Below are positions 1-64,000 of a stretch of DNA of 64,000 nt, piece after piece (position 1 is the stretch's first letter; each line of letters starts with the position of its first letter). A program made the translations under genes and the position numbers. The stretch is from Catenuloplanes indicus (GTDB lineage: Bacteria; Actinomycetota; Actinomycetes; Mycobacteriales; Micromonosporaceae): NCBI RefSeq assembly GCF_030813715.1, contig NZ_JAUSUZ010000001.1, forward strand, positions 248,001 through 312,000. The letters run 5' to 3'. Below the pieces are notes generated by a model. It searched no databases. It saw only the letters and a program-made list of their open reading frames with translations, and was not told the origin of the DNA.

Positions 1-663
1 CAGGTGTCACGGCGGTCGGCGGGCGATTTCAGTCTTGGCATGAGCCAGCGTCTGGGTCTCGCGGCGGCACTGCTCGGCGACCCGGCTGTGCTGATCCTGG
101 ACGAACCGGTCAACGGACTGGACCCCGACGGGATCATCTGGCTGCGCGGGCTTCTGCGCGCCCTTGCCGCGGAAGGGCGCACCGTGCTGCTGTCCTCGCA
201 TCTGATGAGCGAGATGGCGCAGACCGCGCATGATCTGGTGGTGATCGGGCAGGGCCGCCTGCTGGCCCAGACCACGGTCGCCGACATCGTCTCCCGCGCC
301 GCCGGCGGCGGGGTGCGCCTGCGTACCCCGGACGCGGGCGCCTTCGCTGATGTGCTCCGGGGCCGCGGCTTCACCGTCGGCACGCCGGACGGATCCGGCG
401 TCCCCGGAGACGATCCTGGCTCGCCGACGGGCCACCCCGGCGGGGTCACCCTGCACGTGCGGGCCGGCACCACGGACGAGATCGGCCGTCTCGCCGCCGA
501 ACAGCGCATCACCGTGCTGGAACTCAGCTCCCTTGAGGTCTCTCTCGAAGAGGCCTACCTACAGCTGACCCGGGACCAGGTGCAATACCGCGGCCGCTTC
601 ACCTCCGACATCGAAGCCCCGGCCGGCGGTCGCGTGCCGGAGACAGACGGAGTGCTCTCATGA
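1..663 (+). CDS. ABC transporter ATP-binding protein (5' truncated by window edge)
   Basis: C-terminal 220 residues of an ABC ATPase. The reading frame is open from base 1, so Walker A and the Q-loop lie upstream of the window. The signature region (SLGMSQRLGLA, about residues 11-21), Walker B (AVLILDEP) followed by the D-loop NGLDPDG, and the switch histidine (LLSSHLMSEM) are all present. The C-terminal tail of about 110 residues is typical of exporters of the BcrA/DrrA type. The stop overlaps the start of the permease gene in an ATGA, so the two are translationally coupled and presumably form one exporter. The substrate cannot be read from sequence. Confidence 0.9.
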   Translation, partial: QVSRRSAGDFSLGMSQRLGLAAALLGDPAVLILDEPVNGLDPDGIIWLRGLLRALAAEGRTVLLSSHLMSEMAQTAHDLVVIGQGRLLAQTTVADIVSRAAGGGVRLRTPDAGAFADVLRGRGFTVGTPDGSGVPGDDPGSPTGHPGGVTLHVRAGTTDEIGRLAAEQRITVLELSSLEVSLEEAYLQLTRDQVQYRGRFTSDIEAPAGGRVPETDGVLS

Positions 664-1496
664 CGCCGGCCGACTCGCCCGCCGGCCTGATCGACGACCG
701 GCTCGCACACGTCCGGCCGACCCGCCGGCGGCAACTGCGTAACGCCGTGGCAGCCGAATGGGTCAAAGCGCGCTCGGTTCCCTCCACCTGGACCGCCCTC
801 GGCACGTTCACCGTCATCATGCTCGCCCTTTCCCTCGTCATTCCGCTGACGCGAGAGGTCGGCGATGCCGCCGCGGCCGCGCAGGCCGGTGCACAACCGG
901 TGGCTCTCGCGCTCAGCGGTGTATTCATGGGCCAGGTCGCACTGGCTCTCTGGGGAGCCTTGCTGGTCACGGGCGAGTTCTCGTCACGGTCGATCACCAC
1001 ATCGACGCTCGCGGTACCCCAGCGCCAGGTGTTGCTCGGCGCCAAGGCGGTGCTCCTGGTGGTCATGACGGCCCCGCTGGCGCTGCTGATCACCGCGGCC
1101 GCCACGGCCCTCGGCCTGGCCGCGCTCGACTCCCGCAACGTGCCCGTCGACGCGGGCGATCCCGCCGTGGTCCGTGCCGTATGCGGCGGCGCCGTCTACC
1201 TGACGCTGGTGGCGGTGCTCGGTCTCGCGGCAGGAGCTGTGCTGCGCTCCACCGCCGCCGCTGTCGTCTGCCTCACCGGAGTGCTGTTCCTGCTGCCCGT
1301 CCTGATCGGGCTCCTGCCCGCCTCGATCGCCGACACGGTCAGTCCCTGGCTCCCGAGTCAGGCCGGGCAGGCGGCGATTCAGCTGGCCACTCCGGCCGGA
1401 TACCTGGAACCTCTGTCCGGTGTGCTGGTCCTGTTCGCCTACACGCTGGCAGCGCTCGCCACCGGCATGTACCGCGTGGTCAAGCGCGACGTCTAG
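660..1496 (+). CDS. ABC-2 type membrane permease
   Basis: 278-residue integral membrane protein with about six hydrophobic segments after a charged cytoplasmic N-terminus of roughly 45 residues. The stretch VTGEFSSRSITTSTLAVPQR after the second helix is the usual ABC-2 permease loop (GE-x-R-S-x-T). It is the membrane partner of the preceding ATPase, whose stop codon it overlaps by 4 bp. The family moves drugs, lipids or peptides outward; no substrate is inferred here. A strong hairpin follows the stop. Confidence 0.85.
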   Translation: MTPADSPAGLIDDRLAHVRPTRRRQLRNAVAAEWVKARSVPSTWTALGTFTVIMLALSLVIPLTREVGDAAAAAQAGAQPVALALSGVFMGQVALALWGALLVTGEFSSRSITTSTLAVPQRQVLLGAKAVLLVVMTAPLALLITAAATALGLAALDSRNVPVDAGDPAVVRAVCGGAVYLTLVAVLGLAAGAVLRSTAAAVVCLTGVLFLLPVLIGLLPASIADTVSPWLPSQAGQAAIQLATPAGYLEPLSGVLVLFAYTLAALATGMYRVVKRDV

Positions 1497-1531
1497 CACG
1501 CGCTGGGCGCTGCCGGCCGTGCGGGAGGGGT

Positions 1532-1559
1532 GGATGGCGATCCGGTGGGATCGCCATCC
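1532..1559. terminator. Bidirectional hairpin terminator
   Basis: Perfect 12-bp stem (GGATGGCGATCC pairing with GGATCGCCATCC) around a GGTG tetraloop, placed between the convergent permease and metalloprotease genes. No T-tract follows, as is common in high-GC actinobacteria. Confidence 0.75.
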
Positions 1560-1568
1560 GTACGCGCG

Positions 1569-2960
1569 TCAGATCGTGGGTGGGCGGGTCCAGAGGCGGT
1601 TGTCGGAGGTGGCGCAGAAGAGGCTGCCGGCGACCGCGTCCATCGCGACCACGTTGTTCGCGTGCCCGATGTCGGTCCACGGCGTGTCCCACGGGTTCGG
1701 GTCGCGCATCCACAGGTTGCCGTCGCTGGTCGCGCAGAACAGCGTGGCGGTGAGCCCGGCCAGCCCGACCACGTTGTCGGCGTGGCCGATGTCGGCCCAG
1801 CCGACCTCCCACGGCACCGGATCACGCATCCACAGCCGGTTGTCGCGCGTGGTGCAGTAGAGCTTGCCGTTGAGGCCGGCCATCGCGGTCACGTCGTTGG
1901 CGTGGCCGATGTCGGTCCACGGCGTGTCCCACGGGAACGCATCGCGCATCCACAGCCGGTTGTCGCCGGTCGCGCAGAACAGCATGCCGTTCAGGCCGGC
2001 CATCGCGACCACGTTGTTCGCGTGCCCGATCGCCACCCAGTCGACCTCCCACGCGATCGGGTCGCGCATCCACAGCTGATTGTCGCGCGTGGTGCAGTAG
2101 AGCTTGCCGTTGAGACCGGCCATCGCGGTCACGTCGTTGGCATGGCCGATCTCCCGCCATGGCGGCTCGTAGAGCGAGGTGACGGCCGCGAGGTCGTCGT
2201 CGGTCAGCGACCGGAGCTCGAAGTTCGGCCGGACGGTCGGGAACATCACCGCGCCGGGGACGCTGGAGTGGGCCAGGCCGAGCAGGTGGCCGATCTCGTG
2301 CAGGGCCACGGTCTCCACGTCGAACGCGCCGGACTGCGCGCCGACCGACCAGGTGTGCTCGGAGTCGTCGAAGTGCAGCGGTTTCGGCAGCGTGTTCGTC
2401 ACGACCGAGCAGCCGGGCGGGAAGTCGGCGTGGGCGAGCGTGCCGCCGACCATGCTCAGGTCGGGGTCGGCCGCGGGCCGCCAGCCGATCCGGATGTCCG
2501 GGTTCTGGCCCGCGGACACCTCGGCGAACGTGAGCGGGGCCGCGGCGGCCCAGGTGGCGAACGCGGCACGGACCGCGTCGATCTCCGCGGCGCCGGTGAT
2601 GTCGGCGGTGCCGGAGTCGAACGTGTACGTGAGCGTCCGCCGGTCCCACGCGCAGGTGGTCGCGAACGCCACGCCGTTGCTCATGTCCGGCAGCGCGCAC
2701 CGGGCCTTGGTCATCTCCTCGCGGGTGGCGTCGTCGAACGCGCCGGTCGCGGTCAGACCGAGCCGCTCCTGGAACTTGTTGAGCGCCTCGGACGTACCCG
2801 CGTCGAGCTGGTCCGGGGTGTAGTCGGCACGCCGCAGGTAGCCGAACGAGCGCAGGTAGCGCTGCACCTCGGCCAGGCCGGTGGCGCTCTCCCCGGCCTT
2901 GATCGTGGGTACCTGGGCGATGGTGTCGAGGTCGAGTCTCCTTGTTCGCGGAGCGGTCAT
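1569..2960 (-). CDS. Matrixin-like (M10-type) zinc metalloprotease with C-terminal five-repeat propeller-like domain
   Basis: 463 residues from the ATG at 2960, chosen for the AAGGAGA ribosome site just upstream. Order: peptidoglycan-binding-like domain (about 25-85); ARCALPD (87-92), matching the matrixin cysteine switch; catalytic domain with the zinc motif HEIGHLLGLAH (221-231) and a Met-turn near M239; then five near-identical 40-residue repeats from about 269 to the end (IGHAN..V.AMAGLNG.L.C.T.DN.LWMRD). The repeats look like tachylectin-2/tectonin-type propeller blades. No signal peptide or membrane segment is visible at this start, so how it leaves the cell is unclear. It overlaps a small upstream ORF by ATGA. 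Confidence 0.85.
   Translation of the reverse strand: MTAPRTRRLDLDTIAQVPTIKAGESATGLAEVQRYLRSFGYLRRADYTPDQLDAGTSEALNKFQERLGLTATGAFDDATREEMTKARCALPDMSNGVAFATTCAWDRRTLTYTFDSGTADITGAAEIDAVRAAFATWAAAAPLTFAEVSAGQNPDIRIGWRPAADPDLSMVGGTLAHADFPPGCSVVTNTLPKPLHFDDSEHTWSVGAQSGAFDVETVALHEIGHLLGLAHSSVPGAVMFPTVRPNFELRSLTDDDLAAVTSLYEPPWREIGHANDVTAMAGLNGKLYCTTRDNQLWMRDPIAWEVDWVAIGHANNVVAMAGLNGMLFCATGDNRLWMRDAFPWDTPWTDIGHANDVTAMAGLNGKLYCTTRDNRLWMRDPVPWEVGWADIGHADNVVGLAGLTATLFCATSDGNLWMRDPNPWDTPWTDIGHANNVVAMDAVAGSLFCATSDNRLWTRPPTI
1590..2160 (-). repeat. Five tandem 120-bp coding repeats
   Basis: The 3' third of the metalloprotease gene contains five in-frame 120-bp units, each encoding a 40-residue IGHAN...WMRD module. 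Whole stretches are nearly identical two units apart, for example those starting near 1660 and 1900. This points to recent duplication or gene conversion and to a closed repeat fold such as a five-bladed propeller. Confidence 0.9.
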
Positions 2961-3103
2961 GGCGAGTCTCCTTGGTCGCGTACACCGTCCCAGGTGGACG
3001 TGGCGGAGTCGGCGCCCTGCGCGGGCACCGGCACGGTGCCGTCCGGCGCCTCCAGACTCGTACCGTCGACGTGGATTTTGATCATGTCGGCACCGCCGGG
3101 CAT
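2957..3103 (-). CDS. Small ORF translationally coupled to the metalloprotease
   Basis: 48 codons from the ATG at 3103 (or 42 from the ATG at 3085), ending in a TGA that overlaps the metalloprotease ATG (ATGA). The product begins MIKIHVDGTSLEAPDG from the inner start. It is acidic, has no signal peptide and has GC-rich third positions throughout. The exact overlap with a downstream start and the clean codon use suggest a real peptide. A cognate inhibitor or propeptide-like partner of the protease is possible but unproven; the family is not recognised. Confidence 0.5.
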   Translation of the reverse strand: MPGGADMIKIHVDGTSLEAPDGTVPVPAQGADSATSTWDGVRDQGDSP

Positions 3104-3122
3104 CTGCGAGAACTGCCCTCAG

Positions 3123-3138
3123 TGTGACCTGGATCACT
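3123..3138. promoter_or_regulatory. CRP-like site
   Basis: TGTGA-CCTGGA-TCACT fits the CRP/FNR family consensus TGTGA-N6-TCACA with one mismatch. It lies in the divergent region between the small ORF/metalloprotease and the secreted beta-helix gene, 73 bp before the latter's ATG. Confidence 0.45.
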
Positions 3139-3193
3139 GTGTCCTGGGATCGGCTGATCGTGCGTGCGTGGCCGCCGATCAGGCCCCGTATGC

Positions 3194-3210
3194 CACGATC
3201 AGTGATCGTG
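3194..3210. promoter_or_regulatory. Perfect 17-nt inverted repeat abutting a start codon
   Basis: CACGATCA-G-TGATCGTG ends one base before the ATG at 3211. It could be an operator or, in the mRNA, a hairpin occupying the place of the ribosome binding site; no Shine-Dalgarno sequence is visible between it and the start. Confidence 0.5.
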
Positions 3211-4365
3211 ATGGATATACAGCGGTTGATGATCCGGCCCCTGCTCGTGTGTGCGGCGGTCGCGGTCGCCACGGTCATCCCCGGGGCCGCGCACGCGGAC
3301 GTGGCCGTGCAGACCATTTATGTCAATGCCACCGGTACGGACACCGCAACCGGTACGAGCCCGGCGACCGCGGTCCGCACGCTGGCCCGGGTGGAGCAAC
3401 TGGTCGCGGCCGGGCCCGCCGACCAGGACGTGGAGGTGCGCATCCACGCCGGGACGTACGTCACCGGCGGCGTCACCTGGGACACCTACCGGCCGGGGCG
3501 GACGATCTCGTTCATGCCGGACGACTACACCGTGGGCGAGGGCCGGGACGGCATCGCCGCGCTGCCGGTCTTCGAGAACGCGCGCTCGTCCTCCGGCCGC
3601 TACCTGCCCGGCTACTGGTTCTACGCGTGCCTGCCGTCCGACGGGCGCCCGCTGACCGACGGCGGGCCCGGCGGCCTGCGCTTCTACTACCTGCAGATCC
3701 AGCGGTACGCCAGCGGCGGTCTCTCGCTGGACGGCTCCGCCGGCCCGTGCGGCGGCGCCTACCAGCCGTCGTCCGGGCCCGGGCAGCCGTCCGCGCGCGG
3801 GCTGGACGGCAACACCGTGTTCGGGATGGTGTTCACCGACCTCGGCAACGCGTACACCGGTGGCGGGTGCGCCGACGAGGACTTCCCGCGCTGCGGGTAC
3901 GGCGGTGTGGTGCTGACCGAGTCGTCCGCGAACCGAATCGAGAACAATCACTTCGTGGACCTGCGCAACACCGAGGCGAGCTTCGTGCACGGCATCTACA
4001 TCACGCACAAGAGCTGGTCGAACCGGTTCGCGGCCAACCGGGTGACCGGCGTGAGCAGCGATCCGGTCAAGGTGCGCGACGCCAGCAACTTCAACACGTT
4101 CGAGAACAACGTGTTCGGGGCGAACTCGTGGCCGCGCAGCACCACGCCGGGCGTGCACTACCTGGAGGAGGTCGGCGCGTCGGAGTGCTCCTCGTACCAC
4201 AACCGGTTCGCCTACAACGACCTCGGTACGTACCTCACCGGCAGCACCGCGAACCTGCCGGTCTGGTACCTGAGCCCGGAGGGCGCGACCTGGCCCGGGC
4301 CGTCCGGCTGCCCCGCGCTGCCGTCCGGCGAGACACGCCTGATCACGGCCGGCAACACGTACTAG
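3211..4365 (+). CDS. Secreted right-handed beta-helix protein (pectate-lyase-like fold)
   Basis: 384 residues with a Sec signal peptide (MDIQRLMIRP then a hydrophobic core, likely cleaved after GAAHA near residue 23). The mature protein starts with TIYVNATGTD, typical of parallel beta-helix proteins, and has repeated N-rich rungs (NRIENNHF, NRFAANRV, NTFENNVFG) in the second half. Polysaccharide lyases and other glycan-active enzymes use this fold, but no family-specific catalytic set was identified. A longer start at 3124 is possible in frame, but the signal peptide supports 3211. The gene lies among other secreted glycan enzymes. Confidence 0.75.
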   Translation: MDIQRLMIRPLLVCAAVAVATVIPGAAHADVAVQTIYVNATGTDTATGTSPATAVRTLARVEQLVAAGPADQDVEVRIHAGTYVTGGVTWDTYRPGRTISFMPDDYTVGEGRDGIAALPVFENARSSSGRYLPGYWFYACLPSDGRPLTDGGPGGLRFYYLQIQRYASGGLSLDGSAGPCGGAYQPSSGPGQPSARGLDGNTVFGMVFTDLGNAYTGGGCADEDFPRCGYGGVVLTESSANRIENNHFVDLRNTEASFVHGIYITHKSWSNRFAANRVTGVSSDPVKVRDASNFNTFENNVFGANSWPRSTTPGVHYLEEVGASECSSYHNRFAYNDLGTYLTGSTANLPVWYLSPEGATWPGPSGCPALPSGETRLITAGNTY

Positions 4366-4372
4366 ACAGAGC

Positions 4373-4399
4373 GCCGGCCCCCGGTGACCGGGGGCCGGC
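4373..4399. terminator. Bidirectional hairpin terminator
   Basis: Perfect 12-bp GC stem (GCCGGCCCCCGG with CCGGGGGCCGGC) and a TGA loop, between the convergent beta-helix and LPMO genes. Confidence 0.85.
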
Positions 4400-4416
4400 G
4401 GGACTGTGTGGTGCTA

Positions 4417-5079
4417 TCAGCCGAACGTGATGTCACTGCACCACATGTAGGCCTGGTCGGAGTGCGACGCCTGCCAGATGACGAACAGGATGTGGTTGCC
4501 GGTGTAGCCGGACGTGTTCACGTTGAACCGGATGTCCGTGGCCGGCGCGTACCGGCCGGTCTGCGTGATGAAGTCCAGGTGGCCCCAGCCGAGCGCCTGC
4601 GTGGCCGGGTTGTAGCTGTTCTTGCTCACGTAGACCCGGAAGTAGTCGGCACCGTGACTTGCCTGGTCGTACAGGTGAACGGTGAAGTTGTTCGAGACCC
4701 TGGTGCTCTTCCACGCACCGGGCTGGTTGAGGCTGTTGTTGCGGGTCAGGCCGTTGCTGCACAGCTGGCCGTCGGGCGTGCGGGCCTGGAACTGCCCGCC
4801 GAGACCGTCCCGCAGCGCGCTCATCCAGTTCCACATGGTGTCCGAGTTGGCCTGCCACGCCTGCCAGCACATCGGGTCCTGCTGCTGCATGGCCGGGTTC
4901 ATGTGGTCCGCGCCCCACGTCTTCCAGCACTGGTAGGCGCGGGAGGCGGGGTCGACGATGTTGCCGTGTGCCTGCGCGGGGGCCGCCCACGGCAGCAGGC
5001 CGGCCATCGCGGTGAGCAGCAGGACGAGCGCCCTCAGGGCTGGACGCTTGCCGGACTGTCCGGACTTAGGGGTACGCAT
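4417..5079 (-). CDS. AA10 lytic polysaccharide monooxygenase
   Basis: 220 residues. The signal peptide ends PAQA, so the mature protein begins with H38 (HGNIVDPASRAYQC), the N-terminal copper ligand of LPMOs. The second ligand of the histidine brace is H142 in QASHGADYFRVYVSK. Length and the conserved Trp/Cys pattern match single-domain AA10 enzymes, which oxidatively cut chitin or cellulose outside the cell. No carbohydrate-binding module follows. A CebR-type palindrome 35 bp upstream of the start suggests cellobiose-type induction. Cellulose versus chitin specificity cannot be settled by eye. Confidence 0.92.
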   Translation of the reverse strand: MRTPKSGQSGKRPALRALVLLLTAMAGLLPWAAPAQAHGNIVDPASRAYQCWKTWGADHMNPAMQQQDPMCWQAWQANSDTMWNWMSALRDGLGGQFQARTPDGQLCSNGLTRNNSLNQPGAWKSTRVSNNFTVHLYDQASHGADYFRVYVSKNSYNPATQALGWGHLDFITQTGRYAPATDIRFNVNTSGYTGNHILFVIWQASHSDQAYMWCSDITFG

Positions 5080-5114
5080 GGCGCATCCTCCATTCTTCGG
5101 CGCAGATGTCGCAT

Positions 5115-5128
5115 TGGGAGCGCTTCCA
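5115..5128. promoter_or_regulatory. CebR/LacI-type operator upstream of the LPMO
   Basis: TGGGAGCGCTTCCA differs by one base from the palindrome TGGGAGCGCTCCCA bound by CebR, the cellobiose-responsive LacI repressor of Streptomyces cellulase genes. It lies 36-49 bp upstream of the LPMO start. Confidence 0.7.
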
Positions 5129-5244
5129 CAGCGTTACATCCACATCCATGGATGTCAAATGGGACGCATGCAGTGGAGATCAGTGCCGGAAGGATCACGC
5201 CGGGGCAGCGTGGCCGCGCCGGTCCGCGCGGCCACCGGCCTCCG

Positions 5245-5976
5245 CTACAGGTGACGGCGGAAGAAACGCAGGTTGCTGTCCAGCTCGTACTCGGGGAGTA
5301 CCGCGGCGTGCGGGCCCGGGTTCGCGTGCAGTGACTTCTCCGCCGAACCGAGCGCGTCGAACAGCGCCAGACCCTGCTCCCGCGGCACCCGCTCGTCGTC
5401 CCACTGCAGCAGGAACTCCACCGGCACGGTGATCCGTGCGGCCGCGTCCGCGGACGCGAGCGCGCTGCCGAGACCGAGCACGGCCGCGCGGATCCGCGGC
5501 TCGGCCGCGACGAACGGCACACCGAGTCCGCAGCCCAGTGACACACCCCAGTAGCCGGCCGGTCCCGCGGCAACGTGGCCGCCGGACTGCAGCGCGTCGA
5601 GCACGCTCCGCCACTCCGGCACGGTACGCCGCGCGACCAGCGCCTGGAACGTGGCGATCAGCGGCGCGACCGGCTCACCTGCCTCCACGCGGGCCTGGTT
5701 CTCGGTGGCGATGCGGTCGAACTCCGGGTCCGTGGGCCGGTCACCGTGGCCCGGCACGTCGACGGCGGCGACCGCGAAGCCGCCGCCGGTGACGAACCGG
5801 TGCGCGCGAGCCAGCATGGCCGGTGCCTTCTTGTGCTGGCCACCGCCGTGCCCGAGCAGGATCAGCGGGCGCGGGCCGGTCGCGCCGGCCGGCGTCCACA
5901 GCACGCCGGGCAGGTCGTCGAGGGAGAAGAGCCGTTCATGGACGCCGTCGGCCGACGTCTCGGAGAGGAAACGCAT
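5245..5976 (-). CDS. Alpha/beta hydrolase (dienelactone-hydrolase-like)
   Basis: 243 residues. Features of the fold: LILLGHGGGQHK (oxyanion region), VAAVDVPGHGDRP, nucleophile elbow YWGVSLGCGLG (G-V-S-L-G), an acid in the LLQWDDERVPREQG segment and a late histidine in NPGPHAAV. These form a plausible Ser-Asp-His triad. Such cytoplasmic hydrolases act on small esters or acyl groups; substrate unknown. It stands alone, convergent with nothing and divergent from the type-VII-like operon. Confidence 0.8.
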   Translation of the reverse strand: MRFLSETSADGVHERLFSLDDLPGVLWTPAGATGPRPLILLGHGGGQHKKAPAMLARAHRFVTGGGFAVAAVDVPGHGDRPTDPEFDRIATENQARVEAGEPVAPLIATFQALVARRTVPEWRSVLDALQSGGHVAAGPAGYWGVSLGCGLGVPFVAAEPRIRAAVLGLGSALASADAAARITVPVEFLLQWDDERVPREQGLALFDALGSAEKSLHANPGPHAAVLPEYELDSNLRFFRRHL

Positions 5977-6268
5977 GACTGCCTTTCGCGCAGTACGCGG
6001 GTGTCTCCCTCAGGCCATGCGGGGGAGGGAGGCCCGGATCGTCACAGCGTTGATCGGTCTCACCCCCTCCGGTCGGTACGAGTCGCACGGCGGGCGGAAA
6101 ACTAGCACGGGTACGCCGTACCGCCGAAACGGTTTTCGGGTTTTCGGTGACACCCGTCACAACGCTGCCCGTTTCCTGTCCTGCCGTACCCGAACGCGCA
6201 GCTCGGCGCTGGCACGCCTGACCTACCGTCACCGCGCACACGAACGAACAAGATCAGCGAGGTGCGGC
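5977..6268. other. Divergent intergenic region without a gene
   Basis: About 290 bp between the hydrolase and the type-VII-like operon. No coding signal was found. It holds a small inverted repeat GTGAC-ACCC-GTCAC (6147-6160) and two tandem GGTTTTCGG-like words (6131-6147), which may mark the operon promoter. No function is demonstrated. Confidence 0.4.
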
Positions 6269-6610
6269 GTGGACACCGGAGCGATGGTGGAACGTGCCCG
6301 GCGGGTGCGGGAGGCGGTGGCGACCGCCGCGGTGGAGGTGACCAGCGCCGACCACGAGGTCACCGTGGTCGCCGGCCCGAACGGCGTGGTCCGCGACCTG
6401 CGCCTGACCTCGCGCGCGTTCCGCCTGACCGGCGCGGAACTGGGCGAGCTCGTGGTCCGCACGATCGCGGCCGCGCACGCGCGGATGGCCGTGGAACTGC
6501 GCGAGACCCTCACCGACCTGGTGGGCGAACGCGGGCCCGGCGTACCGGACCCGCTGGCGCCGTTGCCCAGCCCGGCCGCGATGCGCGCGGAGATGGATGG
6601 CCCGCGGTGA
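6269..6610 (+). CDS. YbaB/EbfC-family protein, first gene of the type-VII-like operon
   Basis: 113 residues from the GTG at 6269, preceded by GCGAGG. The pattern REAVATAAVEVTSADHEVTVVAGPNGVVRDLRLTSRAF matches actinobacterial YbaB/EbfC-like proteins, small helix-sheet-helix dimers often found beside WXG100 genes. In E. coli YbaB binds DNA, but the role of the secretion-linked versions is unknown. The stop overlaps the next gene's GTG (GTGA). An ATG at 6284 is an alternative start. Confidence 0.7.
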   Translation: MDTGAMVERARRVREAVATAAVEVTSADHEVTVVAGPNGVVRDLRLTSRAFRLTGAELGELVVRTIAAAHARMAVELRETLTDLVGERGPGVPDPLAPLPSPAAMRAEMDGPR

Positions 6611-6999
6611 CCACGATGCCTGATCCGGCGCAGGTGCTGGACATGGTCGACCGCCTGCGGCGGCAGAACCAGCAGATGATCGACCGGTACGAGGAGTTCG
6701 TCGCGCATTCCGGCGAGCTGACCGGCGAGGGCTGGTCACTGGACGGCACGGTCCGGGTGCGGATCACCCCGGACGGCGCGGTCGAGACCGTGGACATCCC
6801 GGACGCCGCGCTCCGCCACGGTGCGCACCTGGCCGAGATGATCCTGACCGCGATCCGCGAGGCGCAGGCGGACCGCGCACTGAAGATGACCGCGCTCGGC
6901 GAGTCGCTCGGCACCGGCCGGGTGTGGGCCCTGGTCGACGAGGCGATCCCGGAGCACACCCGCGAACGGATCGAGGAGAGGGAGGACCGCCGTGGGTGA
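6607..6999 (+). CDS. YbaB/EbfC-family protein, second copy
   Basis: 130 residues, starting GTG within the stop of the previous gene (GTGA). An N-terminal helix (VLDMVDRLRRQNQQMIDRYEEF) precedes a beta region, DGTVRVRITPDGAVETVDIPDAAL, which resembles the central sheet of YbaB/EbfC. A pair of YbaB-like genes ahead of WXG100-type genes is a common actinobacterial layout. It overlaps the next gene by 8 bp. Confidence 0.65.
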   Translation: MTTMPDPAQVLDMVDRLRRQNQQMIDRYEEFVAHSGELTGEGWSLDGTVRVRITPDGAVETVDIPDAALRHGAHLAEMILTAIREAQADRALKMTALGESLGTGRVWALVDEAIPEHTRERIEEREDRRG

Positions 7000-7318
7000 C
7001 GGCATCTACGTCCCGACCGACAAGCTGACCAGCACCGCACAGGTCTTCGAGGCCCTGTCGACGAGCGCCGGCCAGGTCCACGCCGCGCTGCAGGACGCGC
7101 ACCCGGACCCGGTGCTGTGGGGCCTGCTCGGCCAGCTGCTGAAGCCGATGTACGAGTCGAAGGCGGTGGAGGCCGACCGGCACATCGGCAAGATCGCGGA
7201 GGCGCTCAGCTCCCAGGGCAAGGCGATCCAGGCCACCGCCGACAACCACCGGGACCTGGACGAGGCGACCGCGGCCGCGTTCCAGCGCTTCCTGGACAAG
7301 CTCGCCGGAGGTAACTGA
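6992..7318 (+). CDS. EspC/WXG100-like small helical protein
   Basis: 108 residues starting GTG with GGAGGACC upstream. Predicted helix-turn-helix: DKLTSTAQVFEALSTSAGQVHAAL, a turn with LWGLLGQLL, then a second long helix ending in DEATAAAFQRFLDKLAGGN. This matches type-VII secretion targets of the EspC/DUF2580 kind in size and helix pattern, though the classical W-x-G is present only as W-G-L. It probably forms a complex with the next product. Confidence 0.6.
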   Translation: MGDGIYVPTDKLTSTAQVFEALSTSAGQVHAALQDAHPDPVLWGLLGQLLKPMYESKAVEADRHIGKIAEALSSQGKAIQATADNHRDLDEATAAAFQRFLDKLAGGN

Positions 7319-7321
7319 ACC

Positions 7322-8323
7322 GTGCCCGACGACGCCTACCTCTCCAACGACGAGGACACCGGCAACAAGTACGCCGCCAACGTCGTCGACTACGGCTGGG
7401 ACTCGGTCATTCCGCTGGCCGGCGCCGGCAAGACGATCGTCGAGGGTTCCGCGAAGATATGGAACGACGACGATCGCCAGGCGAACATCGCCGAGGTCGC
7501 CGGTGGCGTGGCGGACCTCGGCCTCAACGCGCTCGCGTTCGCCGGGGACCCGCTGAACTGGCTGATCACCGCCGGCCTGTCCTTCGTCATCGACTTCTTC
7601 CAGCCGCTGGAGGACGCGCTCAGCCTGGTCACCGGCAACGCCGAGCGGATCGAGCCGCACGCGAAACAGTGGGCCGCGATCGGGGCCGCGCTGGCACCGC
7701 TGGCGCAGTCGATCCGGCAGGCGATCGACGACGACCTGATCGAGTGGAAGGGCGAGGACGCGGACGCGGCCCGCAAGCTGCTCGGCGAGTTCGCCGACGC
7801 GGTCGAGGCGACCGGGAACGAGGCCGTCGACGTCGGCGAACTGCTCATGCTCTTCTCCAAGCTGATGGCCGCGGCCCAGGCTCTGATCATCGGCATCATC
7901 GCCATGGTGGTGGAGTGGGCGCTGATCGAGTGGGCGATCGCGATCGGCCTCGCGGTCCCGACCGCCGGTGCGTCCGTCGCGGCGGCCGCCACGGCCACGA
8001 CCGTGCAGATCGGTGTCGGCACCACGCGCGCGGTCCGGATCATCGACAAGGTCGTCCGGATCATCTGGAAGATCGGCGAGGTGCTCGGCAAGATCATGCC
8101 CGCCGGTCTGATCGGGAAGGTCGGATCGAGCGTGGTGGAGTTCCGGAAGGCCAGCGCCACGATGTCCACGGTTCTGCAGATCGCCGCGCACGTCGCCGGT
8201 GACGAGGAGACCTGGCGGCCAGTGGTCGCCGCGGTCGGCGCGACCTCGTGGAAGAACGAGACCACGCCGTCGTCCGGGCGGTCACCGGAAGAGATCGACG
8301 ACATCCTGGACCGCTCGGCGTGA
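7322..8323 (+). CDS. Large WXG100-superfamily-like protein with membrane-prone centre
   Basis: 333 residues from the GTG at 7322. A W-K-G motif (DLIEWKGEDADAARKLL, about residues 138-155) followed by a long helix resembles the WXG100 hairpin of type-VII substrates. Residues about 185-225 are strongly hydrophobic (AQALIIGIIAMVVEWALIEW). The C-terminus is a short polar tail without a recognisable toxin domain, unlike most large WXG100 effectors. Its stop is shared with the next start (GTGA). Confidence 0.6.
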   Translation: MPDDAYLSNDEDTGNKYAANVVDYGWDSVIPLAGAGKTIVEGSAKIWNDDDRQANIAEVAGGVADLGLNALAFAGDPLNWLITAGLSFVIDFFQPLEDALSLVTGNAERIEPHAKQWAAIGAALAPLAQSIRQAIDDDLIEWKGEDADAARKLLGEFADAVEATGNEAVDVGELLMLFSKLMAAAQALIIGIIAMVVEWALIEWAIAIGLAVPTAGASVAAAATATTVQIGVGTTRAVRIIDKVVRIIWKIGEVLGKIMPAGLIGKVGSSVVEFRKASATMSTVLQIAAHVAGDEETWRPVVAAVGATSWKNETTPSSGRSPEEIDDILDRSA

Positions 8324-9483
8324 GCAGGCTCCAGAAGATCGAGGTGTTCGAGGGCGCGCAGGTAATGCCCTGGCCGGAGAACACGCCGCGGCCGCAGCCA
8401 CCGCCGGGCACCGCCGGCATCGCCGTGTGGGTCCGCCGGAGCCGCCACGACCCGAACCACTGGGGGCACGGGCACGGGGTCGGCGTGGACGATCGGCCGC
8501 TGTTCTGGGGCCTGGGCAGGATGGTCACGTTCGTCGAGCCGGGGGAGCACCGGGCCGAGGTGCGCAACCGGGGCGTGGTGTCCTCCGCGCGCACGGTCCG
8601 GGTAGCGGCCGGTGAGGTCGCGGAACTCGAGTTCTGGACGCCCGCGTCCTTCGACAGCACCGCGCGGGGCGTGCTGGCGCCCGCACCGGCCCGTCACCGG
8701 ATCGGCTCCGGTTCCGGCGTGCAGCCCGCGTTCTTCGGCACCCTGGTGGCGTGCGGCGCGGTGGCCGTGCTGCTTCCGGACGCGGTGCCGCAGTTCGTCC
8801 TCGGCGTGACGGTCGCCGCCATGCTCGTCCTGCCGGTCCTGGCCGTGTGGGCATACGTCGCGTGGAAGCGGGCCGCCGACCGCCGCTACCGGCGGGAGAT
8901 CTCGGCGGAGGCCCGGGACACCCCGGGCGCGGCGATGTTCCTCGGGGAGGGGACCGCACCCGGCGGACTGACCGACGCGGCGCACGGCGCCGTGGTGGTC
9001 ACCTGTGTGCTGAAGCACCACTACCGGTGGAACGACCGCAGCGGCCTGATGATCCCGGATCAGGACCCGAACGCGTGGGTCCCGGCGCCCACGCTGACGG
9101 TGGACGGCCGGCCGCAACCGTTCGGCTTCCTGAACTGGGCGTATCGCCTGCCGGCCGGCCCGCACACGCTGACCGTCACCCCGCGTCCGCCGGTGCAGGC
9201 GCCGATCGGCGAGCAGTGGCGGCACATCGCGCCGCCCCCGGTCACTCCGGTGATCGACGCACCGCCGGGCACGGTCCGGGTCGACATCACCGCAGGCCAG
9301 GTCACTCACCTGACGATCACGGTGGAGGCGACGACGGCCGTGCAGTTCGTCGCCGTCTCCGCCTCCGCGCCCACGGTGCTGACCGGCTTCACCGCGACGG
9401 TCACCTCGGCGGAATGGTGGACGACGACGTCATGTACCAGTCCACGATGGCCAGCGCCCGGTCCACCGCGCAGCTCGGCGTGA
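8320..9483 (+). CDS. Two-helix membrane protein of the type-VII-like operon
   Basis: 387 residues from the GTG overlapping the previous stop. A soluble N-terminal beta-rich domain of about 120 residues (IAVWVRRSRHDPNHWGHGHG) is followed by two adjacent transmembrane segments (about 130-185) and a second soluble domain with a TLTVDGRPQPFGFLNWAYRLPAG core. Both soluble parts look like related beta-sandwiches. Family not recognised. The last 23 codons overlap the next gene in another frame and look less protein-like, so the true 3' end may be altered. Confidence 0.6.
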   Translation: MSRLQKIEVFEGAQVMPWPENTPRPQPPPGTAGIAVWVRRSRHDPNHWGHGHGVGVDDRPLFWGLGRMVTFVEPGEHRAEVRNRGVVSSARTVRVAAGEVAELEFWTPASFDSTARGVLAPAPARHRIGSGSGVQPAFFGTLVACGAVAVLLPDAVPQFVLGVTVAAMLVLPVLAVWAYVAWKRAADRRYRREISAEARDTPGAAMFLGEGTAPGGLTDAAHGAVVVTCVLKHHYRWNDRSGLMIPDQDPNAWVPAPTLTVDGRPQPFGFLNWAYRLPAGPHTLTVTPRPPVQAPIGEQWRHIAPPPVTPVIDAPPGTVRVDITAGQVTHLTITVEATTAVQFVAVSASAPTVLTGFTATVTSAEWWTTTSCTSPRWPAPGPPRSSA

Positions 9484-9683
9484 TCGCGCGGCAGGGCGTG
9501 CGCGCGCTCGGCCCCGGCACCCCGGCAGCCGGCCGGCTGGAGAACATCGCGCGGTTCGTGGACTTCGTGTCGGAGGGCATCGCCCGCGCCGCCGACCAGG
9601 CGCGGGACCTCCTGCACGGCGACGCGGCGGGGGCCACCTCGCGGCGGTCCCCGCCGGTGACGCCGGGCGGTCAGGAGGCGTAG
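9414..9683 (+). CDS. Small helical protein closing the type-VII-like operon
   Basis: 89 residues from the ATG at 9414, beginning MVDDDVMYQSTMASARSTAQ and rich in Ala, Arg and Gly, with one long amphipathic helix (ENIARFVDFVSEGIARAADQARDLL). It starts 70 bp inside the preceding gene, which is unusually deep for this operon. It ends 13 bp inside the 3' end of the convergent pectate lyase gene. No family recognised. Confidence 0.5.
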   Translation: MVDDDVMYQSTMASARSTAQLGVIARQGVRALGPGTPAAGRLENIARFVDFVSEGIARAADQARDLLHGDAAGATSRRSPPVTPGGQEA

Positions 9684-11239
9684 GTCTCGAACTCCGCCAC
9701 TCTCGGCGTACCCGATGCGCTGATGATCTCGAACGTGATCTTCTTGGCCGACGTGGCGCTGAACGTGATCGCACCGGCGCCGGACCCGGTCTTGAGCACC
9801 GCGCCGGTGTCACCGTTGAGCACGCGGTACGCCCCGATCAGCCCGGTCGCGCCGGACGCCTCGCGGATGGTGATCCGGGAGACGGACGTGGCCGACGGCC
9901 ACTTGACCGAGATCGAGCCGGTGGTGCCGCTCGGCGACCAGTACGTGGCCGGGTCGCCGTCCTTGACGTTGCCGTAACTGGTGCCGCCGGCCTTGCTGGA
10001 ACCGTCCGCACCGCCGGCCAGGCTGAGGTTCGTGCCGGCCGGCGGCGGCGTGACGGGCCCGCCCGTGGTCGGCGGCGGGGTCACCGGGCCGCCGGTGGTC
10101 GGCGGCGGCGTGACCGGGCCGCCGGTCGGGGACGTGGGCACGCAGGTGCCGTTGGAGACCTGAAGGCCCTTGTTCGCGCCGGCGGTCTGGGCCACGACGT
10201 TCGGCACGCAGCTCGCGCCGTCCAGCGTGTACGCGTACGGGATGCTCACGGTCGTGTTCGACGTGACGTCCGGCCCGGCCGGTCTGTGGTCGCCGCTCGC
10301 CGCCGACCAGGTCACGTTGTCGAAGATGTTGCCGCTGACCTGCCAGAAACCGGCCTCGGTGGTGTAGAACGTGCCCAGGACGTCCGTCGAGTCCTTGAAG
10401 TAGTTGCTGTCCACCCTGGCCCGGCCGCCGGCCCGCGAGTTGATCCCGGACTCGGCCAGGTTCGTGTACGAGTTGTTGTAGATGTGCGCGATCCCGCCGC
10501 GCAGCAGCGGCGTGCGCGAGTCGATGTTCGAGTACGCGTTGTGGTGGAACGTGATGTAGTTGTTCCCGGTGTCGCTCTCGCTGGAGCCGATCAGCCCGCC
10601 GCGCCCGGAGTTGCGCAGGATGCTGTACGACAGCGTGACGTACTTGACGTCGTCCTTCATGTCGAACAGGCCGTCGTAGCCCTCGTCCTCACCGCCGGAC
10701 GCCTCCAGCGTGACGTGGTCGACCCACACGTTGCGCACCGTGCTCTCCATGCCGATCGCGTCGCCGCCGTTCGACGTGGGAGAGCCGGACTTCTTGACGT
10801 TCCGTACCGTCACGTTCTGGATGATGATGTTGCTGGAGTTCCGGATGTGGATGCCGAGCTGGTCGAAGACCGCGCCCGATCCGGTGCCGATGATGGTGAC
10901 GTTGCTGATGTCCTTCAGCTCGATCACGCCGGCCGCGGTGTTGCAGCTGTCGCCGGACACCTTGGCCGTGTTCCCGTGGTTGATCGTGCCGGAGACCTGA
11001 ATGATGATCGGCGTGCTGCTGCTGGCCCGGTTGCACAGCGCAGCGTGGATGGCGGTGCCGGTGCTCGCGGTCACGGTCGCGCCGCCCGCACCACCCGTGG
11101 TGCCGCCGTTCTGGGTGGCGAAGCCGGTGACACCGCCGGTCGCCGCGTTCGCCCGCATGGGCAGCGCGACGGCCAGCACACCGCCGATCGCGGTGACGGC
11201 GACGGCCGTCCCGATCCCGAGAGCCGCTCGTGGTTTCAC
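9671..11239 (-). CDS. Secreted pectate lyase (PL1) with C-terminal discoidin-like module
   Basis: 522 residues from the GTG at 11239 (AAAGGGAC upstream). Signal peptide about 1-32 (VALPMRANA). PL1 catalytic domain with typical rungs: FDQLGIHIRNSSNIIIQNVTV, DAIGMESTVRNVWVDHVTLE, DGLFDMKDDVKYVTLSY and FHHNAYSNIDSRTPLLRGG. A linker with three TGGPVTPPP units (about 395-425) leads to a final domain of about 115 residues (NVKDGDPATYWSP...RITIREASGATG) resembling an F5/8-type-C carbohydrate-binding module. It cleaves pectin outside the cell. A perfect LacI-type palindrome lies upstream. Confidence 0.92.
   Translation of the reverse strand: MKPRAALGIGTAVAVTAIGGVLAVALPMRANAATGGVTGFATQNGGTTGGAGGATVTASTGTAIHAALCNRASSSTPIIIQVSGTINHGNTAKVSGDSCNTAAGVIELKDISNVTIIGTGSGAVFDQLGIHIRNSSNIIIQNVTVRNVKKSGSPTSNGGDAIGMESTVRNVWVDHVTLEASGGEDEGYDGLFDMKDDVKYVTLSYSILRNSGRGGLIGSSESDTGNNYITFHHNAYSNIDSRTPLLRGGIAHIYNNSYTNLAESGINSRAGGRARVDSNYFKDSTDVLGTFYTTEAGFWQVSGNIFDNVTWSAASGDHRPAGPDVTSNTTVSIPYAYTLDGASCVPNVVAQTAGANKGLQVSNGTCVPTSPTGGPVTPPPTTGGPVTPPPTTGGPVTPPPAGTNLSLAGGADGSSKAGGTSYGNVKDGDPATYWSPSGTTGSISVKWPSATSVSRITIREASGATGLIGAYRVLNGDTGAVLKTGSGAGAITFSATSAKKITFEIISASGTPRVAEFETYAS
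10032..10132 (-). repeat. Proline-threonine linker repeat in the pectate lyase
   Basis: Three nearly identical 30-bp coding units encode TGGPVTPPPT-type decapeptides. They form the flexible linker between the lyase and its binding module. Confidence 0.85.
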
Positions 11240-11322
11240 GTGTCTGTCCCTTTCGCCCGATGGCGTACGGCGTGTGCCCCGGCACCCTGGGCGAGGCGGC
11301 GGGCACGCCGTGCAGCGCTTCT

Positions 11323-11336
11323 GGAAAGCGCTTTCC
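11323..11336. promoter_or_regulatory. Perfect LacI-family-type palindrome upstream of pectate lyase
   Basis: GGAAAGCGCTTTCC is a 14-bp perfect palindrome centred on the CpG typical of LacI-family operators, 84-97 bp upstream of the pectate lyase start. A second AGCGCTT word follows at 11339-11344. It differs from the CebR-type box at the LPMO, suggesting another regulator of the same family. Confidence 0.6.
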
Positions 11337-11407
11337 GAGCGCTTAGAATAGAGAGGTGTCGATCGAAAAGGCAAGGATTCCGTACGGCCGGTGCCAGGAC
11401 CACCGGC

Positions 11408-12616
11408 TCACGGATGCAACGTGCCGACGTTGAGCGGCGGCAGGCCGGCATACCGTCCGGTCGGCCGGAAGCGGCTCGGCTGGTCCGCGTACTCCTCGAT
11501 CGCGTGCGCGATCCACCCCGCCGTCCTCGCGACCGCGAAGATCGCCTCGCCCGCGTCCCCCGGCATCTCGTGCCGCAGCGTGAACGCGGCCAGCGCCAGA
11601 TCGATGTTCGGTGCGACCCCGGCTCGTGCCCGCATCGCCTCGGCGACCGCGGTGACCGCCTGGGCCTCGACCGACTCCGCCGGCAGCAGGCCGAGCAGCG
11701 TGCTGGCGCGCGGGTCGCCCGCCGGGTAGAGCGGATGGCCGAACCCGGGCACGCCACCGCCGGTCCGCAGCCGGTCGGAGATCGCGCCGAGCGCGCTACC
11801 GCTGCTGATCGCGGTGCGCAGCATCTCGGTGGCCAGCCCGCTGGCGGCGCCGTGCAGCGGGCCGTCCATCGCGGCCAGACCGGCGCCGACCACCGCGTAC
11901 GGATGAGCCCGGGTGGAGGCGGCTACCCGGGCCGCGAACGTGGACGCGGCCAGATCGTGGTCGGCGAGCAGCACCATGGCGGCGTTCAGCGCGTACAGGT
12001 CGTCGTAGGACGGCTCCTTCGCGGTGAGCCGGCTCCACAGCAGCGCCGCAAGGCCGGCGTCACCGGGGACGCTCAGCTGCGGCAACGCGGAGACCATGGC
12101 CTGCAGTAGCGTCTGCGCGGTGGCGATCACCGCGGCCGGCGTGGTGTCCAGGCGGAGCGGGTCGGCGGCGCCGAGCGCCGCGACGATGATCCGGAGACGG
12201 TCGGTGAGACGCGCGGTGGCGGGCAGTGGCCGGGTAACGTCCCGGGCGAGCGTCTCCAGCCATGGCGCGACCTGTGGGAACGGCGTCATGTCGTCCAGCT
12301 CGCCGGTCCACAGCAGCCGGGCGACGGCCTCGTACTGCTCTTCCCGCGCGAGCTCGCTCACGTCGTGCCCGCGGTAGAAGAGCGTGTCCGCGGTGATCAG
12401 CGTGATGCCGGTGTGGACGGCGGGGGAGCCGGGCCGGTCGACGGCGCGGGGGCCGCGGGTGGCTTCGAACGCATGCACGTCCGCCTCCGCGAACAGCGTC
12501 TCCTTGCCCTGGGCGTTCCGGCGCCCGGCCAGCAGCCCACGGCTGACGTAGGCGTAGACGGTCGCGCGTTTGACGCCCAGTCGCCGGGCGACCTCATCGG
12601 TGGTCAGCATCCGCAT
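11408..12616 (-). CDS. Citrate synthase with N-terminal HTH (MerR/excisionase-like)
   Basis: 402 residues. Residues 1-50 form a helix-turn-helix ([27 protein letters not shown]) as in MerR/AlpA-type DNA-binding domains. The remainder is a citrate-synthase fold with the catalytic histidines in GPLHGAAS and PGFGHPLY, and the acid in [11 protein letters not shown]. It condenses acyl-CoA with oxaloacetate (citrate or 2-methylcitrate). The fused HTH suggests DNA binding or autoregulation. Divergent from a second citrate synthase, with a palindrome between. Confidence 0.88.
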
Positions 12617-12630
12617 GTGTCCATCTTCTC

Positions 12631-12649
12631 ATGTTGACTGGATCAACAT
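12631..12649. promoter_or_regulatory. Palindromic operator between divergent citrate synthases
   Basis: ATGTTGA-CTGGA-TCAACAT, with 7-bp perfect arms, lies 15 bp before the HTH citrate synthase start and 35 bp before the other. Further GTTGA (12656-12660) and TCAAC (12677-12681) half-sites repeat the arm sequence. A plausible target of the fused HTH, so autoregulation is possible. Confidence 0.6.
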
Positions 12650-12683
12650 TGACAGGTTGATTCGACTGCCCGACAGTCAACAT

Positions 12684-13775
12684 ATGACTACCGTGAACCC
12701 GGGCCTGGCCGGCGTCGTCGCGTTCGACACCCGCATCGCCGAGCCGGACCGCGACGGCGGCGCGCTGCGCTACCGCGGCATCGACGTCGAGAAGCTGATC
12801 GGCCGGGCCGGTTTCGCGGACGTGTGGGGCCTGCTCGCCGACGGCGACTTCACCAGCCCGCTGCCGCCGGCCGAACCGTTCGCACTGCCGGTGCACTCCG
12901 GCGACATCCGCGCCGACATCCAGGCCGCGACCGCGATGATGGCGCCGTACTGGGGCCTGCGCCCGCTGATCGACATCGACGACGCACAGGCCCGCTCCGA
13001 CCTCGCCCGCACGTCCGGCATGATGCTGTCGTTCGTCGCCCAGGCCGCACGCGGCGTCGGCCTGCCCGCCGTGCCACAGCGCCGCATCGACGAGGGGCGC
13101 GGCACGACCGAACGCTTCATGATCCGCTGGCAGGGTGACCCGGACCCGCGCCACGTCGAGGCGATCGACCGCTACTGGATCTGCGCCGCCGAACACGGCA
13201 TGAACGCGTCCACGTTCACCGCCCGCGTCATCGCCAGCACCGGCACCGACGTCGCGGCCGCGCTCTCCGGTGCCGTCGCCTCCATGTCCGGCCCGCTGCA
13301 CGGCGGCGCCCCGTCCCGCGCCCTCGACATGGTCGCCGAGGTCGAGCGCTCCGGCGACCCCCGCGGCTACGTCCGGCAGGTCCTCGACTCCGGCCGCCGC
13401 CTGATGGGTTTCGGCCACGCGATCTACCGCGCCGAGGACCCCCGCGCCCGCATCCTCCGCGCCGCCGCGCGTGAGCTCGGCGCACCGCGCTACGAGGTCG
13501 CGCTCGCGCTGGAGGAGGCCGCGCTGGCCGAGCTGCGCGAACGCAAGCCGGACCGGGTCCTGGAGACCAACGTCGAATTCTGGGCCGCCATCGTCCTCGA
13601 CTTCGCCGGCGTCCCCGCCGACCTGTTCACCCCGCTGTTCACCTGCGCCCGTACGGCCGGCTGGAGCGCACACATCCTGGAACAGAAGGCTCTCAACAAG
13701 ATCATCCGCCCGTCCGCCGCCTACGTCGGCCCTACCGACCGCAACCCGGCCGACGTCCCCGGCTGGCACTTCTGA
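12684..13775 (+). CDS. Citrate synthase (short actinobacterial type)
   Basis: 363 residues from the ATG at 12684. Catalytic-site segments GPLHGGAPS and [15 protein letters not shown] are present. The third site reads [13 protein letters not shown], with Glu where classical enzymes have Asp (NVDF), as I recall for the actinobacterial citrate synthase 2 group. It condenses acetyl-CoA with oxaloacetate in the TCA or methylcitrate cycle. Divergent from the HTH-containing paralogue. A dispersed repeat and a strong terminator follow. Confidence 0.9.
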
Positions 13776-13791
13776 CCCCGAACCCGCTTCA

Positions 13792-13849
13792 CCCGCTTCC
13801 CGCCTGACCGGTGCCCGCGGGAGCGCGCGAACCGGTCGTCGCCGGCGCT
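13792..13849. repeat. Intergenic palindromic repeat, copy A
   Basis: Starts CCCGCTTCCCGCC, contains GACCGGTGCCCGCGGGAGC and ends ACCGGTCGTCGCCGGCGCT. The last 19 bases recur exactly in copy B (18222-18281), and the middle 19 bases recur in copy B as the reverse complement. Located just after a gene 3' end, like REP/BIME elements. Confidence 0.65.
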
Positions 13850-13940
13850 GCACGATCCGCGGACGCCAGGTCGACGGCTGTTCAGCCGGGGCCTGCCACC
13901 GCCGCGAGCATCGGCAGGGTGCCGCAGCCCGCTGGCGCAC

Positions 13941-13982
13941 CACGTCGTGGCCGGGACCCGCACGGGTCCCGGCCACGACGTG
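13941..13982. terminator. Strong bidirectional terminator
   Basis: A 20-bp perfect inverted repeat (left arm 13941-13960, right arm 13963-13982, two-base centre) between the convergent citrate synthase and the sigma-linked membrane protein gene. Confidence 0.85.
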
Positions 13983-13992
13983 GGTGGTGAGG

Positions 13993-14805
13993 TCAGCCGA
14001 GACGCGGGGCGTCGTGCAGGTCGCGGGCGGAGATGCTGGGGATGGTGGTGCCGTCGGTCAGGGTCAGGGTGAGGGCGGTGCTGTTGGTGGACGATTCGTC
14101 GGCGCCCTCCGGGTACCAGGCCAGGAAGTAGCCGTCCTGCAGCGACGCCTGAACGGTGCGGGACTCGGCGCCGGTGACCGTGATGGTCACCGCGGTGACG
14201 TCGCTGCCGACGCGGCCGGTCATCAGGCGGGCGTAGCCGTCGTCCGCCTGGAACTGCGGCCAGGCCTGCATCTCCACGCCGGTCCGGCCCAGTTCGGCCG
14301 CGGTGACCGGAGCCTCGAACTGGCTCGGCGAGAGCACCGCACCGTCCGCCGCGCGGAAGCACGCGACGATCCACCGGTCGGTGATCACGCTCAGGTAGGC
14401 GTAGTCGCCGCGGGTCTCGCCGATGACGCGGCCGGCCCGGGCCTCGTCCAGCGAGTACCCGGCCGCGGGCACGCATTCGTCCACGATCGCGGTGGCGTCG
14501 GCCGCGGGCAGCGGCGCCGGTGCCGGCGTCCACGACGCGAACGCGGGCTCGGCCCCCAGGTGCGGCACCGCGATCGTGGCGCCGGCCGCGGCCACCGCGA
14601 CGACTCCGGCCGCGAGTGCGAGCCGCGCCCGGCGCACCGACGACGGCCGCGTCACCGCGGACCCCGCAGCCGATTCACGGGCCACCGGTGACGGCGCGGT
14701 AGCGGTGATCCGGTCCGCCATCGCCTGTGCGGACCCGGTGTGCACGCGCGACGGCACCGGCTCGGCCGCGTCGCGCAGGGCGGAGAAGAGATCGGAACGG
14801 TTCAT
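13993..14805 (-). CDS. Single-pass membrane protein paired with an ECF sigma factor
   Basis: 270 residues. A cytoplasmic N-terminus of about 58 residues, one transmembrane helix (ARLALAAGVVAVAAAGATIAV) and an extracytoplasmic domain of about 190 residues with two or three cysteines (DECVPAAGYS, WIVACFRAADG). It starts inside the stop of the ECF sigma gene (ATGA), the usual place of an anti-sigma factor. No ZAS zinc motif (HxxxCxxC) is visible, so it may be an unusual anti-sigma factor or just a co-regulated surface protein. Confidence 0.7.
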   Translation of the reverse strand: MNRSDLFSALRDAAEPVPSRVHTGSAQAMADRITATAPSPVARESAAGSAVTRPSSVRRARLALAAGVVAVAAAGATIAVPHLGAEPAFASWTPAPAPLPAADATAIVDECVPAAGYSLDEARAGRVIGETRGDYAYLSVITDRWIVACFRAADGAVLSPSQFEAPVTAAELGRTGVEMQAWPQFQADDGYARLMTGRVGSDVTAVTITVTGAESRTVQASLQDGYFLAWYPEGADESSTNSTALTLTLTDGTTIPSISARDLHDAPRLG

Positions 14806-15404
14806 GCGGAGGCTCCAGTCTGGGCGACGCGGCCACCGGCGGCGTCGGTGCTTACGGAGGGGGCGGAAGAGGCGGGCGTGGGATGCGCCGCGCGGTGGTC
14901 GAGGTGCCGGCGCAGGCGCCGCCGTGCGCGCATCAACCGCACGCTGAACGTGGCCCGCGTGACGCCGAGGACCTTCGCCGCCTGCGGCCCGGTCAGATCC
15001 TCGAACACGGTCAGCGTCAGCACCTGCTGGTCGTCCGGGCTCAGGTGCTTCCAGGCCTGCACCAGGTCGAGTCGCGCCGCGACCTGGTCGGACTCGGCGC
15101 GGGCCACCGTGTCCGGCTCGCGCAGGATGCGCAGCGCCAGGCTCTGCTGCCGATGGTCTTTGCGCCGCGAGTTGCGCATCGTGTGGTACGCGACCGTGAA
15201 CAGCCAGGCGCGTGCCTCGTCACGGGGGACCGGTACGTCCGCGAAGCGCCGCCAGGCCACCAGGAACACGTCCGCGACCACGTCCTCCGCGACCGCCGGA
15301 TGTGTCCGGCGCTCCACGAAGAGCAGCAGATCGTCGTACGTGTCCCGGAACAGTTCCCGGAACGCGCCCTCTGGATCTCGGGTGGATGGGTTCACATCCC
15401 TCAC
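14802..15404 (-). CDS. ECF-type RNA polymerase sigma factor
   Basis: 200 residues from the GTG at 15404. Starts at 15395 or 15455 are also open. Region 2 (FRELFRDTYDDLLLFVERRT...AEDVVADVFLVAWRRF) binds core and the -10 element; region 4 (LSPDDQQVLTLTVFEDLTG followed by AAKVLGVTRATFSVRL) is an HTH for the -35. No C-terminal extension beyond a short Ala/Ser tail. Co-translated with the membrane protein that follows; an autoregulated extracytoplasmic-stress unit is likely. Confidence 0.88.
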   Translation of the reverse strand: MRDVNPSTRDPEGAFRELFRDTYDDLLLFVERRTHPAVAEDVVADVFLVAWRRFADVPVPRDEARAWLFTVAYHTMRNSRRKDHRQQSLALRILREPDTVARAESDQVAARLDLVQAWKHLSPDDQQVLTLTVFEDLTGPQAAKVLGVTRATFSVRLMRARRRLRRHLDHRAAHPTPASSAPSVSTDAAGGRVAQTGASA

Positions 15405-15503
15405 ATGTCCCGCACGCCCGCGACCGCTACAGGCGTAGCCGCCGCACTTCTCCATGAGCGAATAAGGGTGGACGCCGAAGCCAGCGAAGGCGCGGAGGCC
15501 CGG

Positions 15504-16268
15504 ATGACCCCGGCCACGTTGCGCGATCTCGGCGGTGCCGGGCAGCCGGTGCTGATGATCCCGGGCCTGTGCGGCACCGCACCCGAGTGGTCAGCCACCG
15601 CAGCGTGGACCACCGACACCCATCACGGATACGTGCTGGAGCCCTGCGGCCACGGCGACGCCGAGAGACACCCGGCCGACGTGTCCCGCGCCGCCCACGT
15701 CGCCGACACCGCGGCCGCGCTGGCGCACATCGGCCCGGCCGTGCTGATCGGCCAGTCACTCGGCGGCCACCCGGCGCTGCTCACCGCGGCCGCGTACCCG
15801 TCGCTGGTGTCCGCTCTCGTTCTTGCCGAGGCCGGCCCCGGCGGACCGGACGACGCCACGGTCCGGGACATCCGTGCCTGGCTGGCGTCCGGGCCGGCCC
15901 TGTTCCCGGACCGCGCGACCGCGGCGGAGTTCCTCGGCGGCGGGCCGGTCGGTGCGGCGTGGGCCGCCGGGCTGCGCCGGGGGCCGGAGGGCCTGCGTCC
16001 CGCGTTCGACCCGGAGGTCATGACCGCCACGCTGGCCGCCGCGGTCGGCCCGCGCTGGGACGAGTTCGACGCGGTCACCTGCCCGACGCTGCTCGTCACC
16101 GGCGAGCACGGCGTGCTGCCCGCGGACGAGGTGGCCCGGATGGAACGTCACCCGTACGTGCGATCGGTCCGCATCCCGGGCGCGGGCCACGACGTGCACC
16201 TGGACAGCGCCGACGCGTGGCGCGCGGCGCTGTCCGGCTTCCTGCGCGCTCAGGCGCCGCCGCGGTAG
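15504..16268 (+). CDS. Alpha/beta hydrolase
   Basis: 254 residues from the ATG at 15504, chosen for GGAGG five bases upstream; ATG 15405 is an in-frame but less likely start. Fold features: VLMIPGLCGTAPEW (oxyanion), YVLEPCGHGDAERHP, nucleophile elbow LIGQSLGGHPAL (S in GQSLGG), acid near LLVTGEHGVLP and catalytic H in IPGAGHDVHLD. A complete triad. Substrate unknown. Divergent from the ECF sigma gene, sharing about 100 bp of promoter region; its 3' end overlaps the convergent gene by 19 bp. Confidence 0.82.
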   Translation: MTPATLRDLGGAGQPVLMIPGLCGTAPEWSATAAWTTDTHHGYVLEPCGHGDAERHPADVSRAAHVADTAAALAHIGPAVLIGQSLGGHPALLTAAAYPSLVSALVLAEAGPGGPDDATVRDIRAWLASGPALFPDRATAAEFLGGGPVGAAWAAGLRRGPEGLRPAFDPEVMTATLAAAVGPRWDEFDAVTCPTLLVTGEHGVLPADEVARMERHPYVRSVRIPGAGHDVHLDSADAWRAALSGFLRAQAPPR

Positions 16269-16663
16269 ACACCGCCGCGGCCGGCCGTGCGGGCGAAGTC
16301 GGCGAAGTCCGTGGTGGCCAGGTCCAGGTTCGTCTGCACGCTGAAGACCTCGTCCGCGATCACCCGGAACGCGCGGCCGGGCTCGTCGGACAGGTCGACC
16401 GCGATCACCGGGTACTCCGGGTCGCGCAGTGCCTCGCCGTCGACCAGGAACGCGATCGCCAGGTCCTCGTCGCCCTCGGCCAGCCGGACCAGGCCACCGG
16501 GCGTGAGGCCGTCGTGCGCGCGGTCGTCGAGGAACATCATCGTCGCGCGGTAGTCGTCCAGGTGACGCTGCAGCGTCTTGCGGAACGTTTCCCAGGCCGC
16601 GTCGTCCGTGAAATCGGTGCGGATCAGCAGGCCTTGCGCGTCCGGGGGGATCGGGAGGGTCAT
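16250..16663 (-). CDS. DUF6924-like conserved protein
   Basis: 137 residues with CCGAGGAAACG before the ATG. The opening MTLPIPPDAQGLLIRTDFTDDAAWETF and the core YPVIAVDLSDEPGRAFRVIAD match an actinobacterial family I recall as DUF6924 (function unknown). Soluble and acidic, with no signal peptide. No clear partner. Confidence 0.65.
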   Translation of the reverse strand: MTLPIPPDAQGLLIRTDFTDDAAWETFRKTLQRHLDDYRATMMFLDDRAHDGLTPGGLVRLAEGDEDLAIAFLVDGEALRDPEYPVIAVDLSDEPGRAFRVIADEVFSVQTNLDLATTDFADFARTAGRGGVYRGGA

Positions 16664-16791
16664 CGTTTCCTCGGGTGAATCGGGTCAGGTGCCGTGCGGG
16701 CGCCAGACTACAACGCGGTGAGCTGCACACCCTCCGGCGGACCGCACGCCGCGCCACACCCTTTCGGGTTCGCCGGGCAGAATGTCGGCGC

Positions 16792-17190
16792 ATGCGCATC
16801 ATCGACAAGGTGGCCTGGCTCCGGATCGAGGACGGCCGGATCCTCTCCACCCGCTCGCACGGCAAGGACGTCTTCTACTTCCCGGGCGGCAAGCGCGAGC
16901 CGGGCGAGTCCGACCTGGACACGCTGACCCGGGAGATCGCCGAGGAGCTGACCGTGACCGTCGACCCGGCGACCGCGGCCCCGGCCGGTGTGTTCGAGGC
17001 CCGCGCGCACGGCCACGGCGACGACGTCCTGGTCCGGATGACCTGCTACACCGCGGACTACACCGGCGAGCTGACCCCGGCCGCGGAGATCGCCGAGGTG
17101 GTCTGGCTGACCTACGCCGACCGGGACCGCACCTCCCCGGTCGACCGGATCATCTTCGACCACCTTCGGGAAAAGGGGTTGCTGAGCTGA
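16792..17190 (+). CDS. NUDIX hydrolase
   Basis: 132 residues from the ATG at 16792. The Nudix box is complete: GGKREPGESDLDTLTREI followed by AEEL (G-x5-E-x7-R-E-U-x-E-E), about residues 32-53, binding the divalent metal. The family hydrolyses nucleoside diphosphates linked to another group. It resembles short ADP-ribose or (deoxy)nucleotide-cleaning members; substrate open. A 7-bp stem hairpin (CAGTCAC-CAACC-GTGACTG, 17205-17223) follows the stop. Confidence 0.88.
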   Translation: MRIIDKVAWLRIEDGRILSTRSHGKDVFYFPGGKREPGESDLDTLTREIAEELTVTVDPATAAPAGVFEARAHGHGDDVLVRMTCYTADYTGELTPAAEIAEVVWLTYADRDRTSPVDRIIFDHLREKGLLS

Positions 17191-17204
17191 CCGGCACGCC
17201 GCTA

Positions 17205-17223
17205 CAGTCACCAACCGTGACTG
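17205..17223. promoter_or_regulatory. Inverted repeat between NUDIX gene and reductase-hemerythrin gene
   Basis: CAGTCAC-CAACC-GTGACTG, 15 bases after the NUDIX stop. It may be a weak terminator or an operator for the downstream gene. Confidence 0.4.
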
Positions 17224-17367
17224 CCGGGTCGGCCTTGGGCCACTACCGGATCGGGCGCCCGGCCGGCGCGTGATCCCTCGGCGGGCCCGCGGCCCGCCTC
17301 CTCCCTGTCTGCACCTTTCTCGCCTCCTTTTCCGAGCGCCGCGAAACAGACAGGGGATACAGCGCGC

Positions 17368-18174
17368 GTGTCCAACGACTTCAACAGCCGCAACATCGAG
17401 GAGTTCCGGGCCAACCGGGGCCGGATCGCGCTCTTCGGCGACGCCCGGCTGCTGCTGCTCACCACGACGGGCGCCCGCACCGGGCGCCCGCACACCACCC
17501 CGCTCGGCTACCTGCCGGACGACGAGTTCCGCCTGCTGGTGATCGGCTCAGCGGGCGGTGCCGACCGGCACCCGGCGTGGTACCACAACATCCTGGCCGA
17601 CCCGAAGGTCACGGTCGAGGACGGCATCTTCACCTACCCGGCCGTCGCCGAGGTGATCACCGGCGCGGAGCGTGACCGGCTCTTCGCCCGGATCGTCGAG
17701 GCCCAGCCCGGCTACGGCGACTACCAGCGCAACACGAAGCGCGTGCTGCCGGTGGTCGCGCTGCGCAACGCGTCCCAGGGCCCGCCCCGGGTCGGTAACT
17801 CGTTCGGTGAGACGCTCAAGGCGATCCACGACTCGTTCCGCCGCGAGCTGGCCCGGGTCCGCTACGAGGTCGCCGCCGCCGGCCCGGCACTCGGCGCGCA
17901 ACTGCGCATCAACTGCCTGTCCGTCTGCGGCGGCCTGCACATCCACCACCGCGGCGAGGACGGCGGCATCTTCCCGGCCGTGCTCGCCAACGCACCCGAG
18001 CTGGCCCCGGTCATCGAACGCCTCAGCGCCGAACACCGCACGATCGCCACGCTGATCGACGAACTCGAGGCCGCGGTCCGCACCGACAACCCGCTGCCCC
18101 AGGTCGAGCGCCTGATCGACGAACTGGAGGCGCACCTGCGCTACGAGGAGGAGATGCTCGTCCCGGTCCTCTGA
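17368..18174 (+). CDS. Deazaflavin-dependent reductase-like / hemerythrin fusion
   Basis: 268 residues from GTG. N-terminal domain (about 1-130) resembles the F420-dependent nitroreductase (DUF385/Ddn) family: LLLLTTTGARTGRPHTTPLGY, then DRHPAWYHNILADPKV. The C-terminal part (about 150-268) is hemerythrin-like: AIHDSFRRELARV, then GLHIHHRGEDGGIFP, LSAEHRTIATLIDELE and EAHLRYEEEMLVPVL supply the usual H and E ligands of a di-iron centre. A redox enzyme tied to an O2 or metal sensor is a reasonable inference. Confidence 0.85.
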   Translation: MSNDFNSRNIEEFRANRGRIALFGDARLLLLTTTGARTGRPHTTPLGYLPDDEFRLLVIGSAGGADRHPAWYHNILADPKVTVEDGIFTYPAVAEVITGAERDRLFARIVEAQPGYGDYQRNTKRVLPVVALRNASQGPPRVGNSFGETLKAIHDSFRRELARVRYEVAAAGPALGAQLRINCLSVCGGLHIHHRGEDGGIFPAVLANAPELAPVIERLSAEHRTIATLIDELEAAVRTDNPLPQVERLIDELEAHLRYEEEMLVPVL

Positions 18175-18221
18175 CCACACCCCACGCCGGAGGCGAGGAG
18201 CAAGATCCGCAACCCTTTCTT

Positions 18222-18281
18222 CCCGCTTCCGGCGTGGCCGGTGTCCGCATGCTCCCGCGGGCACCGGTCGTCGCCGGCGCT
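18222..18281. repeat. Intergenic palindromic repeat, copy B
   Basis: Begins CCCGCTTCCGGCGTGGCC, contains GCTCCCGCGGGCACCGGTC and ends ACCGGTCGTCGCCGGCGCT. It shares 19-base exact words with copy A (one direct, one inverted) and the CCCGCTTCCGGCG arm with copy C. Between two convergent gene ends. Confidence 0.65.
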
Positions 18282-18330
18282 CCTCCCTGCCGGTTGCGTG
18301 GGTGGCTGATCAGGACACCCCGGACCTCGG

Positions 18331-19482
18331 TCAGTCGTCGCCGGGCTCGGGCAGGGGTTCGGCTGTGGCGGCTGCTGAGGCCGCCGCCGACCCGGGCGCC
18401 ACGCCGCCCGCGGCCCGGCTGCGCGCCCTGCTCGCCGGCGCGGCCCGCAAGCTCACCGCCGACCGCGTGGTCGCCTGACGAACGGCTCCGGCGCGAAGAT
18501 CGGGATCGTCAGCCGGGCGGGCGGCGGTGATCAGAGTGCGGCCGGCGGCGGTCAGGGAGTAGAGGACGGAGCGGCCGGCGCGGCGCCGGAGGACCAGGCC
18601 GGCGTCGAGCAGGACGGCGAGGTGGCGGCCGATGCTGCCGAGGGCGAGGCCGGTCAGCGCGACCAGCTGCGTGGTCGACTTCGGTGGGTCGAGCAGCACG
18701 AGGAGCCGGGCGCGGACCGGGCCGAGCAGGCGGGCGAGCGCGTCCGGGGCGGGGCGGGACGGGCCGGTCTGGGCCAGCGGCGCGGACGCCGGATAGATGA
18801 TCGCCTGGCAGCCTCGGTCGCGTTCGTCGCCGGCGACCCAGCCGCGGCCGACCGAGATCGGCACGAACAGCAGCGCGCCGGAGACCTCGCGGGGCGGGTA
18901 GCGGGCCGCGTTGATCTGCAGGCGGCCGTTGCCGAGCCAGCGCATGTCCGCCTTCAGGTCGGCGAGCGCGGCCACCCAGCCGCCCTGGGTGAGCTGCCGG
19001 GTGCGGGCCACCATGTCCGCCTCCAGGATCCGGCGGCGGCGCGGCCAGTCCGGCGCGATGATCGTCTCCCACACCCATTCCAGCAGTTCCGCGATGAGCG
19101 GGCCGGGGGACAGCGTGCCGAGCACCTCCGGCGCGGGCGGGCCGCCGGTGAGCGTGAGCGCACGGGCGATGTCGGCATGCGCGTACGCGTCCGGGGTCCG
19201 CCGGATCCGGTCGATCTCCTCGTCGATCGGGCGTTCCGTCACCGCTTGCGGCGGCGCGAGGAAATCGGCCAGCCAGCCCGGCCGCAGCGACGCCGCGAGC
19301 ACCAGTTTCACGTCGGGCCGGCGCGCGATCCAGCGACGGTACGCGGGACCGTGCGCGTCCACGAAAGCACGGTCGCCGTCGCGTTTGTGCAGCCGGAGCA
19401 GCGCGCCGGTCGCCTCCGCCACCGGGGAGATCACGAAGCGGGCACCGGCCAGCGTCTCGGTGTCGATCTGCCACCACGTCAT
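18331..19482 (-). CDS. ArsR-type HTH regulator with DUF5937-like N-terminal domain
   Basis: 383 residues from the ATG at 19482. The N-terminal about 240 residues (MTWWQIDTETLAGARFVISP) match the domain seen in long ArsR-like regulators of actinobacteria. A winged HTH follows (LLVLLDPPKSTTQLVAL, then GLALGSIGRHLAVLLDAGLVLRRR). The C-terminal about 55 residues are low complexity. Divergent from an MFS transporter with a CTTTCGC/GCGAAAG palindrome between, so probably its repressor. Confidence 0.8.
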   Translation of the reverse strand: MTWWQIDTETLAGARFVISPVAEATGALLRLHKRDGDRAFVDAHGPAYRRWIARRPDVKLVLAASLRPGWLADFLAPPQAVTERPIDEEIDRIRRTPDAYAHADIARALTLTGGPPAPEVLGTLSPGPLIAELLEWVWETIIAPDWPRRRRILEADMVARTRQLTQGGWVAALADLKADMRWLGNGRLQINAARYPPREVSGALLFVPISVGRGWVAGDERDRGCQAIIYPASAPLAQTGPSRPAPDALARLLGPVRARLLVLLDPPKSTTQLVALTGLALGSIGRHLAVLLDAGLVLRRRAGRSVLYSLTAAGRTLITAARPADDPDLRAGAVRQATTRSAVSLRAAPASRARSRAAGGVAPGSAAASAAATAEPLPEPGDD

Positions 19483-19489
19483 CGCGTTG

Positions 19490-19509
19490 CTTTCGCCTCC
19501 CCGCGAAAG
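19490..19509. promoter_or_regulatory. Inverted repeat between ArsR-type regulator and MFS transporter
   Basis: CTTTCGC-CTCCCC-GCGAAAG, perfect 7-bp arms, in the 66-bp divergent region. Probable operator of the adjacent regulator. Confidence 0.55.
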
Positions 19510-19548
19510 ATTAACGCCCGCCGCACCCGCGTTCGCAGACTGCCGATC

Positions 19549-20733
19549 ATGCATACGTACGGTGCGCTGTTCCGCACGCCCGAGTTCCCGCCGTTGTTCG
19601 TGGTCGTCTGCGCCGGCGCGTCCGCGTCCACGATCGGCGGTCTCGCGCTCGCCACGATCGTCTTCGCCGGGACCGGATCCCCGCTGCTCAGCGCGATCAG
19701 CATGTTCGGCCCGGCCGCGGCGCAGCTGCTCGGCGCCACGCTGCTGCTGTCGGTCGCGGACCGGGTGCCGCCGAGGGCCGCGCTGGCCACCTGCGCCGCG
19801 CTGTCCGCGTCCTGCCTGGCGCTGCTCGCGATCCCCGGCCTGCCGCTGCCGGCCGTGTTCGCGCTGCTCGGCGTGATGGGCCTGGTCGCGTCCGTCGCCG
19901 GTGGCGTCCGGCTCGGCCTGCTCACCCAGGTGATACCGGCGGACGGCTACCTGCTGGGCCGCTCGGTGCTCAACATGTCGGTCGGTTCTGTGCAGATCCT
20001 CGGGTTCACGGCCGGTGGCGCGCTGCTCGCGGTGTTCCCGCCGCACGGTGTGCTGGCGCTGGCGTCCGGATGCCAGCTGCTCGGCGCCGTGACCGCGCTG
20101 CTCGGCCTGCGCTCCCGGCCCCCGCGCGCGTCCGGGCGGCCGTCGGTGGCCGCGACCTGGCGGGCGAACGCGCGCCTGCTGTCGTCGGCACCCCGCCGGT
20201 ACGTACTGGTCGCGCTCTGCGTGCCGAACGGCCTGATCGTCGGCTGCGAGGCGCTGTTCGTGCCGTACGCGCCGACCCACGCCGGGATCCTGCTGGCCGC
20301 GGCCGCGCTCGGCATGCTCACCGGTGACGTGCTGGCCGGCCGGTTCCTGCCGCGCGCGTGGCGGGAACGGGCCGGTGCGGTCCTGCGGTTGCTGCTCGCG
20401 GTGCCGTACCTGCTGTTCGCGGCCGGTCTGCCGCTGTGGCTCGCGGCGATGCTGACCGCGGTCGCGTCGGTCGGTTACTCCGGCACGCTGGTGCTGCAGG
20501 AACGACTGATCGCGCTGACCCCGGACGACCTGCGGGGCCAGGCGCTCGGCCTGCACTCGTCCCTGATGATGGGCATGCAGGCGGTCGGCGCCGCGCTCGC
20601 CGGTGCGGCCGCGGAGATCACCGGCTCGGCCGCGGCCGGGATGACGGTGATGGCGGTCCTGTCCGTCACGGTCACGCTGCTGGTCGCCGCGGGCCTGCGC
20701 ACCCCGGTCCCGCAGCCGGTGCCGGCGCACTGA
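19549..20733 (+). CDS. MFS transporter
   Basis: 394 residues from the ATG at 19549 with about 12 hydrophobic segments. It has an MFS-like loop (LSVADRVPPRAALAT) between helices 2 and 3 and a central loop rich in Arg/Pro (LRSRPPRASGRPSVAATW). The architecture fits the drug/metabolite exporters that often lie opposite ArsR-type regulators. Substrate unknown. Confidence 0.82.
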   Translation: MHTYGALFRTPEFPPLFVVVCAGASASTIGGLALATIVFAGTGSPLLSAISMFGPAAAQLLGATLLLSVADRVPPRAALATCAALSASCLALLAIPGLPLPAVFALLGVMGLVASVAGGVRLGLLTQVIPADGYLLGRSVLNMSVGSVQILGFTAGGALLAVFPPHGVLALASGCQLLGAVTALLGLRSRPPRASGRPSVAATWRANARLLSSAPRRYVLVALCVPNGLIVGCEALFVPYAPTHAGILLAAAALGMLTGDVLAGRFLPRAWRERAGAVLRLLLAVPYLLFAAGLPLWLAAMLTAVASVGYSGTLVLQERLIALTPDDLRGQALGLHSSLMMGMQAVGAALAGAAAEITGSAAAGMTVMAVLSVTVTLLVAAGLRTPVPQPVPAH

Positions 20734-20737
20734 GGGC

Positions 20738-21529
20738 TCAGGCCAGCGTCTTCGTCAGCGCGAGCTGGGTCTTGCGCACGGTGTAGCCGCGTCGCGCGTA
20801 GAACCCGTGCGCCTCGGTGCGTTCCGTGCCGGACCGGATGTACATGCTGGTCACGCCGTGCCGCACCGCCCAGCGTTCCGCGGCGGCCAGCAGCGCGCTA
20901 CCGGACCCGGACCCCGGCTGCGCGACCGCGAGCCCGCCCAGCTCCGCCCGGGTGCCGGCGATCAGGCCGTGCGTGATCATCACGTGCACCCACCCGGCCA
21001 CCCGGTCGGTGACGGCCACGTAGACCACGTTCCCGTCCTCCGGCAACCCCCGCAGCCGCTCCGCCACGTCGTGCGCGGCCACGGCGTACCCCATGGAGGT
21101 GGTGATCAGGTCGGTGAGGTCCTCGGCGTCGTCGGCGGTGGCCAGCCGGATCGCGGCCACCGGCTCCGGCTGCCAGGCGAGCGCCGGGAACTCCGGGTAC
21201 CTCGCCTGCGCCGCCCGCACGCCGGGCAGTCCGGCCTGCGCCGCGGCCACGGCGGGCGTCACCCCGGAGGCGAGCAGCGCCGCATAGTCGTCCACATCGG
21301 ATGCGAGCACTGCCGCCTCGCCGTCCGCGCCGAGGTAGACCACCGGCGGGTTCGCGTCGATCAGCCACAGTGCCACGCAGCCGCCGGTGGCGTCCCGGGC
21401 CAGCACCCGGAACTCCGCGCCGGACCCCCGCGCCGACGCGGTCCACGCCCGCCACCAGTCCCGGGTCCGGTCCGGCCCCCACGTCACCGGCGCGCACCCG
21501 GCGGCCTCGTGCAGCTCGATCAGGCTCAC
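20738..21529 (-). CDS. GNAT acetyltransferase with N-terminal extension
   Basis: 263 residues from GTG. The GNAT domain is the C-terminal half (about 130-263): IRLATADDAEDLTDLI, the acetyl-CoA loop GLAVAQPGSGSGSALLAAAE (R/Q-x-x-G-x-G/A-like), and YIRSGTERTEAHGFYARRGY. The first 125 residues may be a degenerate second GNAT fold. Substrate unknown. Convergent with the MFS gene (4-bp gap). Confidence 0.8.
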   Translation of the reverse strand: MSLIELHEAAGCAPVTWGPDRTRDWWRAWTASARGSGAEFRVLARDATGGCVALWLIDANPPVVYLGADGEAAVLASDVDDYAALLASGVTPAVAAAQAGLPGVRAAQARYPEFPALAWQPEPVAAIRLATADDAEDLTDLITTSMGYAVAAHDVAERLRGLPEDGNVVYVAVTDRVAGWVHVMITHGLIAGTRAELGGLAVAQPGSGSGSALLAAAERWAVRHGVTSMYIRSGTERTEAHGFYARRGYTVRKTQLALTKTLA

Positions 21530-21541
21530 GACCGACAGATG

Positions 21542-22191
21542 CTAGTCCATGTCGTACGAGCGGCGCAGCGCCGTGATCAGGCGTCGTTTCCATGCGCTGT
21601 CGTCGCCGGTGACGTGCGGGTACTCCAGGCGGAAGTTGGCCCAGTCGACGGCCCAGCGCTCGACCGAGTCCGGGCCGAACCGGTCCGCCTCGTGCATGAT
21701 CTCCGGGCGCAGCAGGTCACGGACCAGGGCCGGGTCGACCGTGGTGTGCTCGGCGAGCAGGACCGCGTCGTAGAGGTCCTCGCCCTGCGGGTACGTGTCC
21801 GACTCCAGCCACCGCAGCTTCCAGCCGAGCGCGAGCGCGGGCGGTGCCGCGAGCACCACCGTGCCCGGCGCGATGACCAGCGGTTCCGGGTCCATCAGCA
21901 TCTCCTCGCCGAAGACCACGTCGATCTGCACGGACGTGTCCGGTGCGCCGTCGACCGGGACCGGGCAGACCAGCCGCCAGCCGGGCGCGTCGTCGTACGC
22001 CCAGATGATCTCCGACCGGACCCGGCCCGGCGCGGGTGCCGCCTCGGTCAGGAACCGGCGCAGCTGCGGCCGCGGTCGAGGACGATGTCGCTGAACTTCA
22101 TCCCCTCGCGTTCCGCGGCCTCGGACACGCGCCGGCGGTAACCGGCGCCGGCGGTCAGATGCACCTCGAAATGTCGTGTCATGCCGTGCAT
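21542..22191 (-). pseudogene. Frameshifted gene, C-terminus resembling AbiEii-type nucleotidyltransferases
   Basis: A good start (ATG 22191, GAAGG upstream) gives MHGMTRHFEVHLTAGAGY... for 47 codons up to a TGA at 22048-22050. The continuation is in another frame (QLRRFLTEAAP...) and stays open to 21542, including ALGWKLRWLESDTYPQGEDL and RPEIMHEADRFG. A single missing base near 22064-22076 would restore one protein of about 215 residues. The segment lAlgwKLrwl...gEDLYDavLL resembles the second half of AbiEii/MenT-type nucleotidyltransferases. Either a real decayed gene or a sequencing error. Confidence 0.6.
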
Positions 22192-22226
22192 ACGAGAAAC
22201 CTTCGCACGGGCCGCAACCGGAAAAG

Positions 22227-22257
22227 CCGCCCGGGAGCAGCGGGTGCTCCCGGGCGG
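22227..22257 (-). terminator. Terminator downstream of folD
   Basis: 13-bp perfect stem (CCGCCCGGGAGCA with TGCTCCCGGGCGG) and 5-base loop, followed on the minus strand by a short CTTTTCC tract. Placed 18 bp after the folD stop. Confidence 0.85.
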
Positions 22258-22275
22258 TGCGAGACGGGGGCCGGC

Positions 22276-23133
22276 TCAGGCGGTGGCGCGTTCCGCGGCC
22301 GCGACCGCGTTGCGGAACAGCATCGCGACCGTGGTCGGGCCGACGCCGCCGACCCGCGGGGTGATCGCGCCGGCGACCTCGGCGCAGGACTCGTCGACGT
22401 CCGGCAGGATCCGGCGGCCCTCGTAGCGCACGCCACCGCCGACCACGACCGCGCCCGGCTTCACGTGCTCCGGCTGGATGATCCCGGGCACGCCCGCCGC
22501 GGCGATCAGCACGTCCGCACGCTGCGTGTACCGCGGCCAGTCGGCGACACCGGTGTGCACCACGGTCACGGCCGCGTTCGCGGTCGGTCGCTTCTGCGCC
22601 AGCAGCATGGCGAGCGGACGGCCCAGCGTGGCGCCACGGCCGAGGATGACGACCTCACGACCGGCGACCGGGATGTCGTAGTGGGCGAGCAGCGCCTCGA
22701 TCCCGGCCGGGGTGCACGGCAGCGGACCGGGCAGGCCGAGCGCGAGCCGCCCCATGTTCAGCGGGTGCAGGCCGTCGACGTCCATGTCCGGGTCCATGAC
22801 CTGCAGCGCCCGGTCGTAGTCGAGGTGGCCCGGGATCGGGTACTGCACGAGCAGCCCGTGCACGTCCTTGTCGTCGTTGAAGCCGCGGATGACCCGCTCC
22901 AGCTCCGCCTGCGTGACGTCGCCGGGCAGGTGCGCGTGCGGCGAGACGAACCCCAGCTCACCGGCCTGCTTCTGCTTGATCCGGATGTACCCGGCGCTCG
23001 CGTCGTCGTCACCGACCAGGATCGTGGCCAGCGCGGGCGTGACGCCCTTGGCCTTCAGCGCGGCGACGCGGGCGGTGACGTCCTCCAGAACGGCGTCGGC
23101 GACGGGCTTACCAGGGAGAAGTCGGGCAGACAT
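22276..23133 (-). CDS. folD: Methylenetetrahydrofolate dehydrogenase / methenyl-THF cyclohydrolase
   Basis: 285 residues from the ATG at 23133 (CAGGAG upstream). Hallmarks: the Tyr/Lys catalytic segment SAGYIRIKQKQAGELGF, the VQYPIPGHLDYDRAL and DMDVDGLHPLNMGRL substrate loops, the nucleotide-binding GRGATLGRPLAMLL and the C-terminal ITPRVGGVGPTTVAML. It interconverts 5,10-methylene-THF and 10-formyl-THF in the cytoplasm, feeding purine and methionine synthesis. A ZTP riboswitch lies in its leader, linking expression to one-carbon shortage. Confidence 0.96.
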   Translation of the reverse strand: MSARLLPGKPVADAVLEDVTARVAALKAKGVTPALATILVGDDDASAGYIRIKQKQAGELGFVSPHAHLPGDVTQAELERVIRGFNDDKDVHGLLVQYPIPGHLDYDRALQVMDPDMDVDGLHPLNMGRLALGLPGPLPCTPAGIEALLAHYDIPVAGREVVILGRGATLGRPLAMLLAQKRPTANAAVTVVHTGVADWPRYTQRADVLIAAAGVPGIIQPEHVKPGAVVVGGGVRYEGRRILPDVDESCAEVAGAITPRVGGVGPTTVAMLFRNAVAAAERATA

Positions 23134-23151
23134 GAGAACTCCTGCAACCGT

Positions 23152-23236
23152 GGGCGCCCAGGCGGTCGACGTCCCACGACGAGCTCCCCGATGGTCGCTG
23201 CCATCCCCGTGCCGCCAGTCGCTTGTCGCGTCCCAA
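23152..23236 (-). ncRNA. ZTP (pfl) riboswitch in the folD leader
   Basis: On the minus strand the leader reads TGGGACGCGAC, then GCGACTGGCGGC, a variable stem, ATCGGGGAGC, and the conserved 3' block GACCGCCTGGGC, ending about 18 bp before the folD start. These are the hallmark blocks of the pfl/ZTP motif (first half near the 5' pseudoknot, CCGCCTGGGC at the 3' side). Known ZTP riboswitches sense ZMP/ZTP and turn on folate and purine genes, including folD. Confidence 0.85.
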
Positions 23237-23281
23237 TATGCACCATGAGCACGGCGGGACGCCAATCAACCACGGCGATTT

Positions 23282-23381
23282 CCCGCTTCCGGCGGGTAGG
23301 CCGAGGTGCGGCCGGGTCGTGGTGACCACGACGTCACCGGAGCCCGCGGGAGCACCGCGACGTGACCACGCCGGAAGCGGG
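23282..23381. repeat. Intergenic palindromic repeat, copy C (paired arms)
   Basis: A 13-bp inverted repeat, CCCGCTTCCGGCG (23282-23294) and CGCCGGAAGCGGG (23369-23381), encloses GTCGTGGT-G-ACCACGAC (23316-23332) and GCCCGCGGGAGC. Read on the minus strand, the right half matches copy B (CCCGCTTCCGGCGTGG, then TGCTCCCGCGGGC, then CCGGT). It looks like a double, BIME-like unit. Confidence 0.65.
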
Positions 23382-23392
23382 TCATACGGCTT

Positions 23393-24163
23393 CTACAGGG
23401 TTGTCGCCCGTGACCACTGCGCGACCAGGTCCGGGGAGCCCATCACGGTCGGGGGCGGGACGCGGTGCCAGAGGAAGAGGTAGAGCTCGGCCAGGCCGCC
23501 GAGGACGACGGCGTCGCCGTCGGCGGTGCTGGTGACGCGGCGCCAGCCGGGGGTGGGGGTGCCCAGGTCGACGCGCCAGATCTCGCCGGTGTCGGCGGCG
23601 GCGAGGACGAGGGTGCCGGTCAGCGGGGTGGCGCCGTCGGGCAGGAGGCGGCGCTGGATGGTGGGGTGGTGCAGCATGGCGCCGAGGAATTCCTCGATGC
23701 CGTCGCGGGCGACGGTGGCGTCGATGCGGGTGGGCTGGCGCAGGGCTTCGGCGGCGTCGAGGCCGTGGACGACGGCCTCGTGGAGCATGCGGCGGGGCCA
23801 GCCGGCGGCGCGGCGGTCGTGGCCGAACGTCCAGACCGGGCGGTCGGGGTCGGTGGACTCGAGGGTGGCGAGCAGGCGCTGTGCGCCGACGAGGAGCCAG
23901 ACGGTCAGGTCGGCGGCGTCGTGCGGGACCTCGGCGGCGAACGCGTCGAACGGCAGGCGGCGCGGCATGCCGGAGGCGACCATGGCCTCGGCCCAGCGGT
24001 GGGTGGCGCCGATGTGGCCGGAGAGGGCGCCGAGGTCCCAGCCGGGGCAGGCGGGGACCGGGGTGGCCGGGTCGGCGTCGGCGACCAGATCGACGAGGCG
24101 GCCGACGGCGCCGCGCAGGGCGGACAGGTGTCCGGCGTAGTCGAGGCCCAACTCCGTGCTCAT
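23393..24163 (-). CDS. Mycothiol-dependent maleylpyruvate isomerase-like (DinB-fold) protein
   Basis: 256 residues from the ATG at 24163. The start (LDYAGHLSALRGAVGRLVDL...PVPACPGWDLGALSGHIGATHRWAE) is the TIGR03083/MDMPI N-terminal four-helix bundle with a metal-binding His (GHIGATHRW) and the later MLHEAVVHGLDA. The C-terminal domain (VDLGTPTPGWRRV... LYLFLWHR) is the usual MDMPI_C-like part. Such proteins are thiol-dependent metalloenzymes in mycothiol-producing bacteria; the substrate of this one is unknown. Confidence 0.85.
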   Translation of the reverse strand: MSTELGLDYAGHLSALRGAVGRLVDLVADADPATPVPACPGWDLGALSGHIGATHRWAEAMVASGMPRRLPFDAFAAEVPHDAADLTVWLLVGAQRLLATLESTDPDRPVWTFGHDRRAAGWPRRMLHEAVVHGLDAAEALRQPTRIDATVARDGIEEFLGAMLHHPTIQRRLLPDGATPLTGTLVLAAADTGEIWRVDLGTPTPGWRRVTSTADGDAVVLGGLAELYLFLWHRVPPPTVMGSPDLVAQWSRATTL

Positions 24164-24201
24164 CCGGAAAACGTACCGGCGGGCGGACGGTTGGTGCCAC
24201 A

Positions 24202-25119
24202 TCAGCGTCGGACGGCGGCGTCCAGGTCGCGCATACGGCTGGTGACCAAGGCCGCGACCGCGCGGACCGCGGGGGACAGCACGGCGTCGGGGCGGTGCGC
24301 GATCGCGAACGTCTCGTAGCGGCGGGGACGCAGCGTGGTCCAGCCGAGGCCGTCCGGGAGACGGTGGGTGTGCAGCACCCCGCGCCAGGTGACGGTGTCG
24401 GCGAGGCCGCGGGCGGCGATCTCCAGCGCGGTCTCCGGGTCCTCGACCTCGACCCGGGTGGTCAGCTGGTGGCCGTGCGCCTGGAGGTCGCGGGCGAGCA
24501 TGCGGCGGGTCGAGTCGTCGTCGCGGAAGCTGACGTCCGGCAGGACCAGCGGGGCGGCGGCCAGCCGGGCGGGCGTGACCGCCTGGTTGAGGCGGTCCGG
24601 GTCGGCGCTGACGTAGACGAGTTCGTCGCGCATGACCGGGGTGACCGCGAGCCCCTGCGTGGACGAGCCGGACAGCGCGATCACGGCCGCCTCCAGCGTG
24701 CCGCGGCGCAGCTGGGCGGCGATCTGCGCGGAGTTCAAACCGGCCAGCTCGAGCCGGATGCCGGGGTGCCGTGCCAGCACGTCCGAGACCAGGCCGGCGC
24801 CGAGGTAGAGCCGGGCGGTGCCGAACACGCCGAACCGGACCGTGCCGGTAAGGACCTCCCGGACCCCGGCGACCGCGCGGGTGCCGGCGTCGACCGCGGC
24901 GAGTGCGGCGGTGGCGTGCGGCACCAGCGCGTGCGCGGCCTCGGTCGGGGTCAGGCCGCGCCCGGCCCGCCGGAACAGGCGCGCGTCGATGCCCTGCTCC
25001 AGCAGCCGGACCTGCTCGGACAGCGACGGCTGGGCGTAGCCGAGCGCGGCCGCGGCGGCGGTGAACGAGCCGTGCTCGACGGTGGCCAGGAAACACCGGA
25101 GCTGATGCAAAGTGACCAA
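24202..25119 (-). CDS. LysR-family transcriptional regulator
   Basis: 305 residues from TTG at 25119 (AAGGA seven bases upstream). N-terminal HTH LHQLRCFLATVEHGSFTAAA, AALGYAQPSLSEQVRLLEQG, then the linker helix and a periplasmic-binding-like effector domain (about 90-295). Divergent from an EamA transporter with 52 bp between starts and a TTTCCTT/AAGGAAA repeat there, so it probably controls the transporter and itself. Confidence 0.92.
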   Translation of the reverse strand: MVTLHQLRCFLATVEHGSFTAAAAALGYAQPSLSEQVRLLEQGIDARLFRRAGRGLTPTEAAHALVPHATAALAAVDAGTRAVAGVREVLTGTVRFGVFGTARLYLGAGLVSDVLARHPGIRLELAGLNSAQIAAQLRRGTLEAAVIALSGSSTQGLAVTPVMRDELVYVSADPDRLNQAVTPARLAAAPLVLPDVSFRDDDSTRRMLARDLQAHGHQLTTRVEVEDPETALEIAARGLADTVTWRGVLHTHRLPDGLGWTTLRPRRYETFAIAHRPDAVLSPAVRAVAALVTSRMRDLDAAVRR

Positions 25120-25123
25120 GGTT

Positions 25124-25146
25124 TTTCCTTCGGGTGGTCAAGGAAA
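25124..25146. promoter_or_regulatory. Inverted repeat in the LysR/EamA divergent region
   Basis: TTTCCTT-N9-AAGGAAA, an interrupted dyad with T...A ends as in LysR boxes. Probable binding site of the adjacent LysR regulator. Confidence 0.5.
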
Positions 25147-25171
25147 CCAAGGCTACCTCTCTAGATCGCCG

Positions 25172-26116
25172 GTGCTTACCGTCGACGTCGTGGGATTCGT
25201 GTGGTGCCTGGTCGCGGCGGCCGGGTTCGGGTTGGCGCCGCTGTTCGCGAAGCAGGCGTACGCCGGTGGGCTGTCCGTGACGACGATGCTGACGGCCCGG
25301 TTCGCGCTGGCCGCGCTGCTGCTGTGGGCGATCGTGGCGATCCGCCGCCGCCCGGTCCGCATGCCCGCGCGCACGCTCGCGCTGTGCGTCGGGCTCGGCG
25401 CGGTCGGCTACGCGCTGCAGGGTGCGGCGTACTTCGGCGCGGTGTCGATGATCGACGCGTCGCTGGCCGCGCTGCTGCTCTACACGTACCCGGCGCTGAC
25501 CTTGATCCTGGGTGTGGTGTTGCGGCGGGCGCGCGCGGACCGGCGCCGCGTGCTCGCGCTGGCCGTCTCCGGCGGCGGGCTGATCATGCTGCTCGGCGCC
25601 GGGTTCGACGGCGGCCTGGGTGTGCTGCTCGCGCTGACCGCGGCCGGTACGTACGCGGTCTACCTGACCGTGTCGGAGACGCTGCCGGCCGATCTGGACG
25701 TCTTCGCGCTGACCGCGATCGTGTGCACGTCGGCCGCGGTCAGCCTGGGGGTGGGCGGCGCGGTGACCGGGGGTCTGCACGCCCCCGGCGCCGTGTCCGC
25801 GTGGGGGTGGGTGGCGGTCATCGCGGTGATCGGCACGGTGCTGCCGATCGCCGCGATGTTCGCCGGCGTACGCCTGATCGGGGCGTCCACGGCCGCGATC
25901 CTGTGCGGCCTGGAGCCGGCGATCACGGTCGTGTCGACCGCGCTGGTGTTCGGTGAGCGCCTGACCGCGGCGCAGCTGGCCGGCGGCGCCGCGATCCTGG
26001 CCGCGGTGGTGATCCTTCAGCTCCCGGCGCGCAGCGCGTCGATCAGCCAGAGGAACGCCGGGACCTTGGGCGTGAACGGCTCCCAGCCGTTGATCGTGCC
26101 GAGCAGCGCCCAGTAG
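25172..26116 (+). CDS. EamA/DMT-family transporter
   Basis: 314 residues from GTG at 25172 (GTG 25190 also possible), with ten hydrophobic segments in two EamA halves: FVWCLVAAAGFGLAPLFAKQ opens the first, LGVLLALTAAGTYAVYLTVS the second. It ends GEPA-like with CGLEPAITVVSTALVFGERL and ILAAVVILQ. Exporters of small metabolites. Its last 100 bp overlap the convergent MerR gene. Confidence 0.85.
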   Translation: MLTVDVVGFVWCLVAAAGFGLAPLFAKQAYAGGLSVTTMLTARFALAALLLWAIVAIRRRPVRMPARTLALCVGLGAVGYALQGAAYFGAVSMIDASLAALLLYTYPALTLILGVVLRRARADRRRVLALAVSGGGLIMLLGAGFDGGLGVLLALTAAGTYAVYLTVSETLPADLDVFALTAIVCTSAAVSLGVGGAVTGGLHAPGAVSAWGWVAVIAVIGTVLPIAAMFAGVRLIGASTAAILCGLEPAITVVSTALVFGERLTAAQLAGGAAILAAVVILQLPARSASISQRNAGTLGVNGSQPLIVPSSAQ

Positions 26117-26913
26117 CGCTCCACCCGCACGTCCGCGAACATCGCCATCTCGTCCGCGAGCTCGCGGCGGGCCTGCGGGGCGAGGTCACCGACGATCTCC
26201 CGGGCGATCTGCCGCCCGCGTGCGGACTCCGGCGGCACGCCGTCGGCGAGCGCGCCACCGGCCTTCTCCTGCACCGCGGTGAAGTCGTACGCCGCGGTCA
26301 GCCGCTCCTGCGCGCCCGCCCCGGCCAGCGCCATCTCGCGGGTGCGGGCCCGGAAGTCCGGGTCGCTGACCAGCTCGGCCAGCTCCACCCACGCGTCGAC
26401 CTGCGCGGGCGTCGGATCGTCCGGCAGGCTCAGCTGCCGCATGCCCGCGGCGATGCCGTAGCCCGGGCTCTCCGGGTGCACGCCGCCGAACGTGGCGTCC
26501 ACGTACTCGTCGATCAGTTCCTGCCGCTCCCGCGCAGACAGCTGTGCCAGCTTGTGCATCAGTCTCATCTCCTCCGCCGTACCGTTCCTGGCCGCGACCG
26601 ACGCGAGCACCGCGCGCCGCACGCGCAGCAGCTGGATCTCCGCGTCCAGCGCCCGCACGTGCGCGGCCGCCACGTCCGCGACGGTCCGCTGCCGGGCCAG
26701 CACCTGCTGCACCACGTCCAGGCCGAGGCCCAGCTCACGCAGCGTGCGCACCAGCTCCAGCCGCGCCACCGCAGCGGCGTCGTAGAGCCGGTAGCCACCG
26801 GCGGACCGCCCGGTCGGCGGCAGCAGATCGCTGTCCGACCAGAACCGGATGGTGCGCACCGGCAGCCCGGTCCGCCGGGCCAGTTGCCCGATCGTGTAGA
26901 GCTCGTCGGTCAC
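26017..26913 (-). CDS. MerR-family transcriptional regulator with large effector domain
   Basis: 298 residues from GTG at 26913 (ATG 26958 is an alternative). HTH YTIGQLARRTGLPVRTIRFW and wing GRSAGGYRLYD are classic MerR. The dimer coiled coil and a C-terminal domain of about 190 residues follow. No cysteine cluster, so an organic-ligand or protein-sensing type. Convergent overlap of 100 bp with the EamA gene. Confidence 0.88.
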   Translation of the reverse strand: MTDELYTIGQLARRTGLPVRTIRFWSDSDLLPPTGRSAGGYRLYDAAAVARLELVRTLRELGLGLDVVQQVLARQRTVADVAAAHVRALDAEIQLLRVRRAVLASVAARNGTAEEMRLMHKLAQLSARERQELIDEYVDATFGGVHPESPGYGIAAGMRQLSLPDDPTPAQVDAWVELAELVSDPDFRARTREMALAGAGAQERLTAAYDFTAVQEKAGGALADGVPPESARGRQIAREIVGDLAPQARRELADEMAMFADVRVERYWALLGTINGWEPFTPKVPAFLWLIDALRAGS

Positions 26914-26996
26914 GGGGATCAGCCTGCGGCTTCCAGTGGGTGGAGAGTCAAAGCCCATTCTTGATTACGAGCCTGACCTGCGGGTACGTCCGGGGC

Positions 26997-27326
26997 ATGG
27001 CTGGTGACACGTACACGGAGTTCACGGACGCGGTGAACATGACCGCCTCGGAACTGGAGAAGTGGCTGGGCACGGACGAGGCCAAGGAGGTCGGGCAGAA
27101 GTCCGGCCCCGGCAGCGAGTCCGTCGGCCACGACAGCGGCCGGAAGATCGTCAAGATCCTGCACACGAAGAAGGCGGACCTGACCGACGCGGACGAGGCG
27201 CACATGCGCAAGGTGATCGGCTACGTCCACCGGCACCTGGCGCAGAAGCCGTCCGGCGACGTCACCGACACCCGGTGGCGGCACTCGCTGATGAACTGGG
27301 GCCACGACCCGCTCAAGAAGAAGTAG
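26997..27326 (+). CDS. DUF3140 protein
   Basis: 109 residues from the ATG at 26997. YTEFTDAVNMTASELEKWL and MRKVIGYVHRHLAQKP, then DTRWRHSLMNWGHDPLKK, match the DUF3140 family (Lys-rich, DNA-associated-looking, function unknown). Small and basic at the end. Its 3' end overlaps the convergent TIM-barrel gene by 14 bp. Confidence 0.75.
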   Translation: MAGDTYTEFTDAVNMTASELEKWLGTDEAKEVGQKSGPGSESVGHDSGRKIVKILHTKKADLTDADEAHMRKVIGYVHRHLAQKPSGDVTDTRWRHSLMNWGHDPLKKK

Positions 27327-28347
27327 CCGCCTCCTTCCGGGCGCGGCCGTACTCGGCGAGGGCGTGAAAGGCCGCCTTCGGCGTCCAGGGCATGCCGGGG
27401 TACGCCGTACCGGTGCGCCCCACCGCGACGATCCCGAAGGCGGCGCGGTCGAAGTCGCGCGCCGGGTCGTCGCCGGCGGGCAGGTGCCGGGCCGCGAACG
27501 TCTGCACGAACGCGGTGTCCACACCCCCGGCGTCGAAGACGTCCAGCAGCTCCCGCAGGTAGCGGGCCTGCTCGGCCTCGTCGCGGGTCACCTGCGCGGT
27601 GAGCGCGACCGGCCGTGCGGTGTGCGGGTCGTAGGCGACGATGTCGGACCGGCTGCCCAGATCCGCCGCGCCGGTGAACGCGGCACAGCCGAACTCGGTG
27701 ATCGCGACCGGCTTGCCGTGCGCGGTCAGCGCGGCCAGGCTCGCCGGCAGTGCGCCGGCGTTGGTCGCGTCGCGATAGCCCGCGTCGGTCGCGATGATGT
27801 CGAACGGTGCCCAGTCGACCGCCTCCATAGGGAGCGATGCGTACCCTACCGGGCCGTTGAAGTGCTTCCGCCCCTCGGCCGCCGCGGCCGCCAGCAGGGC
27901 GTTGGTGTCGCGCTGCACCGCGGGCAGCAGCGCGCGGAGCCGAGCCGGGTCGGCGTAGGCCGCGGCGCGCTCGGTCAGCGTCGCGCCGGGCATCAGCCCG
28001 ATCGTCATCAGGCTGATCTCCGAGCCGGTGAGGAACCGCACGTCCGCGCCCGCAGCCCGGATCCGCTCCGCGCGCCGGGCCGCGTCGGCGAGGAACTCCA
28101 GCAGCTCATCGGTGGTGAGGTCGTTGGTGAACGGGCAGTACCAGACCTCCAGCCCGGCCGCGGCCGCGGCGCGGGCGGCGACCTCCAGCCGGTCCGCGAC
28201 GCCGCCGGTGATCCGGACGGCGTCCGCGTGCAGGTCGTCGCGGATGATCCGCATCTCCGCCGCGACGACGCCGGCGTCGAACGGCTCGTGGGTGGTGGTG
28301 CCGCAATTGGTGAAACCGGTGTCGTAGGTGACGCCCCAGGCGCGCAT
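27313..28347 (-). CDS. Glycoside-hydrolase-like TIM-barrel protein
   Basis: 344 residues from the ATG at 28347. WGVTYDTGFTNCG at the start, EVWYCPFTNDLT, FLTGSEISLM (possible acid/base E) and VAITEFGCAAFTGA (possible nucleophile E) fit a clan-A glycosidase barrel. Homologues are often labelled abortive phage infection proteins in databases, a label I recall but cannot verify. Cytoplasmic, with no signal peptide. Divergent from a TetR gene with a 15-bp palindrome between. Confidence 0.65.
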   Translation of the reverse strand: MRAWGVTYDTGFTNCGTTTHEPFDAGVVAAEMRIIRDDLHADAVRITGGVADRLEVAARAAAAAGLEVWYCPFTNDLTTDELLEFLADAARRAERIRAAGADVRFLTGSEISLMTIGLMPGATLTERAAAYADPARLRALLPAVQRDTNALLAAAAAEGRKHFNGPVGYASLPMEAVDWAPFDIIATDAGYRDATNAGALPASLAALTAHGKPVAITEFGCAAFTGAADLGSRSDIVAYDPHTARPVALTAQVTRDEAEQARYLRELLDVFDAGGVDTAFVQTFAARHLPAGDDPARDFDRAAFGIVAVGRTGTAYPGMPWTPKAAFHALAEYGRARKEAATSS

Positions 28348-28364
28348 GCCGAAACTCCAAATAG

Positions 28365-28379
28365 GGTACGCGGCGTACC
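28365..28379. promoter_or_regulatory. Perfect operator between TIM-barrel gene and TetR gene
   Basis: GGTACGC-G-GCGTACC. It lies against a TAGAAT -10 box (28384-28389) for the TetR gene and overlaps a TACCCT -10-like box on the other strand. Confidence 0.65.
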
Positions 28380-28396
28380 GTAGTAGAATTCGCGGC

Positions 28397-29011
28397 GTGG
28401 CGGAAGGGCGGCGGCGGGGGACGGAACTGGAGACCGCGATCCTGCGCGCCGCCGCGGAGGAACTGCGCGCGGGCGGGTACGCGGGGATGACCATGGACCG
28501 GGTCGCCCGCCGCGCCGGGACGAACAAGAACGCCATCTACCGGCGCTGGCCGCACCGGGCGGCGCTCGGCGTCGCGGCCTACAAGCACCTCGCCGTGACC
28601 CGCACCGCTGCCCCGGACACCGGCAGCCTCCGCGGCGACGCGCTGGAACTGCTCCGCGCGGCCAACGCCACGTGGTCGTCACCGCACGGGGCGATCCTCC
28701 GCGACCTGCTGGCCGCGGCCGCCGACGAGCCCGGACTGCTGGAACTGCTGCGCGACCAGGCCGGCGCCGGCCCGATGAACGCCGCCTGGCTCACCCTGCT
28801 CAGCCAGGCTGTCGCCCGCGGCGAAGCCGCACCCACCGCCGTCCACCCCCGCGTCGCGTCCCTGCCGATGATGCTGCTCCGCGGCGAATACGCCGTCCGC
28901 GGCATCCCGTCCGTACCCGACGACGTCCTCGTCGAGATCGTCGACGAGATCTTTTTGCCGCTGGTCCGGGGCCGCGGTGCGGGTTTGCCGGGGCGCGCGG
29001 TCTCCCGGTGA
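28397..29011 (+). CDS. TetR-family regulator
   Basis: 204 residues from GTG at 28397. N-terminal HTH: LETAILRAAAEELRAGGYAG, MTMDRVARRAGTNKNAIYRRW. The ligand domain follows and ends VRGIPSVPDDVLVEIVDEIFLP. The -10 TAGAAT is about 7 bp before the start, so the transcript is probably leaderless. Likely represses itself and the divergent TIM-barrel gene through the palindrome between them. Confidence 0.9.
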   Translation: MAEGRRRGTELETAILRAAAEELRAGGYAGMTMDRVARRAGTNKNAIYRRWPHRAALGVAAYKHLAVTRTAAPDTGSLRGDALELLRAANATWSSPHGAILRDLLAAAADEPGLLELLRDQAGAGPMNAAWLTLLSQAVARGEAAPTAVHPRVASLPMMLLRGEYAVRGIPSVPDDVLVEIVDEIFLPLVRGRGAGLPGRAVSR

Positions 29012-29358
29012 GCGACGGGGGCGAGCCGCGCGGTAGCGGGTGAACGCGTCCGAGGCCCGGCCAGCTGCGCTATCGGTGGGCGGGCTCGCCCGACGAGTCG
29101 CCGGATCGTGGCAGCTGGGCTCCTCCCGGGTCGCGGCGGCTGGGGCGCTTCCCAGGCCGCGGCCCGGCCCATGCCGAGCCACGGCCTGGGCCCCGGGCCG
29201 GGCGGCACGGCGCGCTGCGGATCCCGTCGGCCACGACCGCATCCGGCGGTGATCTGCCCTCGCCCGCCTGTGTCACCTGACCGCCTGATGGCCGGTCAAC
29301 TGGAATGCTGAACGCCCCACCCGTGATGCGTGTTGCGGTCGTCGGGCAGGCTGGATGG
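29012..29358. other. Intergenic region without a recognised gene
   Basis: About 345 bp, GC-rich, with short hairpins such as CGGGCTCGCCCG near 29082. No convincing reading frame, ribosome site or family match. A promoter for the phosphatase gene presumably lies at its right end. Confidence 0.4.
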
Positions 29359-30138
29359 GTGACCACCACGATCATGGCCGAGCGCGCCCTGCCGCACCCG
29401 GCGCTGCGGCTCCGTGTCGCCGGTGGGACCTGCGTGGGCAACCGCTACCCGGCGAACTTCGACGTGCTGCACATCGGGGACGACGTCGTCGCCGTCGCGG
29501 ACGGGATGGGGGCGGGCGAGGGGAGTGCCACCGCCGGGCGGACCGCGATGGCGACGTTCACCGCGGCGGTGCGGCAGCCGCCGGAGGCGCAGCGCCCGCA
29601 GGCAATGCGGCAATCGCCGGTGGGCGCGGAGACGCTGCGGGAAGCCGTCGCGGCGGTGCAGCGGGACGTGCGCGAGGCCGGGCGGCGGCTCGGCGGGCAG
29701 CTCACCGGCTGCACGCTGACCGCGCTCGTCCCCGGACCGGGCGACCTCGCCTGGATCGTCCAGCTCGGGGACTCGCGTGTCTACCGCCGCCGCGGCAACC
29801 TCCTCGAACTGCTCACCACCGACCACACCGCCGCCTGGCTCGGCGCGGTCAACGGCTGGTACCCGCACGACTCACCACAGGCGCACGCGGCCCGCTACCA
29901 GCTGCACCGCTACGCCGGGCACCCGGACGAGCCGGAAGCGGACCTGATCGCGGTCACGCTGCGGCCCGGCGACACCTACCTCGTCTGCACCGACGGGATC
30001 GCCGAACAGGTCGGCTACAAGAGGATCGACGAGCAGCTGCGCAAGGCCCTCGGCGACGCGGCCCGCGGGCTGATCGACGACTCGCTCGCGGCGGGCGGCC
30101 AGGACAATGCCACGGCCGCCCTGCTGCGCGTCGGCTAG
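29359..30138 (+). CDS. PP2C-family protein phosphatase
   Basis: 259 residues from GTG at 29359. Metal and catalytic motifs are complete: VAVADGMGAGEGS, GCTLTALVPG, WIVQLGDSRVYRRR, DTYLVCTDGIAEQV and GGQDNATAALL. A soluble Mn/Mg-dependent Ser/Thr phosphatase. No kinase or FHA gene is adjacent, so its substrate is unknown. Confidence 0.9.
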   Translation: MTTTIMAERALPHPALRLRVAGGTCVGNRYPANFDVLHIGDDVVAVADGMGAGEGSATAGRTAMATFTAAVRQPPEAQRPQAMRQSPVGAETLREAVAAVQRDVREAGRRLGGQLTGCTLTALVPGPGDLAWIVQLGDSRVYRRRGNLLELLTTDHTAAWLGAVNGWYPHDSPQAHAARYQLHRYAGHPDEPEADLIAVTLRPGDTYLVCTDGIAEQVGYKRIDEQLRKALGDAARGLIDDSLAAGGQDNATAALLRVG

Positions 30139-30635
30139 GCAGCCGGGACGCCGGTCTGCGCCGCGAACGACTCGATGCCGGCGGCGGCGCGCAACTCCTC
30201 CATCCGCTCCGGCTCCTCCATCGGCCACGGCACCGGACGGCCGTCGCGGACCCCGGCGATCTGCGTGCCGTACACCTGCCGGCGCCCCTCGTTGATGCGC
30301 ACCCGGTCGGTCAGGAACGCCAGGTCACGGGACGCCGCACGGCCTTCCGCCACCGCCTCGGACAGCAGGGCCAGCGCCAGCCGCTGCACGTCCAGCCGGT
30401 GGTCGGCGTGCTGCGCCACCTTCCACGCGGCCTGGGACGCGTCCCGCCCTACCAGGTCGTCGCCGGGCCAGCCGTGCCCCTCCAGAATCTCCGCGAGCCG
30501 CTCCGCGTGGGCCGCGGTCACCCGCCGCCATGCCAGCTGCGCCTCATGATCCTCCTGGTCGAGGGCCGCCGTCGTGACCTCCAGGTCGACGCGGCCCATC
30601 TCGATCAACTCCGACTGCAAAGCGGTGTCCGTCAC
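30135..30635 (-). CDS. DUF6624-like protein
   Basis: 166 residues from GTG at 30635. ERLAEILEGHGWPGDDLVG, then AAWKVAQHADHRLDVQRLAL and LAFLTDRVRINEGRRQVYGTQ, match what I recall as DUF6624, a widespread soluble family without known function. Overlaps the convergent phosphatase stop by 4 bp. Confidence 0.75.
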   Translation of the reverse strand: MTDTALQSELIEMGRVDLEVTTAALDQEDHEAQLAWRRVTAAHAERLAEILEGHGWPGDDLVGRDASQAAWKVAQHADHRLDVQRLALALLSEAVAEGRAASRDLAFLTDRVRINEGRRQVYGTQIAGVRDGRPVPWPMEEPERMEELRAAAGIESFAAQTGVPAA

Positions 30636-30765
30636 CAGGCCACCGTAGGCGCCCCCGAGCGGCAAAAAATCGGCCTACGGTCCGAGGGAAACCGCCACCG
30701 GCGACCGATAGAGTTGAGGAACAGCACGGGACACACCGCCCCAGGCGGGCGCTCCCGGCCGTACC

Positions 30766-31752
30766 GTGGCATGGTTTCTGATCGTGGAGATCGGCACCGT
30801 CATCCCCGCCGCCCGCCGCGCGATCGAGACCGCCGGTGGCGCGGCCGACTTCACCGACGCGTGGCTGGCCAACCGGCGGCTGTCCGCGCACACCCGCGCG
30901 GCCTACAAGCGCGACATCACCAGCTGGCTCGCCTGGTGCGACGGACGAGGTCTGTCTCCGCTGGCGGCCACGTTCCTGCACGTCAACGCCTACGCACGGG
31001 AGCTGGAGACCACGCTCGCCGCGACCACCGTCGCCCGCAAACTGTCCGCCATGTCCAGCTGGTACGACTTCCTGCACCGCCTCGACGCCGTCCCCGGCAA
31101 CCCGGTCTCCGGCGCCGACCGCCCGCACGTCGACCGGGACCACTCCGGCACCGTCGGCCTCACCCCGGCCGAGGTCGACGCGCTCCTCGCCGCCGCCGAC
31201 GCCGCCACCGGACCGACCGCCGACCGCACCCGCGCGGTCATCGCACTCCTCGCCGACCTCGGCCTGCGCGTCGGCGAACTCTGCGGCCTCGACGTCACCG
31301 ACCTCGGCTACGAACGCGGCCACCGCGCGATCCGCTTCACCGGCAAGGGCGGCAAAGCCAGACGACGAGCCCTCACCCCGGGAACGTCCGCCGCCGTCGA
31401 CGCCTACCTGCACGCCCGCGCCACCGCCGCCGGCGTCGCGGTCGCCGACCTCGCCGGCCCGCTGCTGGTCACCGCCCGCGGCGGACGACTCGACCGGCAC
31501 GCCGTATTCCGCCTGGTCCGGCAGCTCGCCCGGGAAGCCGGCATCCCCGCCTGGCAACAGCTGTCCCCGCACTCGCTGCGGCACGCGTTCGCGACCACGG
31601 CGCGCGCCGAGGGCGTACCGCTGGAGGACGTCCAGGACGCGATGGGCCACGCCGACCCACGCACCACCCGCCGCTACGACCGCGACCGCCACAACCTCGA
31701 CCGCGACCCGGCCTACGCCATCTGGGCCGCCCGCGCCCGCCGCCGCGGCTGA
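30766..31752 (+). CDS. Tyrosine recombinase / integrase
   Basis: 328 residues from GTG at 30766 (GTG 30784 also possible). N-terminal SAM-like core-binding domain (SAHTRAAYKRDITSWLAWCD) and a catalytic domain with the full set: R in LADLGLRVGELCGL, K in TGKGGKARRRAL, H-x-x-R in SPHSLRHAFATTARAEG, H in DAMGHADPRTTRRY, and the nucleophilic Y at the end of that segment. Size is Xer-like. Lies 4.8 kb from a candidate dif site, in a row with a second recombinase. Confidence 0.9.
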   Translation: MAWFLIVEIGTVIPAARRAIETAGGAADFTDAWLANRRLSAHTRAAYKRDITSWLAWCDGRGLSPLAATFLHVNAYARELETTLAATTVARKLSAMSSWYDFLHRLDAVPGNPVSGADRPHVDRDHSGTVGLTPAEVDALLAAADAATGPTADRTRAVIALLADLGLRVGELCGLDVTDLGYERGHRAIRFTGKGGKARRRALTPGTSAAVDAYLHARATAAGVAVADLAGPLLVTARGGRLDRHAVFRLVRQLAREAGIPAWQQLSPHSLRHAFATTARAEGVPLEDVQDAMGHADPRTTRRYDRDRHNLDRDPAYAIWAARARRRG

Positions 31753-31822
31753 CCCGCAGCACGTACGGAAGGCCGCCGCGGTGCCGGACCACCGAGCCTG
31801 CCCGCGCACCCGCCGGCGGTCA

Positions 31823-33505
31823 TCACCGGCCGGCGGCTCGTAGGGTGTCCCGCAGGGCGGCGACCGCGGGCTTCTCGCGTAGTAGCTGGTCCCACGGCAG
31901 TTCGTCGCCGGGTTCGAGTGGATAGCTGTCGTGTTCGGCGGTGGAGCCGTAGCGATCGGTGATGCCCCAGGTGCTGAACGAGGTGCAGGTCGGCTCGGAC
32001 AGGCAGGCACCGAGCACGCCGGCGAACTGGGTGGCCTGGACGTCCGGCGATTCGCCGTACACGTCGATCTCGGAGATGCGCGCGGACAGGCCGAGTTCGG
32101 CCAGGTCGGCGATGTGGGACCGGAGCTGCGCGGGGTCGATGTGGTCACCGGCTTCGTGGATGTGGCTCTGGAAGCCGACGCCGTCGACCGGCACTCCACG
32201 CTCCTTGAGGCGGGCGACCAGGGCGTACAAGGCGTCCCAGCGGGGGCCGTCGGCCTCGGCGCCGAACTCGTTGAGGTACAGCTTCGCCTCGGGGTCGGCG
32301 GCGCGGGCGGCGGTGAACGCCTTGTCGATGTACGACTCGCCCATCGCTTCCTGCCACAGGTGCTCGCGCAGACCGGGACCGCCGTCGGGCCCGTCGTCGT
32401 CCGGCGACAATGGCTCGTTGACGACGTCCCACTCCGCGACCCGGCCACGGTAGTGACCGGCGACGGTCCGGACATGGTCGGTCATGACGCGTTCCCGGTC
32501 CGCGACGGCGACCTGCTGCATCCAGCGCGGGTTGGCCTCGCCGAAGACCAGGGTGTGCCCGTGCACACGCATGCGGTTGGCAGCCGCGAAGTCGACCAGC
32601 AGGTCACCCTCCGTGAAATCGTACGTGTCCGGCCCCGGGTGCACGAACTGCGGCTTGAGGGCGTTCTCGGTGGTGAGCATCGAGAACTGGGTGGCGGCGA
32701 GGGCACGGTAGCCGTCGTCGCCGGCCAGTGGTTCGGCCGCCATCGCGGCCCCGATCGGCAGCGGGCGGCCGGCGTCCTCCGCCAGACCACGCAAGGAGTC
32801 CGATGGCGGGGCCGGCTCGCGCGCCGTCCGGGTGTCGCGGACCGCGACACCGCCGCCGTCGCGCGCCGTCGCCTCCAGCGCTGCCAGGGTCCAATCCGGC
32901 TCGCCGGGCACGGCGTCCACCCCGAACATGACGGAACCGGCGTCGAACACTCCCGGATCCGGGACGGACACGCGGGTGTCGCCGGCGGACAGCACCAGAT
33001 CGCCGGCGTCACGTTCGACCGTGACGGTAACCGTGGCGGGCGCGGTGACCGGCGCGGTGCGATCCACGGCCGGTGCGGCGGAACCGCCGTCCCAGACGGC
33101 CAGGCTCAGCGCGCGTTCCGAGACCGTGATTCGCAGGCCTCGCCGCATCTGCCGCCACTCGTCGTAGACGATCGGCACCTCGCCGTACAGGTACAGCGAC
33201 GCGGTCTGGCCGGCCGGACGGTGCACCGTCGCACTGACCCGAAAGTCGCCGCGAACCTGAAGCTGGGGGCCGCGCAGGTTCACCGGCGGATGGGGCTGCC
33301 CGCCCGTACCGTCCTGCAGCACGATCTGCCGTCCCAGGCCATGGATACGCACACCGCCGGACCCGGCGGTCGCGCCCGGCACGTGACTCCAGTCCCCGGC
33401 GAGCAGGTCCGCCCGGCCACCGGACCGAGCGGGACTGCACGCGGAGGCGAGCAGACACAGCACGGAGACGAACAGGGTCAGGCAGGCACGGGAGAGGTTC
33501 GGCAC
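31823..33505 (-). CDS. GH10 endo-xylanase lipoprotein
   Basis: 560 residues. Lipoprotein signal peptide with lipobox LLASAC (about residue 18-23). An N-terminal beta-sandwich-like region (about 30-215) precedes the GH10 barrel: DWDVVNEPL-type acid/base segment (EWDVVNEPLSPD), VHGHTLVFGEANPRW, nucleophile in ARISEIDVYGES, and FSTWGITDRYG. It cuts xylan at the cell surface. Longer than most GH10 enzymes because of the N-terminal domain. It sits between two recombinase genes. Confidence 0.92.
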   Translation of the reverse strand: MPNLSRACLTLFVSVLCLLASACSPARSGGRADLLAGDWSHVPGATAGSGGVRIHGLGRQIVLQDGTGGQPHPPVNLRGPQLQVRGDFRVSATVHRPAGQTASLYLYGEVPIVYDEWRQMRRGLRITVSERALSLAVWDGGSAAPAVDRTAPVTAPATVTVTVERDAGDLVLSAGDTRVSVPDPGVFDAGSVMFGVDAVPGEPDWTLAALEATARDGGGVAVRDTRTAREPAPPSDSLRGLAEDAGRPLPIGAAMAAEPLAGDDGYRALAATQFSMLTTENALKPQFVHPGPDTYDFTEGDLLVDFAAANRMRVHGHTLVFGEANPRWMQQVAVADRERVMTDHVRTVAGHYRGRVAEWDVVNEPLSPDDDGPDGGPGLREHLWQEAMGESYIDKAFTAARAADPEAKLYLNEFGAEADGPRWDALYALVARLKERGVPVDGVGFQSHIHEAGDHIDPAQLRSHIADLAELGLSARISEIDVYGESPDVQATQFAGVLGACLSEPTCTSFSTWGITDRYGSTAEHDSYPLEPGDELPWDQLLREKPAVAALRDTLRAAGR

Positions 33506-33568
33506 GGGTCCTCTTGGAATCGGCGATGAAGGGCCGCCCGACAGTACCGGCCGGCAGCGACGGAGCGC

Positions 33569-34039
33569 TCAGTGAGCGTTGTGCTGGTCGACCGCGCGCG
33601 CCGCCAGCACCGGCGACATGATCATGTAGAAGAGCCAGGTCAGCGGTCCCGTGACGAAACCGATCAGTACCAACGCCAACGCCACGTTCACCCAGAACAG
33701 CAGCCAGTAGCTGACCATCAGCGTCACACCCAGCCCGGCCCGGCCCGCATAGAGCGCGCCCACGCCGAACAGCCCGAACAACCCCAGGAACAGCTCCAGC
33801 ATCACCGCCGCTCCGGTCGACTTCAACGGCCGCGCGGGCGGCGCGTACGCCGGATAGTACGGCTGCACCTGCTGAAACACCGGCGGAGCCGGCACCGGCA
33901 CCGGCACCGGTGCGGCCGGCGGCGGACCGTAGGGCGCCAGATCGTGCTTCGTCGGGTCGGGCTCACGCCACGGGGACGCGCCGGGGGAGAGGCGCGCAGT
34001 GTCCCCGAACGGATCCTGCGGCTCCGGGTCATGACTCAC
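33569..34039 (-). CDS. Pro-rich cytoplasmic tail plus multi-helix membrane protein
   Basis: 156 residues from GTG. Residues 1-72 are Pro-rich (PVPVPVPAPPVFQQVQPYYP); 73-150 hold three hydrophobic stretches (LELFLGLFGLFGVGALYAGR, WLLFWVNVALALVLIG, LTWLFYMIMSPVLAARAV), close to TM2-domain proteins. Function unknown. Confidence 0.7.
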   Translation of the reverse strand: MSHDPEPQDPFGDTARLSPGASPWREPDPTKHDLAPYGPPPAAPVPVPVPAPPVFQQVQPYYPAYAPPARPLKSTGAAVMLELFLGLFGLFGVGALYAGRAGLGVTLMVSYWLLFWVNVALALVLIGFVTGPLTWLFYMIMSPVLAARAVDQHNAH

Positions 34040-34062
34040 ACGGACAAGTGTGCACTGCCCGT

Positions 34063-35100
34063 CTACCCCGCATCACCGACGGCCAGGCGGGCGAGCGCGC
34101 GATTCGTCCGGTTCGCCTTGATCGCGGCGCGTTGCTGGCCGGCGGTCACGTCGATGTAGTTCTGGCTCGTGGTCAGCGTGGCGTGGCCGAGCAAACGCAT
34201 GATCTCGGACGCGCTGGCACCGTCCTCGGCCAGCCGGGTCGCGAACGTGTGCCGCAGCGCGTGCAGCTGCGCACCGGCCGGGACCCGGTCGACGATCCCG
34301 GCCCGGCGGTAGCAGGACTCCACCAGATACTGCAGGCCGCCGCGGCGCAGGGGAGCGGAGAACCGGTCGACCAGCAGCGCCGACTCCCGCGACACCGTAC
34401 GCGCGCCGAAACGGTGACGCCGGGACTCCAGGTAGCGCTCGATCAGCGCGTCCAGCTCCGGCTCGATCGGCACCGACCGCGGGCGCCCGCCCTTGCCGAG
34501 CACCTCCACCCGGCGCTCACCGTCCCGGCCGACGACCGAACCGACGCGCAGGTCCAGCAGCTCGGCCAGACGCAGGCCGGCACACAACGCCAGCGCCAGC
34601 ACGACCAGGTCGCGCTCCGGCCACGGGTGCCGCTGCCGGCCGTCCGATGCCTCGGCGACCGCCTCCAGCAGCTTCTCCGGGGTCTCCTCGCCACGCAACG
34701 GCTTCGGCGTGGGCGTCGGCACCCGCGGCTTGTCCACCGCGGACATCGGGTTGCCCGGCACCCGCCCGTCCGCGACCAGGAACGCGAAGAAACTGTTCCA
34801 CGTCGACCAGGCCCGGTACACCGACGCGGCGGCGCGGGGCGCGGCGAAGTGGGCGAACGCGGCGCGCAGCGACCGCGCGGTGACGGCCGAGATCGGCAGC
34901 GTGGCCAGGGGGAGGGGAGCGGCACCACCGGGAGTCAGGTCACCGTCGGCGAGCAGCCGGGCGATCGAGGTCAGATCACGCCGGTAGGCAGCGAGCGTGT
35001 GCGCCGACGGCTTCCGGATCGCCCGCGCCGCCAGGAACTCGTCGATCAGCACGATGAGCTTTTCGTCACTTTCACCCGTTACGTCCGGTATGTGCTGCAT
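34063..35100 (-). CDS. Tyrosine recombinase (XerC/D-like)
   Basis: 345 residues from the ATG at 35100. Core-binding domain (SAHTLAAYRRDLTSIARLL), then the catalytic residues: R in ALCAGLRLAELLDL, K in LGKGGRPRSVPI, H-x-x-R in LHALRHTFATRLAEDG, H in LLGHATLTTSQNYIDV and Y in that same segment. All are intact. The start codon lies inside a near-perfect palindromic dif-like sequence, and a better dif candidate is 470 bp upstream. It could be a Xer recombinase or an integrase of a Xer-exploiting element. Confidence 0.9.
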   Translation of the reverse strand: MQHIPDVTGESDEKLIVLIDEFLAARAIRKPSAHTLAAYRRDLTSIARLLADGDLTPGGAAPLPLATLPISAVTARSLRAAFAHFAAPRAAASVYRAWSTWNSFFAFLVADGRVPGNPMSAVDKPRVPTPTPKPLRGEETPEKLLEAVAEASDGRQRHPWPERDLVVLALALCAGLRLAELLDLRVGSVVGRDGERRVEVLGKGGRPRSVPIEPELDALIERYLESRRHRFGARTVSRESALLVDRFSAPLRRGGLQYLVESCYRRAGIVDRVPAGAQLHALRHTFATRLAEDGASASEIMRLLGHATLTTSQNYIDVTAGQQRAAIKANRTNRALARLAVGDAG

Positions 35101-35119
35101 AAGGAATATTATGCAGCAA
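35092..35119. other. Palindromic dif-like site over the recombinase start
   Basis: Arms TGCTGCATAA (35093-35102) and TTATGCAGCA (35109-35118), exact reverse complements, separated by a 6-base centre GGAATA. The 11-6-11 layout with ATAA/TTAT inner ends is that of Xer recombination sites. It overlaps the ATG (35098-35100) of the adjacent recombinase and sits in an unusually AT-rich block (about 35098-35152). An operator or promoter role is the alternative. Confidence 0.5.
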
Positions 35120-35139
35120 AAAACCTTAAAAGCCAGAAA

Positions 35140-35152
35140 ATCCTTCAAGGAT
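35140..35152. promoter_or_regulatory. Small inverted repeat upstream of the recombinase
   Basis: ATCCTT-C-AAGGAT within the AT-rich leader of the recombinase gene; probably part of its promoter control. Confidence 0.35.
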
Positions 35153-35566
35153 ACGGCCGGACACGGTCACCACGAGCTTTGAGACCGGCGGCACGGAGGC
35201 CGGATTACGGCGGCACGCACACCGGCATCCCGCGACGGGCGCGGATGGCCGGGCCCCGCCGGGCGGGGCAGAGGACGGCCCGTGATCATCACTGCGCTCG
35301 TCCGGCTGCCGGCGTCGCCGCCTCAGTCCCGCCGCGTCCCGATGCCGCGCTCGTCCTGGAACATGAACGGTTGCCACAGTCCCGGCGCGCGTTCGTCGTA
35401 GTACGAAGACCTCCCGTCCGGCACGTGCGCTTCGCCGCGGCGCCCACCCGTCGCGCTACCGCGCCGGCGGGGCGCCGCCACCCGTACCGTTGAATGATCT
35501 TCTGGTTTTGGGTCCTCGGGGTTTCCGGCCGCTTTCGGGGAGCGCTCCGCCCGCCCAGGGCGCACT
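35153..35566. other. Gene-poor region beside the candidate dif site
   Basis: About 410 bp without a recognised gene. On the minus strand 35323-35424 reads as a 33-codon stretch with coding-like third positions (VPDGRSSYYDERAPGLWQPF...), possibly a gene remnant. GGAGCGCTCC (35539-35548) is a 10-bp palindrome. Nothing else supported. Confidence 0.4.
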
Positions 35567-35594
35567 AGTTGACATAATGTGCATTATCGAACCT
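35567..35594 (-). other. dif: Candidate chromosomal dif site (replication terminus)
   Basis: Read on the minus strand: XerC-type arm AGGTTCGATAA, centre TGCACA, XerD-type arm TTATGTCAACT. The XerD arm matches the B. subtilis arm TTATGTAAACT at 10 of 11 positions and the E. coli arm TTATGTTAAAT at 9 of 11; the centre matches E. coli TGTATA at 4 of 6. Layout (11+6+11) is exact. Two Xer-like recombinase genes lie to its left. It lies in an intergenic region about 93 bp upstream of the SRPBCC gene. Confidence 0.7.
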
Positions 35595-35612
35595 TAGCGG
35601 GGGAGTCGAGAA

Positions 35613-35627
35613 GCAACATTTGGTTGC
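35613..35627. promoter_or_regulatory. Operator 1 of the SRPBCC-ArsR operon
   Basis: GCAAC-ATTTG-GTTGC. Same arms and spacing as the copy at 35658-35672, 45 bp away; both precede the SRPBCC start at 35687. Probably bound by the ArsR-type regulator encoded second in the operon. Confidence 0.6.
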
Positions 35628-35657
35628 GCGTTCCCTGCCACCCGGCTACCGTGAAGC

Positions 35658-35672
35658 GCAACCGAACGTTGC
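35658..35672. promoter_or_regulatory. Operator 2 of the SRPBCC-ArsR operon
   Basis: GCAAC-CGAAC-GTTGC (extends one further base pair on each side, C...G), ending 14 bp before the ATG. Confidence 0.6.
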
Positions 35673-35686
35673 GAAAGGCGGCGACC

Positions 35687-36139
35687 ATGGAACACGGCAC
35701 GATCGAACGGCAGATGCACATCGAGGCGAGCCCGGAGAACGTCTTCGAGGTGCTCAGCAACCCCGCACACCTGCGGGAATGGTGGCCCGACGAGGCCGAC
35801 TTCCCCGGCCGGCCCGGCGGCGACGGCTGGATCAGCTTCGGCGACCCGGCCGCCGGGGGCAAGCGTGAGCGTTTCACCGTCGTCGATGTCGTGCGCCCGC
35901 GCACGTTCTCCTTCCGGTGGAACCACGCCGACGGCGTCACGGCCGCGCCGGGCAACTCCTACCTGGTGGTGTTCGAGCTGGAGCCGGTCGACGGCGGCAC
36001 GCTGCTGCGGATGACCGAGTCCGGTTTCCGGGAGCGTGGCTGGGACGCCGCGACCGTGGCAGCCGCGCACGCGGATCACGTGCGCGGCTGGGACCTGTTC
36101 CTCCCCCGCCTGCCGATCGCCGCGGCGAAACTGCCGTGA
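35687..36139 (+). CDS. SRPBCC/AHSA1-family protein
   Basis: 150 residues from the ATG at 35687 (GAAAGG upstream). IERQMHIEASPENVFEVLSN, HLREWWPDEADF, FTVVDVVRPRTFSFRWNHAD and GTLLRMTESGFRERGWD are typical of AHSA1-like helix-grip proteins that bind hydrophobic ligands. Co-translated (GTGA) with an ArsR-type regulator, a very common pair. Ligand unknown. Confidence 0.88.
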   Translation: MEHGTIERQMHIEASPENVFEVLSNPAHLREWWPDEADFPGRPGGDGWISFGDPAAGGKRERFTVVDVVRPRTFSFRWNHADGVTAAPGNSYLVVFELEPVDGGTLLRMTESGFRERGWDAATVAAAHADHVRGWDLFLPRLPIAAAKLP

Positions 36140-36474
36140 CCACCGCGGTCGACGACGAGCTGTGGTCGGCGATCGGTGATCCGATCCGGCGGCGGATGCT
36201 GGATCTGCTGCTGGCCGGTGACGGTGCGGCCACCGCGACCGGGCTGGCGGAGCGGTTGCCGGTGACGCGGCAGGCGGTCGCGAAGCACCTGGTGGTGCTG
36301 GACCGGGTGGGTCTGGTGCACGGTGCGACCGCCGGCCGGGAGCGTCAGTTCCGGGTGGACGAGGTGCGGCTGGCGCGTGCGGTGGCGCAGTTGTCCGAGG
36401 TCGGTGCGGCCTGGGACCGGCGGCTGGCGCGGATCAAGCGGCTGGCCGAGTCGCTGGAGCGCTCCGACGGTTAG
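36136..36474 (+). CDS. ArsR-family HTH regulator
   Basis: 112 residues, GTG overlapping the SRPBCC stop. Winged HTH: DELWSAIGDPIRRRMLDLLL, ATATGLAERLPVTRQAVAKH, LVVLDRVGLVHGATAGRERQ. No cysteine metal site, so not a metal sensor of the classic kind. Likely autoregulates through the two GCAAC-N5-GTTGC sites. The 3' end overlaps the convergent hydrolase gene by 41 bp. Confidence 0.88.
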   Translation: MTTAVDDELWSAIGDPIRRRMLDLLLAGDGAATATGLAERLPVTRQAVAKHLVVLDRVGLVHGATAGRERQFRVDEVRLARAVAQLSEVGAAWDRRLARIKRLAESLERSDG

Positions 36475-37348
36475 CGAGTGCGCGGATGTCCGCCGCCAGC
36501 GTGTCCCACAGATGTTTCGGCAGGTCGTGGCCCATGCCGGGGTAGAACCTGATCGGGGCGCGCAGGCGGCGGGCCAGGTCGAGGCCGCCGGTGGCGCGGA
36601 TCATCGGGTCGTCGAGGCCGTTGATGATCTGGATGGGTACGTCGGGCAGCGCGTCGAACGGCCACGGTTCGCCGGTGCGGCCGGCGGCGATCTGGCGGCG
36701 GTCGGCGGCCTGGGAGTGCGGGCGGCGGGCGTAGCTGCGGCGGCCGATGTCGCGGGCGAACTCGTCGTCGAAACGATCGAGCGCGTGCGGTGAGGCGAGC
36801 GCGCGCATGACGGCCACGGTCATCTCGGCCTCCCCTTCGGCGCCGGGTCCGTAGCGCCGGCCGAGCAGTGGCCGGATGGCCTGGAACCGGGTGTAGCGCA
36901 GGATGCGGTGTCCGTGCATGTAGCCGCCGGTGAGCATGGTCATGCTGCGGACGCGGTCGGGTGCGCGGGCGGCGAGCAGCAGTGAGACGCCGATGCCCAT
37001 GGAGCCGCCGACGAGGTGTGCGGAGGGCCAGTCGTTGGCGTCGAGGACGGCGGCGGCGTCGTCGGCGAAGGCGGTGACCGGGTACGGCGGGCGGCGGGTG
37101 GTGCGCAGGACGGTGGTGAGGTAGCCGGCCGCTTCGTGCTCGTCGAAGTGGGTGGAGAGGCCGCTGTCGCGGTGGTCGAACCGGACGACGGAGAAGCCGG
37201 TGTCGGCGAGGAGGTGGCAGAAGTCGTCCGGGATCCAGGTGGAGGGTCGTCCGTGGCCGCCGATGATCAGCAGTGGGTCGCCGGTCTCGCCGAATCGTTC
37301 GTAGGCGATGCGGACGTCGCCGTTGTGGGCGTACTGCACGGTGGTCAT
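36434..37348 (-). CDS. Alpha/beta hydrolase
   Basis: 304 residues. DPLLIIGGHGRPSTWIPDDF (oxyanion), VVRFDHRDSGLST, nucleophile LVGGSMGIGVSLLLA (S in GGSMG), acid in IQIINGLDDPMI and H in YPGMGHDLPKHLW. Family members include lactone/ester hydrolases and aclacinomycin methylesterase-like enzymes. Substrate unknown. Divergent from a TetR gene, which probably represses it. Confidence 0.85.
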   Translation of the reverse strand: MTTVQYAHNGDVRIAYERFGETGDPLLIIGGHGRPSTWIPDDFCHLLADTGFSVVRFDHRDSGLSTHFDEHEAAGYLTTVLRTTRRPPYPVTAFADDAAAVLDANDWPSAHLVGGSMGIGVSLLLAARAPDRVRSMTMLTGGYMHGHRILRYTRFQAIRPLLGRRYGPGAEGEAEMTVAVMRALASPHALDRFDDEFARDIGRRSYARRPHSQAADRRQIAAGRTGEPWPFDALPDVPIQIINGLDDPMIRATGGLDLARRLRAPIRFYPGMGHDLPKHLWDTLAADIRALANRRSAPATRPAA

Positions 37349-37366
37349 GGTGTTGCTCCCCTCGTT

Positions 37367-37382
37367 CGATACACCTGTATCG
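37367..37382. promoter_or_regulatory. TetR operator 1
   Basis: CGATACA-CC-TGTATCG, 18 bp upstream of the hydrolase start. First of two copies 28 bp apart. Confidence 0.65.
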
Positions 37383-37394
37383 TATAGGTGGTGT

Positions 37395-37410
37395 CAATAC
37401 ACTTGTATCG
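37395..37410. promoter_or_regulatory. TetR operator 2
   Basis: CAATACA-CT-TGTATCG, one mismatch between arms, 17 bp upstream of the TetR start codon. Tandem with operator 1. Confidence 0.65.
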
Positions 37411-37427
37411 GTAAGGGGGTGGTGGGC

Positions 37428-37985
37428 GTGCCGCGGACCGTGGATCTGGACGCCCGTCGTGCGGAGATCGCCGACGCGCTGCTGCGACTGGTCGAGAACC
37501 GTGGCCTGGCCGCCGCGACGATGCGGGAGACCGCGGCCGCCGCGGGCGTGTCGCTCGGCGCGGTGCAGCGGTGTTTCGCCACCCGGGAGGAGATGGTGCT
37601 GTTCGCGCTGAACCGGATCAACGAGCGGTTCCGGGCGCGCGTGCTGGCCGCGGTCTCCCCCGGCGACGGCCCGCGGGAGGCGGCGCGCACGCTGGTCGTC
37701 GAGATGCTGCCGTTCTCCGACCCGGGCCGGGCGGATGCCCGGGTGGCGCTGGCGTTCCTGGGCGTGGCCGCGGGTGATCCGCAGGTGGCGGCCGCGCTGC
37801 GCGCCGGGGATCGGGGCGCGCGGGAGTTCTTCGCCGGTCACCTGGCCGGGTTCGGTCATCCGCCGGTCGCGGCGACCCGGCTGCTGGCGCTGGTCGACGG
37901 TCTGCGCGCTCCCCTGCTGCTGGGTTTCCTCGCGCCCGCGGACGCGCTCGCCGCGATCGACGCGCACCTGGACGAGCTGTTCTGA
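37428..37985 (+). CDS. TetR-family regulator
   Basis: 185 residues from GTG at 37428 (AAGGGGG eight bases upstream). HTH region RRAEIADALLRLVENRGLAA, ATMRETAAAAGVSLGAVQRC; ligand domain with DGLRAPLLLGFLAPADALAA at the end. Probably represses the divergent hydrolase and itself via the two palindromes. Confidence 0.9.
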   Translation: MPRTVDLDARRAEIADALLRLVENRGLAAATMRETAAAAGVSLGAVQRCFATREEMVLFALNRINERFRARVLAAVSPGDGPREAARTLVVEMLPFSDPGRADARVALAFLGVAAGDPQVAAALRAGDRGAREFFAGHLAGFGHPPVAATRLLALVDGLRAPLLLGFLAPADALAAIDAHLDELF

Positions 37986-38032
37986 GACTTGGCGGCTTCT
38001 TCGCAGGTCCGGGCGGGGGTTACCATGACCGC

Positions 38033-38383
38033 ATGGCGACCGTCACCCCGCTGCGCTCCCCCGGCCGTGCCCGGCCGGGCCGTGGCGCGCTCGTGGTGGA
38101 CGCGCTGGACGAGCTGGCCGGTCCCGAGCGCGGGGTGGTCGAGCTGCCGCACCGGATGGTGTGGCAGGCCGTCGACCAGCGGCGCTTCGACCTGGACGAT
38201 CCGTGGTCGCGCGGCCGGGCGTACGAGATCGTGCTGCGTGAGGCGGTCCGGCACGAGGAGCTGCGGTCGCTGCTGAGCGCGCGGCTGCTGCGCGCGGTCT
38301 GGTCCGACCTGCACCTGCCGCGTGGTGTGCGCTCGGCGTGGCAGCTGCGTTTCCCGCAGCTGGCCTGGCCCGCCGCGGCCTGA
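38033..38383 (+). CDS. Uncharacterised partner of a nucleotidyltransferase gene
   Basis: 116 residues, ATG 38033. Alpha-helical and basic at the ends; LDELAGPERGVVELPHRMVW and RGRAYEIVLREAVRHEELRS. No family recognised. Ends 8 bp before the AbiEii-type gene, so co-expressed. The position fits the antitoxin of a type-IV-like pair, but this is inference only. Confidence 0.65.
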   Translation: MATVTPLRSPGRARPGRGALVVDALDELAGPERGVVELPHRMVWQAVDQRRFDLDDPWSRGRAYEIVLREAVRHEELRSLLSARLLRAVWSDLHLPRGVRSAWQLRFPQLAWPAAA

Positions 38384-38391
38384 TCCCGCGC

Positions 38392-39033
38392 ATGCGGTTG
38401 CACCCGGCGCACGCGCGCATCGCCCGGATCGCGCTGGCGGTGGCGAACCGGCACGGTTTCGCGCTCGGCGGTGGCCTGGCGCTGATCGCGCACGGTGTGG
38501 TGCACCGGCCGACCGAGGACGTGGACCTGTTCAGCGACGTGGCCGGTACGGTCCCGGCCGCGACGCGGCTGGTGGCGGCGGCGCTGCGGGCGGACGGTTT
38601 CACGGTCGCGGAGATCGAGGACGAGACCGGGTACCTGGGGTATCACCTGGCCGAGCTGGAGATCACCGATCCGGGGCGGTCCGGGATCGCGATCCGGGTC
38701 AGCCTGGGCGAGCTGCACCGGGCACGCTCCCCCGTGGTGCTGGATCTGATCGGGCCGGTGATGGACCTCGCGGACCTGCGGGCGTGGAAGGTGTCGGCGC
38801 TGGTGTCGCGGGCCGAGCCGCGGGACTACATCGACGTGGCCGCGTTCCTGGCGGACGCGGACGCGGCCACGCTGATCGGCCTGGCCCGGGCGGTCGACCC
38901 GGAGATCGAGGCGGAGGACATCGCGCGGATCCGGCCGCGGCTGGACCGGATGCCGGACCGGGAGTTCCACGCGTACGGGCTGAGCGAGGAGCAGGTGGCG
39001 CAGGTGCGGAAGCGGTTCACGGCGTGGCCGTGA
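38392..39033 (+). CDS. AbiEii/MenT-type nucleotidyltransferase
   Basis: 213 residues from the ATG at 38392. The nucleotidyltransferase core is clear: GFALGGGLALIAHG (G-G/S motif), RPTEDVDLFSDV (D-x-D metal site) and ADLRAWKVSALVSRAEPRDY (the conserved Lys and Arg-Asp segment of the family), followed by a helical end. AbiEii proteins act as toxins or tRNA nucleotidyltransferases in some systems. Preceded by a small co-transcribed gene. Could equally be a housekeeping enzyme of unknown substrate. Confidence 0.8.
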   Translation: MRLHPAHARIARIALAVANRHGFALGGGLALIAHGVVHRPTEDVDLFSDVAGTVPAATRLVAAALRADGFTVAEIEDETGYLGYHLAELEITDPGRSGIAIRVSLGELHRARSPVVLDLIGPVMDLADLRAWKVSALVSRAEPRDYIDVAAFLADADAATLIGLARAVDPEIEAEDIARIRPRLDRMPDREFHAYGLSEEQVAQVRKRFTAWP

Positions 39034-39865
39034 CGGCGCTCCCCCAGGACGCGACGATCGGCAGCAGGCGGGCGGTCGCGGAGTCCGGCTGGCAGGTGTA
39101 GACGATCAGGCGCTGCCCTGGCTCGTGCGGCGCGACCAGGATCTCGATGTCGAAGTGCAGGTCGCCGGCGACCGGGTGGCGGATGTGCTTGGCGGCGGGG
39201 GCGTAGTCGCGCACGCCGTGGTCGTCCCACCAGCCGGCGATCATCGGGTCGGTGCGGCGCAGCCCGTCGATGAGCTCGTGCAGGAACCGGTCCTGCGGGT
39301 GGCGGCTGGACTCGCGGCGCAGTGCCGCGACCGTGCCCTGGGCGAACTGCTCCCAGTTGATGATGCGGTCGCGGGCGCCTGGGTCCTGCAGCAGGTAGCG
39401 GATGAGCGAGGTGCCGATCTCCATCGGGTGGCCGAGGACCGCGGGGAGCAGGCCGGTCCGGCCGAGGACCAGCCCGTTCCAGCCGAGGATGAGCGCGGGC
39501 AGGTGGTCCAGCGCGGTCAGCATCCGCAGCAGTCCGGGGTCCGCGCGTTCCGGCCGGCCGCGGGCGGGCGCGCGCCGGGCGGCGGCCGGTGCGGCCAGGT
39601 CGTGCAGGTGGCCGCGCTCGACGTCGTCGAGGCGCAGCGCGCGGGCGAGCGCGTCCAGCACCTCGCGGGAGATGTTGGCCTGCCGGCCCTGCTCGACGCG
39701 GCTGTAGTAGTCCGGGCTGAGCCCGGCGGCGATCGCCAGTTCCTCACGGCGCAGGCCGGGCACGCGGCGGGGCCCGGGAAACGCGGTGATGCCGGCCTGC
39801 GCGGGGGTGAGCTGACTGCGGCGGGCGCGCAGGAACGCGCCGAGCTCCGCTCGACTTCGGGACAC
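39017..39865 (-). CDS. XRE-family regulator with MmyB-like ligand domain
   Basis: 282 residues from GTG at 39865. HTH LGAFLRARRSQLTPAQAG, RRVPGLRREELAIAAGLSPD, YYSRVEQGRQANISREVLDA; then the PAS-like MmyB domain (ALILGWNGLVLGRTGLLPAV, FDIEILVAPHEPGQRLIVYT). This family binds fatty-acid-like ligands and usually controls the divergent short-chain dehydrogenase, as here. Confidence 0.92.
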   Translation of the reverse strand: MSRSRAELGAFLRARRSQLTPAQAGITAFPGPRRVPGLRREELAIAAGLSPDYYSRVEQGRQANISREVLDALARALRLDDVERGHLHDLAAPAAARRAPARGRPERADPGLLRMLTALDHLPALILGWNGLVLGRTGLLPAVLGHPMEIGTSLIRYLLQDPGARDRIINWEQFAQGTVAALRRESSRHPQDRFLHELIDGLRRTDPMIAGWWDDHGVRDYAPAAKHIRHPVAGDLHFDIEILVAPHEPGQRLIVYTCQPDSATARLLPIVASWGSAVTATP

Positions 39866-39967
39866 CCGTCGAGGGTACGGCCGGCGTGCGCGGCCTGGGT
39901 GGTCCTGCCGTGCCCAGGTTGACCGTGATCTGGTGCGCCTCGGCCCGGTGGCCGTTTGCTGGTCGGC

Positions 39968-40705
39968 ATGAACACCACCTCCACTGCCATCGTGACCGGT
40001 TCCACCAGCGGCATCGGCGCCGCGATCGCCCGTAGCCTGGCCGCGGCCGGCACCCGCGTCGTCGTCAGCGGCCGGGACGCCACCCGCGGCGCGAAGGTCG
40101 CCGCCGACATCGGGGGCGAGTTCGTGCCGGTCGACCTGGCCGGCCCGTACCAGGGCATCCGGGCTTTCGCCGCGGCCGCGGCCGGCCGGCTCGGCGGCCG
40201 GGTCGACATCCTGGTCAACAACGCCGGCATCTACCCGGCCGTGCCGACGGCCGCGCTGCCCGACGACGCGCTGGACGCGATGCTGGCCACGAACATCCGC
40301 GCCCCGCACGTGCTGGTCGCCGCGCTGGCCCCGGCGATGGCCGCGCGCGGGTCCGGCGTGATCGTCAACATCGGTTCGTGGATGGCGCACGTGGGCGTGC
40401 CGTTCGGTGCGATGTACACGGCGTCGAAGGCCGCGCTGGAGCAGATGACGCGCACGTGGTCGGCGGAGTTCGGCCCGTCCGGGGTGCGGGTGGTGACGGT
40501 CGCGCCGGGCATCACGCTGACCGAGGGCAACGCCGCCCACCGCGAGGTCATCGACCACCAGACTGCGGGCACCCCGGCCGGCACGCACGTGCACCCGGCC
40601 GACATCGCCGCCGCGGTCCGCTTCGTCACCTCCCCGGAGGCCGCCATGATCCAGGGCTCCGTCCTGTCCGTCGACGGCGGCCTGCTGGGGGCACGTCTGC
40701 GCTGA
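39968..40705 (+). CDS. Short-chain dehydrogenase/reductase
   Basis: 245 residues from the ATG at 39968. Rossmann TGSTSGIGAAIA, NNAG (VDILVNNAGIYP), catalytic S in IVNIGSWMAHVG and Y-x-x-x-K in AMYTASKAALEQM. NAD(P)H-dependent oxidoreductase of unknown substrate. Divergent from its probable XRE regulator; followed by a very strong terminator. Confidence 0.92.
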   Translation: MNTTSTAIVTGSTSGIGAAIARSLAAAGTRVVVSGRDATRGAKVAADIGGEFVPVDLAGPYQGIRAFAAAAAGRLGGRVDILVNNAGIYPAVPTAALPDDALDAMLATNIRAPHVLVAALAPAMAARGSGVIVNIGSWMAHVGVPFGAMYTASKAALEQMTRTWSAEFGPSGVRVVTVAPGITLTEGNAAHREVIDHQTAGTPAGTHVHPADIAAAVRFVTSPEAAMIQGSVLSVDGGLLGARLR

Positions 40706-40710
40706 GCCGG

Positions 40711-40744
40711 GTACGGGGGCGCACCGATCGGTGCGCCCCCGTAC
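40711..40744. terminator. Perfect 34-bp palindromic terminator
   Basis: Arms of 17 bp starting GTACGGGGGCGCACCGA directly after the SDR stop. Strong GC stem, no T-tract. Confidence 0.85.
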
Positions 40745-40816
40745 GTACCCGCGCGTTCGTGCTCTTTCCGGCGGGCTGGCTGCCGGCGGCCGGGTGGGAA
40801 GGACTAGCCTGCGGGT

Positions 40817-41737
40817 ATGTCTGTTTCGCGGGTGGTGCGGGTCGGGACGCGGAACTCGCCGATGGCGCTGGCGCAGGTGGAGCGGGTCAAGGCGCGGCTG
40901 GCCGAGGCCCATCCGGACGTCACGGTCGAGGTCGTGTCCATGACCACCAGCGGTGACCGGTGGCAGGGCAGCCTGGCCGCGCTCGGCGGCAAGGGCGCGT
41001 TCACCAAGGAGGTCGACGCCGCGCTGCTGGACGGGCGGGTCGATCTCGCGGTCCACTGTGTGAAGGACGTGCCCGGTGACCGGCCGGCGCCGGCCGGGAC
41101 GGTGATGGCCGCGTTCATGGCCCGCGACGACGTGCGCGACTGCCTGGTCCACCCGGGTGGCCTGTCGATCGGCGAGCTGCCGGCCGGGACCCGGGTCGGC
41201 ACGTCCGCGGTGCGGCGGGTGGCGCAGATGGCGCTGCACTGGCCGCATCTGACGCCGGTCCCGATCCGTGGCAACGCGAACTCGCGGCTGGCCAAGTTGG
41301 ACGCCGGTGAGTACGACGCACTGCTGCTGGCCGTGTCCGGCCTGGAGCGCATCGGCCTGCCGGAGCGAATCACGCACCCGATCGGCACGGACACGATCGT
41401 GCCCGCGGTCGGCGCCGGCACGCTGGTCATCCAGGTTCGGCAGGACGACACCGCGCTGCGCGACCTGGTCGCCTGCCTGGACGATCCGCGCGCGGTCCGG
41501 GAGACCACGGCCGAGCGCACGATGCTGCACATCCTGCAGGGCAACTGTCACAGCCCGATCGGCGCGCTGGCCCGCACCGAGCCGGACGGCCGGCTGAGCC
41601 TGCGCGCCCGCGTGATCAGCCTGGACGGCAAGACCGTCCTCGACGTGCAGGAGTGGGCCACCGACCCGATCACGCTCGGCACCTCCGTCGCCGCCGCGCT
41701 GCTGCGTCAGGGCGCCCGGGACGTGCTGGGTCTGTAG
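40817..41737 (+). CDS. hemC: Hydroxymethylbilane synthase (porphobilinogen deaminase)
   Basis: 306 residues. [92 protein letters not shown] and the dipyrromethane cofactor cysteine in [12 protein letters not shown] are all present. It polymerises four porphobilinogens into hydroxymethylbilane for haem and cobalamin synthesis. No other hem gene is next to it, so it is likely an isolated or second copy. Confidence 0.95.
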
Positions 41738-41852
41738 CCCGCGGCTGTTCCCGCAACAGGTGTCATGAGGTCCGCGCTGCTTCTCCGTAACGTCGCTGCC
41801 GGTCAACGGCATCGACGTCGGCGACATCGTCGCCGGAACGTGAGGAGAGCGC

Positions 41853-41948
41853 ATGCGTGTGTCACGACGGCTCGGGACCCTGGCCGCTTCGGCGGCGGTC
41901 GCGGCCACGCTCATCGTCGATCGCGTGCACCGGGTGGTACTGATCTGA
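41853..41948 (+). CDS. Possible 31-residue ORF
   Basis: GAGGAGAGCGC precedes the ATG; the product MRVSRRLGTLAASAAVAATL plus 11 residues has an Arg-rich start and a hydrophobic core, like a signal peptide or a small membrane peptide. A terminator-like hairpin follows within 5 bp. May be a remnant of a secreted protein gene. Confidence 0.35.
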   Translation: MRVSRRLGTLAASAAVAATLIVDRVHRVVLI

Positions 41949-41952
41949 ACCG

Positions 41953-41991
41953 GGCCGGCCGGCGTCCCCGTGTGACGGGCGCCAGCCGGCC
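41953..41991 (+). terminator. Hairpin terminator
   Basis: Imperfect 17-18-bp stem (GGCCGGC...GGCG on the left, GCC.GCCGGCC on the right, one mismatch and one bulge) with a small GTG loop, after hemC and the small ORF. Confidence 0.65.
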
Positions 41992-42093
41992 GTGTCGTGT
42001 CCGGAAACCGTTGTGCCGTAGGGCAATGGTGAAAGTGTCGGTGGGGCCTGGTAAGAATGCGGCCATTGGACGTGTGTACGGAAGAGGAGTCTG

Positions 42094-42816
42094 ATGGCTG
42101 CCGCAGGAGCCGCGATACGCGGACTGACGCCGGATGAGTTGCACCAGATCAAGCAGACCCTGGCGGGCGGCCGGAAGCCGAAGGTGATGTTCACCGAGTC
42201 CGCCGGCCAGATCGCGGGTCAGATCGGGCAGGTGATCGAGCTGCAGGACCCGGAGACGTCGGAGGAGTTCGTCGTGGTCCGGTTCGGCCGTGACGAGCTG
42301 CCGTTCTCCCCCGCCGATCTGACCATCCCGCCGAAGGGCGCGACCGGTCGCAGGACCACCGAGCCGGAGCCGGAGCCGGAGGCGGCACCGCCGGCGCCGG
42401 AGCCGGAGTTCATGGTGGTCCGGGAGCGGCCGGTGCCGGAGAAGAAGACCCCGACGACGATCGAGGAGCAGAGCACAGTGACGGAGACGCCGGAGGCGCC
42501 GAAACCGCCGGTGAAGAAGGCGGCGGCGAAGGCGGTCAAGCCGAAGGGCCCGGCCGGCCTGACCGTGACGCTGGCCTACGACAACGGCGAGTGGACGGTC
42601 GCGGCGCAGCAGGGCACCAAGGCCCTGGCGAAGCCGTACGTGGTGAAGCCCGCCGAGGCGCTGAAGATCGTGGCACTGGTGGACGTGCCCGGTGTGCACG
42701 AGGCGGTCGAGGCGATTCTGTCGTCGGAGCGCGCCGAGGCTGAGCAGCAGGCGGAGAAGTTGCGCGCCGAGCTGGCCGAGGTCGAGGCACGCCTGGCCGA
42801 GTTACGGGACGTGTAA
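42094..42816 (+). CDS. Conserved actinobacterial protein with Pro/Glu linker and coiled-coil end
   Basis: 240 residues, GGAAGAGGAG before the ATG. A conserved N-terminal domain (IRGLTPDELHQIKQTLAGGR, VMFTESAGQIAGQIGQVIEL) is followed by an E/P-rich linker (85-110), a Lys/Ala stretch (PKPPVKKAAAKAVKPKG) and a C-terminal helix EQQAEKLRAELAEVEARLAE that should form a coiled coil. Homologues seem common in actinomycetes, but I know no function. Confidence 0.7.
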   Translation: MAAAGAAIRGLTPDELHQIKQTLAGGRKPKVMFTESAGQIAGQIGQVIELQDPETSEEFVVVRFGRDELPFSPADLTIPPKGATGRRTTEPEPEPEAAPPAPEPEFMVVRERPVPEKKTPTTIEEQSTVTETPEAPKPPVKKAAAKAVKPKGPAGLTVTLAYDNGEWTVAAQQGTKALAKPYVVKPAEALKIVALVDVPGVHEAVEAILSSERAEAEQQAEKLRAELAEVEARLAELRDV

Positions 42817-42827
42817 CGGGCGCACGG

Positions 42828-42857
42828 CCGGTCACCGCATCTCGATGCGGTGACCGG
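42828..42857. terminator. Bidirectional terminator
   Basis: 13-bp perfect stem (CCGGTCACCGCAT with ATGCGGTGACCGG) and CTCG loop, immediately after the preceding gene and overlapping the last codons of the convergent SDR gene. Confidence 0.8.
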
Positions 42858-43638
42858 TGATCCGGCGGGCGGTGTCCGAGGTCAGCCACGCGATGACCTC
42901 GGCGACCTCGGCCGGCCGGGCCAGGCCGAGCCAGTGCGGGTCGGCGTCGACGGCCTCGGCGACGGCCGGGGTGATCCAGCCGGTGTCGGTGACCGGTGGG
43001 TGCACCATGTTCGCGGTGATGCCGAGCTGCGCGAGTTCGGTCGCGGCCGTCATCGTGTAGTTCTCGTGCGCCGCCTTCGCCGCGCCGTAGGACGCCTCGC
43101 CCGGGAACCCCTTCGGCGAGCCGGAGGTCAGGCCCACGATCCGTCCCCAGCGGGCGCCGCGCGCGACGTGCCGGCGGGCGAACTCGGCGATCAGCAGCGC
43201 CGGTGCGCGGGTGTCCACGGCGAACTGGTGGTCGAACCCGGCCGCGGTCACCGGTGTCAGTGGCCGGCCGAACGTGTCGGTGCCGTCGGCGGAGAACGTG
43301 TCCGCGAGCCAGCCGCTGGCGTTGTTGACGAGGATGTCGACCGGCCCGAACGCGTCCTCGGCCGCGTCGAACAGCCGTCCGGCCACGTCCGCGTCGGTCA
43401 GGTCCGCCTCCACCGCGGCCGCGGTCCCACCGGCCGCGCGGATCCGGTTCAGCACCGGTTCGCAGGTCAGGGCGCGGTCCGCGGCGTAGGCCGGTGGCAT
43501 GGTCGGGTCCGGGCGGTGCGCGGACGGCGGCATCGGCAGCGCGGTGAGCAGCACCGCGTCGCCGCGGGCCGCGAGCGCTTCCGCGACGGCCGCGCCGATG
43601 CCCTGGTTGGCGCCGGTGACGAGGGCGACGTGGGTCAT
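42832..43638 (-). CDS. Short-chain dehydrogenase/reductase
   Basis: 268 residues. TGANQGIGAAVAEALA, VDILVNNASGWLADT, IVGLTSGSPKGFPGE with S, and Y-x-x-x-K in ASYGAAKAAHENY. It resembles FabG-like SDRs with an insert after the first strand (LPMPPSAHRPDPTMPPAYAA). Starts inside the ABC-F stop (ATGA), so co-translated with it. Confidence 0.88.
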   Translation of the reverse strand: MTHVALVTGANQGIGAAVAEALAARGDAVLLTALPMPPSAHRPDPTMPPAYAADRALTCEPVLNRIRAAGGTAAAVEADLTDADVAGRLFDAAEDAFGPVDILVNNASGWLADTFSADGTDTFGRPLTPVTAAGFDHQFAVDTRAPALLIAEFARRHVARGARWGRIVGLTSGSPKGFPGEASYGAAKAAHENYTMTAATELAQLGITANMVHPPVTDTGWITPAVAEAVDADPHWLGLARPAEVAEVIAWLTSDTARRITGHRIEMR

Positions 43639-45218
43639 AGTGCAACCTCCCGGTCCAGCCCGATCGCGCGGGCGAAATATGCGTCGTGGGTAACGACGAT
43701 CAGCGTGCCGTGGTATGCGCGGAGCGCCTCCTCGACCACGTCGAGCGCGTCGAAGTCCAGGTAGTTCGTCGGCTCGTCCAGCAGCAGCACCCGCGCGGTC
43801 GAGTTGACCATGATGGCCAGCAGCAGCCGGCGCAGCTCCCCGGCGGACAGCGTGGCCAGCGGCGCGTCCCACGTCTCCGGGCCGAACAGGTGCGCGTCCA
43901 GCAGCGCCTCCGCGTCGTCGGCGTAGACCGGCACGTGCGCCCGGAAGTGCTCCAGCACGGTCGTCCTCGTGCGCAGCGTGTCGTGCGTCTGCGGCAGCAG
44001 CGACGCCGGCCCGCCGGTGACCTCGCCCGCGTCCGGTGCCAGCTGCCCGGCCAGCACCCGCAGCAGCGTGGTCTTCCCGGACCCGTTCGGCCCGGTGATG
44101 CGCACCCGGTCGCCACCCGCAACCTCCAGGTCTAGATCGCGCAGCAGGGTACGTACGGAGATCCCGTGCGCGGACAGGCCGACGGCCTCGGTGTCCGGGA
44201 ACGCGAGGGTCAGCGGCGGGCGGGTCTGCGGCTGCGCGATCCACCGTGCCGATTCCATCTGCCGGCGCAGCCGCCGCTCGCGGGCCTTGGCCTTCTTCGC
44301 GACCTTCTTCGCGTACCGTCGAAGCTGATCTGTCCCCAGGCCCTTGCGCATGGTGGTCTCGACGCCGAGCGCGTGCTGCCGGGTGCGCGCGATGTCGTCC
44401 TCCCAGCGGCGCAGGTCCTTCTGCTGTGCCTCGTAGTCCAGCAGCAGCGCCTGCCAGCGGCGTGTCTTCTCCGCCCGGTACGCGGTGTAGCCCCCCTCGT
44501 ACCGTTGCGGCGCGGTGTGGATGCCGTCGAGCTCGACGACGCGGGTCACGGTACGGTCCAGGAACGCCCGGTCGTGGCTGACGACGAGCAGCCCGCCGGG
44601 GAACGCGGCCAGCCACCGGCCCAGCCAGTCGATACCGTCCGCGTCCAGGTGGTTGGTCGGCTCGTCCAGGATCAGGATCTGCTCACCGGTCTCCGGCGTG
44701 GCCAGCAGCACCCGGGCCAGCGTCAGCCGGGCCTGCTCACCGCCGGAGATCCGCCACAGCGGCGTGTCGTCGGCCAGGTGCGCGACGTCGAGGCGCTGCC
44801 GGACCTCGGCGAGCCGGTTGCCGGCCTCCCAGCCGCGCAGATCGGTCCACCGCTCCTGGACCCGGCCGTACTCGTCGAGCACCTGCGGTCCCGGCGCCGT
44901 GGCCAGCGCGTGCTCCAGCGTGCGCATACGGGCCGCGACGCGGTGCACCTCACCGAGCCCGCCCGCGAGGTAGTCACCGACGGTCTGCTCCGGGTCCGGG
45001 ATCTGCTGCGCGAAGTACCCGATCGTGGTGCCGGGCGACAGCGTGACGTGCCCGGTGTCCGGCGTCAGCCGGCCGGTCAGCACCCGCAGCAGCGTGGACT
45101 TGCCGGCACCGTTCGGCCCGACCAGGCCGACCCGGTCACCGGGGCCGAGCGTGAGGTCGACGTCCGTGAACAGCGGCTCGGCGGCGAACGAGACGGACAG
45201 CGAGACGGCTTTCAACAT
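43635..45218 (-). CDS. ABC-F family ATPase (ribosome-associated type)
   Basis: 527 residues, no transmembrane segment. Two ATPase domains: GPNGAGKSTLLRVL / SGGEQARLTLARVLL / ILILDEPTNHLD and GPNGSGKTTLLRVL / LSAGELRRLLLAIMV / VLLLDEPTNYLD, joined by a basic helical linker (about 240-330, KKVAKKAKARERRLRRQMES). Such proteins act on the ribosome, either in translation or in protection from macrolides/lincosamides/streptogramins. A leader ORF with a strong ribosome site precedes it, as in attenuated antibiotic-resistance genes. Confidence 0.9.
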   Translation of the reverse strand: MLKAVSLSVSFAAEPLFTDVDLTLGPGDRVGLVGPNGAGKSTLLRVLTGRLTPDTGHVTLSPGTTIGYFAQQIPDPEQTVGDYLAGGLGEVHRVAARMRTLEHALATAPGPQVLDEYGRVQERWTDLRGWEAGNRLAEVRQRLDVAHLADDTPLWRISGGEQARLTLARVLLATPETGEQILILDEPTNHLDADGIDWLGRWLAAFPGGLLVVSHDRAFLDRTVTRVVELDGIHTAPQRYEGGYTAYRAEKTRRWQALLLDYEAQQKDLRRWEDDIARTRQHALGVETTMRKGLGTDQLRRYAKKVAKKAKARERRLRRQMESARWIAQPQTRPPLTLAFPDTEAVGLSAHGISVRTLLRDLDLEVAGGDRVRITGPNGSGKTTLLRVLAGQLAPDAGEVTGGPASLLPQTHDTLRTRTTVLEHFRAHVPVYADDAEALLDAHLFGPETWDAPLATLSAGELRRLLLAIMVNSTARVLLLDEPTNYLDFDALDVVEEALRAYHGTLIVVTHDAYFARAIGLDREVAL

Positions 45219-45318
45219 GAGACACCCCAGCGGTACGCGTGGCGATCACGCCGCGGCAGCCCTTGCGCTGCTGGCGGCACGGCACGAACCCGTCGGGAAT
45301 CACATGTTCCGCGCTCAC
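45219..45318 (-). promoter_or_regulatory. Possible attenuator leader of the ABC-F gene
   Basis: GGAGGAGG directly before a GTG at 45318 opens a frame (HVIPDGFVPCRQQRKGCRGV...) that crosses the ABC-F start in another frame and ends at 45136. The leader contains Arg/Gln runs and GC-rich complementary segments. A leader peptide controlling the ABC-F gene is plausible but not shown. Confidence 0.35.
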
Positions 45319-45408
45319 CCTCCTCCGGTCGGTTCGTCACCCACCCTGCCCGGGCGCCGGGCCCGGCGCAACCGGTTTTCGTCAGGGGTGGTTGCTAGCG
45401 TGACCGGC

Positions 45409-45786
45409 ATGTTCGATCACGTGGGGATCCAGGTCGCGGACGTCGAGAAGTCGCTGGCGTTCTATCTCGGGGTGTTCGCCCCGATCGGCATGCGGGAGGA
45501 GAAACGGTTCCCGGTGCCACCGTCGATCGTGGCCGGTCTCGGCCTCGGCGGCGAGCCCGGATTCTGGCTCAGCCCGTCCGGCGGCCCGGAGACCCGCGAG
45601 CTGCACATCGCGTTCCCGGCCCCGGACCGCGCCGCCGTCGACGCGGTCCACAACGCGGCAGTCGCCGCCGGCGCCCAAGTGCTGCACCCACCGCGGATCT
45701 GGCCGGAGTACCACCCCGGCTACTACGCCGTCTTCCTCCGCGACCCGGACGGCCACAACGTCGAGGCGGTCCACCACACCTCCTAG
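45409..45786 (+). CDS. VOC/glyoxalase-fold protein
   Basis: 125 residues from the ATG at 45409. MFDHVGIQVADVEKSLAFYL supplies the first metal His, ELHIAFPAPDRAAVDAVHNA the second half, and YYAVFLRDPDGHNVEAVHH the typical C-terminal Glu. A dioxygenase/glyoxalase-type metalloenzyme; substrate unknown. Ends 4 bp inside the convergent gene's stop. Confidence 0.88.
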   Translation: MFDHVGIQVADVEKSLAFYLGVFAPIGMREEKRFPVPPSIVAGLGLGGEPGFWLSPSGGPETRELHIAFPAPDRAAVDAVHNAAVAAGAQVLHPPRIWPEYHPGYYAVFLRDPDGHNVEAVHHTS

Positions 45787-47477
45787 AGGACGATCCACTC
45801 CAGGCGGTCACCCGTGAGGACCGGGCGGTAGCGGCCGGCGAACGGCTGGCCCGTCTCCAATGAGGTGGCGACCTGTTCCAACAGCTCGGCCACGGAGGCC
45901 GGCCAGCCGCTGAAGAGCACTCCGTCCTCGTTGTAGAACTCGGCGACACGGCCGGTTACGGCCGGTTTGCGCTGGTCGGCGAGGAGATAGCCGCCGTCGC
46001 CGGCGCTGGCGAACGGGATGTACTCGTTGTCCCACCACGAGGTGTCGCCCGGCGTGTGGTGCCGGGCGACGATGTCGCACAGCGACTGCCACGCGTCGAC
46101 CGTCTCGGCCACGGCCATCGGCGGGTGCATGAACGGCAGCGGGAAACCGGCCACGCCGTCGGCGGTGCCGTTGTGCCGCAGCAACGACGCGACCAGATCC
46201 GGCGGGAACGGCACCGACATCCGCCGCTGCGCCGCGTCGATCTCGGCGACGCCGGCGCCCGGTCGCAGCGACGCGTGGCTCTCCGGCGCCTTCGCGGCCA
46301 GCCACGTCTCGATCCGCTCCCAGGCGGCGTCGACCCGGTCGGTCACCCGCGGGCTCGGCCGGGTCGGCGGGCCCTGCAGCTGGTCCACCGGGCAGACCTG
46401 CGTCACCGGCACACCGGTCAGCGACGGCGCCGGCACCGGCGGGGTGTCCCGCCACCGCGGCGTGGCGGGGGCCGCGGCGGACATCCCGGCGGTCACCTCC
46501 GGCCGCGCCGGCCGGTCGCAGAACGCCAGCCCGACCGCGGCCACCGACATCGTCACGAACAACGCGACCAGCGCCAGCGCCACCCGGACCCCGCTGGTCA
46601 CCGGCACCGGTGAGGCCGCCGGTGCCGGTGAGGCCGCCGGTGCCGGTGCCGCGGGCCGGCCGCCGGAGGCGTGCAGGATCGGGTCGAGGAAACCGCGCGC
46701 GGTCTGCGGTTCCGGCACACCGGCCCCGGCCGGAATCCGCCCGGCCGGTGCCACCGGCAGCCGATCCGCCAGCTCCTTCGCCGCCGGCGACCGGCCGGAG
46801 GCCGCAGCGGGCGGTGTTACGGGGTGACTGTCGCCCGGCGCCGCGTCGGTCCGGGCACCGAGATCCGCGTCCCCGGGGGTGACCGGCGGGCCGGCCGTGC
46901 CCGCCGTGGATTCCTCGGCCGCCGGGGAGCCGCCGGGCACGGCGCGCACGCCGCCCGCCGGATCCGGACGCTCGCCGGCCGCCGCGCCCGGACGCGACCC
47001 GGCCCGCGCGTCACCCGGCGGTGGACCGCCGACCGTGACGACCGCGCCCGCCAGGCCACGGCCGGTCAGCGCGCTCAGCGCCAGCGTGGTGTGGTTGGCC
47101 GCGTCCGGCCCGTCGCCGGTGACCAGCACGACCGGCGCACCCAGCCGCGCCGCCAGGTCCGTCATGGTCCAGCCGGCCCGGCCGACCGGCACGAGCAGGC
47201 CCGGCACCCCCGCGACCAGCACCAGCCCGTGCGTCCGCGCCAGCGCCGCGACCAGGTCGCGCACGTCGGTCAGCGCGAGCGGATCCGCGTCCGTGTCGCG
47301 CAGTTCGGCCCACGCGGCCACGCTCCCGCGCACCCGGTCGCCGGAGCCGCCGATCGCGACGGCCGCGACCCGCACCGACGCGGCGGCCGCCAGCGCCGCG
47401 ACCGCGGCCGCCCAGTCCACCTCCGCGGACGTGGGCACCACGACCCACGCCCCGCCGTCCGGCCATTGCTCGCCCAC
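45783..47477 (-). CDS. Degenerate BioD-like domain / transmembrane / SMI1-KNR4 fusion
   Basis: 564 residues. N-terminal about 150 residues resemble dethiobiotin synthetase (GLVLVAGVPGLLVPVGRAGW, TMTDLAARLGAPVVLVTGDG, NHTTLALSALTGRGLAGAVV), but the P-loop position reads VVPTSAEVDWAAA, lacking the Gly-Lys-Thr, so no ATP hydrolysis is expected. A Pro/Ala/Gly-rich region (about 155-285) and one transmembrane helix (VRVALALVALFVTMSVAAVGL) follow. The C-terminal SMI1/KNR4 fold contains MSVPFPPDLVASLLRHNG, WWDNEYIPFASAGDGGYLLA and FSGWPASVAELLE. Confidence 0.75.
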   Translation of the reverse strand: MGEQWPDGGAWVVVPTSAEVDWAAAVAALAAAASVRVAAVAIGGSGDRVRGSVAAWAELRDTDADPLALTDVRDLVAALARTHGLVLVAGVPGLLVPVGRAGWTMTDLAARLGAPVVLVTGDGPDAANHTTLALSALTGRGLAGAVVTVGGPPPGDARAGSRPGAAAGERPDPAGGVRAVPGGSPAAEESTAGTAGPPVTPGDADLGARTDAAPGDSHPVTPPAAASGRSPAAKELADRLPVAPAGRIPAGAGVPEPQTARGFLDPILHASGGRPAAPAPAASPAPAASPVPVTSGVRVALALVALFVTMSVAAVGLAFCDRPARPEVTAGMSAAAPATPRWRDTPPVPAPSLTGVPVTQVCPVDQLQGPPTRPSPRVTDRVDAAWERIETWLAAKAPESHASLRPGAGVAEIDAAQRRMSVPFPPDLVASLLRHNGTADGVAGFPLPFMHPPMAVAETVDAWQSLCDIVARHHTPGDTSWWDNEYIPFASAGDGGYLLADQRKPAVTGRVAEFYNEDGVLFSGWPASVAELLEQVATSLETGQPFAGRYRPVLTGDRLEWIVL

Positions 47478-47532
47478 CCGACGCCCCCGTCAGCGTGCCC
47501 CGTCACGAAACACGTCGATGGTAGTCGACCAC

Positions 47533-48105
47533 TTAGGACGGCAGCCCCGGGTGCCGCAGGATCCAGGCGTCCACGCCGTTCGCGACCAGCTGGGTCTCGA
47601 CCGCCCAGCCGCTGCGCCGGTACATGGCCACGTTCGCGGCGGTCGCGGTCTCCAGGTAGGCGGGCACACCGTCCGCGGCCGCGCGCCGCAGGCCGGCCTC
47701 CATCACGGTCCGCCCGAGCCGCCGCCCCGCGTGCGCCGGGTCGCAGGCGAGCACGCCCAGGTACCAGTGCGGTCCGGCCGGCAGGTGCGGGTGGATCACC
47801 GCGTCGTACGCGTCGACCCGGGCCGCCGCCTCCGCGGGCAGGTACGACGCGGCGGGCGGCCACGCCGCGCCGGGACCGGGCGGGTCCCACATCGCGATCG
47901 CGGCCCCTCCGTCGGCCAGCCACACCGTCCCGGACGCCACCCGCCGGTCGAACAGATGCCCGGCGAAGACCGGTGCCAGCGCCGCGTACGACTCACCCGG
48001 AAAAAGGTGCCGCAACACCGGATCGGCCGCGAACGCCGCCACGAACGTGCCCACGACCCGCTCCCGGTCGCGCGGCACGGCCTGACTGATCACCGCTGTA
48101 GTCAC
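47533..48105 (-). CDS. GNAT acetyltransferase
   Basis: 190 residues from GTG at 48105. FAADPVLRHLFPGESYAALA, HWYLGVLACDPAHAGRRLGR (acetyl-CoA loop), ATAANVAMYRRSGWAVETQL. Similar to the FR47-like GNATs that acetylate small molecules. Start only 23 bp from that of the divergent pentapeptide gene. Confidence 0.85.
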   Translation of the reverse strand: MTTAVISQAVPRDRERVVGTFVAAFAADPVLRHLFPGESYAALAPVFAGHLFDRRVASGTVWLADGGAAIAMWDPPGPGAAWPPAASYLPAEAAARVDAYDAVIHPHLPAGPHWYLGVLACDPAHAGRRLGRTVMEAGLRRAAADGVPAYLETATAANVAMYRRSGWAVETQLVANGVDAWILRHPGLPS

Positions 48106-48128
48106 CGCACGACGATACGCTGCCGGGC

Positions 48129-48737
48129 ATGGCGACCGACCCGGCACGGCTCCCCCGCACCGAGACCGCGATCCACGATGCCGACTGGGCGCTGGATGAC
48201 CTGTCGGGGCAGGTGCATGAGCGGGTGGCGTTCAGCGGGGTGGATCTGACGGAGGCGACGAGCACCGGGGCGAGTTTCACGGAGTGCGTGTTCACGCGGT
48301 GCCGGTTCAACGCGGGTGCGCACGTCCGTACCGCGCTGGTGAACTGTGTGTTCGTGGGGTGTTCGTTCTTCGAGGTACGGCTGGATGACTGCAAGCTGGT
48401 CGGGAGCGTATTCGAGGACTGCACGTTCGGGTTGTTCGCGGTGACCGGCGGCGACTGGTCGTTCGTGTCGCTGGCCCGGGCGCAGCTGCAGAAGGCCACG
48501 ATCACGGGGGTACGGATGCGCGAGGCCGACCTGTCCGGTGCGAAGGCGGCGCGGGCCACGTTCCGTGACGTCGACCTGTCCGGTGCGTCGTTCCGGGGCG
48601 CCGACCTCAGCGGGGCCGATCTGCGCGGCAGCGACCTGACCGGCCTGGACCCGGTGACCGCCACGCTGAAGGGCGCCGTGATCGACACCGCCGGGGCGGT
48701 GCAGATCGCCGGCGCCCTCGGGCTCGACGTGCGCTGA
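48129..48737 (+). CDS. Pentapeptide-repeat protein (MfpA/Qnr-like fold)
   Basis: 202 residues. Repeats of the A(D/N)LxF type from about residue 35: FSGVDLTEATSTGASFTECV, FVGCSFFEVRLDDCKLVGSV, ADLSGAKAARATFRDVDLSG, ASFRGADLSGADLRGSDLTG. They form a right-handed quadrilateral beta-helix. Size is near MfpA (183) and Qnr (about 218), which mimic DNA and protect gyrase from fluoroquinolones, so gyrase protection is possible but not provable here. Confidence 0.85.
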   Translation: MATDPARLPRTETAIHDADWALDDLSGQVHERVAFSGVDLTEATSTGASFTECVFTRCRFNAGAHVRTALVNCVFVGCSFFEVRLDDCKLVGSVFEDCTFGLFAVTGGDWSFVSLARAQLQKATITGVRMREADLSGAKAARATFRDVDLSGASFRGADLSGADLRGSDLTGLDPVTATLKGAVIDTAGAVQIAGALGLDVR

Positions 48738-48739
48738 CG

Positions 48740-49783
48740 CTACGCGCCGCCGATGGCGGTGCCGGCCGGGGAGGAGACCGCACCGTCGTCGGGGATGTGG
48801 TGCACGCCGATCCGCTTGCGGAACACCCAGTACGTCCAGCCCTGGTAGAGCAGAACGACCGGGGTGACCAGCACCGCCACCCACGTCATGATCTTCAGCG
48901 TGTACGGCGTGGAGGACGCGTTCGCGATGGTCAGCGTGTTCGCCGGGTCGGTCGAGGACGGCATCACGTTCGGGAACAGCACGGTGAACAGCGTGACCAC
49001 GGCCAGCCCGATGGTGATCGCGGTGCCGGTGAACGCCCAGCCCTCCCGGCCGGCCCGGTTCGCCAGCAGCGCGCCGGCCAGAGCGAGCGCCGCGAGCGCA
49101 GCGGTGACGACCGACGCCGCGTTGCCGCCGAACGAGGCCACGGTCCAGGCCAGGAACGCGACCGCGAGCAGCGCGGTGACCAGCCCGGCCCGCCCGGCGA
49201 TCCGGTTGGCACGGACCCGGATGTCGCCCTCGGTCTTCAACGCCAGGAACACCGCGCCGTGCGTGAGGCACAGCGCGACCATGGTCACGCCGCCGAGCAG
49301 CGCGTACGGGTTGAGCAGGTTGAAGAACCCGCCGGTGTAGTCGAAGTCCGCGTCGATCGGCACGCCCCGGACGATGTTCGCGAACGCGACACCCCAGAGC
49401 AGCGCCGGCGCGTACGACCCGAAGATGATCGCGATGTCCCAGTTGCGCTTCCAGGCGGCGTCGGTGCGCTTGCCGCGGTAGTCGAAGCCGACCGCGCGGA
49501 CGATGAGCGCGACCAGGATCAGCAGCAGCGGCAGGTAGAAGCCGGAGAACAGCGTGGCGTACCACTCCGGGAACGCGGCGAACATGGCGCCGCCCGCGGT
49601 GATCAGCCAGACCTCGTTGCCGTCCCAGACCGGGCCGATGGTGTTGATGACGACGCGGCGTTCCCGGTCGTTGCGGCCGAGCACGGGCAGCAGCATGCCG
49701 ACGCCGAAGTCGAAGCCCTCCAGCACGAAGTAGCCGACGAACAGCACGCCGATGAGGATGAACCAGAAGGTTGCGAGATCCAC
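48740..49783 (-). CDS. cydB: Cytochrome bd oxidase subunit II
   Basis: 347 residues from GTG at 49783. FWFILIGVLFVGYFVLEGFD, FDFGVGMLLPVL, INTIGPVWDGNEVWLITAGG and AMFAAFPEWYATLFSGFYLP are CydB hallmarks; about nine membrane helices. Second subunit of the quinol oxidase, 20 bp behind cydA. No cydCD follows on this strand; the next gene is convergent. Confidence 0.96.
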   Translation of the reverse strand: MDLATFWFILIGVLFVGYFVLEGFDFGVGMLLPVLGRNDRERRVVINTIGPVWDGNEVWLITAGGAMFAAFPEWYATLFSGFYLPLLLILVALIVRAVGFDYRGKRTDAAWKRNWDIAIIFGSYAPALLWGVAFANIVRGVPIDADFDYTGGFFNLLNPYALLGGVTMVALCLTHGAVFLALKTEGDIRVRANRIAGRAGLVTALLAVAFLAWTVASFGGNAASVVTAALAALALAGALLANRAGREGWAFTGTAITIGLAVVTLFTVLFPNVMPSSTDPANTLTIANASSTPYTLKIMTWVAVLVTPVVLLYQGWTYWVFRKRIGVHHIPDDGAVSSPAGTAIGGA

Positions 49784-49803
49784 GATCGTGTCTCCTAGCG
49801 CGA

Positions 49804-51216
49804 TCAGTACGCGAACGCGAGCGGACGATCGGCGTCGTCCTTCTCGTCGTCGCCGGGTTCGGGGTGGATCTCCGGCAGGCCGCCCTTGGCGTACTTGAGC
49901 AGCAGTTTCACCTCGACGACCGCGAGCGCGGCGTAGAGCAGCGTGAACGTGGCGAACGAGGTGACGACCTCGCCCATCGACACGCTGCGGGACACGCCGT
50001 CGCGGGTGAGCATCTCGCCGAAGACCAGCCACGGCTGCCGGCCCATCTCGGTGAAGATCCAGCCGAACGAGTTCGCGACCAGCGGCAGGATCGGCAGCGT
50101 GAGCACGGCGGTCAGCAGCAGCTTGCTGGTCGGGGTGCGGCCCTTGCGGGTCATCCAGAGCGTGAGCAGCGCCAGCGCGCCGGCGGCCAGGCCGAAGAAG
50201 ATCATCATGCGGAACGACCAGTACGTGACCGGGATGATCGGCGCGTAGTTGACGCCGGCGCCGTACTGCGCGGTGTACTGCTCCTGGAGGTTGTTGATGC
50301 CCTCGATCTCGGCGTGGATGTCACCCTTGCCGAGCCAGGACAGCAGGTCCGGGATGGTGATCGCGAAGACCTCGCGGCTGCCGTCCAGGCTGCCGATGGT
50401 CAGCAGCGAGAACGGCGCCGAACTGGTCGTCTCGTAGAGTCCCTCGGCCGCGGCCATCTTCATCGGCTGCACCTCGGTCATGATCTTGCCCTGGAAGTCG
50501 CCGGAGATGAGCGTGCCCGCGGTGGCCAGGATCGTGACCCAGCCGCCGAACGTGAGCGCGGTGCGGAACGCCGGCTTCTGCTCGTCCTGGCCGCGGTAGA
50601 GGTGCCACAGCGCGACCGCCACGATCAGGCCGCCGGCGACCATCAGCGCGCCGAAGAACGTGTGCGGGAACGTGGCGAGCGTGACCTTGTTGGTCAGCAG
50701 CGCGCCGATCGAGTTCAGCTCCGCGCGGCCGGTGTCCGGGTTGATGTGGAACCCGACCGGGTTCTGCATGAAGGAGTTCGCCGCGAGGATGAAGTACATG
50801 CTCAGGATCGTGCCGATCGAGGCGGCCCAGATGGTGGCCAGGTGGATCGGCTTCGGCAGCCGCTCCCAGCCGAAGATCCACAGGCCGAGGAACGTCGACT
50901 CGAGGAAGAACGCGACCAGTGCCTCGATGGCCAGCAGCGACCCGAAGACGTCACCGACGAAGCGGGAGTAGTCAGACCAGTTCATGCCGAACTGGAACTC
51001 CTGCACGATGCCGGTCACGATGCCCATCGCAAAGTTGATCAGGAAGAGCTTCCCGAAGAACTTGGTCAGGCGCAGCCACTTCTCGTCGCGCGTCCGGAAC
51101 CAGATCGTCTGCATGATCGCGACGAGCAGCGACATGCCGATCGTGATCGGGACGAAGAGGAAGTGGTAGACGGTGGTCACACCGAACTGCCACCGCGCGA
51201 CATCCAACGCGTCCAA
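49804..51216 (-). CDS. cydA: Cytochrome bd oxidase subunit I
   Basis: 470 residues from TTG at 51216 (GGGGGAG upstream). RWQFGVTTVYHFLFVPITIG (haem-ligand His), GRAELN Q-loop region (short type), and GWIFTEMGRQPWLVFGEM are diagnostic. It oxidises quinol and reduces O2 to water at low oxygen without pumping protons. First gene of cydAB. An unusual TACTACG/CGTAGTA palindrome lies upstream. Confidence 0.96.
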   Translation of the reverse strand: MDALDVARWQFGVTTVYHFLFVPITIGMSLLVAIMQTIWFRTRDEKWLRLTKFFGKLFLINFAMGIVTGIVQEFQFGMNWSDYSRFVGDVFGSLLAIEALVAFFLESTFLGLWIFGWERLPKPIHLATIWAASIGTILSMYFILAANSFMQNPVGFHINPDTGRAELNSIGALLTNKVTLATFPHTFFGALMVAGGLIVAVALWHLYRGQDEQKPAFRTALTFGGWVTILATAGTLISGDFQGKIMTEVQPMKMAAAEGLYETTSSAPFSLLTIGSLDGSREVFAITIPDLLSWLGKGDIHAEIEGINNLQEQYTAQYGAGVNYAPIIPVTYWSFRMMIFFGLAAGALALLTLWMTRKGRTPTSKLLLTAVLTLPILPLVANSFGWIFTEMGRQPWLVFGEMLTRDGVSRSVSMGEVVTSFATFTLLYAALAVVEVKLLLKYAKGGLPEIHPEPGDDEKDDADRPLAFAY

Positions 51217-51254
51217 AGCTCCCCCACCCTACGGTTTTCTACTACACACAATCA

Positions 51255-51271
51255 TACTACGAGCCGTAGTA
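51255..51271. promoter_or_regulatory. Palindrome upstream of cydA
   Basis: TACTACG-AGC-CGTAGTA, 39 bp before the cydA start, inside an AT-rich block (51235-51280) with a further CTACTAC word at 51239. It does not resemble the Rex operator (TTGTGAA-N6-TTCACAA type) expected at actinobacterial cyd promoters. Confidence 0.55.
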
Positions 51272-51425
51272 GATGATACGTGGCCCCGACCGGCATGATC
51301 AGGGCCGTTGGTCCCGGGCCGGTGGGCCCTGCTTCCCCCAACGGCGGCCACCGGCGCCGACTCAAGGGCGACAACCGAAAAGCACCACGCGGGTACGCCG
51401 GGCGCGCGCCTGGCAGGATCTTGAC

Positions 51426-52193
51426 GTGACCGACACCACCCCGTGGACCGCACCCGGCGTCTGGCGCGGCCTGCTGCTGGCCGCCCGTGGCGTGGTCGGC
51501 GTGACCGCCCGGCTCCACGTCACCGGCCACGTGCCCGCGCCGCTGCGCCGCGGCCCGCTGATCCTGGCCGCGAACCACATCAGCCCGGTCGACCCGGTCG
51601 TCATGATGGCCGCCTGCCGGACCGCCGGTATCGCCCCGCGGATCATGGCGACCGGGGGCGTGTTCCGTACCCCGCTGCTCGGCTCCCTGATGCGGGCGTC
51701 CGGGCAGATCCGGGTGGACCGGCGCAGCGCCACCGTGGCCCGCGCGCTCGACGACGCCGCGGCCGCGCTCCGCGCGGGCTCGGTGGTGCTGATCTACCCG
51801 GAGGGGCGGATCGGGCTCGACCCGGGCCTGTGGCCGGAACGCGGCAAGACCGGCGCGGCCCGGCTCGCGCTGGCCACCGGTGCGCCGGTGATCCCGGTCG
51901 CGCAGTGGGGTGGGCACGCACTGATGCCCTACGACGCGCCGCCCGCCGCCAACGCCCGCGCGCTTCTGCGCGACCTGCGGCGGCGCCCGGCCGTCCGGGT
52001 CGGGTTCGGCACGCCGGTCGACCTGTCCGGCCTGACCGCGGACGTCCCGGGCGACGCGCAACGCGCCACCGACCGGATCATCGACGCGATCACGGCCACG
52101 CTCGCGCCGCTGCGCCCCGGCGAACCCGGCCGGCCGCACCACCACGACCCGACCCGTCCGGCCGACGACTCGCGGACCCATCGCCGGCCGTAA
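51426..52193 (+). CDS. 1-acylglycerol-3-phosphate acyltransferase-like (PlsC family)
   Basis: 255 residues from GTG at 51426. LILAANHISPVDPVVMMAA holds the H-x4-D motif; GVFRTPLLGSLMRASGQIRV and VVLIYPEGRIGLDPGLWP are the other acyltransferase blocks. Transfers acyl chains to a lysophospholipid or related acceptor at the membrane; no long transmembrane helix. Shares a divergent promoter region with cydA. Confidence 0.88.
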   Translation: MTDTTPWTAPGVWRGLLLAARGVVGVTARLHVTGHVPAPLRRGPLILAANHISPVDPVVMMAACRTAGIAPRIMATGGVFRTPLLGSLMRASGQIRVDRRSATVARALDDAAAALRAGSVVLIYPEGRIGLDPGLWPERGKTGAARLALATGAPVIPVAQWGGHALMPYDAPPAANARALLRDLRRRPAVRVGFGTPVDLSGLTADVPGDAQRATDRIIDAITATLAPLRPGEPGRPHHHDPTRPADDSRTHRRP

Positions 52194-52247
52194 CGCCCGG
52201 CCGGGTCGTACGTTGACACCGACGGGGCCGCTCTGTGGGAGGCGTGC

Positions 52248-53195
52248 ATGCCGCACCGGTTCGTGCTCGAGTCGGGCGACCCTGACGTCGCGTACGAGGC
52301 GATCAGAACCATCTACCGCACCGCCCGGATCGCCGCGGCCGGCGAGCACCGCCGCCGGATCCGGATCGCCCAGCAGGTCGTCGGCGCGATCGAACTGCAC
52401 CGGGTGTCCTTCCCGCTGCGCTTCCACGCCACGTCGCCGCCGCTCGGCACGCTCGTGGTCGGCCGGGTCCGGGACGGCGCGATAACCTACCGCGACCGCC
52501 GCCGCTGCGACCACTACGCCGCCGGCGAGCTCTATCTGCTCGGCGACCCCGGCTGCGAGTACGACACGGCCGTGCACACCGTCGACGCGGCGTTCGCCCG
52601 GATCGACTACCGGCTGATCAACCAGATCGCCGAGGCGGAGTCCGGCGCGCCGATCCGGTTCACCGGGTTCCGCCCGATCAGTGACGCCCTGGCCGCGCGC
52701 TGGGCGCACACGTACGACTTCGCCCGGCACAACGCCGACACCGCCGCCGGATCACCGCTGCTGGCCGACTCGGTCAGCCGGGTGCTCGCCACGACCGCGC
52801 TCGCCGCGTTCCCCAGCAACGTGCTGCGCGACCCGACGATCGAGGACCGGCACGACGCCCACGACGCCCACCCGGCCGCGCTCCGGCGCGCGATCGCCTA
52901 CATCGAGTCCGGCGCGGACCGCACGATCGGCCTCGCCGACATCGCCGGTGCCGCGCACGTCTCCATCCGCGCGCTGCAGCTCGCGTTCCGCCGTCACCTG
53001 GACACCACGCCGGTCGCGTACCTGCGCCGGGTCCGGCTCGCGCACGCCCACCGCGACCTGGTCCACGCCGCGCCCGGCACCGTCACGGCCGCCGAGCTGG
53101 CCGCCCGCTGGGGTTTCGCCGACCTAGGCCGCTTCACCGACCGCTACCACGCCGCCTACGGCTGCACGCCCACGCAGACGCTGCACCACCGTTGA
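52248..53195 (+). CDS. AraC-family transcriptional regulator
   Basis: 315 residues, ATG 52248. A cupin-like N-terminal domain (about 1-190) and two HTHs at the end: RTIGLADIAGAAHVSIRALQ, LAFRRHLDTTPVAYLRRVRL, and VTAAELAARWGFADLGRFTD, RYHAAYGCTPTQTL. Effector and targets unknown; no obvious neighbouring target. Confidence 0.92.
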   Translation: MPHRFVLESGDPDVAYEAIRTIYRTARIAAAGEHRRRIRIAQQVVGAIELHRVSFPLRFHATSPPLGTLVVGRVRDGAITYRDRRRCDHYAAGELYLLGDPGCEYDTAVHTVDAAFARIDYRLINQIAEAESGAPIRFTGFRPISDALAARWAHTYDFARHNADTAAGSPLLADSVSRVLATTALAAFPSNVLRDPTIEDRHDAHDAHPAALRRAIAYIESGADRTIGLADIAGAAHVSIRALQLAFRRHLDTTPVAYLRRVRLAHAHRDLVHAAPGTVTAAELAARWGFADLGRFTDRYHAAYGCTPTQTLHHR

Positions 53196-53251
53196 CCTCA
53201 ACCCCGCTTCACGTCGCACCCGCGCGTGGAGCAACTGACATCATTGTCACC

Positions 53252-54052
53252 ATGGTCGATATCGCCGCGCTGCTGGCCGCGTACGACGGGCGGATGCGCA
53301 TGCCGTCCGGTGCCGTGCCGGCTGGTGTGACGTACGAATTCGACGGGCCGGTGCTGCGGATCGCCGGTCCGCACATCGGGCGGATCCGGGCGCCGCGGGA
53401 CGTCGGGGTCGGCGGGGCCGCACTGGATCGGCTGATCGCCCGGCAGCGGGACTACTTCGCGGCCCGCGGCCAGGGTGTCGAGTGGAAGGTGCGCGGCCAC
53501 GACCTGCCGGCGGAACTGCCGGAGCGGCTGGTCGCGGCCGGGTTCACCGCGGGCGGACCGGCGTCGGTGCTGATCGGCGTCGCCGCGGAGGTGTCCGCGA
53601 ACAGCACCGACGCACCGGTGCTGCCGGCCGGCGTCGTGCTGCGGCGGGCGGCCGGCGCCGAGGACCTGCGCCGGATCGCCGGCCAGCAGACCGAGGTGTG
53701 GGGGTTCGACTGTTCCTGGGTCGCCGAGCATCTCGGCGCGCACGTCGCGGCCGACCCAGGCCAGATCAGCATCTGGGTCGCCGAGGCCGGTGACCGGCTC
53801 GCCTGCACGGCCTGGTCGGTGTACTCCCCGGGCACCGAATTCGTCGGGCTGCTCGGCGGCACCACGCTGCCGGAGTGGCGCGGCCGCGGCCTCTACCGCG
53901 CCATGATCGCCGTCCGGGCCCGGGAGGCCGTCACGCGCGGCTTCGGCCTGCTGCACGTGGACGCGTCGCCGGCCAGCGCGCCGATCCTGCGCCGCCACGG
54001 CTTCCACGACATCACCACGTCCACTCACTACGAGTGGGCCCCGCCGGAGTGA
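53252..54052 (+). CDS. GNAT acetyltransferase with N-terminal domain
   Basis: 266 residues from the ATG at 53252. The C-terminal GNAT half starts VLRRAAGAEDLRRIAGQQTE and includes FVGLLGGTTLPEWRGRGLYR (R-G-x-G-x acetyl-CoA loop) and SPASAPILRRHGFHDI. The first 115 residues are another alpha/beta part. Substrate unknown. Confidence 0.85.
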   Translation: MVDIAALLAAYDGRMRMPSGAVPAGVTYEFDGPVLRIAGPHIGRIRAPRDVGVGGAALDRLIARQRDYFAARGQGVEWKVRGHDLPAELPERLVAAGFTAGGPASVLIGVAAEVSANSTDAPVLPAGVVLRRAAGAEDLRRIAGQQTEVWGFDCSWVAEHLGAHVAADPGQISIWVAEAGDRLACTAWSVYSPGTEFVGLLGGTTLPEWRGRGLYRAMIAVRAREAVTRGFGLLHVDASPASAPILRRHGFHDITTSTHYEWAPPE

Positions 54053-54105
54053 GTGCGGCTCTACACTGTGGTCCGGCAGAATCGTACGCGTGTTCGGAGG
54101 CCGTG

Positions 54106-54804
54106 GTGAAGTTGCTGCTCACGTCCGGTGGGGTGACGAACGCGAGCATCCGCGCGGCGCTCGTCGGGCTGCTCGGCAAGCCGATCGAGGAGTGCCGGGC
54201 GCTGTGCGTGCCGACGGCGCAGTGGGGGCATCCGATGTGCGGGCCGGAATCGGTGCGCGGCCTCATCGCCGCCGACCCGGCGCCGGACTGGCAGTACCTG
54301 TCCGGGCTCGGCTGGGCCTCGCTCGGCGTCCTGGAACTCACCGCGCTGCCGAGCATCGGCCGAGAGCGGTGGGAGCCGTGGGTACGGCAGGCCGACGTGC
54401 TCCTCGCCGACGGCGGCGACGCGACCTACCTCGCCCACTGGATGCGCGAGTCCGGCCTGGCCGCGCTGCTGCCGTCGCTGCCCCGCACGGTCTGGGTCGG
54501 CGTGAGCGCGGGCAGCATGGTGCTGACCCCCCGCATCGGTGACTACTTCGTCGAGTGGCCGTCCGCGCCGAGCGACCGCACGCTCGGCGTCGTCGGCTTC
54601 TCCCTCTTCCCGCACCTGAACGCGTTCCCGGGCAACAGCCTGGCCGACGCCGAGCGGTGGGCCGCCACCATCGACAACCCGGCCTACGCCATCGACGAGC
54701 AGACCGCGATCTCGGTCGTCGACGGCACGGTCGAGGTGATCTCCGAGGGCACCTGGACCACGCTGCGTGAGGGCTTGCGCGCCACCGCGCCGGTGTCGTC
54801 GTAG
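54106..54804 (+). CDS. Peptidase S51 / dipeptidase E-like protein
   Basis: 232 residues from GTG at 54106 (GGAGG upstream). KLLLTSGGVTNASIRAALVG, ADVLLADGGDATYLAHWM and the nucleophile WVGVSAGSMVLTPR (S in SAGS) match the S51 family (peptidase E, cyanophycinase relatives). A cytoplasmic serine exopeptidase specific for Asp-X in known members; specificity here is not proven. Confidence 0.88.
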   Translation: MKLLLTSGGVTNASIRAALVGLLGKPIEECRALCVPTAQWGHPMCGPESVRGLIAADPAPDWQYLSGLGWASLGVLELTALPSIGRERWEPWVRQADVLLADGGDATYLAHWMRESGLAALLPSLPRTVWVGVSAGSMVLTPRIGDYFVEWPSAPSDRTLGVVGFSLFPHLNAFPGNSLADAERWAATIDNPAYAIDEQTAISVVDGTVEVISEGTWTTLREGLRATAPVSS

Positions 54805-54898
54805 CCCTGCGGGGCCTCGTCGAAGCGGGCGCCGGTTCTCGTGCTGTCCACAGGGGAATCCTGCCGTTCACCGTAACCGCTACCACTACGATGCGGCG

Positions 54899-55315
54899 GT
54901 GCAGATCTCCCTGTGGGTTCCCTATGCGGCGCTGATCCCGCTCGGCGTCCTGCTGATCGTGCTCGAGCCGGCGATGCCCCTCGCGTACGCCGCGCTGATC
55001 ATCGGGTTCTTCCTGATCTTCGGCGCCGGTCCGCTCACGGTGGCCCGCGCGGTGCGGGCGCAGTCCCGGGCGATCCGCGACGGGCAGCACCTCACGCTGG
55101 ACGTCGAGTGGATGACCGTGACCTACCCGCTGGCCGAGTCCCGGTTCCGGTGGGCCGGCCCGGACCGCGTGATCGATACACCCGAGGTCTGGTACGCGAT
55201 GTTCGGCAAGGCCCAGGCGATCGCGATTCCCAAGGCGGAGATGACCGACGCACAGCGCGCCGAGTTCGCCTCGCTCGTGGCCACCCGGCTCACCCCGGCC
55301 GTGCCGCCGGGGTGA
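54899..55315 (+). CDS. Small two-helix membrane protein
   Basis: 138 residues from GTG at 54899. Two adjacent membrane helices (VPYAALIPLGVLLIVLEPAM and AYAALIIGFFLIFGAGPLTV) then a soluble domain: LDVEWMTVTYPLAESRFRWA, VWYAMFGKAQAIAIPKAEMT. The layout is that of YcxB-like proteins. Function unknown. Confidence 0.7.
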   Translation: MQISLWVPYAALIPLGVLLIVLEPAMPLAYAALIIGFFLIFGAGPLTVARAVRAQSRAIRDGQHLTLDVEWMTVTYPLAESRFRWAGPDRVIDTPEVWYAMFGKAQAIAIPKAEMTDAQRAEFASLVATRLTPAVPPG

Positions 55316-55328
55316 GCCGGGGCGCCGG

Positions 55329-56435
55329 TCAGACGAACGGCCAGCCGGACGGCTGACCGACCGCGAGGCGGCCGGGGATCGTCCACTGGGTGGTGGACAG
55401 GTTCGCGGCCTGGGCGGCGGCCATCCCGTCGCGGAAGACGCGGCCGAGGCGATTCTCCCGGTAGAGCGGCTCGGAGCTGCCCAGTTCGTACATCGCGACC
55501 AGCACCGCCCGGGACGTCTCCGTCACCAGGCACATCGCACCGCGTACCGCCGCGCGCTGCTCGTCGCTCGTCGCCCGCCCGGCGATGACCGTGCGGTCCA
55601 GGTCGCGCTGCGTCTCCAGGAGCAGGCCGCGTGCGGCGGCGACCTGGGACAGCGCGCGGCCGACCGCGGACGTCAGGTGGTCCTTCTCGGCCAGCGGCAC
55701 GCCGTCCATGCCACGCTTGACCGGCGCGATCGCGATCACCTCGTCGATCGCGGCCTGGGCCATGCCGATCAGCACGGCGGCACAGCCGGGCATCAGCAGA
55801 TTCGGGGCGGGCAGCCGGTACGCCGGGTGGTCCACCCGCGGCGCCGCGAACAGCGCCTGCGTCATGTACGCCGGGACGAACACGTCCTCGGCCTGCACCG
55901 CGTTGCTGTCCGAGGCGCGCATGCCGACCGCGTCCCAGGTGTCCAGCACGGTCACGTCGGACGCGGGCAGCACGCAGAAGCGCAGCCCGACCTCCGGGTC
56001 CGCGCCGGCCAGCAGGAACCACTCGGCCAGGTGCGCGCCGCTGACGATCTTCCACCGGCCGCTGATCCGGTAGCCGCCGTCGGCCGGGGTCAGCATGCCG
56101 GGCTGGCCGGAGTGCGCGATCAGCGGGTCACGGCCGGCGCCCCAGACCCGGGCGACGCCCTCCTCGGGCAGCCAGCCGGCGCCGAAGCCGACGTTGAGGT
56201 TCCACAGCACCCAGGCGGTCGGCCCGTCGATCCGGGCGATGCGGGCATAGACGTCCAGCGCGTCCGCGACGGTCGCCTCGTACCCGCTCATCCCGGCCGG
56301 GGTGAACAGCCGGAACGCGCCCCGCTCGCGCAGCTCGGCGACCAGCTCCGGCGCGATCCGGCCGTCGGCCTCGGCGGCGTCCCGGTACTTCTCGATCGCC
56401 GGGCGCAGCAGCTCGGGCAGTTCGCTGATAGACAC
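55329..56435 (-). CDS. Acyl-CoA dehydrogenase-fold flavin monooxygenase
   Basis: 368 residues from GTG at 56435 (GGAAGGAAGAG upstream). ADGRIAPELVAELRERGAFR, YRISGRWKIVSGAHLAEWFL and WDAVGMRASDSNAVQAEDVF, with the C-terminal helical domain, match two-component group D monooxygenases (HsaA/DszC-like), which use reduced FMN and lack the catalytic Glu of dehydrogenases. Substrate unknown; no flavin reductase next to it. Confidence 0.85.
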   Translation of the reverse strand: MSISELPELLRPAIEKYRDAAEADGRIAPELVAELRERGAFRLFTPAGMSGYEATVADALDVYARIARIDGPTAWVLWNLNVGFGAGWLPEEGVARVWGAGRDPLIAHSGQPGMLTPADGGYRISGRWKIVSGAHLAEWFLLAGADPEVGLRFCVLPASDVTVLDTWDAVGMRASDSNAVQAEDVFVPAYMTQALFAAPRVDHPAYRLPAPNLLMPGCAAVLIGMAQAAIDEVIAIAPVKRGMDGVPLAEKDHLTSAVGRALSQVAAARGLLLETQRDLDRTVIAGRATSDEQRAAVRGAMCLVTETSRAVLVAMYELGSSEPLYRENRLGRVFRDGMAAAQAANLSTTQWTIPGRLAVGQPSGWPFV

Positions 56436-56532
56436 GATCTCTTCCTTCCGTGCGGGCCCGACGTTCAGGCCCTCCACGGACGAGATGCGGGCCGTGGCCG
56501 GAAACTGCGCCCCGGATCCTGTGATCCAGGCC

Positions 56533-57447
56533 TCAGCGGCGCGGCGTCGTGTCGTAGGCGACGCCGAGCCGGGCGACCCGCCCCTCACGCAGGCGCAGCA
56601 GCCAGGCGAACCGCGGCGGGCAGTGCTCCGGGTCGTAGGACGGGTTGATGAAGTCGCCCTCCCACAGCACCACGTCGCGGCTACCGACCGCGTCGTGCAG
56701 CGACACGGTGACGCCGGCGCCCATCGTCCGGTCGATCATGTCGCGGGCCGTGTCCCGGTCGCCGTGCAGCCAGCCCATGAACACCACGGAGAGGTCCGGC
56801 CGGAACCAGTCGTCGATCACCCGGTGGTAGCCGCCGGCGTGGATCATCGCGAAGTGCTGCTCGGCCTCCCGGCGCCGGGCGCGCGCCTCCACGTCCGCGG
56901 CCCGGAACGCGTCACCGGCCGTCTCCCGCAGCGCCCGGGCCAGGATCCGGCGGCCGTCGCGCAGCCGGCCGGCGACCGTGTCCACGCCGACGCCGCACAG
57001 CTGGGAGATCTGCGCGTAGGACGACATGCCGGTGAAGTACCGCAGCAGCATCACCTCGCGGATCGGGTCGGACAGCCGCGCGATCGCGTGCCACACCCAG
57101 TCCCGGGTACCGGCCCGGTCCAGCAGCTCGTCCGGCCCGTCCACCACCGGCAGCCACGGCTCCGGGTCCGCGACCGGCGCCGGTACGCGGGTGCGCAGCC
57201 GCATCCGGCACGCGTTCCGGGTGATCGCGCGCAGCCACGCCCCGGCCGCGTCCGGCTCACGCAGGCTTCCCACCTGCCGGAACGCGGTGATCATCGCGTC
57301 CTGCACGGCATCGTCGACCTCGTCGGTATAGCCGAGCACGCCGATCGCGGTGACCCGCATCGCGGCCCGGTGCCGCTCGGCCAGCACGGCGAACGCCGCC
57401 ACGTCCCCACCCCGCGCGGCACCCGCCAGCTGTCCGTCGGTGTCCAT
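56533..57447 (-). CDS. ECF sigma factor with SnoaL-like C-terminal domain
   Basis: 304 residues from the ATG at 57447. Region 2 (DEVDDAVQDAMITAFRQVGS) and region 4 (IREVMLLRYFTGMSSYAQIS, QLCGVGVDTVAGRLRDGRRI) are followed by about 120 residues (MIHAGGYHRVIDDWFRPDLS, PRFAWLLRLREGRVARLGVA) with a SnoaL/NTF2-like fold, as in ECF41/SigJ-type sigmas where the extra domain regulates activity. No anti-sigma gene adjacent. Confidence 0.88.
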   Translation of the reverse strand: MDTDGQLAGAARGGDVAAFAVLAERHRAAMRVTAIGVLGYTDEVDDAVQDAMITAFRQVGSLREPDAAGAWLRAITRNACRMRLRTRVPAPVADPEPWLPVVDGPDELLDRAGTRDWVWHAIARLSDPIREVMLLRYFTGMSSYAQISQLCGVGVDTVAGRLRDGRRILARALRETAGDAFRAADVEARARRREAEQHFAMIHAGGYHRVIDDWFRPDLSVVFMGWLHGDRDTARDMIDRTMGAGVTVSLHDAVGSRDVVLWEGDFINPSYDPEHCPPRFAWLLRLREGRVARLGVAYDTTPRR

Positions 57448-57515
57448 CCGCGCCACTGTAATCCAAGGTTCGATAACCGCCGGGCCCGTCCAGCGGTACG
57501 CCGCAGACTCTCCTT

Positions 57516-57809
57516 ATGGACGAGACACTGAACGGCGGGGTCGCGCTCATCACCGGCGGCAGCCGCGGCATCGGCGCGGCTGTCGCGCTGCGGCCGGCCC
57601 GGCTCGGTGCCGACGTGACGCTGACATGCCAGGAGAACGCGGATCGGGCCGGCGGCCGTCGTGCGACCGCGGTCCGCGCGGACAGTGCCGGCCCGGCCGC
57701 GGTGACCGCGCCGGCCGACATCGCGGCCACGGTCGCGTTCCTGGCCGGCCCGGACAGCCGCTACATCACCGGCACCACCCTCCACGTCGACGGCGGCGTC
57801 AGCAGCTGA
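57516..57809 (+). pseudogene. Internally deleted short-chain dehydrogenase
   Basis: 97 residues in one open frame. The first 55 residues are the SDR N-terminus (GGVALITGGSRGIGAAVALR, ADVTLTCQENADRA), then PADIAATVAFLAGPDSRYIT, GTTLHVDGGVSS is the SDR C-terminus. The middle (NNAG, catalytic Ser, Y-x-x-x-K) is missing, about 150 residues compared with a normal SDR, so it cannot be a functional dehydrogenase. The frame is preserved, implying an in-frame deletion. Confidence 0.75.
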
Positions 57810-57839
57810 CCGGGCCGGCGGGTACGCGTTTGCGCAGTC

Positions 57840-57869
57840 GCATCCTCCCGTCGCGCGACGGGAGGATGC
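57840..57869. terminator. Perfect 30-bp palindromic terminator
   Basis: Arms of 15 bp (GCATCCTCCCGTCGC and its complement) with no spacer, between the deleted SDR and the convergent gene at 57960. Confidence 0.8.
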
Positions 57870-57959
57870 CGGGCGGTTATCGGGCGCTCTGCGCCCGAAA
57901 TATCGTGCTATCTCACCCCGCGCGCCCGAGCTCGGCGCCGCTCTCGCGCCACTGATTGA

Positions 57960-58688
57960 TCACACAGGCGTTCGACCGGGGCCGGAAGGGATCATAGACA
58001 CGGCGGCCGGGAATTCTGTTCGGAAATGTCGGGCCCGCACTGAGGGTGCATCGCCCGGTACGTTCCTGGCCGGCCTACGGGCCCAGCCGACTGGCAGGGT
58101 GCGGTGATCCAACTCGGGAACGGTGCGATCTACCGGGTGCCGAACGAGTCGATCCATGGCCGCGGCACGAACCTCAGCCGTCTCAATGGGGTCATCGCGA
58201 AGGTATTGCAGCCGTTGGCGGATCCGGTCGTCCAGCGGCGTTCGCTGCACGGCCAGTAGCCGGACGTCGGCCTCGCAGTCCCACAACCCTTCGATGATCT
58301 TGCGCTGTGCACCGGCCAGGTCGAGCGTGGCCAGCGCTCGCAGGTAGGAGGCCCGTTCATAGGAGTGCGGGCTGAACCACAGGCGGGGCAGCGTAGTCGC
58401 GGCTGGAGGGCCGCCGATGCGGGCCAGGCCGCTGACCAGTTCGTCGTAACCGCACCGGTCGTCCGGGCGGGCGTCCAGCCGATCCAGGCCGGCGACCAGC
58501 ACTGGAATGTCCGTGACGTCGCCGTGGGTGGCCAGTAGGCGCAGGCCCGTCACGGTGCAGGTGTTACGCCCCCACGGGAGCGACTTGAGCGGCCCGTCGA
58601 AAGCGATCCACCCGCTATCGTCGCCGTCCGGCGTGCCGGTGGCGCCGGACCATGCACGCTCCGCAGCGGGATGTTCGCGTTCGTTCAT
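57960..58688 (-). CDS. HEAT-like repeat protein of unknown function
   Basis: 242 residues, ATG 58688. Helical repeats with DRCGYDELVSGLARIGG, ASYLRALATLDLAGAQRKI, AVQRTPLDDRIRQRLQYLRD. N-terminus polar, C-terminus Arg/Pro-rich. Lower GC than its surroundings. No domain I can name with confidence; adaptor-type helical repeats are possible. Confidence 0.6.
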   Translation of the reverse strand: MNEREHPAAERAWSGATGTPDGDDSGWIAFDGPLKSLPWGRNTCTVTGLRLLATHGDVTDIPVLVAGLDRLDARPDDRCGYDELVSGLARIGGPPAATTLPRLWFSPHSYERASYLRALATLDLAGAQRKIIEGLWDCEADVRLLAVQRTPLDDRIRQRLQYLRDDPIETAEVRAAAMDRLVRHPVDRTVPELDHRTLPVGWARRPARNVPGDAPSVRARHFRTEFPAAVSMIPSGPGRTPV

Positions 58689-58778
58689 TCGCTCCCCGGT
58701 TTCCGCTGGTCCGAGCCGTGACTTTCGACATGGCGGTTGGGGCCAGTGTGCTGGGCGCGTGCGGGCGTCGTCGGCGAA

Positions 58779-59276
58779 TCAGTGACTGCCGGACTCCAAC
58801 GCGGGTGCGGTGAGATCCTTGCGGAACAGCACCATGTCATCCCCGGTCTCGTAGTAGTCGCGGACGCGTGCTTCCTCGTCGTATCCGCACGACAGGTAGA
58901 ACGCCCGGGCGCGATCGAACGCCGGGGTGGCGGATGTCTGGATCAGCAGGAGCCGCTGATCACGGGTCCGGAGGTCTGCTTCGACCGCTTGCAGCAGGCC
59001 GGTGCCCACGCCGCGGCGGTGGTGGCTGCGGTCGACACCGATCATGGTGAGTTCCCACGTGCGGTCGGTGGCGGGTAGCGGTTCGTAGTAGGCCACGGCG
59101 GCCAGCCGGCCGTCGTGGTCGTCAACGAGGCAGGCGTGCCCGCCGTCGGCCTTGGCGGCGAAGTAGTCGGCCATCATCTGCTGCACGAAGCCGATGGCCT
59201 CTGGCGGAAACAGCTCTGAAGTCACCGCCAAGGTGGCGACGTCGGATGCGTCGTCCGGGGTGATGGCGCGGATCAT
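58779..59276 (-). CDS. GNAT acetyltransferase
   Basis: 165 residues from the ATG at 59276. IRAITPDDASDVATLAVTSE, LTMIGVDRSHHRRGVGTGLL (acetyl-CoA loop, R-G-V-G-T-G), TPAFDRARAFYLSCGYDEEA. Typical single-domain GNAT. Divergent from a TetR gene with an AGAATGTA/TACATTCT operator between. Confidence 0.88.
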   Translation of the reverse strand: MIRAITPDDASDVATLAVTSELFPPEAIGFVQQMMADYFAAKADGGHACLVDDHDGRLAAVAYYEPLPATDRTWELTMIGVDRSHHRRGVGTGLLQAVEADLRTRDQRLLLIQTSATPAFDRARAFYLSCGYDEEARVRDYYETGDDMVLFRKDLTAPALESGSH

Positions 59277-59325
59277 CGAATGCCTCCAATGGTTGCCGGG
59301 CGGCGCTGGCTGGCCGCACCGGCTA

Positions 59326-59349
59326 AGAATGTACTGGCCGATACATTCT
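59326..59349. promoter_or_regulatory. Operator between GNAT and TetR genes
   Basis: AGAATGTA - 8 bp - TACATTCT, perfect 8-bp arms. A TAGGAT -10-like box at 59355-59360 lies 6 bp before the TetR ATG, so transcription is probably leaderless and self-repressed. Confidence 0.65.
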
Positions 59350-59366
59350 GGCGATAGGATTTCGGC

Positions 59367-60014
59367 ATGCCGTCGCCACCCGCGACCGCCAAAGGGCGGG
59401 CCACCGTGCAGCGGGTGCTGGACGCGGCGTGCGCGCTGTTCGCCCGTCAAGGCATCCGCGCCACCACCCTCGATCAGGTTCAAGCCGCCTCGATGACCGG
59501 CAGAAGCCAGCTGTATTCGTACTTCGCCGGCAAGGCCGACCTGGTCACCGCGGTTGTCAACCAGCAGGTCGAGCGGGTTATGGACGCTCAGCAACCCCTA
59601 CTGGATGACATCGCGGCCGCCGCCGACGTGCGCCGCTGGTGCGAACTCGCCGCACAGCAGTACACCGCGGACGACCCCGTACGCTGCCCTATCGGTTCCC
59701 TGGTCAACGAGCTCAGCGAGCAAAACCCACACGCCCGTGCCGCGCTCGCCGCAGGCTTTGCCCGCTGGCACGCCGTTCTGTCGACGGGTCTACGACGGGT
59801 CCGCGACAACGGCGAGCTGGCACCACACACCGACCCCGACGAGGCGGCCGCAGCACTACTGGCGGCCTACCAGGGCGGCGTACTGCTCGCTGCGGCCACC
59901 GGCGATCTCCGCCTTCTCGAAACGAGCCTCACCACGGTGGCCACCGGCATACTCGTTGATTCTGACCCCAGCTCCGGGACGACCGGCTGTAGAAGACCGC
60001 GTGCTCGTCAGTGA
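59367..60014 (+). CDS. TetR-family regulator
   Basis: 215 residues. HTH: TVQRVLDAACALFARQGIRA, TTLDQVQAASMTGRSQLYSY, FAGKADLVTAVVNQQVERVM. The ligand domain contains RCPIGSLVNELSEQNPHARA, as in TetR regulators of the YxaF/LmrA kind. Probably represses itself and the divergent GNAT. Confidence 0.92.
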   Translation: MPSPPATAKGRATVQRVLDAACALFARQGIRATTLDQVQAASMTGRSQLYSYFAGKADLVTAVVNQQVERVMDAQQPLLDDIAAAADVRRWCELAAQQYTADDPVRCPIGSLVNELSEQNPHARAALAAGFARWHAVLSTGLRRVRDNGELAPHTDPDEAAAALLAAYQGGVLLAAATGDLRLLETSLTTVATGILVDSDPSSGTTGCRRPRARQ

Positions 60015-60312
60015 AGAACCCACCGGCACGGGCCAACCGAGATCAACTATCTGTTGTTGTTTCTCGCTGGAAACTACGGCCGGGCCTACGGGCACCGGGC
60101 AGCCTCCCCCGGTCCGGGCGTCCCGGTCGTTCGCGGGCGGGTGTGCGACCCGTTCCGGCCGGTGCGGCGAGGCCGAGCCGATGGCGTGCCACGTCGAATG
60201 GAGCGTGCGCGTGGTGAGCCACGGCGTCCGCCGCGACCCACCACGTGTCGCCACCGGGCGACACGGGCTCCGGGAGACGACCGCGTTCACACCGGACGCG
60301 CGGCCGGCGGCG
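60015..60312. other. Intergenic region without a gene
   Basis: About 300 bp between the TetR gene and the response regulator's 3' end. A short AT-richer stretch (ATCAACTATCTGTTGTTGTT, 60043-60062) stands out. No coding signal or convincing hairpin; no function assigned. Confidence 0.35.
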
Positions 60313-60966
60313 CTACGAGGAGCGCGGGCGGACCAGGCCGACGTCGTACGCCAGGATGGTCGCCTGCACCCGGTCCCGCACGCCGATCTTGGTCAGGAGC
60401 GCGTTGACGTGGGTCTTCACGGTGCCGACGCCGACGCCGAGGCGGGCGGCGATCTCGGCGTTGGACAGGCCCTCGGCGATCAGCGTCAGCACCTCGCGTT
60501 CGCGCGGAGTGAGCGCGGCCAGCTCCGGCCGCTCGACGGCCGGTGACGGTGTCACACCGGCGGCGAAGGCCTCGATCAGGCGGCCGGTGACGGCCGGGTC
60601 GAGCAGCGCCTCACCACCGGCGATCACCCGGATCGCGGCCAGCAGCTCATCCGGGTCCGCGTCCTTGAGCAGGAAGCCGGACGCACCGGCGCGCAGCGCC
60701 TCGAACACGTACGCGTCCAGATCGAACGTGGTCAGCACCAGCACTCTGGGCGCGTCGTCGGCCGCGGTGATCAGACGGGTCGCGGCCAGTCCGTCCATGC
60801 CGGGCATACGGATGTCCATGACCACCACGTCCGGCCGGACCGCGGCGGCCAGCTCCACCGCGGCGGCCCCGTCGGCCGCGGTCCCGACGACCTCCAGGTC
60901 CTCCTCGGCGTCGATGATGGCGACGAAACCGGCCAGCAGCATCGGCTGGTCGTCGACCACGATCAC
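60313..60966 (-). CDS. LuxR-type (NarL) response regulator
   Basis: 217 residues, GTG at 60966 overlapping the kinase stop (GTGA). Receiver: VVVMDIRMPGMDG with the phospho-Asp, GASGFLLKDADPDEL with Lys. HTH: ALTPREREVLTLIAEGLSNA, EIAARLGVGVGTVKTHVNAL. Output regulator of the histidine kinase that precedes it. No target operon is evident. Confidence 0.94.
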   Translation of the reverse strand: MIVVDDQPMLLAGFVAIIDAEEDLEVVGTAADGAAAVELAAAVRPDVVVMDIRMPGMDGLAATRLITAADDAPRVLVLTTFDLDAYVFEALRAGASGFLLKDADPDELLAAIRVIAGGEALLDPAVTGRLIEAFAAGVTPSPAVERPELAALTPREREVLTLIAEGLSNAEIAARLGVGVGTVKTHVNALLTKIGVRDRVQATILAYDVGLVRPRSS

Positions 60967-63824
60967 TCGGACGGCGATGGCCGCACCTCCTCGCTACCGG
61001 CCGCCACGCGTGGCGGCCCCGCTTCTGTGCCGGCCACCACCGGGGAGCCGGCCCGCGTCCCGGCCACCGTCGGCAGACCGGCCTCGGTGCCGGTTACCGG
61101 CGACGGCCGACTGCCGGAATCAGCGGCCGACGGCGCGACACCGGGTTCCGGTGATGCGTCGCTGCGGGCGGGCTGCGACTCGGTGCCGGCCATTGCGCGG
61201 GTTCCGGTCGGCGCCGCCGCCGGAACCGTGCCCGCCGGTGGCGGGGTCGGCAGCGGCAGCAGGATGTCGGTTTCGCCGGCCGGGTGCACGGTCATCGTGC
61301 CGCCGACCGCGTCGACGCGGCCGCGCAGACCGGCGGCGGCGCGCGGGTCGGTCAGCGCCGGAATCCGGTTCAGGAAGATCCGCAGGCCGCCGGCCGCGCC
61401 GATGACGATCTCCAGTGGCCCGGGGCCGGGCAGTGCGAGAGCCGCCTCGACCAGCCGGTACGCGGACACGTCCACGCCGGGCGGCAGGTCCGGCAGCGGC
61501 GTGGCATACCGGAGCATCACCGCGCGCCCGGCCGCCCGCTGTGCCTCGCACAGCGCGCCGATCTGCGCCGCGGTCGGCTGCGGCGCCGTCTCCGCCTCCT
61601 GCGCCGCGACGTCGCCCCGCGCGCCGCCGCGCAGGCTGCCGAGCAGTTCCCGCATCGCCGCCAGCGTCGCCCGTGCCGCCGCCAACACCGCATCCAGCCG
61701 CGCCGCGGTGTCGTCCGGCCACCCACCCGGATCACCGTGGCGGCCAACGGAGTCCGCACCCGCCGGTCCGGCGGGCGGCCGCTCGGCCGCGGTATGGCCG
61801 GTTCCTGCCGGCCCGGGGTCGGCGACGGCAGGGTTCCGCGAGTCCCGGTCGGCATCGGACGAGACCAGGCCGGCCACGCCGGCGGCCGGTTCGGCCGGTT
61901 GAACAGCAGTGATGAGGACGTCGGCGGGGCGGGTGGCCGCGGTGAGGACGTCCGTGGCGCGGGCGAGGACCGTGGTGCGGAGTTCGGCGGCGATTCGCCA
62001 GCGTTCCGCCAGGGCCTCGCCGGTCGCGGATACCGTCGCGGCCAGCACCAGGTCGCGTTCCCGGTCGCGCAGGCGGGTTCGGCGGCGCCGCCAGCCGGCG
62101 CCGGTGGCCCACGTCGCCAGCAGTGGCAGCGTCAGCAGCCCGCCGAAGACCACCGTCATCATCACGGTGAGGATCGCGCGTTCCGCGGCCCCGTCGTAGT
62201 CGGCGGGATCGGCGGCGGCGATGTCCGCGAACGCGCCGACCGTGATCGCCAGACCGGCCACGGCCCCGGTCACGGGCGCGACCAGCCATGTCCACGCGGC
62301 CCGGCCGCGGCCGTGCGCCGCGACCGCGTAGACCGCGTAGGCCTCCACGAAACCGGCCGGGATCAGCACGCTCAGCGATCCGGCCGGCAGCACGTCGGTC
62401 GCGGTCAGCGCGGTCCAGCCGACGAGCACGGCGAGCACCGCGGCGAGCGTCCGCCACGGTGCCCGGTGTGCCCAGGTCAGCGGCGCGGCGTGCAGGATCA
62501 GTACCGCGCCGGCCAGGAGCGCGGCGCCGTGCTCGCCTCCGGTGGTGATCGCCGGTTCGATCATCAGCACCGCGATGCTGGCCATTGCGAGCGCGACCGT
62601 GACCAGCGCGTCGGTCAGGTAGCCGCGCACCGACGCGGCCCGGCCCTGCCAGGCCCGCTGCAGGCGGGACGGTGCTGTCGCGGTCAGCGGCAGCCGTGCG
62701 GTGACCTGCCAGCCGCCGCCGGCCGGGCCGGCGGTGAGCGTGCCGCCGAGCCGCTCGGCGCGGGTGCGGGCACCGGCCAGGCCGCTGCCGGAGCCGACGC
62801 CGTCCGCGTCGGATGGGCGGGTCGCGGCCGCGTTCGTCACGTGCGCCTCGACCGCGCCGCCGGTCGTGGTGACCCGGATCGTGACCGCGCCGCCCGGGGC
62901 GTACCGCAGCGTGTTGGTCAGGGCCTCGCGGACGATCGCGAACGTCGTGTCCGCGACGTCGGCCGGGACCGCGCCGGGTGTGCCGGGGGCGAGCGTGACC
63001 GGCTGGCCGAGCCGCTGGAACTCGGCGGCGAGTCCGGCCAGGCGGGCCGGGAGGTCACCGGTCGCGTCCGCGGACCGCATCACCGCAACAAGATCAAAAA
63101 GCGTGTCCAGGGTACGGCGGGCCGCCTGCGCCGCGAACGTCAGCGCCTCCGTACCCAGCTCCGGCCGTTTCTCCGCGAGCCGGCGGGCCGCGGTCACGGT
63201 GACCACGATCGCGGTCAGGTGGTGTGCGCTGACGTCGTGCAGTTCCCGGGCGAGCCGGTGCCGTTCCTCGCGTGCGGCCTCGGCACGGGCCGTCTCCGCC
63301 TCGGCGAGCCGCCGCCGCGCGGTCTCCCGGCCGTGCCGCCACACCCGCCGCCGGTGCCCGAACAGCGCGGCCAGCGCCGCGATCAGCGCGTCCGCGACGA
63401 CCAGCAGGACCAGCCCGGCACCGCTCTCCCCGGCGTAGTACCCGGGCGTGAACGCGTTCGCGACCATCATCGCGGCGGTGAGCGCGACGGTCAGGGCCAC
63501 CGTGGTCCGCACCCCGGTCCAGGCCGCGACGGAGAACAGGCTGATCAGCGGCGCCACGCTGAGCACGTCGGCCAGCGAGACGCCGCCCGCGCCGAGCGGC
63601 TCGGCGCTCACCTGCGCGGTCATCGTCGCCGCGTGGACCACGATAGCGGAGGCGACCGGCCGGATCCGGCGGAAGGCGAGCGCGGCGACGACGACCACGG
63701 TCGCGGTCAGCACCAGCGCGATCACGGCCGGCGGCCGGCCGAACAGCGCGGGCCCGGGCCACACCCCGGTCTGCACGGCGCCGAGCGCCAGCGGCAGCAG
63801 CCAGTCGGTGCGCTTCGGGCTCAT
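60963..63824 (-). CDS. Tandem-fused sensor histidine kinase (NarL-type), second kinase unit degenerate
   Basis: 953 residues from the ATG at 63824. Unit 1: about six membrane helices (1-175), HisKA_3 with REERHRLARELHDVSAHHLT (phospho-His) and an ATPase domain with TFAIVREALTNTLRYAPGGA (N box) and GVGSGSGLAGARTRAERLGG. Unit 2 starts near residue 415 with another set of helices and then ALAERWRIAAELRTTVLARA, where the ELHD histidine is replaced, plus a long disordered insert and a weak ATPase-like remnant. The C-terminus has VAGTEAGP-type repeats. Twice the usual length. Confidence 0.85.
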   Translation of the reverse strand: MSPKRTDWLLPLALGAVQTGVWPGPALFGRPPAVIALVLTATVVVVAALAFRRIRPVASAIVVHAATMTAQVSAEPLGAGGVSLADVLSVAPLISLFSVAAWTGVRTTVALTVALTAAMMVANAFTPGYYAGESGAGLVLLVVADALIAALAALFGHRRRVWRHGRETARRRLAEAETARAEAAREERHRLARELHDVSAHHLTAIVVTVTAARRLAEKRPELGTEALTFAAQAARRTLDTLFDLVAVMRSADATGDLPARLAGLAAEFQRLGQPVTLAPGTPGAVPADVADTTFAIVREALTNTLRYAPGGAVTIRVTTTGGAVEAHVTNAAATRPSDADGVGSGSGLAGARTRAERLGGTLTAGPAGGGWQVTARLPLTATAPSRLQRAWQGRAASVRGYLTDALVTVALAMASIAVLMIEPAITTGGEHGAALLAGAVLILHAAPLTWAHRAPWRTLAAVLAVLVGWTALTATDVLPAGSLSVLIPAGFVEAYAVYAVAAHGRGRAAWTWLVAPVTGAVAGLAITVGAFADIAAADPADYDGAAERAILTVMMTVVFGGLLTLPLLATWATGAGWRRRRTRLRDRERDLVLAATVSATGEALAERWRIAAELRTTVLARATDVLTAATRPADVLITAVQPAEPAAGVAGLVSSDADRDSRNPAVADPGPAGTGHTAAERPPAGPAGADSVGRHGDPGGWPDDTAARLDAVLAAARATLAAMRELLGSLRGGARGDVAAQEAETAPQPTAAQIGALCEAQRAAGRAVMLRYATPLPDLPPGVDVSAYRLVEAALALPGPGPLEIVIGAAGGLRIFLNRIPALTDPRAAAGLRGRVDAVGGTMTVHPAGETDILLPLPTPPPAGTVPAAAPTGTRAMAGTESQPARSDASPEPGVAPSAADSGSRPSPVTGTEAGLPTVAGTRAGSPVVAGTEAGPPRVAAGSEEVRPSPSE

Positions 63825-63921
63825 CGCCGCACATCGTAGGGGCTTCTCTACCGGAGGATAGAGACCGGGTTCGTGTCCGCGGCCGATGAGAACGCGTCCG
63901 CGCGCCGGAATGCTGAACCGC

Positions 63922-64000
63922 ATGACGACGACGCTTGACGCACCGCGGACCGCCGCCGCACCGGTCCCCTACCACCGGCTCGCACGCACCGCACGGCATC
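63922..64000 (+). CDS. Start of a gene cut by the window, possibly CPBP-family membrane protease
   Basis: 26 codons are visible: MTTTLDAPRTAAAPVPYHRL followed by ARTARH. The segment PYHRLAR is common at the N-terminus of actinobacterial CPBP intramembrane proteases as I recall them, but nothing more can be seen. Divergent from the histidine kinase. Confidence 0.45.
   Translation, partial: MTTTLDAPRTAAAPVPYHRLARTARH

Follow-up and report, generated by a model that had tools for sequence, protein, structure and literature searches.

The chromosome terminus of Catenuloplanes indicus may be served by two site-specific recombination systems: a complete XerCD/dif system and, 447 bp from dif, a palindrome (PAL) that overlaps the start codon of a third Xer-type tyrosine recombinase (Xer3). 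The sites and this gene lie in a window of 64,000 bp (C1:248001-312000), in which positions are counted from the first letter. We consider it reasonably probable that Xer3 and PAL form a resolution module of plasmid type that stands beside XerCD/dif; binding of Xer3 to PAL, recombination there and the biological occasion for it are predicted.

The dif site is located at 35567-35594 on the minus strand and reads AGGTTCGATAA-TGCACA-TTATGTCAACT, i.e., XerC arm, centre and XerD arm in an 11-6-11 layout of 28 bp. Re-reading the window returned the sequence and layout that a sequence-only reading had claimed. The resemblance of the XerD arm to known sites was also found again, with one mismatch in 11 positions to the arm that we take to be that of B. 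subtilis and two in 11 to the presumed E. coli arm. Ten of the 28 positions are G or C, in a window with an overall G+C content of 72.7%. The site is very probably intergenic, as had been proposed, since it is flanked by the recombinase gene at 34063-35100 and by an AHSA1-type gene with a likely ATG at 35690; a mechanical open reading frame (35579-36139) overlaps it. When the window was scored with what we assume to be the actinobacterial dif consensus, the site matched at 23 of 28 positions and the next best place at 18 of 28. Comparison with a proposed actinobacterial site showed that a 21-bp core, CGATAATGCACATTATGTCAA, is identical to the core of the dif suggested for Frankia alni (CACGCCGATAATGCACATTATGTCAAGT; Kono et al., 2011, PMC3025954). 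As far as the accessible part of that paper gives the Frankia site, the present dif departs from it at the five outermost positions of the XerC arm and at one position of the XerD arm. The core occurred at one place in the C. indicus genome (9,247,015 bp in two contigs) at up to three mismatches, with no match for the reversed-pattern control, and the expected uniqueness was thus borne out. The assignment of 35567-35594 as the chromosomal dif of this Catenuloplanes-like actinobacterium is supported, with recombination activity as a predicted property.

A dif match with up to three mismatches was present in 197 of 250 genomes of the family, two of which (G031 and G049) had two matches; the reversed control gave one match each in four of the 250. 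Genomes of the genera g11, g16 and g39 in the table had no dif match, except for G108 of g16 (three mismatches). These genera perhaps have linear chromosomes or use another system.

The suggestion that the window contains the replication terminus agrees with the position of dnaA. A profile search of the genome placed dnaA at C1:4,923,382, with two weaker PF00308 matches elsewhere. The contig C1 is 9,184,948 bp long, and the separation of dif and dnaA therefore amounts to 0.4948 of the chromosome. The corresponding value was 0.467-0.4985 in all 42 single-contig family genomes with a listed dif place (lengths rounded to 0.1 Mb), and 0.472 and 0.479 in two genomes of another order. In 19 sampled stretches of 20 kb, the chromosome arms could be told apart by AT skew (p = 0.008) but not by GC skew (p = 0.30). 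The cumulative A-T minimum inside the window lies at 26,589, away from dif, and nothing strong was found among strand-biased hexamers in the window. A dif of a plasmid or secondary replicon was ruled out, as the window is part of the 9.18-Mb contig that carries dnaA. An arm of a linear chromosome was rejected as well: the two terminal 20-kb stretches of C1 have no 25-mers in common, direct or inverted, and the half-circle relation of dif and dnaA in the 42 relatives also counters it. The ends of C1 do not overlap, and the evidence for circularity is thus indirect.

Two Xer-like genes had been noted close to dif, and tyrosine-recombinase genes are indeed present at 34063-35100 (Xer3) and 30766-31752 (Xer4). 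In the profile search, both scored far under the NCBIfam cut-offs for XerC and XerD, and the canonical proteins are encoded elsewhere, which rules out that the two neighbors of dif are XerC and XerD. The canonical XerD gene is at 7.76 Mb, beside ald- and parA-like genes (named by eye), and its product scored 331.2 bits (cut-off 329.6). XerC, encoded at 6.33 Mb of C1, scored 284.6 bits, below the cut-off of 335.15, perhaps due to a long insertion. In this XerC (L006:1459-3201, minus strand; C1 near 6.33 Mb in G000), the two domains are separated by an insertion of about 255 residues that contains T-D-A-G repeats; it is shorter in G192 (about 38 residues) and G249 (about 72) and absent in G105. 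A search for XerC/XerD-like genes in ten genomes gave two each (218-318 bits) in all eight with dif. The two dif-less genomes, G072 (genus g16) and G070 (genus g11), had a single weak gene each (146 and 121 bits), neither of XerC/XerD grade. The XerC model cut-off of 335 was reached in none of the ten.

Xer3 (34063-35100, minus strand) is a protein of 345 residues, whose ATG lies inside PAL; the mechanical open reading frame runs to 35148. It scored 159 bits with the XerC profile (cut-off 335), 138 bits with that of XerD (cut-off 330) and 68.9 bits with the XerS model NF003462 (cut-off 267). A tree of 30 rows, in which Xer3 and Xer4 were flagged by the program for their long branches, had separate groups for Xer3 (91/100), Xer4 (98/100), XerC (100/99) and XerD (100/99). 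Xer3 is assigned to a third Xer clade, neither XerC nor XerD. Residues R177, K203, H280, R283, H306 and Y315, whose catalytic roles we presume from the familiar motif, were the same in all 19 aligned rows. The same R, K, H, R, H and Y were kept in 80/80, 30/30, 27/27 and 10/10 re-read loci, sets that overlap in species. The AlphaFold model of Xer3, built with 14 sequences, had a mean pLDDT of 70 and a pTM of 0.47, and its fold matches, at a TM-score of about 0.3, included XerA, lambda integrase, XerH, XerD and Cre. The model confirms membership of the superfamily and nothing finer.

At E ≤ 1e-40, Xer3 was present in 167 of the 250 family genomes, with one match each among the matches listed. 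It was missing at this threshold in the other 83, at least 20 of which have a listed dif, and the Xer3-PAL module is therefore dispensable. Among the best 80 loci of named genomes, Catenuloplanes japonicus came first (90%), followed by Planosporangium, Micromonospora, Actinoplanes and others. First-pass matches showed an internal stop in many Actinoplanes-like Xer3s, where the query began upstream of the ATG. After re-reading 147 loci from the ATG, stops appeared in only seven, at query positions 340-343, which is the natural end of the protein.

PAL (35092-35119) is a near-perfect palindrome with the same 11-6-11 layout, reading TTGCTGCATAA-TATTCC-TTATGCAGCAC on the minus strand. Ten of its 11 arm pairs are complementary, and the core ATAA-N6-TTAT is as in Xer sites. 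It is the presumed site of Xer3. No other TAA-N6-TTA palindrome with at least 9/11 pairs was found in the window and 400 kb of other stretches of the same genome. In five members of the genus, PAL was the sole place with the exact pattern CTGCATAA-N6-TTATGCAG; allowing two to three mismatches gave 5-7 further places per genome (control, 0-5). In an alignment of the genus from dif to Xer3, both sites and the gene stand out from a poorly conserved spacer. Within this spacer, another conserved block (35482-35515, GGACCCAAAACCAGAAGATCATTCAACGGTACGG on the minus strand), located between dif and PAL, was seen in the five genus genomes. A telomere resolvase site was ruled out, as the six-base centre of PAL is not palindromic.

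Over the family, 143 of the 250 genomes contained exactly one copy of TGCATAA-N6-TTATGCA, and none contained its reversed control. PAL and Xer3 occurred together in 140 genomes, Xer3 only in 27, PAL only in three and neither in 80. In all three genomes with PAL only, the contig ends inside Xer3. Ten of the 27 genomes with Xer3 and no exact PAL were fetched. Four of these (G092, G195, G205 and G241) have a variant in the usual position, and four (G052, G071, G064 and G043) have a different, less perfect palindrome (7-8/11). G236 (L305) has a weak palindrome (7/11) and an Xer3 gene matched in two reading frames, with dif intact, which makes it possible that gene and palindrome are decaying together. 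In G220, dif is at a contig end and the PAL position is unreadable. No PAL was seen within about 7 kb of dif in the four Xer3-less genomes fetched. Covariation of the arms was not significant in the family (8.885 pairs over 52 distinct sites versus 8.759 in shuffled sets; 719 of 5000 shuffles reached the observed value), and the palindrome therefore rests on conservation and on recurrence in distant groups.

In some Actinoplanes and Paractinoplanes loci (L160, L162, L166, L181, L191 and L216; G195 and G241), the XerC arm of dif has drifted to CGAGAA or CGTTAA. The genomes with a drifted arm also have an imperfect PAL, possibly a correlated change in one clade.

Linkage between dif and Xer3 was consistent. 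Places for both were listed in 118 family genomes, and in all of these Xer3 was on the same contig and strand as dif, 236-5369 bp downstream (median 555). Since the genomes are related, this and the other genome counts are not counts of independent events. Among the 80 named loci, whose genomes probably overlap the 250, 78 have a dif with up to three mismatches that lies 5' to Xer3 and shares its strand, and the other two have a site with four mismatches in the usual position. Eight other window genes (AHSA1, ArsR, GH10, PP2C and others) were each present in 1-3 of these 80 loci. Genus g40 (G064 and G043) has Xer3 on the other side of dif and on the opposite strand. In G012, the gene and PAL stay together at a distance of 5.4 kb from dif, and proximity of the module to dif is therefore not absolute.

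These data bear on the explanation that the terminus has an ordinary dif only, with Xer3 as a domesticated or relic integrase and PAL as its attachment site, both located there by chance. Such an origin has some appeal, as tyrosine recombinases are common in mobile elements, terminus regions tolerate insertions, and 28 of the 33 mycobacterial plasmid records with an Xer3 relative are typed mobilizable. The preserved catalytic residues in every locus examined, the single Xer3 match per genome among those listed and the linkage retained while neighbors turn over make it distinctly unlikely. Phage records also gave no Xer3 relative at 1e-15. Furthermore, each of the 143 genomes with PAL has exactly one copy, and therefore none shows an element flanked by two.

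Xer4 (30766-31752, plus strand), the other Xer-like tyrosine recombinase gene of the window, was set apart by its profile scores, the tree and its conservation in the terminus region of the family. It was found in 190 of 250 family genomes at E ≤ 1e-60, including Xer3-less ones such as G088 and G105. In 93 of the 106 genomes for which both places were taken in, Xer4 shared a contig with dif, at a distance of at most 66 kb (median 25 kb) and transcribed towards dif in 91 of the 93; in the remaining 13 it was on other contigs. It was present in nine of the 80 named loci, one of these being only 39% identical. The linkage of Xer4 to the terminus could be explained by ordinary shared gene order. 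Most of 30 loci had no palindromic site beside Xer4, and by eye none recurred across genera.

Outside the family, Xer3 was detected (E ≤ 1e-40) in 33 of 394 class-wide genomes: three in family f1, three in f2, one in f3 and 26 in f19. Families f2 (41-44% identity) and f3 belong to the same order as Catenuloplanes and f19 to another. We fetched 20 non-family regions, 19 from f19 and one from f3. A palindrome with at least 9/11 pairs was present in 19 of them, the remaining region having 8/11 in its shorter locus, and dif was found with up to four mismatches in 15. The gap between dif and PAL in these 15 was 283-951 bp (283 in f3, 300-951 in f19). In 13 of the 15, the distance between PAL and the Xer3 start ranged from 103 to 5,015 bp; in the other two, PAL was beyond the gene. 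In f19, where palindromes were picked by palindromicity, PAL adjoins various genes, e.g., it lies upstream of a phosphoketolase-like gene (genes predicted by script, names by eye). In five of the 20 regions, dif was not found within about 9-10 kb; their Xer3s were the most divergent (50.6-53.8%), and four of the five keep a palindrome, 113-7448 bp before Xer3.

The position of PAL relative to the gene is relevant for the idea that it is an operator, at which Xer3 or another protein controls xer3 transcription and no recombination takes place. PAL contains the ATG in the genus and the family, and in the C. indicus genome a CATAAT hexamer stands 7 nt 5' of this ATG. An operator would also fit the four of five plasmid loci in which 2-19 bp separate the end of the palindrome from the annotated start of the recombinase, and the five of 19 non-family regions with PAL 103-431 bp before the gene. 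On the other hand, PAL is 1.8-7.4 kb before Xer3 in 12 of these 19 and beyond it in two, and other predicted genes intervene in the inspected regions. PAL stays near dif where dif was found, and its layout is that of an Xer core site. We therefore regard a purely regulatory PAL as rather unlikely; operator and recombination roles are not exclusive.

Relatives of Xer3 were found on 33 mycobacterial plasmid records, with 38.6-40.4% identity in the best 15 of the 33. All five plasmid loci that were fetched carry a TAA-N6-TTA palindrome upstream of the recombinase, picked by palindromicity, with 9-10/11 pairs (expected, 0-0.005 per locus), and none of the five has a dif-like site. Plasmid pMK12478 has this palindrome once in its 145 kb, between a parA and a parB gene. 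Since the plasmid pair occurs without dif and in a maintenance setting, a resolution module is favored over an operator or an accessory of dif.

The last of these possibilities supposes that Xer3 binds PAL to build or regulate the dif synapse of XerCD and does not itself resolve dimers. In its favor, the plasmid Xer sites cer and psi have accessory sites nearby, PAL in f19 follows dif and not the gene, and G072 and G070, which lack dif and XerCD, have no Xer3 match. An accessory function is nevertheless unlikely, given that the mycobacterial pairs stand without a dif-like site, that the spacing and side of PAL relative to dif vary, and that the catalytic residues are conserved.

In the preferred explanation, a resolution module beside XerCD/dif, XerC and XerD would resolve chromosome dimers at dif, at the terminus; the identity of dif is shown by its sequence, uniqueness, position and co-occurrence with XerCD. 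Xer3 alone would most likely bind both near-identical PAL half-sites, as Cre does on loxP or XerH on difH, and recombine the copies of PAL carried by sister chromosomes that are dimeric or linked. A common ancestry of the module and plasmid resolution systems, such as those of the mycobacterial plasmids, is probable. The module may resolve chromosomes as a second system or at a particular stage, or it may help XerCD, and we propose that it lies beside dif because sister termini are brought together there at septation. More tentatively, two parallel terminus systems, XerCD/dif and Xer3/palindrome, may operate in many Micromonosporaceae and in one family from another order, mostly within about 1 kb of each other. 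The second might serve a special mode of division, e.g., the multi-septum division of sporulation.

If so, Xer3/PAL offers a genetically testable handle on why a chromosome keeps two systems. It also bears on the exchange of parts between plasmid resolution modules and chromosomes, and possibly on chromosome separation in sporulating mycelial bacteria. PAL also provides a second terminus marker where dif has drifted.

Several known systems resemble the arrangement found here. Cre/loxP, which serves plasmid resolution, shares a single recombinase, symmetric half-sites and a site beside the gene, but loxP has a 13-8-13 layout, whereas PAL has the 11-6-11 Xer layout and is chromosomal and next to dif. 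The mycobacterial plasmid recombinases share the gene-site pair, on one plasmid in the par region. IMEXs, which are flanked by two dif copies and use the host recombinases, share the location at dif; here there is no second dif, the genome having one copy only, and the module encodes a recombinase of its own, whose catalytic residues are intact, which rules out an IMEX at dif. The dif site itself shows no difference from XerCD/dif as described in the accessible parts of PMC3025954 and of Carnoy and Roten (2009, PMC2731167): it is a 28-bp 11-6-11 site with a conserved XerD arm and low G+C, non-coding, unique and opposite the origin, in a genome with XerC and XerD. The third recombinase and second site are extra. 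XerS/difSL and XerH/difH likewise have a recombinase gene near a palindromic terminus site (PMC5357621, PMC2731167, as far as accessible). According to the accessible text of these papers and PMC9765430, XerS/difSL, XerH/difH and XerL replace XerCD, whereas here XerC, XerD and dif all remain. The present case thus has the linkage of gene and site at the terminus that marks single-recombinase Xer systems, with PAL as the putative Xer3 site, but XerCD is present and Xer3 is not a member of XerS. Among the best matches of a literature search, which had subscription papers and preprints outside its scope, we found no description of a dif-linked third Xer or a PAL palindrome, which is weak evidence of absence. 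The finding of dif alone is ordinary and expected, and the Xer3-PAL companion can be viewed as a variant of known Xer systems with a predicted function. In the usual picture, as given in the accessible part of a review (PMC5357621), a chromosome has one system, either XerCD/dif or a single recombinase instead; a complete XerCD/dif that coexists with a third Xer and a nearby palindromic site departs from it.
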